DNA from: Calothrix membranacea FACHB-236
GTDB lineage: Bacteria; Cyanobacteriota; Cyanobacteriia; Cyanobacteriales; Nostocaceae
DNA: 39,743 nucleotides
Direction: 5' to 3'
Assembly: GCF_014696315.1 (NCBI RefSeq)
Contig: NZ_JACJPX010000076.1
Coordinates: forward strand, 1 to 39,743
Part shown: piece after piece, positions 1 to 39,743 of the stretch
How the letters are laid out: each line of letters begins with the position of its first letter
How positions within the stretch are numbered: position 1 is the stretch's first letter
Notes under the pieces: model-generated
What the model was told of the DNA's origin: nothing
What the model saw: only the letters and a program-made list of their open reading frames with translations
Database searches by the model: none
Translations under genes and position numbers: made by a program

Positions 1-67
1 GTATATACATGGCTGCGGTTTTTTCTAGTTTTTCAACTCAATTTTCTTATCCCGGTTTTCTGTTCCA

Positions 68-598
68 TTGATACTCACGCCCCTATTCAAGTATCAGCAA
101 GATGAAGGATTAATATTTATCTCTCGTAATTTCTCTTCTCTTTTAAGAATGATTGTTGAAACAATAGATAAGTATGGACTAAATAAGAGACATCTGAATA
201 AGCACAAAAAAGATGTTGATAAATTTTATCGGCTACTGCATAAAAAATCATGGGAATCTGAAATATCAGTAAACTTAAAAGATAGATTTGAAAAAAACCG
301 AGATAAGCTGTTTTTGTTTCTTGATAGAGATGGAGTTCCTTGGAATAACAACAATGCTGAACATGCTTTTAAGCACTTCGCAACCTACAGAAGAGATACG
401 GATGGCGTATTCACGGAGGAAGGGTTAAAGAAATATCTAATCTTATTAAGCATATATGAAACCTGTAATTACCAAGGCTTAAATTTTCTTGATTTCCTTC
501 TATCTAAAGAAAAGGATATATATAGCTATTTAGAAAAAAACGCAATATTATGCAACCGTGTTAAGAACTTACCTGAAAGCCCAATTTCGCGCACATGA
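68..598 (+). pseudogene. IS66-type transposase, C-terminal fragment
   Basis: The 176-aa reading frame carries the C-terminal part of an IS66-like DDE transposase. The telling stretch is PWNNNNAEHAFKHFATYRR at about residues 91-109, which matches the D/N-rich motif with the last catalytic acidic residue (the E of AEHA) in this family. It is followed by the usual helical tail (LKKYLILLSIYETCNYQG). The N-terminal DNA-binding half and the first catalytic residues are missing. The frame can only begin at a TTG after a stop at 26-28. It is therefore a remnant or the right half of an element that lies mostly outside the window. No terminal inverted repeat was recognised downstream. A free-standing C-terminal-domain gene is the alternative. 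Confidence 0.7.
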
Positions 599-672
599 AA
601 TCAAGAATTTTAGGATGAAATTTGAGGTAACCTCTGATGCAGAGTAAGCGGTCTAACACTTCGTTGGAGTAG

Positions 673-738
673 ACAGTTAAAGGATATTGGCAGGCTTATC
701 AGGAGGAACAGGATGAGCAAGAAACTGAGAAATCATGA
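673..738 (+). pseudogene. tail of a HigB-like toxin gene (relic)
   Basis: In this frame a short tail reads TVKGYWQAYQEEQDEQETEKS and stops at 736-738, inside the start of the next gene. The YW-x-Y-x(n)-acidic tail and the overlap with an antidote gene starting at 713 are what one sees at the 3' end of HigB/Gp49-type addiction toxins placed just upstream of HigA-like antidotes. A stop at 670-672 cuts it off from anything upstream, so only the last 20 or so codons survive. The call rests on context and a very short match. Confidence 0.4.
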
Positions 739-925
739 CGAGGTTGTGTTCGAGCAGCTGCTGAACCCGGAAATGGCAAAGGCTTACCTGGACGTTGTCC
801 TTGAAGAATACGAGCAGGATGGCGATCTGGGTTTTTTTCTGGAAGCACTACGGAACGTGGTGGAAGCACGTTCGGGGATGACGAGCCTTGCGGAAAAAAC
901 GGGTTTGAACCGCCAGAATCTTTAG
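713..925 (+). pseudogene. truncated HigA-like addiction-module antidote
   Basis: This encodes 70 residues beginning MSKKLRNHDEVVFEQLLNP and containing LEALRNVVEARSGMTSLAEKTGLNRQNL, the first part of the HTH of the COG3636 'putative addiction module antidote' family. Family members run to about 100 residues, continuing with YKALSxxGNPxLxTL. Here the frame ends at a TAG right after RQNL, in the middle of the recognition helix, and the following bases show no family sequence. A good Shine-Dalgarno (AGGAGG, 701-706) precedes the ATG. The break looks like an insertion or recombination junction at about 922, so the product is probably non-functional. Confidence 0.65.
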
Positions 926-1016
926 AGCCATAGCTACCCGACATTTTCAAGTGGGATGTTTAAACAATTGTGGGACACTCATAACCGAATAATGAAACTG
1001 TGTTAGCGTGTGAGAA

Positions 1017-1469
1017 ATGATTCCAGAATTTGAAGAGAATGGTAATTTACCACCAGGGATACATTGGGCAGAATGGGAGGAATTTAAAGAAATATTTGGT
1101 ACAAATTTAACTAGACAGCGTATGATAGATGGTCTAGAACTGGCAATGACGCTTCTTAAAGCAGCAGGTTGTAGAACTATTTATATTGATGGTAGTTTCG
1201 TCACCACTAAACAAAAGCCTGGAGACTTTGATGCTTGTTGGGAGGACAATGGGGTTGATATAAATTACCTACAATCTATTGCTCCGGCTTTATTTAATTT
1301 TGCGCTCTTGCGTGCCGAACAAAAAATTCAGTACAAGGGTGAAATCTTTCCGTCAAATTATCCAGCTAATGATTCTGGTACAGCCTACATAGATTTCTTT
1401 CAATTTGATACTAGGACGAATACGCGCAAAGGAATTATTGCTATAGATTTACAAAGGTGGAAACCATGA
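1017..1469 (+). CDS. nucleotidyltransferase-like protein (DUF6932-type), probable toxin partner
   Basis: A 150-aa protein that opens MIPEFEENGNLPPGIH, the typical start of a small family related to MNT/AbiEii nucleotidyltransferases. The active-site pattern is visible as GS at residues 59-60 (YIDGSFVTTK) followed by DFD at 70-72, where the two Asp would bind metal. The gene overlaps the following XRE gene by four bases (ATGA), so the two are translationally coupled. By analogy with other nucleotidyltransferase/antitoxin pairs the protein may transfer nucleotides to an RNA or protein target, but that is inference. It sits between TA relics and a recombinase, a typical accessory position. The Shine-Dalgarno before the ATG is weak. 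Confidence 0.6.
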   Translation: MIPEFEENGNLPPGIHWAEWEEFKEIFGTNLTRQRMIDGLELAMTLLKAAGCRTIYIDGSFVTTKQKPGDFDACWEDNGVDINYLQSIAPALFNFALLRAEQKIQYKGEIFPSNYPANDSGTAYIDFFQFDTRTNTRKGIIAIDLQRWKP

Positions 1470-1999
1470 TAATCAAAAACTCGCAACAGTATCAAAATTC
1501 CTTAGATTGGTTGCAACGCTTTGAACACTCTATAGCCCAATTGGATAGCAATGAACAATTGAAGGCAGAACCAGAACGATGGAAGCTGCACCGAGACTCA
1601 TATCAAAGTCAAGTTGACGAGTTAAAGTCAGAAATTTCAGAATATGAAAGACTTATTAATTGCGACACCAGCAAACCTTTAAAGATTAAAATTGATTCTT
1701 TAAATAAGCTACCAAATGCTTTCATTAAAGCTCGGTTAGCAGCCAAAATTAGTCAACAAGAACTTGCTGATAGATTGGGAGTTGATGAACAAAGAGTTCA
1801 GGAATATGAGGATACAGATTATCAATGTGCCAGTTTTGTAGAAATTCTCGAAGTCAGCGCCGCTTTGGGTGTCGAATTTGAAACGGCAACTATGCAAGTA
1901 GATTTTTCAGAAATAGAAGCAGTTAAAAAAAGTGTAGATAAATGGCGCAAAGACAGTAAAAGAACTTTGCCTAAAACGGAGCTTGGAATTCAAAGCTGA
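1466..1999 (+). CDS. XRE-family HTH protein, probable antitoxin
   Basis: The ATG at 1466 overlaps the stop of the preceding gene (ATGA) and has AAAGG eight bases upstream. An in-frame GTG at 1457 is the alternative start. The product is 177 aa. Its first 60 residues are charged and helical (coiled-coil-like), then comes a Cro/CI-type HTH at about 87-135 (KARLAAKISQQELADRLG followed by DEQRVQEYEDTDYQC). The tight coupling to a nucleotidyltransferase-like gene suggests an antitoxin that represses its own operon. The stop lies four bases from the stop of the convergent recombinase gene. The HTH assignment is solid; the antitoxin role is inferred. Confidence 0.65.
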   Translation: MIIKNSQQYQNSLDWLQRFEHSIAQLDSNEQLKAEPERWKLHRDSYQSQVDELKSEISEYERLINCDTSKPLKIKIDSLNKLPNAFIKARLAAKISQQELADRLGVDEQRVQEYEDTDYQCASFVEILEVSAALGVEFETATMQVDFSEIEAVKKSVDKWRKDSKRTLPKTELGIQS

Positions 2000-2003
2000 A
2001 AAT

Positions 2004-2861
2004 TTAAAAAGGCTCAGACCATCGCTTAACCAAAACTTCCCCAGAACTTCTATCGGGGCTAACGTGCAAATATTTACTCGTAGTATCCAAGCTTGTATGC
2101 CCTAAAGTAGCCTGTACCAAATGCACTGGAACACCTTCATCTAAAGCGTGGGTAGCGTGACTGTGCCTAAACCAGTGCGCTGAAACATTCATGGCATTCT
2201 CCAATTCCGCCGCCGCCGCCGCCCGCTTCACCACCCGGTCAATATGAGAAGGGGCCAAGGGTCTACCCTTAGCACTGGCAAACACTGGCGCATCTTTCAA
2301 CGCCTCACCGCGCAGTGACATTAAGGAGAGCCATAGCTCCTGGGGTACATGGACTCTACGAGTCCGCCCACCTTTGCCGTAAACATTAATCTGCCCACCG
2401 CCCCCACGAGAAGAGATCGCATCTTTCCACCTCAACCCGCACAACTCAGACACCCGAATCCCAGTTAAATACAAAGTCTTTAAAATTAACCGATTGCGCT
2501 TGTCAGTCGTCGCCGCAATCATCGCATCTACATCCTCCGGTGTCAGAATACGCTCCACCAAAGTATCTTTCGGCTTGGGCAACTTGAACTGCTTGGGAAT
2601 CGGGCTGCGAGAAATCGGCGGTTTCTCCAAACTGGTCACATAGGAAAAAAACGCCTTAAGGATATTGAGATGTTTAACCTTAGTCGTGTCCGCTTCCTGA
2701 AGCGAATCTAACCATTCCCGGACATGGCGGATCTGAATGTCGGCGATCGCTTCCACCGATGTAAAACTTAGAAACTTGTGAATGGTATTTTGATAAGAAG
2801 CCCTAGTTTTACCGTGATGCACGTCCAACCACTCTTCTACCAACTCTCTCAGCGTTCTCAT
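2004..2861 (-). CDS. tyrosine recombinase (XerC/D-like integrase)
   Basis: A 285-aa protein with both parts of a tyrosine recombinase: an N-terminal SAM-like core-binding domain (residues 1-75) and a catalytic domain (about 105-275). All expected catalytic residues can be read: R136 (TGIRVSEL), K163 (YGKGGRTR), H229 and R232 (HWFRHSHATH), H255 (LGHTS) and nucleophile Y264 (SKYLHVSP). Length is normal for Xer-type enzymes. Likely roles are resolution of plasmid multimers or integration/excision of a nearby segment. It is alone on this strand, convergent with the XRE gene. Two inverted repeats lie in its upstream region and could be operators or recombination sites. Confidence 0.9.
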   Translation of the reverse strand: MRTLRELVEEWLDVHHGKTRASYQNTIHKFLSFTSVEAIADIQIRHVREWLDSLQEADTTKVKHLNILKAFFSYVTSLEKPPISRSPIPKQFKLPKPKDTLVERILTPEDVDAMIAATTDKRNRLILKTLYLTGIRVSELCGLRWKDAISSRGGGGQINVYGKGGRTRRVHVPQELWLSLMSLRGEALKDAPVFASAKGRPLAPSHIDRVVKRAAAAAELENAMNVSAHWFRHSHATHALDEGVPVHLVQATLGHTSLDTTSKYLHVSPDRSSGEVLVKRWSEPF

Positions 2862-2874
2862 ACAGGGGATGGGT

Positions 2875-3009
2875 GTGTGATGAGTAGAAACCTACTATTA
2901 CACTTCATTATCCCTGGAAAGGTTATTCTTTCGTCAGTGACTCCACACACTTAATCCAGACTTATCAATCGCACCGCCCACATCCCTCATTCTCTCGTTG
3001 ATTGATAAG
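2875..3009. repeat. inverted repeats upstream of the recombinase gene
   Basis: Two dyads are visible. At 2875-2902 an imperfect palindrome has arms GTGT/ACAC and AGTAG/CTACT around AAAC. At 2961-2970 and 3000-3009 the perfect 10-bp arms CTTATCAATC and GATTGATAAG flank a 29-bp spacer. The spacer is longer than a usual Xer core (6-8 bp), so an operator or accessory site is as likely as a crossover site. Confidence 0.4.
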
Positions 3010-3020
3010 TTTTACTTAAG

Positions 3021-3052
3021 TTGCTGGCTGAGTGTGCTGGATACACTATAAA
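3021..3052 (+). promoter_or_regulatory. possible promoter of the XRE gene at 3233
   Basis: TTGCTG at 3021-3026 is followed by an A/T-rich TACACTATAAAAG tract at 3042-3054. This could be a -35/-10 pair, depending on which hexamer is used (spacing 17-20). Nothing else in the 371-base gap before 3233 looks coding. Confidence 0.25.
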
Positions 3053-3232
3053 AGCCGGATGTAATACCAAATTTAGGAGCAATTGATATCAATTGACCGA
3101 AAAGTGATAGCAACGCTGCCCAGCAGCCCCAGTCCAGGATTTTCACCCCTGGTAAACCAGAAACGGCAGTCTACACCAGCGTCTACGCCATGTCTATACG
3201 AGAATCAACTCAGTGGCAAGGGAGAAACAACA

Positions 3233-3559
3233 ATGACACAGGAACCCGTTTTTGAAGAAAGCAGTGGCAACGTATTCGCTGACCTTGGTTTGACAGATGC
3301 TTCGGAACTTTTTACGCGGGGCAAGATAGGGATTCAGGTACTGCGCCTCCTCTCTCAACGCAATCTGAAACAGCGTGAAATCAGCGAACTTCTCGGCATT
3401 CCCCAGCCAGAAGTATCTCGTTTGATGAAAGGAGAGTTTCAAAGGTTCAGCGAGGGCAAACTCCTCATTTTCCTCAAGCGACTCGATACGGAAATCACCT
3501 TATATCTTCGTGATCGTCACGCGCTGGGCCAATCTGCTGAAACTGTGATATTGCTATAG
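3233..3559 (+). CDS. XRE-family antitoxin-like regulator, no visible toxin
   Basis: The ATG at 3233 was chosen because it has GGGAGA 5-10 bases upstream and because the family begins at this point. The in-frame extension back to 3083 is unlike any family sequence. The 108-aa protein contains EESSGNVFADLGLTDASEL and an HTH (LKQREISELLGIPQPEVSRLMKG), the signature of the small HigA2-like XRE antitoxins that usually follow a HigB/Gp49 toxin. No toxin frame was found on either side, so this is an orphan antitoxin or a free-standing regulator. The C-terminal tail (LGQSAETVILL) is unusual for the family. Confidence 0.75.
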   Translation: MTQEPVFEESSGNVFADLGLTDASELFTRGKIGIQVLRLLSQRNLKQREISELLGIPQPEVSRLMKGEFQRFSEGKLLIFLKRLDTEITLYLRDRHALGQSAETVILL

Positions 3560-3815
3560 GGAGGATGAAAAATTCAGCTTAATAAAAGTTTGGACTTGCA
3601 GGAATCACGGTTTAGAACGTGCGCTCGCCTTTGGCGGGTGTTTTACACCATCGCTTCTACAACTCAAACTTTACCAGTAAAAAGAGCGATCGCTTTTTTT
3701 GCCGCAGACATTCCAAATTAAGCAAGATTATGGCATTCCCCATAGATCAGCAAAACTGCAAAAAGCGATCGCACTTCAATTTGTTCTGTGTTTCTACGCC
3801 CATCAGGTTATACTT
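3560..3815. repeat. non-coding gap with two HIP1 octamers
   Basis: This 256-base gap between convergent genes has GCGATCGC at 3686-3693 and 3765-3772. The first sits in an A-rich/T-rich setting that gives a short hairpin followed by seven T, and could act as a weak terminator. No gene was recognised here. HIP1 is the cyanobacterial highly iterated palindrome; other copies lie near 2743, 12860, 14672, 20455 and 27973. Confidence 0.5.
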
Positions 3816-4460
3816 TTATTTTGCTAAACGTCGCTTCCGTTTCAATAGCATACCGCCGCCCAGTGCTACACCTATACCTAAGATGGTAGAGGGTTCGGGA
3901 ACTTTGGCAACTTCAAAATCTAATTGATATTTTTCTATACCATTCCTAGTTTCCTGAATCCAGAAGGTATAGGTTCCTTGTGTCAGCACACCTCCTGGGA
4001 AGCCAACAAAAGAAGATCCTCGGATCGAATCTGCTTTACCCAAATCGTCTAAGATATTATCACCAACTTGTTTTCCTGGGTCTGCACCAATCGTGGCTGC
4101 ACCAAGTAATTTAGGAGCGTTGTCACTAATAGTGCTATTTTCAATCAGCGAACCTGCTTGTACTGCGAGAAATCCTTGATTGATCAGATCGTCATCTAGT
4201 CCCTTATAATCAGCCAGAAGAATTTGCTTGAGTAGATAACCAGAGGGAATAGTGATGGAAAAGAAATCTCGGTCAAGATTGGGGTTACCCGTTGTTGAGC
4301 CAATGATCTGATTGGAACCAGTGGACAGGTTTAGTTGTGTTGGGTTCAAGTTATCGCTAGATAAGTCACCAAAAGAAGCTTCATCAAATACAATGCTTGC
4401 TGCGTAGGCGTTTGGAGTAAATGCCAAGATACCTACTAATCCGAACAATAAGCTTTTCAT
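3816..4460 (-). CDS. PEP-CTERM sorting-domain protein
   Basis: A 214-aa exported protein. It has an N-terminal signal peptide (about residues 1-20, ending NAYAA) and a C-terminal PEP-CTERM tail: VPEP at 187-190, a hydrophobic segment (TILGIGVALGGGMLL) and a basic end (KRKRRLAK). Proteins with this tail are processed by an exosortase and placed at the cell surface or in the extracellular matrix. The body (about 22-185) is D/N/G/S-rich, beta-type, contains DFFSITIPSGYLLKQILLAD and shows no catalytic motif. No exosortase gene is in the window, so sorting would rely on the host chromosome. Confidence 0.85.
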   Translation of the reverse strand: MKSLLFGLVGILAFTPNAYAASIVFDEASFGDLSSDNLNPTQLNLSTGSNQIIGSTTGNPNLDRDFFSITIPSGYLLKQILLADYKGLDDDLINQGFLAVQAGSLIENSTISDNAPKLLGAATIGADPGKQVGDNILDDLGKADSIRGSSFVGFPGGVLTQGTYTFWIQETRNGIEKYQLDFEVAKVPEPSTILGIGVALGGGMLLKRKRRLAK

Positions 4461-4624
4461 GAATTTACTTCGGTTTTAGGGAAAATCACGTAATCTATTT
4501 CACCAACATCGATTATCCAATGTTTTCTTCCTTGTGAAACAGCAAGTTATTCAATCAGGAAACAGAATTTAATCTTAGGGAACTCCAGAAAATAAATTAT
4601 TCCGTTAAAGTTAAAGCAATCGAA

Positions 4625-4940
4625 ATGGCTATTCCAGCAACGGCAATTGAACAGGCGATAAGCCTACGGCATGGCTTCGCTTACCGCTAAAACTCAAAGT
4701 GAAGAAGAACGCAAGCGGTCATTACCAGCACAATTAGTGGTAAGCCTTGTAATCGCTATGAGTTTGTGGTCGAAAGACTCAATGCGGGATGTACTGAAGA
4801 ACTTGATTGATGGTCTCTCCGAGGCATGGATTAAGGTTGGGAAAAAAAGCGCGAGTAGCTTGTAAGTCAGCCATCACACAAGCTCGGCAGCGAATAGGCG
4901 CAAGAGTGATGAGCCTGAAAAGTTCTTTAATTTGTTGGAT
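4625..4940 (+). pseudogene. decayed IS4-type transposase, N-terminal remnant
   Basis: Pieces of the N-terminal domain of an IS4-family transposase are spread over different frames. They are IPATAIEQAI (from about 4631), then RSLPAQLVVSLVIAMSLWSKDSMRDVLKNLIDGLSEAWIKVGKK (frame opening at 4671), then VACKSAITQARQRIGARVMS (frame of about 4855-4915). The order and spacing match the family, where the LPA-VV-LVIALSLW and C-SAITQARQRLG blocks precede the catalytic domain. At least one frameshift and a short repeat (4655-4688) break the frame. The DDE domain is absent. No ends were recognised. Confidence 0.7.
4655..4688. repeat. short interspersed repeat inside the transposase relic
   Basis: The bases GCCTACGGCATGGCTTCGC and their flanks belong to a class of short G/C-rich sequences that are scattered in Nostocales genomes. 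Here the repeat lies between two transposase blocks that should be contiguous, so it appears to have been inserted or expanded within the decaying gene. Recognition is from memory of the motif type. Confidence 0.4.
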
Positions 4941-4980
4941 GAGTTTAAACAACGAAATCAGGGTTTAGATGCCAATGAGG

Positions 4981-5610
4981 TTAATAACTTCTACGCAAAA
5001 AGTTCCTGAACCACCGAATCGCCTCACTTGTTGTTTGCTCATTTGCAATTTGAAGGCATTGTTGCACAATTTCTCTTACGTTAGGAAAATAGCTGCTTTC
5101 TGTAATTACGTAATTTTCACCCTGCAATCTATAAACTAATAGCTGCTTATTCTTTAACAGCCAAACCTCTGGCACTTTATAAGGGAGATAGTCATTAATA
5201 TCGGTATAACTAGTAACATCTACCTCTATCACTAAATCTGGTGGAGGGTCACTCTGCCAGTCGATACGGCTTTTACCTACTACGGATCTCCAATTTTCAA
5301 TATAAAAGCAAAAGTCAGGCTCAATGCCGCTGACTTCTGGCAAACTCATGGTAATGGGCGTAAATGAATCGTATCTTTGCTCTAAATGATCCAGCAAAAC
5401 CTTAGCAATATCTGCCAGCAAGCTCGCATCTCTTCCATGCTCTGGTAGCGGTGCCATCAGCCAAATCTCTCCAGGTCGATATTTAATGCGAGGCGAGCAG
5501 CGATCTCCAAGTTGCTGACTTAGTAGTTGGTAATCTTGCCAAGACCCCAACATTCTTACGACTGTACCAGGTGGCAACTCGATTCTTTCAGGTGTAATTA
5601 CAGTGTGCAT
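4981..5610 (-). CDS. Uma2-family (DUF820) PD-(D/E)XK nuclease-like protein
   Basis: A 209-aa protein with the layout of the Uma2 family, which is greatly expanded in cyanobacteria. The PD-(D/E)XK core can be read as IEPDF (D99), PDLVIEVDVTS (E129 within the strand) and then YKVPEVW with a nearby Lys (K145). The N-terminal GEIWLMAPLPEHGR segment is also typical. Family members are predicted metal-dependent nucleases, often linked to mobile DNA, but specific targets are not established. The gene is a single unit; its upstream neighbour on the same strand is more than 3 kb away. Confidence 0.85.
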   Translation of the reverse strand: MHTVITPERIELPPGTVVRMLGSWQDYQLLSQQLGDRCSPRIKYRPGEIWLMAPLPEHGRDASLLADIAKVLLDHLEQRYDSFTPITMSLPEVSGIEPDFCFYIENWRSVVGKSRIDWQSDPPPDLVIEVDVTSYTDINDYLPYKVPEVWLLKNKQLLVYRLQGENYVITESSYFPNVREIVQQCLQIANEQTTSEAIRWFRNFLRRSY

Positions 5611-5643
5611 ATTCGCCTGCCTTTAGAAACTCCGGCTACACAG

Positions 5644-5748
5644 ATGTCTATACCGAAACCCAAGACTTTACTCTGTGCGTTCGTCTTGTTCTGTGTGGGT
5701 TTGATAATTTACTACTTCTTTTGTGATTTCCTCAAAGTAACTATGTAA
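5644..5748 (+). CDS. possible 34-aa single-span membrane protein
   Basis: A short frame starts at ATG 5644 and encodes MSIPKPKTLLC followed by one clear membrane span (AFVLFCVGLIIYYFF) and a short tail. A basic start plus a single hydrophobic helix is typical of small membrane proteins, but no good ribosome site precedes it and no homologue is recalled. It lies in the gap between two minus-strand genes. Confidence 0.3.
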   Translation: MSIPKPKTLLCAFVLFCVGLIIYYFFCDFLKVTM

Positions 5749-5846
5749 ATAACTGTATATGAGGTATCTTAATCCTTGCGATAATCCCCTCCTACTCGCC
5801 TTTATATTTACTTTGTAAATAGGCTCTTAGTCTACCGTGCGTCTGT

Positions 5847-7961
5847 TTAGAAGTTTACAATCTTCACGTTTCCAACAATTGCTTGAGTTCCTTGATAATT
5901 ACCTTGATGATTGCGTACTTCTAATACGTGACCGTTGTTAGTATCAAAAAATTTTAATGCAATTTGGTAATTTCCTGATAGTAAACTAGAAGTGGTTTTT
6001 AATATATGTACATCGCGTACAATGGTGCCAGGAGCAATTTTATTCAGAAAAATATGATTATTTAGCAAGCTGTTCTGTGAACTGTTGCTACTCTGTCCAG
6101 TGAAATCAACCAGACTCATGTTAATTTTGTAGCCTGATGGCAAAGGCTGTAAAACCTTCCAGTAGAATGCAGCTACAAGTTCATCACCAGGTTTGATTCC
6201 AGAAGATAGTAGATCATAACCTAGCAAGTGTACTTGATTGCCAAAAGACAAAGATAAGGGTACTTGGATACTTTTTAAATCTTCAGGTAAAGGCACAATC
6301 CCTGGATAAACTCGTACATAATCAACTCCATGTATTTGTAAGCTGTACAATGATTGCTGCACTCTAAAAAAAGCAAATAGTTCTGGGTTAAGTATTTGAC
6401 GTTGTAAGCCATTAGCGTAAAGAACCACACGATTAGCTTGTCTCAAGTTAGGTGTGCGAAGGTTAAAATTTTTACCCTTCAAATAGGGAGTCAAAGCTAA
6501 ATCATACCATGAGCTTACAGTGATATTTTTACTATTAGGTAACTGATTTAACCAGGTAGCAACTTGGTCGAGGCCTTCTCCTTGACCTAGGATAAATAAA
6601 TGTTGAGCAAGGTGTAATCCTCCTACTAAGGGATTGTAGTAAGTCAAGTAGTAAGGATAGTGAGGTAAAAGCACAAGGATTTGCAACACTGTTAGAATCA
6701 AGGCTGTCTTAATATTTTGTGTATTTCGCCGCATTAAGCGGTTAATTCTCAAACGATGAAGTTGCTTCTTACCTATGTGTTTAATCCATCTGAAGATGCT
6801 TATCCATCCAACCCCTGCCAGCAATGCTAGCTCAGGCCAAGCAAGAAGAAAGTAACGATCATACTTTCTATTAATGGTCGAAAAGAAAACAAGTACACAA
6901 AGAGGCACTAAAGCAAGTGCAACTAGTTCTGAAGTTTTTTTACAACTATGCCTTAGCTTGGGTGTAACTAATATTATTAAACAGGCTACCAATCCAATTA
7001 GCAGGGCAGGAGAAAGACGATAAACTAGTGATAAAGGATAGAATATTAGTCCGGGCGAATCTGTAACTTGTCCCCAGAAAAACTGCTTACCCGTATCAGC
7101 TTCTTGAGACAAACCTGTTTGAAGCTTACTCAAAGTATCTAGTGGTGTCACCCACAATGCCGGCCAAATCAAAAAGATGACCGTGCTGATGGTCAGCAAC
7201 CACAAGCTAATGTCTATAATTTGCCGCCTCCAGCCCCTTGGTTGAAAATTGCTTTGCCAGACTCCTAGCTCAATCAGAAAAATCCAGATGATAACCGCAG
7301 GTAATACAAACAAAGTTGGTATTTTGCTAGCTGTTGCCAGTCCCATAAATAGGCCTGAGACAAGAAGTAAACGACGAGTGCCATCGCCCCGCAAGTAAAG
7401 CAAAAATAACAGTAATCCTAATACACTAAAATCAGCTTGTAGCGCATCAGTTGTGAGAAAGCGCTGATAGGCTAAAAAGAAAGGCTCTAGTATGAGTAAG
7501 ACAATCGCTGCAACAGCACTTGCTCGTCCTAAAAGCTTTTTGGCCAGTATATAAATGCCTACCATACAAGCTGAAGTAATTAATGCTTGCAGTAGACGTG
7601 GAATAATATATAAACTTATGGGTATTTGGTACGGTTGTATACTATACAGGCAAGTTTTCAGGTCTGGTGAGGGGTTCATATCTAGCCATCCTGGAAACAG
7701 TTGGTTGAACCAACAATTGAGTACCATTCCGCTTCCATTCAGCCACATATTGGTGACTCCTGGATGATGACGCAAAAAAGTCTCAGCTAACCTGCTATCC
7801 AATAAATTTTGGAAAAATATTGTGCCACGAGATAACCAGAGAACTTCATCTACATTGAGTGGAATAGTTATCTCCAAAATACGGAGCATCAAAGATACCA
7901 GAAAGATAATAATTAAAAATGGTGATAATTGAACAGCGCTCAAAACTTTATAATTTTGCAT
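5847..7961 (-). CDS. GT39/ArnT-like membrane glycosyltransferase
   Basis: A 704-aa, very hydrophobic protein with about ten predicted membrane spans in the first 440 residues. After the first helix it has PLNVDEVLWLSRG, matching the conserved acidic loop that GT-C enzymes of the PMT/ArnT type use near the active site. A soluble C-terminal region (about 455-704) includes a beta-rich part from roughly 570 on. The family transfers a sugar from a polyprenyl-phosphate carrier to a protein, lipid or polysaccharide. The acceptor cannot be told here. The next gene upstream (aldo/keto reductase) is 99 bases away on the same strand, so the two could share a transcript. It looks like chromosomal-type cargo on a plasmid. 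Confidence 0.75.
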   Translation of the reverse strand: MQNYKVLSAVQLSPFLIIIFLVSLMLRILEITIPLNVDEVLWLSRGTIFFQNLLDSRLAETFLRHHPGVTNMWLNGSGMVLNCWFNQLFPGWLDMNPSPDLKTCLYSIQPYQIPISLYIIPRLLQALITSACMVGIYILAKKLLGRASAVAAIVLLILEPFFLAYQRFLTTDALQADFSVLGLLLFLLYLRGDGTRRLLLVSGLFMGLATASKIPTLFVLPAVIIWIFLIELGVWQSNFQPRGWRRQIIDISLWLLTISTVIFLIWPALWVTPLDTLSKLQTGLSQEADTGKQFFWGQVTDSPGLIFYPLSLVYRLSPALLIGLVACLIILVTPKLRHSCKKTSELVALALVPLCVLVFFSTINRKYDRYFLLAWPELALLAGVGWISIFRWIKHIGKKQLHRLRINRLMRRNTQNIKTALILTVLQILVLLPHYPYYLTYYNPLVGGLHLAQHLFILGQGEGLDQVATWLNQLPNSKNITVSSWYDLALTPYLKGKNFNLRTPNLRQANRVVLYANGLQRQILNPELFAFFRVQQSLYSLQIHGVDYVRVYPGIVPLPEDLKSIQVPLSLSFGNQVHLLGYDLLSSGIKPGDELVAAFYWKVLQPLPSGYKINMSLVDFTGQSSNSSQNSLLNNHIFLNKIAPGTIVRDVHILKTTSSLLSGNYQIALKFFDTNNGHVLEVRNHQGNYQGTQAIVGNVKIVNF

Positions 7962-8060
7962 ACTCTAACCCAGTTCATACAATTGCTATCATTGCCGATA
8001 ATTTACATTCGGCTAAGTTAAATTATCTATGCGTTTATATGAATAATTGCTGCGCCTGTA

Positions 8061-9029
8061 TTAAGTCCAAGCACGGTAGAAGGTGCTGTCTTGCCAAATT
8101 TGGGCTGTGCGTTTTTCAATAGCTGCTAGTTGTTTATTGCTCAGTTGCTCAAAAGCACGAGCCACCTTGACATTTTCTTCCAATTGCCTCACATCATCTA
8201 CGGAAATCACGCAACAATTTACACCAGGCTGGGATAGAGCATAACCCATTGCTTGCTGCATTCCTGTCAAAGCATCTGCTTGGAACAACTTACCGTAAGC
8301 TGGCACTTTCATTGCGATGACACCTACATTTTTTTGCTGTGCTAATGGCAGCACCACAGGGAAGTAAGGTCGCGGATGGTGTTTGTCTGCTGCATTTACC
8401 GGAATCAAAGCTGTATGGAAGGAGTAGCGATGCATAGCTTCAACCATTACATCTGGTTCGTGGTGTCCTGTAAGACCAACAAACCTGACAATTTTTTGCT
8501 CTTGAGCTTCTTCTAAAGCTTTAATTGCACCATTTGTGCCAAAGATTTTTTCCACATGTTCGGGTAAGGCAACGCTATGCAACTGCCATAAGTCTAGATA
8601 ATCTGTCTTGAGACGTTTAAGAGAACGTTCTAATTGTCGCCATACCCCATCCCTATCTTTTTCATAAGTCTTACTAGCTAAAAATATTTTTGGGCGGTAG
8701 GATGGCAGCACTTTCCCCAAATAAGTTTCATTCGGCCCATAGCTAGCAGCCGTGTCAAAATAACGAATACCAAGTTCAACTGCTCTTTCAATAATTGCTA
8801 AAGCGTCAGCTTCTCTATCTCTTTTATCGAGTGGTGTTTGTTTACCCGCGCCTCCCAAGCCAAAGATAGGAACTTTGACACCTGTACGTCCCAGCATTCT
8901 TTCTGGCATTGCTGTTGGTGATTGAGCAGCATTGGAAATTTGCTTTTGCACGGTATGTGCTGCTACAACACTGCTAGCTACAGCCACGCTGGTAATTAAA
9001 AAATTACGCCTTGTTCTTTTTTCTAACAT
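8061..9029 (-). CDS. aldo/keto reductase with a twin-arginine signal
   Basis: A 322-aa protein. Residues 5-30 form a Tat signal (RTRRNFLITS, then a hydrophobic run), predicting export in folded form. From residue 43 on it is an aldo/keto reductase barrel with the full catalytic tetrad visible: D92 (RYFDTAASYG), Y97, K120 (LASKTYEKD) and H151 (LWQLHSV). The opening LGRTGVKVPIFGLGGAG is the usual first strand. The enzyme would reduce a carbonyl with NADPH; the substrate is unknown. Tat-exported members of this family are common in cyanobacteria. No convincing Shine-Dalgarno lies upstream. Confidence 0.85.
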   Translation of the reverse strand: MLEKRTRRNFLITSVAVASSVVAAHTVQKQISNAAQSPTAMPERMLGRTGVKVPIFGLGGAGKQTPLDKRDREADALAIIERAVELGIRYFDTAASYGPNETYLGKVLPSYRPKIFLASKTYEKDRDGVWRQLERSLKRLKTDYLDLWQLHSVALPEHVEKIFGTNGAIKALEEAQEQKIVRFVGLTGHHEPDVMVEAMHRYSFHTALIPVNAADKHHPRPYFPVVLPLAQQKNVGVIAMKVPAYGKLFQADALTGMQQAMGYALSQPGVNCCVISVDDVRQLEENVKVARAFEQLSNKQLAAIEKRTAQIWQDSTFYRAWT

Positions 9030-9153
9030 ATTTGATCGTAAATTATCTACTTAAAGTAATTTGTAGATTGACAATCTCTAAAATGTTTGCCGATTAACAA
9101 ATTATGTTGAGGTATTTATTATTATTATTCGTAAGTCAAACTTGATGCATCTA

Positions 9154-9187
9154 AATATACTATTATTTATATAAATAATAGTATATT
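9154..9187. repeat. perfect 34-bp A/T palindrome
   Basis: The two 17-base halves are exact reverse complements, giving a stem with no loop and almost no G/C. Short outer arms (TGATGC near 9144, GCATCA near 9195) extend the dyad after a mismatch. It lies in the 355-base gap between the aldo/keto reductase start and the ATPase stop. The rest of that gap shows no gene. Confidence 0.85.
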
Positions 9188-9384
9188 GCTTCAAGCATCA
9201 GGGTAATCTTACTAAGTTTGTATAATTTTAGCTTGACAAATTAAATAAGATAAGAAGCAGCAATTTCCTCAATCAACAATCAATCAGCCTAGCCAACAGG
9301 GAACATCCCTAACTTCAAGTTCATATGCCTTAAGCCCTTTGGATTTGCCTAAAATTTTCATTATGTGAACAGCCCTCCCATTAA

Positions 9385-10887
9385 TTAAGCATCAAAAGAA
9401 ATCGGCTTACCGTTGAAATGGTTGTAAATATCCTCTGGGTTAAACCAGCTTGGCAGTGTACGCTCTGCATCTTTTAATTCCTCGCCGTTATCATCAAGCA
9501 AACCACGAATAATCTTGACTCTGGACAGTGGGGTTTTACCATTAGCTGAGAATTTTTGAATAAGGATTGTACCCGCCTCTCTCATTGCTTGTGTCTTTTC
9601 TGGATAGCTGGAATTAGTGTCATTGTGAGTAATACCAGTCACATAAACCTTTGCTTTTCTAGTGTCTGTCAAATGCAGTTTGTAAAACTTTTCTGCTGGT
9701 TCGCCAATCAATGATTTCAGGTTAGTGTACTCATCAATAATAACTTTTTCAGGCGTTATAGTTGCAGGTTGCTCTAGGTCATTTTTACCTTTAATTCTTA
9801 ATAGCCAATGCTCACAGAGAGTATCAAGTGCAGTGCTTATATCTGGCTCTGACTCGGCAATGTTTTGAGTATCAAGATATCGCCATGCTTTAGAGTTATC
9901 CCCAGTCGCGTGACGGTCAATTAAGTAGTAGATAGGAATCCCTAAACAATGCTTTCTTACAAGAGCTATAGCTGCACTCGTGTAAGTTTTACCTGACCCC
10001 TGACGACCGATTAACCACAGGGGGGTTAGGTTGTCGATAATCTTCCATAACCAGCCGTCCTCATGAGCTTTGAGGGCTTGTATGAGTTCAGTTGCTCGTT
10101 GCTGGTCAACAGATTGATTGCTGTTACTGTCTGTACTCACATCCTTAGTTTTGCCTTCAATCTTGCTGCGTTCCTGTTCAGCTTTAGCTTTATCTCGGAG
10201 ATTTTCAGCAACGGTTTTATCAGCTACTGAGTCAGCAACTGTAAACTGTTTTTTAGTATTATTAAATTGCAAATTTTCAAGTTCTGCTTGTCGTTGGTAT
10301 TGCGTCCGTAACTCATCAAGTGAGATATAACCTTCTTCGACTAATTGATTGTCAGCGCGTCTGTCTATATCTTTTTTATGCTTGTCCTTAATACGCTCTG
10401 ATTCATGTGACTGTAAATCGCGCTCAGTCCGAGTAACTAAGCCTTGGCGTTTAATGGTTGTCTTAAAATCTTCTAGGCGTTGAAAGCTTTCGGAGTTGTC
10501 AATCTCATCTTTTGCAGCCCAGCAGTAATAACCCATCCAGACTAGAGCAGGTGCAGTTAAAAGCCATAAGCTAGTGTTAGCCGATGGCGCTAAATCTTTA
10601 ACAATAAAAGCATCTTCTGGAAGTGACACTAGCTCATTAAACTGTCGTGAGTTCCATACTTCTGTTAGTAATCTGTACTTAAAACGACAGTATTTATTAT
10701 CGAGTGCTGATTGTGACTGTGCGGGGTCATCATAATGCTTCATTGGGCGATTGTTAGCTGTTAGCGGACAAAATCGCACTTCAGTAAATTGATAAGGGCG
10801 CGGTGTTTGTCCATAGTAGTAGGCACTTGCAAGCCCTAAAAATACACCAATGAAAGCACCGATTTTTAACAATAATTGAGCTTTCAT
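9385..10887 (-). CDS. membrane-anchored P-loop ATPase of a plasmid operon (FtsK/HerA-like?)
   Basis: A 500-aa protein with two membrane spans (about residues 5-25 and 106-124), then a long charged, helical, coiled-coil-like region (130-260) and a C-terminal P-loop ATPase domain. Walker A is GRQGSGKT at 294-301; Walker B is KVIIDEY at 381-387. Two N-terminal spans followed by a cytoplasmic ATPase resemble coupling or pumping proteins of DNA transfer (VirD4/FtsK/HerA), and inovirus Zot-type ATPases are another possibility. No family was recognised with certainty. Its start overlaps the stop of the preceding membrane-protein gene by four bases (ATGA), so the two are co-translated and probably work together. 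Confidence 0.55.
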   Translation of the reverse strand: MKAQLLLKIGAFIGVFLGLASAYYYGQTPRPYQFTEVRFCPLTANNRPMKHYDDPAQSQSALDNKYCRFKYRLLTEVWNSRQFNELVSLPEDAFIVKDLAPSANTSLWLLTAPALVWMGYYCWAAKDEIDNSESFQRLEDFKTTIKRQGLVTRTERDLQSHESERIKDKHKKDIDRRADNQLVEEGYISLDELRTQYQRQAELENLQFNNTKKQFTVADSVADKTVAENLRDKAKAEQERSKIEGKTKDVSTDSNSNQSVDQQRATELIQALKAHEDGWLWKIIDNLTPLWLIGRQGSGKTYTSAAIALVRKHCLGIPIYYLIDRHATGDNSKAWRYLDTQNIAESEPDISTALDTLCEHWLLRIKGKNDLEQPATITPEKVIIDEYTNLKSLIGEPAEKFYKLHLTDTRKAKVYVTGITHNDTNSSYPEKTQAMREAGTILIQKFSANGKTPLSRVKIIRGLLDDNGEELKDAERTLPSWFNPEDIYNHFNGKPISFDA

Positions 10888-11459
10888 TTTTTGCTAATTG
10901 CATAAACAACGCCGCCAGCTACTAATGCACCGACTACAAAAACAATAGTTTTGTCATCTGCTGGCAGACGGTTAAAGTCTTTTACAGTTGCTTTGATATT
11001 CTCGTAAGTCTGATGTGAACTTTGTAATGTGCCGTAGAAATCGCCTACAGCAGTCCACAAAATAAAGCATCCAAATATAGTTTGAAATATAAATTTGATA
11101 GCCTTGTCCATGTCCGTAAAAACCCATCCTTCAGGAGATTTATTTACGGAGAACTCTAATAAATCACGATTAACTATTTGATTAATTCCCAACACAATAG
11201 CAACCGCAGGCAGTAGCCCAGCCGAGCCTGTAGCTATTACTAAATACTTAGCCAAGCAATAGGAAGTAACACCCCAGCCACAGGACTCAATTCCTTTGAG
11301 AACAGCGCGACTGCGATTAAGCTTTTCAATTTCCTTGGCTTTGAATCTTCTAATAGCTTCTTGTTCATCCTGGGTAAATGCAGTGTCAGGAAAGTTTTGA
11401 TAGTCAAGTGATTGTTCGGTGTCTCCGTCTTGCAGTGAGGTGTCCAGTTCATCTAACAT
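10884..11459 (-). CDS. unknown membrane protein coupled to the P-loop ATPase
   Basis: A 191-aa protein not recognised as any family. The first 70 residues are soluble and charged. Three hydrophobic segments follow at about 72-96 (YLVIATGSAGLLPAVAIVLG), 124-143 (FIFQTIFGCFILWTAVG) and 171-189 (TIVFVVGALVAGGVVYAIS). The last ends right before a basic KK tail. It overlaps the downstream ATPase gene by four bases. A membrane partner or channel-like subunit for that ATPase is a reasonable guess from the coupling only. Confidence 0.55.
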   Translation of the reverse strand: MLDELDTSLQDGDTEQSLDYQNFPDTAFTQDEQEAIRRFKAKEIEKLNRSRAVLKGIESCGWGVTSYCLAKYLVIATGSAGLLPAVAIVLGINQIVNRDLLEFSVNKSPEGWVFTDMDKAIKFIFQTIFGCFILWTAVGDFYGTLQSSHQTYENIKATVKDFNRLPADDKTIVFVVGALVAGGVVYAISKK

Positions 11460-11483
11460 TGTTCTTACGGTTAATATTGATTT

Positions 11484-11511
11484 CCCCTACTAAGCGCTAA
11501 TTTAGTAGGGG
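11484..11511. terminator. 10-bp stem-loop between two operon genes
   Basis: CCCCTACTAA (11484-11493) pairs perfectly with TTAGTAGGGG (11502-11511) around an 8-base loop. It sits in the 67-base gap between two minus-strand genes. No T tract follows on the minus strand, so it may be an attenuator, a processing site or a protein-binding dyad instead of a full terminator. Confidence 0.45.
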
Positions 11512-11526
11512 ATTTTGCTATTTGAA

Positions 11527-12174
11527 TTAATCAAAAATTGTAGAAACAGCCGTGCGGAACGCTTGGACTAGTTTGTTAGTCGTGAATGACTTACGAGGCA
11601 CTAAATCAAGGTCTGCGCTTTCGCCGTATGTTAGTAGGTGTTTGGCTTTCTCCATCTCATAAGCCCTGTCAGCGTCTAATTGTGCCTTTACGGGTCGGGC
11701 TAACTGCGATTTAGAAGCCCCTAGATGGTCAACTTGGCTCATGTGGTAGTCGATGTAGGCTTTGAGCTTAATCAGGTCAATGCTTTCTCTGTAACGCTGA
11801 TTTTCTAGCGTGCGATCGCTTGCCAGTTTCAATCCAATTTCTGAGCGTTCGTGACCATACTTGAGATTGGCTACCGTTAAATCAGCACTGGCTTTGTCAA
11901 TGGCAATACCAGACGCGCCAGCTTGCTTATAAATTTCAGCTAGTCCTTTGTTGTACTCCTCAGTACCCTTGATGAATGCACTGAGGTTATCTGTGATGTA
12001 GGGCATGATGGTTAAAATGCGATCGCCCTCATTACCCATTTCCCCCACTTTAGCCAGCGCTGCATCATCACCATTAATACAGCCCATGATTAAGCTATCA
12101 GCGATCCCCAGCTTTTGTGCCCTTGCTGTGAGCTTTTTACCGTGCTTGCCGACCATATTCTTGATGTGCTTCAC
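11527..12174 (-). CDS. unknown helical protein of the minus-strand operon
   Basis: Starting at GTG 12174 gives a 215-aa protein (VKHIKNMVGKHGKKL...). This start has AGGAG eight bases upstream. An in-frame TTG at 12222 would add 16 residues but lacks a ribosome site. The protein is mostly helical and rich in K/D/E/A, with no membrane span and no recognisable motif. It may be a structural or DNA-associated protein of the same system as the neighbouring genes. Its 5' end overlaps a small hydrophobic frame. Confidence 0.5.
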   Translation of the reverse strand: MKHIKNMVGKHGKKLTARAQKLGIADSLIMGCINGDDAALAKVGEMGNEGDRILTIMPYITDNLSAFIKGTEEYNKGLAEIYKQAGASGIAIDKASADLTVANLKYGHERSEIGLKLASDRTLENQRYRESIDLIKLKAYIDYHMSQVDHLGASKSQLARPVKAQLDADRAYEMEKAKHLLTYGESADLDLVPRKSFTTNKLVQAFRTAVSTIFD

Positions 12175-12343
12175 GTTTGTAACTCCTGTATGAGCAACAT
12201 TCTTTAACAAACCATTGAGCAAGGGGAGCCGCCAGCGCGATGATCAACGGTATCCCCACCAGCCCAATCAACAAATGCCTGTAAGTGAGCGAGCCTGTCT
12301 GCTTAATCGATGATGCCGGCGAAAGATAACGCGAGGTCTGCAA
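12137..12343 (-). CDS. possible small single-span membrane protein
   Basis: A frame bridges the gap between two operon genes and overlaps both. Its core is LLIGLVGIPLIIALAAPLAQ, a clean membrane helix, with a basic tail (YRSYKREAHQEYGRQAR). The longest version starts at TTG 12343. A TTG at 12274 just before the helix would give about 45 residues. Start codons and ribosome sites are poor, so this is only a candidate; it would fit as a small membrane partner in a set that already has two membrane proteins. Confidence 0.3.
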   Translation of the reverse strand: MQTSRYLSPASSIKQTGSLTYRHLLIGLVGIPLIIALAAPLAQWFVKECCSYRSYKREAHQEYGRQAR

Positions 12344-12953
12344 ACTGGCTTTTGTAGTCCAGGGCGGTGGCCTCCATCGCTTGTTTAATCTGTATCAGTT
12401 CGCTACCTGCTGCATCGTCCATCTCCGCCAGCGTTCGCCTGATTTCGTCAGCTTTGCGCCGGATTTTCGCTACTTCCTGATTCTTAAATTCCTTTGCGAA
12501 GTGGACAAGCGCGTTAAAAATCGCCTCATTTAAATCTTTTCTGGATGCAAAGGTAGAAGCGATGGACACTGTAATCTGTTTCACATCCGCCGCTTTTAAC
12601 TCAATCCCCGCACCTTCGGCAATTTCTGTCACCAGTGCTTGTTTTTGTTGCTCACTCAGCACAATCTGGTTCTCTGATTCTGCAACTGCAAGCTGAGTCT
12701 TATCAGGCTCAGGCTGTGCATCTTCTGTACTAGTTAAAAATGTTTCTTCAACAGGTTCATCAATTACTGATAATCGACCGACTGCTTTTTCTTTGAGATA
12801 TTCAACAGCTTGGCTCAATTGGTCTTTGCTGGGATTATCAAGGTCATCACACTCGGAGGCGATCGCCGCTTCTGTGTAATCGTCCTTGGTGAATCCTTGA
12901 TAACCTTGCTTGTATAAACGAGTACGCACATTGTTGGTGAACTTGTTAGACAT
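12303..12953 (-). CDS. unknown acidic helical protein of the minus-strand operon
   Basis: A 216-aa protein, not recognised. Residues 1-60 contain a small helical region (TRLYKQGYQGFTKDDYTEAA), then an acidic low-complexity linker (about 62-100), then a long helical C-terminal half (100-216) likely to form a coiled coil. There is no membrane span or catalytic motif. It starts 12 bases after the end of the 169-aa gene, pointing to one operon. ATG 12953 begins MSNKFTNNVRT. Confidence 0.5.
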   Translation of the reverse strand: MSNKFTNNVRTRLYKQGYQGFTKDDYTEAAIASECDDLDNPSKDQLSQAVEYLKEKAVGRLSVIDEPVEETFLTSTEDAQPEPDKTQLAVAESENQIVLSEQQKQALVTEIAEGAGIELKAADVKQITVSIASTFASRKDLNEAIFNALVHFAKEFKNQEVAKIRRKADEIRRTLAEMDDAAGSELIQIKQAMEATALDYKSQFADLALSFAGIID

Positions 12954-12965
12954 GATGATTACTCT

Positions 12966-13475
12966 TTATTTGGCTAGTACTAAAACTTCAGGGATAGCGG
13001 ATTTCATCGGCTGTGATCGCCTGTTGATTGCCCACTTAGCAGCAACAAACCCAACCAGCGCTAAATCCTTGCTGTGGTAAGTATGAAAGGCGTTAAAAGA
13101 TAGTCCCGCTTGACTAAACCAGTAGTAACGAGTGCTGCGCGGTACGTCGTCAAGGTTGATTTTTAGATAATCTGCCAGCGCCACTAAAAAGCCCTTGCCG
13201 TTATAACTAGCGTCTAACTCATAGAAATGCTTAAAAACTTGCCAGCGCTCATTAAATCCTTTACTAGCAGGAGTTAGCGCCCCGTAGCGCCGCCTTAGCC
13301 CTGCAAACATCTCAACTATTTCTTGAGCGTTCCCTGACTCCACATTTAAGCTAAAACGCTGTTTGAGAAAAGCTACTACTCGATACCAAGTGATATCTGA
13401 AACTTGTTTTCCCATCTTCCGCTCATAAATCTGTTTCAGCTGGCGATACTTAGCTGAATACACTTTTGTTGGCAC
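12966..13475 (-). CDS. unknown 169-aa protein, first gene after the tandem repeats
   Basis: The start is a GTG at 13475 with GGAGG just upstream (an ATG two bases earlier is in the wrong frame). The basic N-terminal third (YSAKYRQLKQIYERKMGKQVSDITWYRVVAFLKQ) and its mix of short helices look like a DNA-binding or adaptor protein, but no family was recognised. It leads a closely spaced set running down to the P-loop ATPase. Two 31-bp tandem repeats lie upstream and may bind a regulator. Confidence 0.5.
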   Translation of the reverse strand: MPTKVYSAKYRQLKQIYERKMGKQVSDITWYRVVAFLKQRFSLNVESGNAQEIVEMFAGLRRRYGALTPASKGFNERWQVFKHFYELDASYNGKGFLVALADYLKINLDDVPRSTRYYWFSQAGLSFNAFHTYHSKDLALVGFVAAKWAINRRSQPMKSAIPEVLVLAK

Positions 13476-13534
13476 ATGACCTCCGAACTATTAATTAAGT
13501 TGGTCAAAAATTAACTAGACATCCGGTTATGCCA

Positions 13535-13596
13535 AGGTATTTGATATAGCCCTGAGTCTGATTCCAGGTATTTGATATAGTTCTGAGTCTGACGGC
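13535..13596. promoter_or_regulatory. two 31-bp tandem repeats upstream of the minus-strand operon
   Basis: The core GGTATTTGATATAG is followed by YYCTGAGTCTGA. It occurs at 13536 and again at 13567, exactly 31 bp apart. The copies lie 60-120 bases upstream of GTG 13475. Position and near-identity suggest operator or activator sites. The rest of 13476-13737 shows no gene. Confidence 0.5.
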
Positions 13597-13737
13597 TATC
13601 AATAACCTTGGATTTTTAAAATTGGACGACCTTTCAAAACTAAGATTTGTCGCAAATAACCATGCAATAACAGGACGTTTCAGATTTTGCGACTTACTGA
13701 CACTTTCTCATTCGCCCCCGAATTGTCTTTGCGTTGC

Positions 13738-13950
13738 TCAATGGGAGTGTAGTAGTTCGCCCACTGCTTGGATTGCATCGGCTAGTGTTACATCTGGAGA
13801 GTATTCCAGTTGCTTGAATTCGGCTGAATCTCGAATTTCTTTGAGCCAACGTGCTATTGCTTCTAACCTTCTTGTTTGATTTTGATTAAGCATTACTTTC
13901 TCAACAGTTAGTTCGTTGATTGCTTCTATCGGTGGTGGATTGTTCATCAA
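13738..13950 (-). CDS. small unknown protein (70 aa)
   Basis: A 70-aa soluble, helical protein (core LNQNQTRRLEAIARWLKEIRDSAEFKQLEYSP). It overlaps the end of the 96-aa gene upstream by 50 bases in another frame, so translational coupling is likely if both are real. No family was recognised. A frameshift that split one longer protein into two is the alternative, but the two N- and C-terminal halves do not obviously continue each other. Confidence 0.4.
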   Translation of the reverse strand: MMNNPPPIEAINELTVEKVMLNQNQTRRLEAIARWLKEIRDSAEFKQLEYSPDVTLADAIQAVGELLHSH

Positions 13951-14191
13951 AAGTAATATCTGCTGCTGGTGCAGATATTGGCGTAACTACTTTGGACACT
14001 GATTTTGCTAAAGGAGCGCATTCATCAACATCAAAGGCTGGCAAAACTTCCCAAGTAGCTTCCAAATGCCTACCGTACCTAGAAAACATCACGTTAATTA
14101 GCTCTGTTAAACTTGCTAATTTTGTAGTTTTCAAAAGATGTTCGCCCATTTCTAGGGCTGCGCCCCTAATCACAACTCGCGCTTGAGTCAT
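13901..14191 (-). CDS. small unknown protein (96 aa), possibly RHH-like
   Basis: A 96-aa protein beginning MTQARVVIRGAALEMGEHLLKTTKLASLTELINVMFSR. A beta strand (RVVIRGAAL) followed by two helices is reminiscent of a ribbon-helix-helix fold, though no family match is claimed. The C-terminal third is low-complexity and polar. It is divergent from the plus-strand genes that begin at 14412, so the 220-base gap between them probably holds two promoters. Confidence 0.4.
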   Translation of the reverse strand: MTQARVVIRGAALEMGEHLLKTTKLASLTELINVMFSRYGRHLEATWEVLPAFDVDECAPLAKSVSKVVTPISAPAADITFDEQSTTDRSNQRTNC

Positions 14192-14411
14192 ATTTTGGAG
14201 TCCTTAAGAATCACTGAAATCTTTTGCAGACATAACTGTGAGCATGGTTGCAATCAGATGCCCATGCCAAAAAACAAGATTCGACGCATTTGGGTTGTTT
14301 TTGATTCTTCTAAAAAATTTGCAGACTTTCTGCGTCCTATAAGTTACTATAGCACTATGTCGCGATGTCGCAACATTGCTACAAATGAATTTTAAAAAGG
14401 AGCATGGAATA

Positions 14412-14627
14412 ATGGAGCAGGAGTTGCTACATCAGCACATTGCTACTGTGACAGATAAGAAAAAAGATCCTAACTACGGCTTGGTAAGGGGGTTGGTACC
14501 ACAAGACCTACTCAAAAGATTCAAAATTTATTGCGTAGAGAATGGTGTCGATAACAGTCAGGGGTTGGAGAACCTATTACGCGAGTATTTCGAGTTGAAA
14601 GACCAAGAAGGCAAGGAGAGTAAATGA
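14412..14627 (+). CDS. small RHH/CopG-like regulator
   Basis: ATG 14412 has AAAAAGGAG 8-10 bases upstream and gives a 71-aa protein; an earlier in-frame start at 14376 lacks such a site. The core YGLVRGLVPQDLLKRFKIYCVENGVDNSQGLENLLREYFE shows the strand-helix-helix order of ribbon-helix-helix proteins. The stop overlaps the start of the GIY-YIG gene (ATGA), so the small protein likely regulates or accompanies the nuclease. Confidence 0.55.
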   Translation: MEQELLHQHIATVTDKKKDPNYGLVRGLVPQDLLKRFKIYCVENGVDNSQGLENLLREYFELKDQEGKESK

Positions 14628-15145
14628 ACACTGGCATCGACCCGCTTTTACTGCCTTCATTGCCTTTAAATGAGCGATCGCGCTTGCCAAAATGTTCAGC
14701 TATCTACTTTGTGATGCAGAACGAGGATGTTCTATATATTGGTAAGACCATAAACCTTGCCCAAAGGCTAACTGCACACAACAGGTACAAGCAGTTCACA
14801 AGATTGGGTAGTGAGATTTGCATTGCATGGCTGGAATGTAACGACATAAAACTGTTAGGACAAATTGAAGATGCGCTAATCGCCCATTTCAAGCCTCTGC
14901 TTAATGGAACGAATAATCCTGATGCAAGTAAAAGAGTTAATTTAACCATTCCTGATGTAGTTTACGAAGATTTAGAAGCTTGGGCTGAGTATCAAGGTCG
15001 CCCAACAGCAAACCTTGCTGCTTACTTGGTCGAATCTGCAATCAGAGAAGCAAAAGAAAAAGGAGAGTTTCGCACATTGGAGAAAAGTAATAAAGAAAGT
15101 CAAACCGAAACCTCATCATCCAACAAAGATAAGAAAGACAAATGA
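14624..15145 (+). CDS. GIY-YIG nuclease fused to a ribbon-helix-helix domain
   Basis: A 173-aa protein in two parts. Residues 25-96 are a GIY-YIG nuclease: AIYFV (26-30) and YIGKT (38-42) for the name motif, R48 in the LAQRLTAH helix, metal ligand E82 (GQIEDALIAHFKP) and the final N94. Residues 104-145 (VNLTIPDVVYEDLEAWAEYQGRP then NLAAYLVESAI) form an RHH DNA-binding domain. A charged tail ends the protein. It would cut DNA at sites chosen by the RHH part; homing-like or plasmid-maintenance roles are possible. It is translationally coupled to the RHH gene before it and 48 bases ahead of another RHH gene. Confidence 0.8.
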   Translation: MNTGIDPLLLPSLPLNERSRLPKCSAIYFVMQNEDVLYIGKTINLAQRLTAHNRYKQFTRLGSEICIAWLECNDIKLLGQIEDALIAHFKPLLNGTNNPDASKRVNLTIPDVVYEDLEAWAEYQGRPTANLAAYLVESAIREAKEKGEFRTLEKSNKESQTETSSSNKDKKDK

Positions 15146-15193
15146 GCGCACTTTTACCCCAATGACTGGTATTACCTTCAAAGGGATAATCAA

Positions 15194-15403
15194 GTGGATA
15201 TCTATTGTGGTGAAAATGTCGTGGCAGAAGAAACACAAGAAAAACAGGTGACTTACAAAATGTTTTTCCCTGAATCTCTAAGAGCAAGATTTAAGTCAAT
15301 ATGCGCTCTAAAGGGTGTCAGCATGAACGAGGTTTTAGTTCAGTTGGTACAGAACTGGGTAGAAGAGAACGAAAACGCCTCATCTGCTAAGAAAAACAAA
15401 TGA
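15194..15403 (+). CDS. small RHH protein
   Basis: GTG 15194 has AAAGGG about eight bases upstream; a GTG at 15221 is the alternative. The 69-aa protein has a ribbon-helix-helix core, TYKMFFPESLRARFKSICAL followed by KGVSMNEVLVQLVQNWVEEN. The same pattern is seen in the 50-aa protein at 35816. Such proteins act as copy-number, partition or antitoxin regulators. It is third in a small cluster with the RHH and GIY-YIG genes and lies upstream of the replication module. Confidence 0.7.
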   Translation: MDIYCGENVVAEETQEKQVTYKMFFPESLRARFKSICALKGVSMNEVLVQLVQNWVEENENASSAKKNK

Positions 15404-15546
15404 GGACAAATTTATATCACTTAAATTGACCTCTTACTGCCATTAGTGCCATCAAATGGCGGTTAACTGATATATCAATCAGACAATCCGCCTGCTGTTG
15501 CCCATGCAGCCCTAGCAGCTAAATTCCATTCGATGAGAGTTGTTTT

Positions 15547-17232
15547 ATGGCAGCAAATGATGTAAATCCGCAACTTCCATTAATCGTAAATCTCAACTTG
15601 ATTAATCAAGAAGGTCAGGAAAACATTGACCTTAGTAAATTAATCATAGAAATTGATTCAACTTTATTTCCTAACCAAGAACAATTCCTCAAAGCTTTAC
15701 GTAATCATTTATTACAGTCCTTTAAAGAAGTTCCTGTAATAAATTCGCTCAATCTTCCCAAAACAGACAATAATTCTTTGAAGAATGCCGAAGAAGAATT
15801 AGAACCGCCAGCTAATAAATCCCGAACGAGGAAATGTAAAAATAGTATTCAAGAGAATGAAACTTCTCTTGAAACTACAGATGATTCCGCCTCCAATAAT
15901 TCAATCAAAGTTAGGCAGACAAAATTATTTAAGTCTCAAGACTTTGAAGCTATTCCAACCGCAGCAGTTATGTTTTCCAGCATTGACTCTCAAATCAAAA
16001 AAGAATTATGGAAGCAAAATGAAGATGGAATAGCCTACTTACAACATAGAGCTAAGGGTGATTCTCAAAACTTCATTGAGCATTATATTGCCAACCCTGG
16101 TGATATTTCCATGCTTCCTTGGGATGAAGCACTACAAATCATTGATAAATTTGGGTTTAACAGTGCCAAGCTGCACCTAATCTTTGCTGCCTATGCAATG
16201 AAACAGGAAAGACCGTGGGAAAGCTTATTTATTCTCAATGCCAGTGACTTGATAAAAGATATGGGTTGGGATCAGCGCACTGATTTAGCCAAACACAAAA
16301 AACTCTCAGAAATAGCCAAAACTGCTTTCGCATTAGATTGTTTATTAGTTAAAGCAGTATGGGTAGAAGGGAGGAACAAAAAAGGTGGAATAAATGCTAG
16401 TACCCCCGTAGGGCGAATGTGGAATATTACAGTTGTGCCTTATGGTCAGATAAATTTACAAGGGAAAATAGATGAGCCTGATGAAGTTCAGTTAATTATT
16501 CAACCAGGTGCTTGGACTAAACATTTTTTAAACAGAGCAGGGTCAAAATCTAGGGATGCTTTATATCAGTTTGGCTACTTAGCCCAACAAGTTTTGAAAA
16601 TAGATCCTTACCATGATGAACTCGCACTAAGACTGGCTATTTATCTAACATTAGATAGTCGCATTCGCCTTGATGGAAATTACAAAGTACAGGAGCTATT
16701 AGAAATTGCATTCGCCAAACCAATTATCGATAGAGCTAGGTTAGATCGCCGCCGAGCTTATGACTTAAAAAAGCACTGGGATAGTGCCATAAAGCTACTA
16801 CTAAAACTGGGCTGGCAGATTGCATTTGACCTCGAAACTTATCCCGAAGAATTAAAACCAGATTCCAAAGAAAAAAAACCTAAAGGCTACCTTGATAAGC
16901 TGTTGGATGCAAAACTCACTATCAAACCCCCAAGCCCTATCCCAGAACTTATAGCATCCAAGGCCAAACTCACAGTTGAACGATTACAACCGAAAGTTAA
17001 ACCCAAAGTAGAAAAGTTACAGCCCAAAGCCACGCCCACACCAGAACCACAAATCAGCTTGACTAGCAGTCAAGTTAAAGAAGCACGTATTGCTAAAGGT
17101 TGGTCTCAATCCAAATTAGCTGGTTTTCTCGGCGTATCTCAAAACATGATTTCCCTAATTGAACGGGGTGAGCGCACCTTTAATCCACAACTTGCTGCCC
17201 AGATCCAAACGCTTTTAGATATCCCAGACTAA
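15547..17232 (+). CDS. replication-module DNA-binding protein with C-terminal XRE HTH
   Basis: A 561-aa protein. A low-complexity polar linker (60-120) separates a short N-terminal part from a helical core (130-430) not recognised with certainty; its WNITVVPYGQI and VQLIIQPGAWTKHFL strands and flanking helices recall winged-helix initiators. A Pro/Lys-rich linker (430-500) leads to a C-terminal Cro/CI HTH at about 508-560 (KEARIAKGWSQSKLAGFLG, NMISLIERGER). It sits directly upstream of the iterons and of the large replication protein on the same strand, so a role in origin binding or control of replication is likely. Confidence 0.55.
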   Translation: MAANDVNPQLPLIVNLNLINQEGQENIDLSKLIIEIDSTLFPNQEQFLKALRNHLLQSFKEVPVINSLNLPKTDNNSLKNAEEELEPPANKSRTRKCKNSIQENETSLETTDDSASNNSIKVRQTKLFKSQDFEAIPTAAVMFSSIDSQIKKELWKQNEDGIAYLQHRAKGDSQNFIEHYIANPGDISMLPWDEALQIIDKFGFNSAKLHLIFAAYAMKQERPWESLFILNASDLIKDMGWDQRTDLAKHKKLSEIAKTAFALDCLLVKAVWVEGRNKKGGINASTPVGRMWNITVVPYGQINLQGKIDEPDEVQLIIQPGAWTKHFLNRAGSKSRDALYQFGYLAQQVLKIDPYHDELALRLAIYLTLDSRIRLDGNYKVQELLEIAFAKPIIDRARLDRRRAYDLKKHWDSAIKLLLKLGWQIAFDLETYPEELKPDSKEKKPKGYLDKLLDAKLTIKPPSPIPELIASKAKLTVERLQPKVKPKVEKLQPKATPTPEPQISLTSSQVKEARIAKGWSQSKLAGFLGVSQNMISLIERGERTFNPQLAAQIQTLLDIPD

Positions 17233-17729
17233 GTATTATTACTCTGCATTTCTCAACTACGAGTTGGCTATCCGGCTGTGGATGGCTGGTTTTCTGTTGC
17301 ATTCTTGTTTTAAAAAAAATAATTCAAAAAATTGGCTTCAAAGCTTTGCTCTGTAAAGCTTTGGCTTTTAAAACAAAGGCTCTAGAATCCCCGGACGAAA
17401 AGTCTAGAATCCCCGGACAAAAACTCTAGAATCCCCGGACAATCCATTTTTGAAATCCTTGCTGCATAAGGGTTGTAGCCTCTTAAAACAGCCCTGATTA
17501 ATTAGATTAATTAGATCAGTTTTGCCGAGTGGTTTTGACCAATCTGGCATTATTTCCTGGTGTCCAAAAATATCAAAAACTTTTTTGCTACTGAAAACTT
17601 TCAGCTGCCCTCAAACCAAAATCCCATAGCACCCATCCTAGAGTGACCAACACAAGGGGTAATGGCTGATGAGCGGCTTCTCAAGAGGAGTGACAAATGA
17701 CGAACGCCATAACAGGGAGGGAAGATTAA
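17233..17729 (+). other. probable vegetative origin of replication
   Basis: This 497-base non-coding stretch contains a DnaA-box-like TGTGGATGG (17277-17285, 7 of 9), paired AAAGCTTT palindromes near 17340-17360, three iterons, and an A/T-rich tract with GATTAATTA twice near 17497-17514 that could melt easily. It lies between two replication genes. A strong ribosome site for the next gene (GGGAGGGAAG) closes it. The content and position fit an iteron-type oriV. Confidence 0.65.
17381..17440 (+). repeat. three 22-bp iterons
   Basis: TCTAGAATCCCCGGAC occurs at 17381, 17403 and 17425 with no mismatch and an exact 22-bp period, joined by short A-rich spacers. Two helical turns between copies is the classic spacing of plasmid iterons bound by a Rep protein. 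Confidence 0.85.
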
Positions 17730-20700
17730 ATGAACACATTGGCTACCCTTACCCGCACTAAAACAGAAGATTGGAAACCATTTAGCCGCGTTACTAACGC
17801 CAAGGATATCGCCAACGGCTTAAGAGATATCCCTCAAAATTGGTCACTGACACCCCTTCAAGATAAATCTCCACGGCGCGAAAACTGGCAGACAGAAGAA
17901 TTTATCCCCCATAGCGAGATTGCAAGGCTAATCTTGCACGGTGAAAAGAAGATTAGCAAAAAAGGCAATCCCTACACTGCTTTTTGGTCAGGTTTTGGAC
18001 TGCGAACGGGTGAGGCATCAGATGGAAAGCTGGCGATTGACGTTGATGGCAGCACTGCTGAACCCTTGCTCAATGCGATCTGTGGCGGTAACTTACCAAG
18101 AACTGTTTCTTGGACTTCTGGCAAGCCAGGGCGTTATCAGCTGCTATTCCAAATTCCCAATGAAGTTAGGACACTGCTAAAAGACTTTAACAGAGCAGTT
18201 TTAACTGAGTGGAAGGATTTACAAACTGCCCGTGATGCTGAGGGCAAGCCAACTGAGTTACTGGAATTTAGATACAATCGCTCTCAATCATGCCTGCCAC
18301 CTAGCAGACACCCGACAACAGGCAGCTATCAGTGGATTAATTCACCAGAGACAACAGAAGTTGCGATCGCCCCTAGCTGGTTGTGCGAATTGCTGATCAA
18401 ATTTGCCACACAAGAACAGCACAAAGAGCAAGAGCGTCAAGAACGTGCTGTCAAATGGGCAGAGATGCGGCAGCAAGGCACGATAAAGGAAAATAGCACC
18501 AATCTTGTTGACTTTCTAGAATTTGAGGTTTTACCCCGGCTCTCCCCAGAGCAAATTTACTGCTGGGAAGGACATAACTTTAGACAGTACGGCAAGACGA
18601 TCAAAGGTTGTCCACCTTGGCGACAATCTGCTAGCGGTACATCATTCCATGTTTGGTGGGATGGTCAGAACTGGGCTTGGCAAGACAAAGCAACAGGTGA
18701 AGGTGGCACTGCTGTCCAGTACCGTTGGAAATTATGCGGTGGTTATGGTACACCCAAGGGCTACGACTTTGCAGAAATTGTTAAAGAATTAGCAAGAGAT
18801 GCTGGCGTAACAGTTCCAGAAGCAATCATCCGTGAACCTCAATCATTTTTCGCAGACAAGCGTGTTATCACCCGCGCTGAATGGGAAATAAAGCAGATTA
18901 AAGCTGATTTGGTTAGCTTCCAAAATTTAATCACGCAGACCGTAGCTCCCTTTCAACCCATATTTAAGAAGTTTGGCAAAGGGTTGAGTAATCAACCAGC
19001 AGCGACACTGCCTAAAGTTGAGGATAGCTCACACCAAATTATCAACTACAAACCAGGTAATATCCCAGTTAAAACCGACGATGTAGCCGATATTAGAATC
19101 CAATGCACCCCAGACCAACATATCCAAGCTTGGCTTGAGGCAGTTTCTAAAGGATGGAAGCTCATTCTAGACAAATCACACCCTGGTTTAGGCAAAAGCT
19201 ACCGCGCTGGTATGCTAACAGCAGCCCAATTCAGCGTTGATAAACTCATTTACCAAGATGCCAACCACCGCAACCCCTCCACACTGCCCATCGAGACAAA
19301 CTTTGTTGACCTGCCAGTGCGACATAACGGCTTCAAACTTGACCCCTCCCGCCAAACTCCTCTAGGCGAAGACTTCCAACTCTGGATTAAACCGGGTGAA
19401 ACTGCCGACACTGTGGGCAATTGTCACAGAACTTATTTATTCAGCGCATTTCGCCACAAAAACTTTACCAGCCTCGATTTTGAAGAAAGCGACATTAGCC
19501 CCATCTGTAATGGTTGCTCTCTCAAAAACCAATGTCGTTTCGCCAGTGGTGACGGTTACGGCTTCCGCTTTCAAAAACGCACAACAATTCACCACTTCAG
19601 AGAACTCAGAGCGCACCCCGATTCTACCCCCACTGACTTAATCAACGTTGCCGACCAAGCTTTTACAGTCGGTCGCATTTGGGAAGAAGCAGGCACACTG
19701 ATCAAACCAGTGCATTCCCTTGATGTCAATCAAGCTGATTTTGAAAAAACCGTTGGTCAACTGGCACTCAACGCACCATCACTGCTAGTTCAACTCCAGC
19801 CAGTTATCCAAGCCTTACACCCGCTATTCACTCAAGACATCGATTCTCCCGACCGCTACGGCTTTAATGATGCCAGTATCCGGTCAATGCTACCCCCCTT
19901 CCCCTCTGATTTAGATATTGAAGCTTTCCGGCAAGCCTTAGAACCCGATTTAAAATTCCTAGAAGACCTAGACACTATCGACGTTAACAACGACTTGCAA
20001 CTCAAAAAAAGTGCCGCCGCCCGTTACGCTGCCAAACAAATTACCAAGGACAGCGCCCGTAACGCTGGCAGAGAATTTCTCGACCTCCCCTTGTACTGGC
20101 TACCTGATTTCCTAGAAGCCTGGAAAGGTGACGGTGCTTTTAGCTGTTCCTGGGGTGTGTTGAGCATTTACCGAAAAAACCCCAAACATATTGAACTAGT
20201 CAACTCTGCCCAATTTAATATTTTTCTCGATGCTACGCTCACCACCAGCCAATTGAAATTAAAACTAGATTGCTCTGACCCCGTATTAGTAATTGAGCAA
20301 CAGCGCCCTGATTATGCCAATTTATCGGTCATTAACGTCATTGGACTAGGAAAACTGCCTAAATATCGTTCTCCGTCCCTTATAGCCCGTGTAAATGCCC
20401 TCAAAGAAGCTTTAACAAAACTACACTCCCAATTGGGCATTATTGATTGGAAAGCGATCGCTGACACTGCCACTGACCGCCGGGAATATGGTCACTTTGT
20501 TGATGGTCGCGGTGTAAATCGCTTTAGTGATGCCGACGCGCTAGCCAGCTTTGGCATTCCCTACCAAAATATTGGTGTTTTGGCAGCACAACTCCAGGTA
20601 ATGACAGGACACCCTGTCAACCTGAGCGATAAAAACAGCACCTTCCAAAAGTGCCTCACCGAATTGGTGCAAGCAGAAATCATCCAAGAAATTGGGCGTT

Positions 20701-21326
20701 TACGTTCTCACCGCCGCCCCACCGAACAGCTGACCTTTTACTTCTGTGCTGACTATGACCTGAGTTTCTTAGCTGACCATCTCCCCAATGTTAAGTTACA
20801 AAGCATTGATGCCTGCCAGTTATGCCCAGAAGCTGGTACTGCTTCTCAACAAACAGGGCTCGCCATCGTCAACGCTTTTACCCAACTTTGGCAATCGCAG
20901 GAGAAAATTGGCCAAAAGGCTGTAGCCAAAATTGCCAACATCTCCCAAGCCTGGGTAAGCCGATTTACCAAAGTCTGGGGCGGCTGGGCTAGGTTTAAAA
21001 AAATATTACTTCTGCTATTAGATTGTCTTCATAGCGATAGTAATAAAAATTTTACAGAATTGGAGGAAGACGAACAGTGGTTAGCCAGCGAATACTTCCC
21101 CATATTGTGTCAACAACCAGAATTATCTCCAGAGGTTTTGTTAGACGAAGTGGCGTTAGTTGCCAAAACCATTGGTAATAGAGCAATGGAGCGAGTTTTA
21201 CAAGAATGCACCCCGCAAGTTAGGGCTAACCTGCTGATAGCTGCACTTAGTTGTCTGCCCACCGAAATTTACTCGAATGAATCTATTCTCCTAGCTATTA
21301 CCCCAATGCAATCATCTGTAACTTGA
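17730..21326 (+). CDS. CyRepA1-like plasmid replication protein (primase-polymerase plus helicase)
   Basis: A 1198-aa protein. Residues about 35-225 look like a primase-polymerase domain of the archaeo-eukaryotic primase type: LAIDVDGSTAEPL near 101-113, WTSGKPGRYQLLF, and EFRYNRSQSCLPPSRHP carrying the catalytic His region. A helicase-like part follows with a Walker A variant (SHPGLGKS, about 483-490), a Cys cluster (CNGCSLKNQC near 592-601), IFLDATLTT (about 831) in the Walker B position, and an arginine-finger motif QEIGRLRSHRRP near 985. A C-terminal HTH (AVAKIANISQAWVSRF) completes it. The order matches large cyanobacterial Rep proteins. The ribosome site is GGGAGGG. It is flanked upstream by iterons and defines the replicon. 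Confidence 0.75.
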   Translation: MNTLATLTRTKTEDWKPFSRVTNAKDIANGLRDIPQNWSLTPLQDKSPRRENWQTEEFIPHSEIARLILHGEKKISKKGNPYTAFWSGFGLRTGEASDGKLAIDVDGSTAEPLLNAICGGNLPRTVSWTSGKPGRYQLLFQIPNEVRTLLKDFNRAVLTEWKDLQTARDAEGKPTELLEFRYNRSQSCLPPSRHPTTGSYQWINSPETTEVAIAPSWLCELLIKFATQEQHKEQERQERAVKWAEMRQQGTIKENSTNLVDFLEFEVLPRLSPEQIYCWEGHNFRQYGKTIKGCPPWRQSASGTSFHVWWDGQNWAWQDKATGEGGTAVQYRWKLCGGYGTPKGYDFAEIVKELARDAGVTVPEAIIREPQSFFADKRVITRAEWEIKQIKADLVSFQNLITQTVAPFQPIFKKFGKGLSNQPAATLPKVEDSSHQIINYKPGNIPVKTDDVADIRIQCTPDQHIQAWLEAVSKGWKLILDKSHPGLGKSYRAGMLTAAQFSVDKLIYQDANHRNPSTLPIETNFVDLPVRHNGFKLDPSRQTPLGEDFQLWIKPGETADTVGNCHRTYLFSAFRHKNFTSLDFEESDISPICNGCSLKNQCRFASGDGYGFRFQKRTTIHHFRELRAHPDSTPTDLINVADQAFTVGRIWEEAGTLIKPVHSLDVNQADFEKTVGQLALNAPSLLVQLQPVIQALHPLFTQDIDSPDRYGFNDASIRSMLPPFPSDLDIEAFRQALEPDLKFLEDLDTIDVNNDLQLKKSAAARYAAKQITKDSARNAGREFLDLPLYWLPDFLEAWKGDGAFSCSWGVLSIYRKNPKHIELVNSAQFNIFLDATLTTSQLKLKLDCSDPVLVIEQQRPDYANLSVINVIGLGKLPKYRSPSLIARVNALKEALTKLHSQLGIIDWKAIADTATDRREYGHFVDGRGVNRFSDADALASFGIPYQNIGVLAAQLQVMTGHPVNLSDKNSTFQKCLTELVQAEIIQEIGRLRSHRRPTEQLTFYFCADYDLSFLADHLPNVKLQSIDACQLCPEAGTASQQTGLAIVNAFTQLWQSQEKIGQKAVAKIANISQAWVSRFTKVWGGWARFKKILLLLLDCLHSDSNKNFTELEEDEQWLASEYFPILCQQPELSPEVLLDEVALVAKTIGNRAMERVLQECTPQVRANLLIAALSCLPTEIYSNESILLAITPMQSSVT

Positions 21327-22263
21327 CAATAAAGTTATAGTTTTGACTGCAAACCAATACAAATAAACTACCCCTATTCGGTCTACGGTAGTAGCCACTA
21401 ATCTCTGCTATGCTTTGCTGTCGATTACAGCCTAGAAGCACTAATTTTGCTGCTGTTTTTTACTCAGTCTTTTACCATCAGTACCATTTGTAGATAAATC
21501 CTGAGCCAGAGTTTGACCCTAATTCTGATCCTTTAGCGAAATATTACTTAACATAAAAACGCCGATTTGACCGCGTATTATATGGAAACGATAATTTGAC
21601 CTTTTTGTGTAATACACGAAGATAAGAAAATTAATTTAGCTGCTTCAATTATCAATAAACTAGTAGTCCACTATATTAATTTTGACAGGTGTGATTATTC
21701 TTCACTTTCCATAGTTTTTATGTTCTTACGCCAGTTTTACTTGTCAAGATTCGCGTGACTAAGTACTAGTGTTTTTGCATTTTTCTCTATCTATAAATAT
21801 ATATTTATGTATCTAGTACTTAATTAACTATATAGTTTTACTGTAATATGACATTAAATCAATTAAAACCAAAGATAATACTTGATAGGCTTTCTGTCTT
21901 GATCAAGTTATCAATCGTTTTTCATGAAATTTAAAAAACGATTTTACTAATTCTCTAGCAAATTAAGCTTAATCTAATAGAGATATAATGCTTTCCAATT
22001 AGATGATAGTTGGGATTGCACATCTGATTAACTATTCAAATTCTTAGTTGATTAATTTAGTAATATTTTATTACTAAAAGATGTGGAATGCCTAATATTT
22101 AAGGCATTAAAAAAATTAAAAGCCACAAAAAAATAAATTAGATCAGCTTTGTAGAGAATGGTTGATTGAATGGGGAAATTTATTCTCTATTGAAGAATCC
22201 TGCTACTCTAATGTACTTGCAAAAAACGGTTTTCACCCTCATTGAAATACAAAGGAGGCTGTT
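21327..22263. other. long A/T-rich gap downstream of the replication gene
   Basis: These 937 bases hold no frame that looks coding on either strand. The only structure seen is one copy of an 86-bp repeat (21684-21769) and, at the end, an AAAGGAGG ribosome site for the next gene. Base composition is more A/T-rich than in the flanking genes. Confidence 0.5.
21684..21769 (+). repeat. 86-bp repeat, copy A, with internal dyad
   Basis: Runs from GACAGGTGT to GTACTAG and is related to the 85-bp copy at 23352-23436 (about 63 of 86 positions equal by eye, one gap). GACAGGT near the left end is the near-complement of ACTTGTC about 50 bases later. In copy B the same arms are GACAGGT and ACCTGTC, a perfect pair. 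The two copies lie in direct orientation on either side of the secreted-protein gene. Confidence 0.7.
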
Positions 22264-23196
22264 ATGAAAATAGCAATGCGGAATTTGTGTTCGGCATTGA
22301 AAAAGAGTCATTTAGGCTTTGCTGGTACTACTTTGTTTGTAATTTCTGCATTGATGCCAGCTGCGGCTGATAGTTTTTTTATCGTTCTTCAACCAAATTT
22401 ACCTGTTTTCTCAAAAACTTACGCTGGATGGTCTGCTGAATGGTGGCAATGGGCTTTCAGGTTGCCAACAGTAGATAAGGATGGGAAACCAATTCATCCC
22501 TTATCTTTTCAATCAACTGATGACCAGCAACCTAACTACGATCCCACGGGACAGAAATGCGCGATTGGTCAAGCTCCAAATGGAAAGGTGTGGTTTCTTG
22601 GCGGAGTTGTTAATGTTTCCTCAACAGTTGAGCGCAAGTGCATTATCCCCGAAAACAAGTTTATCTTCTTCCCTATACTTAATGGAGAATGTTCAAAAAT
22701 AGAAGGAAATGGTAGCAATGTCAATGATTTGCGTAAATGCGCTACACAGCTGATCAATGGTGTAGATCCTAAAAGTATTAAAGTGACGCTCAATAACAAG
22801 GATTTGCCCTTTTACCGTGTCCAGTCACCACCGTTTAATTTTACTTTACCGGATAACAACATTCTGGGAATTAATAACACTTCTCCCAAATCTATCCCTA
22901 TCTGTGAAAAAAATGCAGAACAGTTAAATCAAAGTGGAGCCAACAACATTTCCAACCACTTAAATCCGCGTCTGTGTCAGTCAGTAGCAGATGGTTACTA
23001 TGTAATGCTTGCGCCATTGCCCGTTGGCAATTACACCCTTAATTTTACGGGGACAATCCCAGATTCCAACCCCAACAATCCCCCCATCTTTAAGCTCAAC
23101 ATCACCTATAAGCTGACTATTAATAAGTGGCGTTATATCAGCAGCCATGCAAGAACTGATGCTAATTCTAAATTGCTGACACAACAGGCATTTTAG
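22264..23196 (+). CDS. conserved secreted protein of unknown function
   Basis: A 310-aa protein with a strong ribosome site (AAAGGAGG, 5 bases before ATG). A signal peptide covers about residues 1-35 (basic start, then TTLFVISALMPAAA, cut before DSF). The mature part starts with a W-rich block (YAGWSAEWWQWAFRLP) followed by DPTGQKCAIGQ, GKVWFLGG and FIFFPILNGECS. This set recurs in a family of exported proteins found in many bacteria with no assigned role. Five cysteines in the mature part could pair. A C-terminal domain (about 240-290) is a beta-sandwich-like ADGYYVMLAPLPVGNYTLNF. No partner gene is visible; the gene is flanked by related repeats. Confidence 0.65.
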   Translation: MKIAMRNLCSALKKSHLGFAGTTLFVISALMPAAADSFFIVLQPNLPVFSKTYAGWSAEWWQWAFRLPTVDKDGKPIHPLSFQSTDDQQPNYDPTGQKCAIGQAPNGKVWFLGGVVNVSSTVERKCIIPENKFIFFPILNGECSKIEGNGSNVNDLRKCATQLINGVDPKSIKVTLNNKDLPFYRVQSPPFNFTLPDNNILGINNTSPKSIPICEKNAEQLNQSGANNISNHLNPRLCQSVADGYYVMLAPLPVGNYTLNFTGTIPDSNPNNPPIFKLNITYKLTINKWRYISSHARTDANSKLLTQQAF

Positions 23197-23216
23197 CAAT
23201 TGTACAACTTCAATCT

Positions 23217-23253
23217 AAGGCATAAGCTGTCCGATATTAACAACTTATGCCTT
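23217..23253 (+). terminator. stem-loop after the secreted-protein gene
   Basis: AAGGCATAAG (23217-23226) and CTTATGCCTT (23244-23253) pair perfectly over 10 bp with a 17-base loop, starting 20 bases after the stop codon. There is no clear T tract, so termination may be weak or the hairpin may protect the 3' end. Confidence 0.5.
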
Positions 23254-23351
23254 CTGCGACAAGAGTGATGGTGCTTGCACCCGCCGTGAGTGTCACTGTC
23301 AGAATAAAATGAGCAACTTTGAAAGCATAAGTAATCCACCACAGAGATTGT

Positions 23352-23436
23352 GACAGGTGTAATGATTTTTGACTTTCTCTAATTTCTTGCTCTTACATCA
23401 GTTCTACCTGTCAAACTTTGTGTGCTGCAGTACTAG
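23352..23436 (+). repeat. 86-bp repeat family, copy B
   Basis: The second copy of the repeat seen at 21684-21769, in the same orientation, with terminal GACAGGT and internal ACCTGTC as a perfect 7-bp dyad and the same GTACTAG end. It starts 156 bases after the secreted-protein gene. Confidence 0.7.
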
Positions 23437-23470
23437 GCTCCTCAATCTTTTCATTTCAGAACTAATTGCT

Positions 23471-23794
23471 TCAGTTTAGCTGCTTGGGGAATTCGCCAAG
23501 TGTATTTAATTCTGGCTTCTTTTTACTGCGAGTATTTTTCTTCACCTCAGCCAACAAAGTTTTAATCCGACTCCCGCTTAAATTAATCCCCAGTCCCTGC
23601 AACATTTCTGAGACTTCATCAAAGGTATAGCCATATTTTTCCGAAGTCAGTTTCTCAATATAACGCCTGAGTTTACGCACAGTCTCCAAAGCCGAAATAT
23701 CGTCTCGCTCTTTGGGTTTCAAATCCTGAAGCAATTTAATTGCCTCATCAACCTTGCCTACAGGAACTCGGTCGTTATTTTTCTCTCTACCCAT
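23471..23794 (-). CDS. small basic/charged protein next to mob genes, possible HTH regulator
   Basis: A 107-aa, highly charged protein (MGREKNNDRVPVGKVDEA). Residues about 56-90 read YGYTFDEVSEMLQGLG then INLSGSRIKTLLAEVKK, a helix-turn-helix-like pattern seen in small plasmid proteins that sit beside mobilization genes. No family name can be given with confidence. It is divergent from mobC and could control that promoter. Confidence 0.5.
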   Translation of the reverse strand: MGREKNNDRVPVGKVDEAIKLLQDLKPKERDDISALETVRKLRRYIEKLTSEKYGYTFDEVSEMLQGLGINLSGSRIKTLLAEVKKNTRSKKKPELNTLGEFPKQLN

Positions 23795-24049
23795 AGTCGT
23801 TAATAAAAATTGATAATTATTGCTATATATTGCCTAATCTACTATTTTCTAGATGTAGCAAAATTTAATTTTAAAAACGTTCACAAATCCCGTGTTCACT
23901 TCTACGTGAACCAATCAGCCCAATGGCGGCAACTGCCACCGCATGAGATTTCCCGAACCCCCTTGCTGTGCATCCCACCCCTGGTTATTTTCCTATTTTC
24001 CCCTTCCCCGAAAATGGGCTAGAAGCAAGCCATGCCTTTTAGCTAACGC

Positions 24050-24135
24050 TAAACCTCGCTGCGCTCGGACGGCGGCTTGTTCAAGGGGGAGTACCCCCTT
24101 AAAAAACCCCCCAGCCACATTGCCCCCCAAATTAA
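24050..24135. other. candidate oriT region upstream of mobC
   Basis: Just before mobC there is a hairpin with arms AAGGGGG (24083-24089) and CCCCCTT (24094-24100), followed by two more C runs. A G/C-rich dyad beside a relaxase operon is where a transfer origin is expected. No known nic sequence was recognised, so this is a positional guess. The wider gap 23795-24135 shows no gene. Confidence 0.3.
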
Positions 24136-24141
24136 TTGATT

Positions 24142-24561
24142 ATGCCTCATCGCAAACAGTCAAAAAGACTCGTTAGGAATCATCTCTTCTCACTGAGATT
24201 GAGCGATATCGAATTGGATCTGTTGCGAATAAAATCAATTGACGCGGGAATGTCAGCCAGTGAATTAATGAGGCGTAACGGATTGTTGCGACCACTACCC
24301 AAACGACTTAGCAAAATTAGCTTACAAACATATTGGGAACTAGGACAAATTGGCAACAACTTAAATCAACTTGTTAAAGCCACAAACACAGCTATAAAAA
24401 TGGGGCGCACTCCACCAGCAAACCCACAACTGTTACAAGAACTCTTAGAACTCTTACACCAGTGCAGACGAGATATTGCCCAAGCTGACACCGAAGAGAA
24501 TGACTGGTCAGAAGATGAGGAGGAAGACGAAGAAGATGATTGGGAAGCAGACGAAAGGTAG
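24142..24561 (+). CDS. mobC: MobC-like relaxosome accessory protein
   Basis: ATG 24142 (MPHRKQSKRLVRNH) gives 139 aa; a TTG two codons earlier is also possible. The first 50 residues have the strand-helix-helix of MobC proteins (HLFSLRLSDIELDLLRIKS, then MSASELMRRNGL). Residues 55-85 contain the family's LQTYWELGQIGNNLNQLVKA stretch, in which the I/L-N-LNQ motif is diagnostic. The tail is strongly acidic. MobC helps the relaxase bind and open oriT. The relaxase gene starts within the 3' end of this gene, so they are coupled. Confidence 0.85.
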   Translation: MPHRKQSKRLVRNHLFSLRLSDIELDLLRIKSIDAGMSASELMRRNGLLRPLPKRLSKISLQTYWELGQIGNNLNQLVKATNTAIKMGRTPPANPQLLQELLELLHQCRRDIAQADTEENDWSEDEEEDEEDDWEADER

Positions 24562-26716
24562 AGGTTTTCGCAAGCTACTGGATTATTTACATAACAGTGA
24601 AAATGCCAAGCTGATTGGCGGTAACATGAGTGGCAGAAATGCCAGAGAATTATCGAAAGAATTTCGACTATCTCGACAATTAAACCCAGATGCCGAACGT
24701 GTTGTATATCATGTCTCATTATCAGCAGCCAAAGATGATGTAATTTCAGAAGATAAATGGTGTGAAATTGGCAATCGCTATATGAAAGAGATGGGCTTTG
24801 ATGCCAATCAATTTGTCATCTTCCGCCACCAAAACACCGACGACGATCATGTCCACATTGCCGCCAGCCGCATCAGAATGGACACAGGATTATTAGTTGA
24901 TGATTCCTGGGATTATGTACGCTCTGAAAAAGTTCTACGCCAGATTGAAATTGACTATGAATTAGCCCAAGTCCAAGGCAGCAGAGAAAGACTAAATCGC
25001 ACACAAAGCACAGGACAATTTCGGCGCATTAAACGAGAACAAGAAGAATACGCAGAAGGTAAACGCGATACCCCACCACACAAGAGCATCAAGGAGCTAG
25101 TTCAGCAGACAATTGACAACGCATCTGTTGACAATCCCCAAATGCCCGAACTTATCATGCGGTTGCAGCAATCTGGTATCAGTGTCAGAACAGGATTTAC
25201 CAGAAATGGCAAGTCAAAAGGCATTTCCTACGAGAAAGATGGAATTGCTTTTAGTGGTACACAATTGGGTGCAGCTTACACCTTCCCAGGTTTGCAAAAA
25301 CATCGCGGTGTTGACTACCAACCAAAACGTGATGATGCCCGGATTGAGCAGCTATTAAACAATCCTGTCGGGCGAACAGTCCTAAACCAACAACCCATAA
25401 ATGCGATCACCTACGGTGGGCGGAACGCCATCGCTGATTTTATTGAACAGTCAGCAGTTGAGTCAACCTTGGCTCTTGCGTTACCACAAGTTATAGAACA
25501 ACTGTCTGTGTATCAGCAACAGTTAGAAGAAGGAAGAACTACATTAGCTGATCTGCGAGCGTTGATTACTCATAAAGAACAACGACTTTCATCACAAAAA
25601 GCTGTGGATGCGATCGCTAATTTTATTGAACAGTCAGCAGCCGAGTCAACCTTGGTGGAAACTTTACCACAATTAATAGAACAACTGTCCCTGTCTCAGC
25701 AGCAGTTAGAACAAGGAAGAACCACATTAGATGATCTGCGACCGGCAATTGCTCAAAAGGAGCAACAGCTTTCATCTCAAACAACAGTGGATGCAATCGC
25801 TCAAAATAAAGCTCAACCTTTAACCACCGATAAACCAAAGCTAAAAGAGAATTCTTTAGCCGAGTTATATCAGTATTACAGTACCTCTTTGCAAAACTTA
25901 TTAGTGACTGACCGAGACAAAGAAATTGCTAATAGAGCGTTATTAGATAATCGGCCAGTAGAAGAAGTTGAAGAAATTATATTAGCCAGTCCCGCCCGAT
26001 GGACTACTGAGGAAGCTAAAGCATTAGTTTTAATCGCTAACAATCAACTGGCATCTAATAAAGACCAAAACCAGAGTTCACCCCAGTTCACGCCACCATC
26101 AGAAGATGAGAAGCTATGGCCTGCATTAAAAAATTACCTGACTCAGCAACGGGGCATCTCATCAAATTTAGTCGAAACATTACATCGTAAAGGGTTGGGT
26201 TACATAGACCAGCAGCGAAAAGTTGTATTTATCAAGCGTTCTCTCAATGGTGAAAAATCAGGCGCACTGGTTTGGGATACCCCACGTCAAGACGATCGCT
26301 GTTCGCAGAACAGCGAAAACACCCAATCAAGACAGAGTTGGTTTCACATTAACTTAGGTAGAGAAACAGACGATAAAATCGAGAGAGTATTTTTGTGCGA
26401 CTCACCCATTGATGCACTGTCGATAGCACATATGGATATGAACGCACACAAGGGGCTACCACCAGTGAAAACCATGTACTTGGTAGTGGATGACCCGGAT
26501 AACTTGCCACTAGAATTCCTCAAAAATATCAGCAGAATTGGGCTGGCATTTAGTAAAGATGACCAAGGTAAAGAAACAGGCAAAACTGTATTAGAATTAT
26601 TGCCTCAAAGTAAGCAACTTCCACCCAATAATCATACTTGGAATGAGGATTTGCTCGAAATACTGCACATAGAGCAACAGAAACGCAGACAACAGCAGCG
26701 TGGTTTAAGTCGGTGA
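24536..26716 (+). CDS. mobA: MOBP-type relaxase with a C-terminal toprim/primase-like domain
   Basis: The ATG at 24536 was chosen: it follows AGGAGG, and MIGKQTKGRGFRKLLDYLHN is the normal opening, with Y17 the likely nicking tyrosine. The product is 726 aa. A second motif VYHVSLSAAKD (about 57-67) and the metal-binding HVHIAASRI (H105, H107) complete the relaxase. A middle region has two tandem 61-aa repeats and is coiled-coil-like. Residues about 520-715 resemble the DUF3991/toprim module (VERVFLCDSPIDALSIA near 620, then YLVVDDPDN), which in other relaxases primes replication after transfer. It overlaps mobC by 26 bases. With mobC it would make the plasmid mobilizable; no mating-channel genes are visible. 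Confidence 0.85.
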   Translation: MIGKQTKGRGFRKLLDYLHNSENAKLIGGNMSGRNARELSKEFRLSRQLNPDAERVVYHVSLSAAKDDVISEDKWCEIGNRYMKEMGFDANQFVIFRHQNTDDDHVHIAASRIRMDTGLLVDDSWDYVRSEKVLRQIEIDYELAQVQGSRERLNRTQSTGQFRRIKREQEEYAEGKRDTPPHKSIKELVQQTIDNASVDNPQMPELIMRLQQSGISVRTGFTRNGKSKGISYEKDGIAFSGTQLGAAYTFPGLQKHRGVDYQPKRDDARIEQLLNNPVGRTVLNQQPINAITYGGRNAIADFIEQSAVESTLALALPQVIEQLSVYQQQLEEGRTTLADLRALITHKEQRLSSQKAVDAIANFIEQSAAESTLVETLPQLIEQLSLSQQQLEQGRTTLDDLRPAIAQKEQQLSSQTTVDAIAQNKAQPLTTDKPKLKENSLAELYQYYSTSLQNLLVTDRDKEIANRALLDNRPVEEVEEIILASPARWTTEEAKALVLIANNQLASNKDQNQSSPQFTPPSEDEKLWPALKNYLTQQRGISSNLVETLHRKGLGYIDQQRKVVFIKRSLNGEKSGALVWDTPRQDDRCSQNSENTQSRQSWFHINLGRETDDKIERVFLCDSPIDALSIAHMDMNAHKGLPPVKTMYLVVDDPDNLPLEFLKNISRIGLAFSKDDQGKETGKTVLELLPQSKQLPPNNHTWNEDLLEILHIEQQKRRQQQRGLSR
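25427..25792 (+). repeat. two 183-bp tandem repeats inside the relaxase gene
   Basis: Two in-frame units (25427-25609 and 25610-25792) encode 61 residues each. Both start AIA(D/N)FIEQSA and run through LPQxIEQLSxxQQQLE to KEQxLSSQ. A third partial start (VDAIAQN) follows. They lie in the linker between relaxase and toprim-like domains. Confidence 0.75.
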
Positions 26717-26737
26717 TCTCACTCATGTTGTGCCGAC

Positions 26738-26864
26738 GAACTCGTTGCCGCTTCGCTCGATGAGGCGGTGGCTCTTACGGGTAGAGAAATTACTGGTTGG
26801 GCTAACTAGATCCAAAAGCCCGCAAGAGCCACTCCGCGTTGCCGCCTCATCGCAACGAGTTCTT
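26738..26864. repeat. long imperfect inverted repeat after the relaxase gene
   Basis: GAACTCGTTGC, GATGAGGCGG and TGGCTCTT on the left (26738-26776) pair with their complements on the right (26824-26863) around a 47-base loop. A roughly 9-base insertion distinguishes the arms. It begins 21 bases after the relaxase stop and could end transcription or be the relic of a small mobile element. Confidence 0.6.
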
Positions 26865-26945
26865 AAATCAAAGGAAGTAAGAGACTCTCCAGCTAAAGCA
26901 TAGATTTAAACTAATGCCTAAAGAATAATAATCAGAGGTTTACTT

Positions 26946-27026
26946 ATGGACTGCGGCTTAAGTAAGAAAGCAATTAAGAAAAAATCTGATTACTTAGCTA
27001 AAAAGCCTTATCGACTTGGCTTTTAG
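26946..27026 (+). CDS. doubtful 26-aa frame in the gap after mobA
   Basis: ATG 26946 opens a short Lys-rich frame (MDCGLSKKAIKKKSDYLAKK). The 3' end lies in a hairpin (CTAAAA-AGCC / GGCTTTTAG). It has a weak G/A-rich site upstream. More likely the hairpin is what matters here. No other gene was seen between 26717 and 27269. Confidence 0.15.
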   Translation: MDCGLSKKAIKKKSDYLAKKPYRLGF

Positions 27027-27269
27027 CAGCCATTACCGGACAACACTTTTGCCCGGTCGCGGTTTGAAGAAATTCTTGAGTAATAAGTTGGTTATAATTT
27101 TTTAATAACTAAAAATATTCCTGTCTTCATCTCAGTCATCATTACTGTTTGATGTAATTATGCTGAATTAAATGACTAGAGGAGCAATACAAAGAGACCA
27201 ACTCAAGTATCTACCTCGATAAGTTTAATTCAGCCTCCCTTTTGATCAAACATTAGAGCAAACTGAGTT

Positions 27270-27551
27270 ATGAAACGAAACATTATTTTTAGTACAGATG
27301 CAGAAAAAGTAGAGAAAAATAAAGAAAATCATGATGAGCCAGTATTTGGGCTAGGAACACCTCTGCAAACAGACCGTTGGATTTATCGAATTGTAGTCAG
27401 TGCATTAGCATTAACTTTAATGTCCTCTATTGGTGGTGCAGTATGGTTGCAAGCCAATGATAAGGATATTCCTGAAATTCTTATTGGTTTGGGGACAGGA
27501 GCGTTAGGCGGTCTAGCAGGATTGTTAGCGCCTACTCCATCTAAAGAATAG
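27270..27551 (+). CDS. small two-span membrane protein, unknown
   Basis: A 93-aa protein with a charged N-terminal half (about 1-37) and two hydrophobic segments: WIYRIVVSALALTLMSSIGGAVWL (37-60) and IPEILIGLGTGALGGLAGLLA (67-87). No family was recognised. It is the only plus-strand gene between the mob module and the convergent CHAT gene. A small membrane protein of phage or plasmid type (holin-like) is one possibility, but charge and length do not prove it. Confidence 0.45.
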   Translation: MKRNIIFSTDAEKVEKNKENHDEPVFGLGTPLQTDRWIYRIVVSALALTLMSSIGGAVWLQANDKDIPEILIGLGTGALGGLAGLLAPTPSKE

Positions 27552-27615
27552 TTGAGGCAGGAGATAACGCTTCAGTGCAGAAAAATCAATCATAATTCAA
27601 CCCTAGATTTAATGC

Positions 27616-30600
27616 TCACTCCGCTTCGCCAATCAGTGTAAACGATCCCCAATCGCTGGGGTTAGGATGTTTTTTCATCATAATTAGCATTGCTTGGCGT
27701 AAAGCTTGGGCTTTATCCGGATTCCGTTGCAACTGGCGATAAAAGTCAATCATTAGATCAGCTGTGGGAGCATCCGGAACCGACCACAAAGACACAATTA
27801 CACTAGGTACACCAGCAGCAAATAAAGAGCGGGATAATCCAATCACACCATCATCAGTGATTCGACCCCGTCCGGTGTCGCAGGCACTAAGAATGACTAA
27901 TTCAGCATTCAGTTTTAAGTCAAAAATTTCTTCAGCAGTGAGTAGACCATTGTCATCACCAGAGGGAGCAAGAGCGATCGCACCCGGTATGCCTGATCCA
28001 AAATTATCCAATAATCCGTGAGTAGCTAAATGAATTATTTGTGCTTTAGGTAAAAGTTGTAAAATAGTAGACTTTGTTGCGTTATTACCTGTAAGGGCTT
28101 GAGTTTTCAAAATAGATGCGATCACTTTTGCTTCTTTTTCAGCGCCAGGTAAGTTCAGTAATTGTTGCGGTGGACTCCCAATTGCAGATGGAACTTTGGG
28201 CATAGTGGGATTACCAACGACTACCGCATCCTGTTTTTGGAAAGACGTGATTAATTTCGTCTCTCTCAGACGTTTTCTTTGCTGGTGTGTCAAATCTAAC
28301 ACTTGAATCGAGGGAGCAGTCCGGATGGTATGTTTTTCGATTAGATATTCGCTATTGGCATCTTGTAAGGCTGGGAAGGGAACCAAGAATAAGGAATCTT
28401 GAGGGATGAAGATGACATGGGCATTCGGATCTTTAGGTAGGAAATCCGCAACGGGTTGAATTAGCAGTTGATATAGTTGCTTTAATGGTTGCTTTCCTCT
28501 TAGTTCTCTTACAAAAGGTGAAACATTTATTCCATTGCGAGTACCCCTGACACCGATGGAGTTACGGCTTTTACTAACGAGGTCTGTTAAAGAGGTATTT
28601 TCTTTTTGCCATAGAGAGGTGAGATTAACTCGACGAGATGACACTTCACCAGTGGGCTTGATAACCCAGATAAAGAGTTCTGATTCGCGGGTTTGCTGTT
28701 TGCCCTCAATGTTAAAATCATCATTAATAATAGAATATTCAACAATAGTTGCATTTTGCTCTCTGGCAATTTGCTTAATTTTGTTAATTGTAAGTGATAC
28801 AGGGTTGGCTAATTGAGTTGCTGATTCAGAAGAAAAACGTTTTGTTAATAACTCTACAAATGCCCGTGACCTACTACGCTCAGCTACTTCTAAAGCTACA
28901 TCGAATTGATGATTGGCGAATAGAGCTTTTTGCAAAAAGCGGTAGGTACGATTTTGTTCTTGAGAAATTGATACTTTATATGAATCATTGCTGCCTAATC
29001 TAGATCGCAGAGACTCCCAAATCTGAATACAGTTAAATAATGTATTTTTTGCTTCTATTAGCTTCCCCTTGCGAAGGAGAATACGTCCTAAATCATTTAG
29101 AGCTTGACCCTCTCCTTGGGGGTCTTTAATATCTCTTGCAATGACTAAATGTCGTTTATAATAATCAATAGCTTTGCTATAGTCTCCCACAGCAAAGTAA
29201 ATGTTACCAACATCACCCAGCGCTTGTCCTTCCCTATGAGAGTCTTTAGTGTCCCGTGCGAGGGCCAGACTTTGCTGCTGATATTCCATAGCTTTGGCAT
29301 AATTTCCTAAAGCTCTGTAAACATTACCCAGATTTCCTAGCGCTTGACCCTCTCCTTGGGGATCTTTAACCTGTCGTGCGAAGACCAAACTTTGGTGTTG
29401 GAAGTCCACAGATTTGGGATATTCTCCCAAAAAGTAATAAATAACTCCTATATTCCCTAACAACCGTCCCTGAAATAAGCTGTCTTTAGTTTCCTTTGCG
29501 ATACTTAGGCTTTGCTGCCAGTATTCAATTGCTTTGGTGTACTCTCCTATAACGCGGTAAGCATTGCCCAGATTGCTTAATGCAAGCATCTGGCCGGAGA
29601 GGTCTTGGATTTGCCTCGCTAGAGCTAGATGCTGTTGATAAAACTCAATCCCCTTAACATAGTATCCTTGGGATAAGTAAACATTGCCCAGATTGGCTAA
29701 AGCATTCCCCTCTCCTCGGTGGTCTCTGATTTCTCGCGCAGTTATCAGACTCTGTTGTAAGTACTTAATGGCTTTGCCATAATCTCCTACTAGCGTATAG
29801 TAATCGATTCCTGACCTAGCAATTCCCAGCCTTCCTAAAGTAGCCCCAAGAGCTGCCTCTGCTTGATTAAGTTTATTTTGGGCTTGTTGAGCTTGAGATT
29901 CCGCTTTTTGACGCACTTGTTCGGCTTTGGACGCTTCTTGCTTTGCTTGAAATGCTTGTTCCTTTGCAGAGTTTAATTTTTGAATTGCTACTTGAAGATT
30001 ATGTTCAGAATTTTTTAGTTCTGCTGCTTTCTGCTGCGCTTGTTGAGTAACATTATATAGTTGTCTTGTTTTTTGCTGTGCCTCTTGATTAAGCTTTTCT
30101 AGTTCTGCCTTCGCAACTACTAATCCTTGCTCTGCCTTTTGAGTTTCCTGTTGAGCTACTTTCAATTGTTCATTGGCAGTTTTTGATTTTTCCTGAGCAA
30201 ACTTAAGCTTTTGCTCAGCAGACTGAACTTTTTGAAGATTGGCTTGAATTATTTTCTCATATTTTTGATTAACCGTTGCTATTTCTGTATTGGCAGAAGC
30301 TACTTTATTGTCTGCCTCTTTAACTTTCTGCTGTGCCAGAATTACTGTAGTTGTTGCGAAGAGCGAGGTCAAAAACAAGATGGCAGATCCAATGCGAACT
30401 CTTTGCTGGGCTTTCTGTTTAGCTTCAGCCAATATCTGATTAGCTTGCTTTTCTGCTTGTAAAGCCTTTTGGATGTCTTGTTGTTCCAATTCTCGGCTAG
30501 CATCTAAGAAGCGATAATCTTGCTCACTCAAGCTTTTATCTGTTGCCCATGCCTGAGCATCTCGTAATGCCTGTCCACGCAATAGCCATGATTGCTCTTG

Positions 30601-31761
30601 ACAATTAGAGCCTAACCAAAGTGTGATTGCATCAGCATATGGTCGTAAATTTGCTAAAGCTTTTGTAACCCAATCAAGGTCAAAGACAGAAGCATAAATA
30701 TGATTGTAAATCTTTAGCTTTCCTTGCTGCTGAACTACCAATCCTGTTAGTCGCAACTCCATTTGTTCTGAAGTGTCATCGGCTGCTATTTCCCCTTGCC
30801 GTAAAATTTGCTGATACAATCCCAGCAACCTACCAGCACGCTGCTCATTCCTCAAAATGCGGTCTCTAATTGTCCGCAGATGTTCTGGCTCATCATTGCT
30901 TTCCCAACTGTCAATAATTTGCTGTTGCACAACTCTTTTTACCCACTCACCCTCTAAATGTTTTCGATTCTCATCAAAATTTTTTGAGTCCAAAAGCAGG
31001 AGTTGGCATAGTTTTTGGGTAAGAAAAGGTTGCCCAGCAGTCCAATTTAATACCTCTTTCAATACAGCTTGTGGATGATTTACTTTAAACGCCAAACCTT
31101 GCATTAAAGGCTCTGCTTCTGATAACTGAAAACCAGCAAGTTCAATCGCTCTACCTATATTAAAAGGTGTACGGTTTTTGTCTTGAATTAAATCCGAAGG
31201 AGCCGCCACCCCTAGTAGTACAAAACTTAAGCGTTTGTATTCTAGTTTTTCTGTACGTTTGTTGTAGCAAGCACGAATCGCTGCGAAAAAATCATCTTTA
31301 AAATTTAAGCTGAGTAGGCTATCAATTTCATCAATAAAAATTACTATTTTCTTAGTGATTCTCCGTAAAAGTATTTCTTCTAAAAATTCTGCCCAGCATT
31401 GTACCGGAGAAAGCAACTCACGCTCTTTCCACCAGGAGCGTAAGTTAAACTCTTGTGATAACTCAAAACTATTAACAATACTTCTAATTAAGCCGCCATA
31501 CCACTGCTGTGGAGTAACAGCCTGAGTGCCAATAACTGTAATATCAATCGCTGCACAAGCAATTCCCTCTTGTTGCAGCCTTTGCATAGTTTGCACCCGC
31601 AAACTAGATTTTCCCATCTGTCGGGAGTTCAATACATAACAAAACTCCCCTACCTTCAAAGCATTATAAAGCTCGTCGTCTGCCTTTCGTTTAACATAGG
31701 TAGGGTTATCTAAGGATAAGCTGCCTCCAACTTGATAAATTAAACTGGGTTCACTGCTCAT
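27616..31761 (-). CDS. AAA_35-TPR-CHAT protein, caspase-like effector candidate
   Basis: Starting at ATG 31761 ([15 protein letters not shown]) gives 1381 aa; GGAG lies eight bases upstream and the start shares one base with the previous stop (TGATG). An earlier in-frame start at 31809 is less likely. Domains in order: AAA-like ATPase (Walker [10 protein letters not shown] at 46-54, Walker [11 protein letters not shown] at 139-148); one membrane span near 455-475; a Gln/Ala-rich coiled coil (480-640); six 40-aa TPR units (about 655-900); a CHAT protease-like domain with the His in HLATHG near 1243 and the Cys in LSACDTG near 1292. CHAT is a caspase-like fold that cleaves proteins in some defense systems. 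The ATPase/TPR part would sense or scaffold and switch the protease on. Function is inferred. Confidence 0.85.
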
Positions 31762-33059
31762 CAGCTCACTCCGAAAATATCGCCGAAATACTGATGATAT
31801 AAATTGCAACTAATTTTTACTTCATTACCCATTAGATGCACTAACCCCATGCTGTGCAACTTATATCCCTGCATTGGTTCAAGACGCACTTTATCTGTTT
31901 CTGTTACCACTTTTTTCAGTGCTTCTGCCAATTCTGAATCTTGCTGAATAATGTTCCAATATCGGCGCACATGATTGCCATAAATTCCCGATTCTGTAGC
32001 CGCAGTTTGCAGAATTTGCTTTAAGGTAGTACTGGTATTAACCTTGAGATAAGAAAATGCCTGCCCTACCAAATAGGGATGTCCTCCCACTAAATTCATC
32101 AACTCTTGTATCTGCTCATAATCCCAAGAAAGTCCATATTGTTTTGCTAAATTATTGACCTGTTCTGATGTAAATTCTGGTAACTCTATTGGCACGCCAA
32201 CATTAAAAGGTGACTCATTCACCTTCAGCGGTACATAAACTTCTGTAGAGTGGACAACTACTAGCCGCAGTTTTTTCCAGATGTTACGAGTTTTCGCTTG
32301 TTCATGCCAAGCTCGTAGCAGTCCCAAAAATTCAGCACCTACTTCACGATAGGGGAAAATCCGCTCAACTTCATCCAAACACAAAACCAAAGGACTGTCA
32401 GCTTCTGCCAATAAATACTCTTCAAAATAGGCTGTGCAGTTCATCTTACTAGTAGAAAATTGTTCATCCCAGTAATCTGCCAGTCTGTTCGGCATTCCTA
32501 AAATTTGACCAACACTAACACATAACCATTTCAAAAATTTATCCAGGTTAGTAAAATGAGTTATTTCTGCATAATGCAGGTTCAAGGATACTGTACGATA
32601 ACCTTCACGGGCTAGCTGATGGAGAATCTTAGCTATCAAAGAGGTTTTACCCATTAAACTCGGAGCTTTAATCCTTAGCAGCCCGCCGGATTGGCATAGT
32701 ATTTGATAACAAATAGATTCAATGGGAGGACGTTCTACATAAATAAAGTCCTCGACTTCTGGCGCTTCTGGAAATACCTCAACACTTACCTCTTGAACTT
32801 GCTCATGTTCTGTTACCATCGCATTTTTACTACCGTTATGGTCAGAGGCTGCGATTGCTTTCCAATCCAAATCTAACTTGTCACAAATTTCTTGAAAATT
32901 TAGACAGTCTACAGGTTTACCGTTCAGAAAGTTACTTACGGTGGCAAGAGAAAGACCTAATTCTTCAGCCAAATCTTTTTGTCGTGGATAACCCTGACGT
33001 TGTACGGCTGCTTTAATTTTGTAAATCAACTTCTTATCAACTTTTACTGAGCGCGACAT
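31761..33059 (-). CDS. HTH-AAA_35 ATPase, regulator/partner of the CHAT protein
   Basis: A 432-aa protein with an N-terminal Cro/CI-like HTH (about 10-50; [21 protein letters not shown]) and an AAA_35-type ATPase domain: Walker [11 protein letters not shown] at 132-141, Walker [11 protein letters not shown] at 224-233. This is followed by [19 protein letters not shown] and [14 protein letters not shown], typical of the family. It is the same ATPase type as in the next gene, to which it is coupled by a TGATG overlap, so the two probably form a complex or a sensor/effector pair. The HTH may let it repress the operon or bind DNA as the trigger. The gene is the first in its operon. Confidence 0.8.
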
Positions 33060-33662
33060 AACTGGATTTTTCTCAGCAAGATGGTCAAATTATAGAACTA
33101 GTTCCGTCTACGAAACGGTAACTCAGTAATAAGTCAGTTTTAAGTCATGAATCACTGCAAGATTGATATCAGGATATTACAACGATTCGACCCAAACGCC
33201 GGATCATCAATAATTAAAACTAAGCCAAAAAGGGTAAACTTCCGGTTTCTGTACAGACTGCCTTTTTTGGTTTACTTTGGGTGAAAATCTGGCACTAAAG
33301 CTGATTTTTTCAAAAGCTTGCTTGTGGTGCAATTACCTTAAACTCTCACGGATGCCACTGCTCTCACGTTGAGCAAAAATCGTCTACATCGCAGAAAATT
33401 TGGGTTACATCTAGGCGAGATACAATTGTGGACATAGCTGAGACACCCTTAATTTTTTGTTCTAGTTCCAGTCTCAGCTTTTTTTTGTACCTTTTTCAAC
33501 CCGTCGAACTCACGTCATTTTATTTTTGGTGAGTCTTGGCTAGCCCATTACTCAAATTTTCGACTTTTATGTAATCTAACCAAGCCTTGAGTAATTCTCG
33601 AGTCTGTAATTTTTCTGCCATCTCTGTTTTTTACCCTTGAAAAATAAGCAACTTGTGTCAAT
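33060..33662. other. non-coding gap between parB and the HTH-AAA gene
   Basis: These 603 bases hold no recognisable gene. Two structures stand out. One is a dyad CCAAAAAGG/CCTTTTTTGG near 33222-33275, whose minus-strand side is followed by T-rich sequence and could end parAB transcription. The other is a clear hairpin with a T run at 33436-33486. Confidence 0.45.
33436..33486 (+). terminator. rho-independent terminator-like hairpin on the plus strand
   Basis: AGCTGAGAC (33436-33444) pairs with GTCTCAGCT (33471-33479), directly followed by at least seven T. The loop is 26 bases. On the plus strand no gene precedes it, as both neighbouring genes are on the minus strand. It may end a small untranslated RNA; an upstream TTGGGT...TACAAT pair near 33402-33426 could be its promoter. 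Confidence 0.5.
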
Positions 33663-34736
33663 TCACTCATCGCCTAGTAATGCTTCTAGCTTGTTTAGAA
33701 GGTTTACTAGCTGTTTTTCCTTGCGAGGTTCTTTCCAAAGCTGACGCTTTTTAATGCGCTGGGTGATATCTTTGAGCCGTTCTGGTATTTGATTAGGTGT
33801 TTTAGAAGTTGGTGGTTCAGCAGCAGTGCTGGTGATGATTTGTTCTTTGATTTGGCTTAAAGACCAATTGTTAGCTATCGTCTCTGACAAGAGTTGTTTT
33901 CGTAGTTCCTCATCTTTTACCCGTGCCAGAGCTTGGGCTTTGGTATATTCCAGTTTGCCTTCTCGCAGTGCCATTAAAATTTCTTCGGGCAGATTGAGCA
34001 ATGGTAAACGCTTGGTGGTGAACGATAGCCAATTCATCAGCCCCAGGCTCTCAAATACCTGTTGTACCGTCTTTGATTGCTCATCCTCTAGGTTAGGAGA
34101 AACGTTTCTCCTAGATTCTGTCTGCTCATCTAAATTATCAGAAATTTTATCAAGAGATTCCGTTTCTTCTTTTTTAGGAGAAACGTTTCTCCTAGATTCA
34201 TCTAATGACTCTGGTGGCTGCTGTTCTCCTTTGCTGTGAGCGTTCTTCATTCGGTACAGTAAGGATTTGACAGCTTCTACATCGCAATGCAGGCGGATTG
34301 CCAACAAATGCAAAATCCCTTCAGTTTCTTCAACAGGGTTAAGGTCTTCTCGTTGTAGGTTTTCAATCAAAGCCAACTGAAATGCTTGGTCATCAGATAG
34401 CTCACGCACAACCACAGGTGCAACTTCAAGTTTTGCTTCCTGCCCTGCCCTTAAGCGTCGTTCTCCTGCTACTAATTCGTATTTCCCCTCTGCCACTGGA
34501 CGCACCAGCAGAGGTTGGAGAATGCCATGCTGTTTGACTGACGAGACTAATTTTTTTAATGCTTGTGGGTCAAAGTATCGTCTGGGTTGGTGTTGAGGCA
34601 GAACTATATCTTCAAGTTTGATAGTAGTTTCAGTAGCGGTTAGCTTTTCTCCATCTGGTGAGGATAACCAAGGCGCAGGGGGTGGAGTTGTAATTTGACC
34701 CCCAAAAGGTTTGTCAGTTTGCTTACGTCGGATCAT
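33663..34736 (-). CDS. parB: ParB partition protein (plasmid type)
   Basis: A 357-aa ParB. The N-terminal CTP-binding domain shows IVLPQHQPRRYFDPQALKKL (45-64), GERRLRAG at 91-98 and ALIENLQREDLNPVEETEG (122-140). The HTH that follows carries an acidic, low-complexity insert (about 165-222) with two copies of SRRNVSP (181-187 and 208-214), encoded by two palindromes. The C-terminal part (LPLLNLPEEILMALREGKLEYTKAQALARV and beyond) matches DNA-binding helices of ParB. It overlaps parA by four bases (ATGA). Together with ParA it places plasmid copies in daughter cells by loading at a parS site. Confidence 0.9.
   Translation of the reverse strand: MIRRKQTDKPFGGQITTPPPAPWLSSPDGEKLTATETTIKLEDIVLPQHQPRRYFDPQALKKLVSSVKQHGILQPLLVRPVAEGKYELVAGERRLRAGQEAKLEVAPVVVRELSDDQAFQLALIENLQREDLNPVEETEGILHLLAIRLHCDVEAVKSLLYRMKNAHSKGEQQPPESLDESRRNVSPKKEETESLDKISDNLDEQTESRRNVSPNLEDEQSKTVQQVFESLGLMNWLSFTTKRLPLLNLPEEILMALREGKLEYTKAQALARVKDEELRKQLLSETIANNWSLSQIKEQIITSTAAEPPTSKTPNQIPERLKDITQRIKKRQLWKEPRKEKQLVNLLNKLEALLGDE
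34094..34194. repeat. two identical 20-bp palindromes inside parB
   Basis: TAGGAGAAACGTTTCTCCTA, a perfect palindrome, is at 34094-34113 and 34175-34194. One T before it and GATTC after it are also the same in both copies. The copies are 81 bp apart, exactly 27 codons. No other copy was noticed in the window. They may be parS-type ParB sites or a palindromic repeat inserted in frame. Confidence 0.9.
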
Positions 34737-35503
34737 AAAGCCTCCAAAGCCAAAGCGATTTCTTCAAGGATAGCGACTACAGAATGTTTAGGGTCAAATA
34801 CTGCTAGGGGCGCACGTTCTTCTGTGGCATCGACAAAAGCGGTAGCTCTGGGAATGGCTGGGAAAATCCGACCCCAAGCAGAAAGTTGTTCTTGTATAGC
34901 TGCTAATGCGCGTTTATCGGCTGAGTTTTGGTGAGCATACCGAGTGGGAACAAACCCTGCTATTTGAATTTTGCGGTTGGCTTTATTTTTTACGTGGGTA
35001 ATAGTTTGTAAGAGTTCGTCAGTTCCCTCAAAGGCTTTGAGATGAGTTTCCACGGGGACAAGGACGTGTGTGGCTGCAACTAAGGAGATATAAGAAAGCA
35101 ATCCTAAACTGGGGGGACAATCTATCAGGATGAAGTCGTATTCATCTAGAACAGGTTCAATGGCTTCCTTGAGGCGCAAGTCGCGCATGGCAGCACTGAC
35201 TAACTGCATTTCTGCTCCACTCAGGACTCTGCTTGCTGGAACCAAGTCCATACCGTGAATGCCCTCATGAATCGGTAAGGGCTGCTCGTTGATAATGGCA
35301 TCAGCAACAGTTTTTTGTAACTGAGATGGTACTAACCCCATGAATTTGGTCAAGGACGCTTGGGGGTCAATGTCGATGAGGAGAACGCGGTGTTCTCGTT
35401 TCGCTAGGTGGTATCCCAGGTTTTGGGTCAGTGTCGATTTGGCGACACCACCCGCCTGATTAAACAGGGCAATAATGCGGCATTGCTTGTCAGAAGTTGA
35501 CAC
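34733..35503 (-). CDS. parA: ParA partition ATPase
   Basis: A 256-aa ParA/Soj-type ATPase. The deviant Walker A region reads NQAGGVAKST (15-24); the signature first Lys of KGGxxKST is Ala here, while the second Lys (K22) is kept. Motif A' is LLIDIDPQASLTKF, and the Walker B strand is FILIDCPPSLGLL. No N-terminal HTH extension is present, so it is the short (type Ib-like or chromosomal-like) form. It drives plasmid segregation with ParB, whose gene it overlaps by four bases. A divergent 50-aa RHH gene starts 313 bases upstream. Confidence 0.9.
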   Translation of the reverse strand: MSTSDKQCRIIALFNQAGGVAKSTLTQNLGYHLAKREHRVLLIDIDPQASLTKFMGLVPSQLQKTVADAIINEQPLPIHEGIHGMDLVPASRVLSGAEMQLVSAAMRDLRLKEAIEPVLDEYDFILIDCPPSLGLLSYISLVAATHVLVPVETHLKAFEGTDELLQTITHVKNKANRKIQIAGFVPTRYAHQNSADKRALAAIQEQLSAWGRIFPAIPRATAFVDATEERAPLAVFDPKHSVVAILEEIALALEAL

Positions 35504-35815
35504 TGGCTTTTGTTCCTAGAAGATACGTTAACTTTTGGTCAACCGACTCGATTTTAGTTTCCAGTTTATTGAAGTGTATCAGAATAGGTTAGAGATAGCC
35601 TCAACGATGCAAGCTCATTGTGCTGTCGTAGCTAAGAGCCAGTAACCATAAAATATTTTTTTTGCATCCACTAAAAGAGTGATATTTATCAATTTTATGA
35701 AGTAATTTCGATTTTTTATCAAACAAGAAAATACGTAAATATCTTTTGTGCATTTGTAGTCTTTTTTTAGCGTAACTAGCTATAAAATCGTTAAAATGAT
35801 ACAAAAACAGCCCTA
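35504..35815. other. divergent promoter region of parAB and the RHH gene
   Basis: 312 A/T-rich bases. A TATAAAATCGTTAAAATG tract near 35780-35797 may be the -10 region for the RHH gene. No iterated centromere-like repeats were seen. A minus-strand frame here (35601-35804) is not credible as a gene. Confidence 0.4.
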
Positions 35816-35968
35816 ATGATGCACATTAGTATTGCAGACGACCTCAAAAAAAGGTTTCATGCTGCTTGCGCCTTGCGGAGGCTGAAGATGAGCCAAATTG
35901 TGGCAGAACTCATTGAGCAATGGTTAACAGCTAACGAAGCTCCCAAGTCTGTTGACTTGAAAAGATGA
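35816..35968 (+). CDS. 50-aa RHH protein (ParG/CopG-like)
   Basis: Two consecutive ATG codons at 35816 and 35819 open a 50-aa protein: MMHISIADDLKKRFHAACAL, then RRLKMSQIVAELIEQWLTAN. This is a complete ribbon-helix-helix fold with a short polar tail. Divergent orientation from parA suggests a regulator or centromere-binding role in partition, similar to ParG, in addition to ParB. A related fragment of this gene is found at 36878-36936. No strong ribosome site is visible. Confidence 0.65.
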   Translation: MMHISIADDLKKRFHAACALRRLKMSQIVAELIEQWLTANEAPKSVDLKR

Positions 35969-36046
35969 GTAGACAGCTACTGCCAATTCCAATGGCACAG
36001 CTTTAGTTATAGGTAATACCAGTTCATTAAAACTCTATTTTTATAA

Positions 36047-36417
36047 GTGCTTAATATGTTATCAGATGAGCAACGACGTAGATTGGAGCAAGAAAAAAAA
36101 TCCTTTGAACAATCTTATGAACTCCAAAGTGAAAAAATAGCAAGACTGCGAAATGCTTTGGTTATTGAAACTGACCCATCACGTAAGTTTCAATACGAAC
36201 AGCAGATTAAAGTCGATCTATTAATTATGCAATTGGTATGAACCAACCGATTGAAGACAAAGCCGCGATTGCATTTGCTCAAGGCTTTTATGATGGACTG
36301 GGGTATAAAAAATCAGGTAATCAAGATTTATTCCAAAGAGCATTTGATGAAGGTATGGTCGCCATTCAGATGGAAAACCTTTCACAAGGGTCAATACCAG
36401 TTTTGAAAAAAAGATGA
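36047..36417 (+). pseudogene. internally deleted coiled-coil CHAT gene
   Basis: The first 52 codons (MLSDEQRRRLEQEKKSFEQS...) form a coiled coil of the same type as the start of the intact gene at 38399. The frame then breaks near 36207. From INYAIGMNQPIEDKAAIAF onward, in another frame, the sequence equals the last 65 residues of that gene nearly base for base, ending VLKKR and a stop at 36415-36417. The whole catalytic middle (His and Cys motifs) is missing. This is a deletion derivative of a duplicated gene. Confidence 0.85.
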
Positions 36418-36501
36418 GACAGGTATAACCTACAACAAAAAATTAATTTTATATTCTAAAGACGCTCTATTCCCTATATGTAATAAGTTTATGTTAAACA
36501 T

Positions 36502-36762
36502 ATGCAACTACCCGGTCAAGAACAGAAAGAACTACAATCGGCTTTGATTGATGCTTTTCCTAACACAGCATCATTAGAGCAGATGTTGTCATTTGAATTA
36601 GATAAAAATATAAGAGCGATTGCTGGTGAAGGGAGTTTACAAGATATTATCTTTAAATTAATACAAACAGCTAATTCTCAGGGATGGGTTGAAAATTTAA
36701 TTTGCGCTGCATATAACCACAAACCTGGAAACGAAAACTTGCAAAGTATTATTCAAAAGTAA
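36502..36762 (+). CDS. stand-alone effector-associated domain (EAD1-like)
   Basis: An 86-aa protein that looks like a whole EAD1 domain: ELQSALIDAFPNTASLEQML, FELDKNIRAIAGEGSLQDII, FKLIQTANSQGWVENLICAA, and NPGN-like KPGNENLQ. EAD domains are small helical death-like adaptors that bring effector and NTPase parts of bacterial conflict systems together by like-like binding (established by comparative genomics). A free copy beside a CHAT gene and an FGE domain fits that role. No ribosome site was recognised; the start is the only ATG that gives the whole domain. Confidence 0.7.
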   Translation: MQLPGQEQKELQSALIDAFPNTASLEQMLSFELDKNIRAIAGEGSLQDIIFKLIQTANSQGWVENLICAAYNHKPGNENLQSIIQK

Positions 36763-36837
36763 AGTGTTAAAAAGAGTAACAATCTACGTACAAAAATCGA
36801 GAAACGGTTGGAGTTTGAATATGATAATCTAGAATAA

Positions 36838-36936
36838 ATTGGCACAGGTGCTTTTGGAATTACCTATCGTGCTACTATAAAAACCAAGAAAAAATTCCAT
36901 GCAACTTGCGCTTTGCGAGGGCTGAAGAGGAAGTAA
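36838..36936 (+). pseudogene. mosaic relic: kinase glycine loop joined to an RHH fragment
   Basis: After a stop at 36835-36837 the frame reads IGTGAFGITYRATI, the glycine-rich ATP loop of a Hanks-type Ser/Thr kinase. It continues without break into KKKFHATCALRGLKRK, which matches KKRFHAACALRRLKMS in the 50-aa RHH protein at 35816, also at the DNA level. A stop follows at 36934-36936, three bases before the next gene. Two unrelated gene pieces appear fused by recombination, leaving no functional domain. Confidence 0.55.
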
Positions 36937-36939
36937 GCT

Positions 36940-37380
36940 ATGGGTTGGCTTGAGCATCTCCAAGAACAACAGCAGAAAGATTTAGAGCTATTGAAGAAAC
37001 TGGAAGATAAGCTGCGTTATGAAAATAATCCACGTCGTCAAGGTGAACTACATCTTGAAATTGATGAAATAAAGGAAAGGATTAAAAACCGCGCGTCAGA
37101 CATACAGCAAGAGTCAATTTTAAACAAGGGAATCTATACAGTCACTCCTAAATTAAATCATCAATCATTAATTGGACTTAATAAAGAACAATTAATGGGA
37201 CATCGCAATTCTTCACTAAATAAATCAGTATTTCTTCAAACATGGAAAATCTTGCTTTACTTTGCTGTTATTTTTTTTATTCTGGCTTTAGCATTATTTG
37301 CAAAACAAGAAATTATAGGAATAAATGGAGATAACAATGATCATAATAACATCAAAATTAATGTCACCAATCGAAATTAA
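36940..37380 (+). CDS. coiled-coil protein with one membrane span
   Basis: A 146-aa protein. Residues 1-58 are a coiled coil (LQEQQQKDLELLKKLEDKLRY...) whose LRYENNPRRQGELHLEIDE section parallels LRYETNPRVMGGYRRDIER in the CHAT protein at 38399. A polar stretch leads to one membrane helix (about 103-121, ILLYFAVIFFILALALF) and an Asn-rich outer tail (NGDNNDHNNIKINVTNRN). A membrane-anchored partner that pairs with the CHAT protein through the shared coiled coil is plausible. The next gene's start lies inside its 3' end. Confidence 0.55.
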   Translation: MGWLEHLQEQQQKDLELLKKLEDKLRYENNPRRQGELHLEIDEIKERIKNRASDIQQESILNKGIYTVTPKLNHQSLIGLNKEQLMGHRNSSLNKSVFLQTWKILLYFAVIFFILALALFAKQEIIGINGDNNDHNNIKINVTNRN

Positions 37381-38272
37381 AAGCATAAAAATTATCAATT
37401 TAATTTTAGCTTTTTTTATTTTATTTGGATGTCAACAAAGTAATAAAACTGGTATTAAGGGTGATAAAAACAATAACAATCAAGTTGTTATCTCTGACAA
37501 GAGTAATATAACATTTAATGAGAAATCTAAAAATATTGCAGAAACCCTTAAAGCACCTTCAGATGTTATAAAAAAAGTTGAACCGGGAAAAAGTATAGAG
37601 TTTATTAAACAATATTTAGGTGAACCTCATATAAAACAAACATTGAGTTTTGAAATTAAAGATTATGATTCTGAAAAAGGTAATTTTTTTAAAAAAGAGG
37701 AACAATTTACTGAGTTTTTCTATAATCTTGAAAATATGAATATTATTGTAGGCTTACAAGATGAAGAAGTCGTTTACGTTAGTTTTGAAATTAAAAATTA
37801 TAACGAATCATTTAATATTTATACTATTGATGCTGTAGAAACAAAATTCAATTTAGGAGAATTAAGTTTTGGAACAATAAATTGTGGTCATCTTAGCGAT
37901 GAAAATCCAAAGTTAAGTGAAGAACCAGCCTTGAAGGGAATTTTGAGAGGTAATCAATCCCAAGCATATTTAGTTGGTTATTTTGATTTGCCTCATGCTT
38001 GTAATAGTAAGTTGTATAATTATTATTTTGGAACGCTTGATTTTGATTGGGGTAGACTCGAATCACAGGATAACTCTGAATTTAACAATACCTCCGTATA
38101 TGCTGATGCTTTAATTAAACTTAATAACGCTAAAGATTTTAAAATTACATATGTAACAATTACAAGAGTTACTCCAGCAAATAACTCGATTATTGAAGAG
38201 CCTCCATCGTCTCGTTATGATCCTAATTCAGCTATGCCATTTAACTATCCTGGGAGGATGTTTAAAGATTAG
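37337..38272 (+). CDS. lipoprotein of unknown function in the EAD/CHAT island
   Basis: ATG 37337 has GGAG six bases upstream, better than ATG 37325; it overlaps the previous gene by 44 bases. The 311-aa product has a lipoprotein signal: a basic start, then IINLILAFFILFGC with the lipobox Cys at 32. An Asn-rich stretch (KGDKNNNNQVVISDKSN) follows, like the tail of the previous protein. Residues 65-140 (VEPGKSIEFIKQYLGEPH, then strands) recall the ETEC_3214-type domain, but that is a weak match. It would face the periplasm or outer surface. Base composition is very A/T-rich, more than the rest of the window. Confidence 0.6.
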   Translation: MIIITSKLMSPIEIKSIKIINLILAFFILFGCQQSNKTGIKGDKNNNNQVVISDKSNITFNEKSKNIAETLKAPSDVIKKVEPGKSIEFIKQYLGEPHIKQTLSFEIKDYDSEKGNFFKKEEQFTEFFYNLENMNIIVGLQDEEVVYVSFEIKNYNESFNIYTIDAVETKFNLGELSFGTINCGHLSDENPKLSEEPALKGILRGNQSQAYLVGYFDLPHACNSKLYNYYFGTLDFDWGRLESQDNSEFNNTSVYADALIKLNNAKDFKITYVTITRVTPANNSIIEEPPSSRYDPNSAMPFNYPGRMFKD

Positions 38273-38398
38273 GATGAATTTGAATAAATGATTTTGACAA
38301 GTTTAGCAGTATTTATTGATGAAAATTCATATAAGTGAAGAAAAATTTTTCTTGAATGGTCATACTATCAAAAATTTAGAAAATAAGGAGCCAAGTTT

Positions 38399-39310
38399 GT
38401 GTTATCTCAAAGCTTTCACCAGAGGTTGAAAGATTTAGAAGACCACATTGCCTCAGACCAAAAATTGCTCAAAGACTTTGAGGAAGTACTGCGTTATGAA
38501 ACAAACCCTCGTGTAATGGGTGGGTATCGCAGGGATATTGAAAGGCAACGAGAATCACTTGCTAAATACAAACAAGAATATGCCGAACTCAAGCAAGAAT
38601 TTGCAGCTACTCCAGATGCTCAGATGCAGAATGTCGAAGGACAATTGCAACAGATGGATGCAAAGTTGAATGTCTTACTAAGCGGTCAGTATGCTATTTC
38701 TGAAAATCAGAATCAAATACGTTTAATCCCTGAGCCTGCAAGTATACAGCAAAAAATCCTGATTCTGGCAGCAATTCCTCACGGGCTGCGTTTGGATAAA
38801 GAGATTCGAGAAATCGAAGAAGCTATACGACGAGCTACAAATCGGGATTTGTTTGAAATTCGCATTAGAACTGCTGTACGTCCTCCAGATATCCGTCGTG
38901 CTATTGCAGAAGAACAGCCTCAAATTGTTCATTTTTGTGGACATGGTTTGGAAAATGGCAGTTTGCTATTAGAGGATGATGGGGGGAATAATAAACCTGT
39001 TCCCCCAGAAGGACTCGCAGCACTATTTAAGTTGCACGCTGATTATGTAAACTGTGTGCTACTTAATGCCTGTTATTCAGAAAGAATTGCTATAGCAATT
39101 AGCCAATATATTAATTATGCAATTGGCATGAATCAACCCATTGAAGATAAAGCAGCGATTGCATTTGCTCAAGGTTTTTATGATGGACTGGGTTATAAAA
39201 ACTCAGGTGTTCAATATTTATTTCAAAGAGCTTTCGATGAAGGTATGGTTGCCATTGAAATGGAAAACCTTGCACAAGGGTCAATACCAGTTTTGAAAAA
39301 AAAACTTTAA
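38399..39310 (+). CDS. coiled-coil CHAT protease-like protein
   Basis: GTG start with AAGGAG eight bases upstream. The 303-aa protein has an N-terminal coiled coil (about 5-95), a linker, and a CHAT-like domain from 118 (KILILAAIPHGLRLDKEIREI). The catalytic pair is visible: H182 in VHFCGHGLENG and C225 in LLNACYSE. The C-terminal part ends GSIPVLKKKL at a run of nine A. A -1 shift at that run enters an open frame that encodes an FGE-sulfatase domain, so the full product may be longer. A deleted copy lies at 36047-36417. CHAT-type proteases with EAD or coiled-coil starts belong to bacterial conflict systems; the trigger here is unknown. Confidence 0.8.
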   Translation: MLSQSFHQRLKDLEDHIASDQKLLKDFEEVLRYETNPRVMGGYRRDIERQRESLAKYKQEYAELKQEFAATPDAQMQNVEGQLQQMDAKLNVLLSGQYAISENQNQIRLIPEPASIQQKILILAAIPHGLRLDKEIREIEEAIRRATNRDLFEIRIRTAVRPPDIRRAIAEEQPQIVHFCGHGLENGSLLLEDDGGNNKPVPPEGLAALFKLHADYVNCVLLNACYSERIAIAISQYINYAIGMNQPIEDKAAIAFAQGFYDGLGYKNSGVQYLFQRAFDEGMVAIEMENLAQGSIPVLKKKL

Positions 39311-39743
39311 ATGCAAAATTATCAGATACTTCTGTTATTGGTGATCAAGCATCAGAAATAGGAGCAGATGCTAATCTTGAGACTTTGACAATTAGTGCTA
39401 TTCATGTATCGGATTCAGCAGGCTATGTATATAATTTTAATGTCGTTACAGTAAACGCTAGTGGTCACGAAATAGATCGCTGTGAAAAGTACACTCAATT
39501 TTTTACTGAGCATCTTAAAGATGGAACTACGTTAGATATGGTAATTATACCTGCTGGTACTTGTCTGGTTGGATCTCTCCAGACTGAAGTTGGAACATTT
39601 GATGATGAAAGCCCACAGCATTCTGTAAGCGTAAAATCCTTTTTAATGGGCAGATACCCAGTTACTCAGTCACAATGGGAAGCTAGGCATCACCGTGGTC
39701 GGGTAGCAGGACTATATTGCTACCCGACCACGGTGATGCCTAA
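39301..39743 (+). pseudogene. FGE-sulfatase (formylglycine-enzyme-like) domain, cut by an inverted repeat at the window end
   Basis: In the frame one base back from the CHAT frame, reading goes on as TLNAKLSDTSVIGDQASEIG, then YNFNVVTVNASGHEIDR, then LDMVIIPAGTCLVGSLQTE, FDDESPQHSVSV, FLMGRYPVTQSQW. This is the start of an FGE-sulfatase domain with the linker that precedes it in cyanobacterial proteins. There is no suitable start codon before the domain, so it needs a frameshift from the CHAT gene or is a broken fusion. After QWEA (39683) the sequence turns into an inverted repeat, which truncates the domain. Confidence 0.75.
39684..39742. repeat. perfect 25-bp inverted repeat at the window end
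   Basis: The arm at 39684-39708 (TAGGCATCACCGTGG...) is the exact complement of 39718-39742, around a 9-base loop (GGACTATAT). It begins at the point where FGE similarity stops and ends one base before the window ends. A mobile-element end, an inserted hairpin, or an assembly fold-back are all possible. The 10-mer GCTACCCGAC in it also occurs at 935-944, where an antidote gene is cut. Confidence 0.85.

Follow-up and report, generated by a model that had tools for sequence, protein, structure and literature searches.

The question raised by this locus is whether the conflict-system parts crowded at one end of a cyanobacterial contig belong to one system, and what brought them together. The window is the whole of contig C139 (39,743 bp), and the FGE gene is hence cut at its end, which is preceded by a palindrome (39684–39742). 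A first-pass annotation had read the last 3.7 kb as an EAD1 adaptor, a coiled-coil CHAT protein, a membrane protein with the same type of coiled coil, a lipoprotein and an FGE domain, forming perhaps a distinct surface-sensing arrangement. The parts themselves were confirmed by profile searches: EAD1 (PF19955, 99.9 bits against a cut-off of 24.2), CHAT (35.6 against 24) and FGE-sulfatase (39.2 against 23.3) all exceeded the Pfam cut-offs, and the membrane protein and a lipoprotein-like protein are present on the same (+) strand (Table 1). The reading that we favour, with somewhat better than even confidence, is that this end of the contig carries tandem, partly deleted conflict-gene cassettes beside parAB, each behind a leader made of an operator and a small ribbon-helix-helix (RHH) gene.

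Table 1. Features at the right-hand end of the window
Feature	Position	Strand	Basis
Putative operator TTTGTGCA TTTGTAGT CTTTTT	35745..35766	+	degenerate copy of the TTTGTACA TTTGTAGN TTTGTA leader, 71 bases 5′ of the RHH start
ParG-like RHH protein, 50 aa, predicted repressor	35816..35968	+	Pfam, profile, AlphaFold/Foldseek
Relic of a coiled-coil/EAD1/CHAT gene	36047..36412	+	first 52 residues, a deletion, CHAT tail in another frame
EAD1 ORF, 86 aa, apparent head of a broken EAD1-kinase gene	36502..36762	+	Pfam EAD1, 1.1e-28
Kinase-start relic: linker and glycine-rich loop IGTGAFGITYRAT, in-frame stop	36763..36882	+	matches to L066
Second RHH gene fragment, fused in frame to the kinase relic	36883..36931	+	RHH profile at 36883-36927, E 1.3e-4
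Coiled-coil (B-type) membrane protein, 146 aa, one predicted TM helix	36940..37380	+	open frame, hydropathy
Orphan lipoprotein-like protein, AT-rich (28% GC)	37361 or 37325 (ATG) to 38272	+	signal-like N-terminus ending FILFGC
Coiled-coil (A-type) CHAT protease-like protein, 303 aa	38399..39310	+	Pfam CHAT, 9.2e-9
FGE-sulfatase (formylglycine-enzyme fold) gene, 5′ part	39385..39743	+	Pfam, 7.9e-10; ends at contig end

The first part of the coiled-coil/EAD1/CHAT relic was 98% identical to residues 1–52 of a 575-aa gene in the sibling locus L056, and its tail was 78% identical to residues 322–386 of the same gene. Its second half (36216–36412), read in a frame different from that of the first, was 90% identical in DNA to 39106–39302; for the piece 36050–36238 no EAD9 match was reported at E up to 1. 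The EAD1 ORF resembled residues 8–85 of an EAD1-kinase-TPR protein in L066 (73% identity) and was followed by a stop, the kinase-start relic with its further stop and the RHH fragment, in this order. Two pieces of the kinase relic matched residues 89–110 (68%) and 113–126 (93%) of the L066 protein, collinear with the EAD1 part, and the RHH fragment was 79% identical in DNA to 35845–35891. Thus EAD1, which had been taken for an adaptor, appears from its sequence to be the relic of an EAD1-kinase gene and is not evidently a working adaptor, although it could still be translated on its own. The genome has one other EAD1, on contig C126, as part of a large HEAT-repeat protein in which NACHT and CHAT parts were read by eye.

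The plasmid's own parA–parB pair adjoins the small RHH gene. On a sibling plasmid (L056/L189, a Nostoc foliaceum contig), ParA was 94.5% and the RHH protein 94% identical to those here, and the RHH gene was followed by a coiled-coil-TM-GUN4 gene and then by a coiled-coil-EAD1-CHAT gene. The RHH protein narrowly missed the curated cut-off of Pfam ParG (PF09274; 21.3 against 21.4 bits) and matched the ParG structure 1p94 at profile level (E 8.5e-7). Its AlphaFold model (pLDDT 83.7) contained helices at residues 7–20 and 24–38, and the top Foldseek match was again 1p94 (E 0.046, prob 0.99), followed by many RHH proteins; with so small a protein these E-values do not fall below 0.001, and the monomer does not show the strand. 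By this model, the 50-aa protein is of the RHH fold. No case of the gene was confirmed in viral contigs.

The putative operator 5′ of the RHH gene has four mismatches to the leader consensus, fewer than any other site in the window; a chance-level site at 2010 (− strand) has five. Judged on the window alone the operator is a weak candidate, and the case for it comes from relatives. At two mismatches, no leader site was detected in the genome itself. The leader was present with at most five mismatches in 55 of 61 sequences, against a shuffled mean of 9.1, and sites with at most three mismatches numbered 43 in leaders and 4 elsewhere in 441,575 bp. Column similarity reached 0.50 at a shift of 8, compared with 0.23–0.36 at shifts 3–7 and 9–15. 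When 30 loci bearing the leader pattern were opened, 15 had RHH, four had CHAT/Trypco with no RHH detected and 11 had neither, indicating that the leader pattern alone is not specific.

Relatives were surveyed from the RHH gene to its downstream genes. In a set of 60 loci (60 of the 66 hits ranked 2–67, leaving out one inside L065 and five at ranks 62–66), EAD1 or CHAT lay within 2.5 kb downstream of this RHH subfamily, in the same orientation, at 48 of 59 Nostocaceae loci, several search seeds having been taken from the same loci as those counted; on the upstream side they were found in 5 of 58. The corresponding counts were 59/79 and 5/77 in the named GTDB set, which comprised the best 80 of 88 relatives and overlapped heavily with the former. 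Other RHH genes had EAD1 or CHAT downstream in only 1 of 29 loci; this control set held 30 of 35 loci (without the strong-subfamily L154–L156 and L183 and the relic locus L186), L185 was without a match, and the sole positive, L176, itself belonged to the strong subfamily. Pfam assignments, which are independent of the search seeds, gave CHAT 30, EAD1 20, GUN4 6 and TIR 4 for the first downstream genes (n = 59), while the upstream genes (n = 51) gave EAD1 2, with CHAT not among the 25 families listed. The 59 downstream proteins, from related loci, fell into 26 clusters at 60% identity, and the set downstream of RHH includes proteins without any Pfam match. MoxR core operons followed RHH in 7 of the 60 loci and preceded it in none, and VMAP-C was confirmed by Pfam in the four MoxR loci tested. 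The proposed link of the island with NTP-dependent conflict systems is supported. The RHH gene lay on contigs larger than 1 Mb (chromosomes) in 15 of the 60 loci, with the same downstream genes. For three loci, PADLOC called the 2TM genes Pycsar effectors, an assignment that was rejected for L061, where a VMAP gene and then MoxR come next. No paper linking RHH to an effector-associated domain was found in the open-licence PMC literature, which does not prove absence in print.

Much the same region would result if repeated insertion and deletion beside parAB had piled up plasmid cargo without unit function, the RHH gene being an ordinary plasmid gene. This would account for the relics, for the orphan lipoprotein and for the six related plasmids opened, which carry other cargo (VapC, SNF2, toxin–antitoxin genes, a helicase and large and small unknowns) at the same parA-divergent site. 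However, the four downstream frames (membrane coiled coil, lipoprotein, CHAT and the start of FGE) are open, contiguous and in line on one strand, no terminator-like site was detected in the island region, and the RHH association greatly exceeds both controls (the upstream side and other RHH genes) and extends to chromosomes, so that we regard mere accumulation as unlikely. The first-pass annotation had expected a random set of leftovers if the gene order proved not to be conserved. The order of lipoprotein, membrane coiled coil and CHAT is indeed not conserved, and in this sense the genes are leftovers; the combination is not random, because the RHH leader in front of it is a mark of genes of this kind at many loci.

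The membrane protein has a coiled-coil-like N-terminus, which shares 41–48% identity with those of coiled-coil TIR, FGE and HEAT/Clp_N proteins, and a strongly hydrophobic stretch, ILLYFAVIFFILALALFAK, of mean hydropathy 2.6. One profile matched the N-termini of both this protein and the CHAT protein, in support of the suggested kinship of their coiled coils, and in the genome it matched only within the window. Neither Pfam nor NCBIfam has an accepted model for the A or the B type. Coiled coils yield low-complexity matches, and a tblastn search of plasmids with the coiled-coil protein gave no match, probably through low-complexity filtering. Residues 1–108 of the CHAT protein were 73% identical to a constant A protein in L293 and its CHAT part was 68% identical to L296; the His and Cys motifs (HFCGHG and LNACYS) are present, and both aligned with those of a solved CHAT protein, 8tl0 (E 8.7e-15). 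This relative bears the name SAVED-CHAT, which PADLOC also gives. A- and B-type coiled coils were neighbours in 17 of 29 other loci, in a two-gene arrangement with no lipoprotein family in common, and FGE was the B-type partner in several of them. By analogy, the intact membrane coiled coil may combine with the coiled-coil CHAT protein into a protease tethered to the membrane.

The assignment of the lipoprotein-like protein follows from its signal-like N-terminus. No credible homologue was found in 216 other genomes of the family, 318 other genomes of the phylum, plasmids, phages or IMG/VR; the sole weak match (E 0.004, family genomes) was rejected, as the gene reads as a TonB receptor. A match to the NCBIfam ETEC_3214 domain (NF043066; E 0.0024) reached 17.4 bits, below the cut-off of 35, and no ETEC_3214 members were found in 208 family genomes, where the controls gave no match either. 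A single-sequence model of the protein was useless (pLDDT 31).

A distinct, ATPase-free protease system for surface sensing, formed by the coiled-coil-TM, lipoprotein, coiled-coil-CHAT and FGE proteins, would agree with the four contiguous frames on one strand, with the A–B gene pairs elsewhere and with FGE itself as a B-type partner. Against it, neither another case of this lipoprotein nor the same order from membrane coiled coil through lipoprotein to coiled-coil CHAT appeared in any collection searched. As the lipoprotein had no credible relative there, the genes do not make up a single conserved system, a place for the lipoprotein in such a system was rejected, and the coiled-coil module recurs in a different, two-gene arrangement. 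The absence of a visible ATPase held within the 3.7 kb, where MoxR, vWA and VMAP were absent among the island proteins scanned (eight of the window's proteins were scanned), but not for the contig, whose ATPases are two AAA_35 genes (27616–31809 and 31761–33059). A dedicated sensing system is therefore rather improbable.

That the RHH protein serves plasmid partition, with the boxes as its centromere and the conflict genes co-occurring only through a shared plasmid home, would suit its nearest solved and Pfam relative, the NCBI label of its relatives ('plasmid partition protein ParG') and, in the available text of PMC7308502, the coating by ParG of degenerate tetramer boxes with AT-rich spacers and its repression of its own operator, but it is highly improbable given the parA–parB pair already beside the gene, the chromosomal copies with the same downstream genes, a next same-strand gene that in the loci opened is an effector or core operon and not ParF, and the missing ParG N-terminal extension.

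Returning to tandem cassettes behind RHH leaders, we propose the following working from the observed domains, relics, leader conservation and genomic association. A cargo site next to parAB on a Nostoc-type plasmid would have received at least two conflict-gene cassettes in tandem, since partly deleted, each headed by a promoter–operator of 8-bp TTTGTA boxes and a small RHH gene. The first would have held the coiled-coil/EAD1/CHAT gene and probably the EAD1-kinase gene, both now relics; the second, its own leader mostly lost, would hold the coiled-coil-TM, lipoprotein, coiled-coil-CHAT and FGE genes. RHH dimers lying side by side on the boxes would block the promoter and keep expression of RHH and effectors low, and loss of occupancy, e.g. 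during infection, would release it. The membrane protein, through its B-type coiled coil, could pair with the A-type coiled coil of CHAT, as the A–B gene pairs elsewhere suggest, placing the protease at the inner membrane; speculatively, the signal would be given by the lipoprotein and FGE proteins. The RHH gene and its boxes would thus be a shared autorepressor–operator leader of conflict systems and satellite effectors, a regulation that we infer from sequence.

A wider proposal, to which we give an even chance, is that a Nostocales-wide RHH autorepressor with its TTTGTA operator is the common switch of core MoxR/VMAP operons and of EAD1, CHAT, TIR, GUN4 and kinase satellites. Any repressor copy could read any operator copy, making unlinked effectors one regulon, and the leader would supply homology for swaps of effector bodies, as recorded by the tandem relics. 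If true, the shared leader would put core and satellite genes under one simple transcriptional control, addressing how multicellular cyanobacteria silence large sets of potentially lethal effectors; it would also be a sequence tag for new effector families in Nostocales and offer a mechanism for cassette exchange.

Among known families, EAD9 (PF19962) is weakly matched by a third type of coiled coil, in L296 at E 0.03 and in three of the 13 A4 members at 0.041 or worse, but below the curated cut-off (at best 14.5 bits against 25, L296). The CHAT protein shares with CHAT caspase-like proteases such as 8tl0 the domain and the aligned His and Cys motifs, but has an A-type coiled coil fused in place of SAVED or TPR. 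The RHH protein shares with ParG of plasmid TP228 (1p94) the fold, the closest sequence and repeats that are the likely binding sites; it differs in its length (50 against 76 aa, without the N-terminal tail), in being followed by conflict genes rather than a ParF partner and in having chromosomal copies too. MoxR-vWA-VMAP ternary conflict systems and EAD-coupled satellites were described by Kaur et al. (2020, PMC7159879), the searched text of which makes no mention of ribbon-helix-helix, RHH or operator. The 3.7-kb island, unlike those systems, has no core component; the likeness lies in EAD1, in the CHAT, TIR, GUN4 and FGE effectors, and in Trypco1, VMAP-C and MoxR genes, which occur behind the same RHH leader.

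The leader of this region, a putative operator of 8-bp TTTGTA boxes followed by a small gene, is of greater interest than the combination of EAD1, coiled-coil CHAT protein, membrane coiled coil, lipoprotein and FGE domain that the first-pass annotation had proposed as a possibly distinct surface-sensing arrangement. The 50-aa product of this gene is a ribbon-helix-helix (RHH) protein whose nearest relative is ParG. RHH matches were detected in 103 of 217 family genomes, the weaker ones being other RHH subfamilies; outside the family, matches of this strength were few and weak (386 genomes drawn from the phylum).

Of the 66 hits ranked 2–67, 60 were fetched with their flanks. Downstream ORFs of 100 aa or more were present at 59 of the 60 loci, and the first such ORF lay on the RHH strand in 57. 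By Pfam, these 59 genes included CHAT (30), EAD1 (20), GUN4 (6) and TIR (4), in overlapping classes; EAD1 was found in 2 of 51 upstream neighbours, and CHAT was absent among the families listed there. PADLOC identified CHAT (25), PD-T4-6 (7), 2TM/PycTM (3), ThsB (2) and a phospholipase effector (1). When only EAD1/CHAT seeds were used, 48/59 downstream versus 5/58 upstream sides were positive, and 59/79 versus 5/77 in a heavily overlapping named set (the best 80 of 88 relatives, all cyanobacterial by title, mainly of Nostocales genera). The same seeds were positive for 1 of 29 other RHH genes of the phylum, and that one (L176) belonged to the subfamily of the window RHH. Wider seeds, partly drawn from the very loci tested, were positive downstream in 61/76 named loci (51/55 with full-length RHH) and upstream in 6/64. 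The association of the RHH leader with conflict genes is well supported, and a regulatory meaning of the leader is likely. An uncharacterised 238-aa family (MTQ.EWLIDEAV...), giving no Pfam match, was the first gene behind the leader, ahead of EAD1 or VMAP genes, at L059 (3071–3784), L101, L192, L224 and L244.

A MoxR gene lay within 5 kb downstream of RHH in 7 of 60 loci and upstream in none of the 60, both search seeds being taken from two of the seven positive loci. VMAP-C was recognised by Pfam in all four MoxR loci tested (L059, L061, L091 and L092), accompanied by trypsin, caspase or EAD1 parts, matching descriptions of MoxR/VMAP systems; L092 also contained Trypco1. The same leader thus heads both core operons and satellite effectors.

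Within the island, the EAD1, CHAT and FGE assignments all exceeded curated cut-offs, and the CHAT protein aligned to the solved CHAT protein 8tl0 across both catalytic motifs. As a conserved system the combination did not hold, and two of its pieces are fossils. ORF 36047 is a relic and not a gene: over its 52 opening residues it matched the beginning of the 575-aa coiled-coil/EAD1/CHAT protein at the sibling plasmid locus L056 with 98% identity, and its tail, out of frame, was 78% identical to residues 322–386 of that protein. In DNA, the tail and the last part of the intact CHAT gene were 90% identical, and third codon positions accounted for 13 of the 19 differences. The EAD1 ORF was collinear with an EAD1-kinase-TPR protein (L066; EAD1 73%, linker 68%, glycine-rich loop 93%), a reading broken by two stops in the window, and a second RHH gene fragment was joined in frame to the glycine-rich loop. 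This in-frame run and the relics suggest that two leader-effector cassettes once stood in tandem and that their join was lost by deletion. The EAD1 ORF may possibly be translated on its own, since a stand-alone EAD1 gene occurs behind a gene annotated ParG in Crinalium. The sole other EAD1 of the genome (contig C126, L123) was in a large HEAT-repeat protein, in which NACHT and CHAT regions were recognised by eye.

A profile of the coiled-coil module matched 41 of 208 family genomes; no Pfam or NCBIfam family was accepted for either coiled-coil type, A or B. At 17 of 29 other opened loci, a constant ~230-aa protein A adjoined a variable protein B, in which the coiled coil is fused to TIR, FGE, HEAT/Clp_N or else a short uncharacterised domain. 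Loci L269–L294 show this two-gene arrangement, with variable effectors (TIR, FGE, HEAT/Clp_N, CTD10-like). In the window, the coiled coil of the CHAT protein is of type A (73% across 108 residues) and that of the membrane protein of type B (41–48%); the two proteins lay at most 1.5 kb apart, and the profile matched nowhere else in the genome. On these grounds the membrane coiled coil would pair with the coiled-coil CHAT protein and tether it, making a membrane-tethered CHAT protease plausible. A motif read by eye was common to the membrane-protein tail (GINGDNNDHNNIKI) and the lipoprotein start (GIKGDKNNNNQVVI), perhaps a small duplication.

The entire window is one contig (C139) of an 8.8-Mb assembly in 164 contigs, and looks like a plasmid from its ParA, ParB and relaxase-like frames.

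Features of the window
Feature	Position	Strand	Remark
Relaxase-like frame	24476–26716		our reading, backed by annotated plasmids that match the window's DNA where parA starts
HTH-AAA_35 and AAA_35-TPR-CHAT genes	27616–33059	−	two overlapping genes
ParB frame	33663–34736		our reading, backed by the same plasmids
ParA frame	34733–35503		our reading, backed by the same plasmids
RHH gene	35816–35968	+	50 aa
Membrane-protein tail motif	37310–37380
Lipoprotein start motif	37450–37500
Low-GC stretch	37001–38000		GC 27.6%
Palindrome	39684–39742		two 24-base arms, 9-base loop

ParA was 94.5% identical between the window and L056 (same contig as L189, Nostoc foliaceum), where the same RHH was followed by coiled-coil-TM-GUN4 and coiled-coil-EAD1-CHAT. 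Genes at the place divergent from parA differed in all six opened annotated Nostocales plasmids with the same parA start (L116–L121); this place is thus a cargo site. The HTH-AAA_35 gene and its overlapping partner, encoding a 1397-aa protein, represent a second predicted conflict-type module on the contig. The low-GC stretch lay over the orphan lipoprotein gene (window, ~41%). The palindrome broke into the FGE gene where the contig ends; it had one copy in the genome, and similar stretches were intergenic in 11 plasmid records (Nostoc, Calothrix and Dolichospermum).

Upstream of the RHH start, the element TTTGTACATTTGTAGNTTTGTA was conserved and its flanks were not. It was present at up to 5 mismatches in 55 of 61 sequences (shuffles averaged 9.1), and sites at up to 3 mismatches numbered 43 inside leaders versus 4 elsewhere (441,575 bp). 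Control loci of other RHH genes had 7–11 mismatches, except L176 with 4. The window's own copy was degenerate. At 2 mismatches the element pattern was found in 72 of 208 family genomes, versus 25 hits in 19 genomes (our own row count) for the backwards control. Thirty such loci were opened: RHH was present in 15, CHAT or Trypco without RHH in 4, and neither in 11. At L124, L125, L137 and L153, a leader-like element preceded CHAT or Trypco genes and an RHH gene was not detected; these elements may be operators served by loci at other places in the genome. The element repeated with a period of 8, as would be expected of RHH dimers side by side on the putative operator. In PMC7308502, ParG is described as a repressor of its own genes, and the sites of ParG, like those proposed for the window RHH, are boxes, in its case tetramers, with AT-rich spacers between them.
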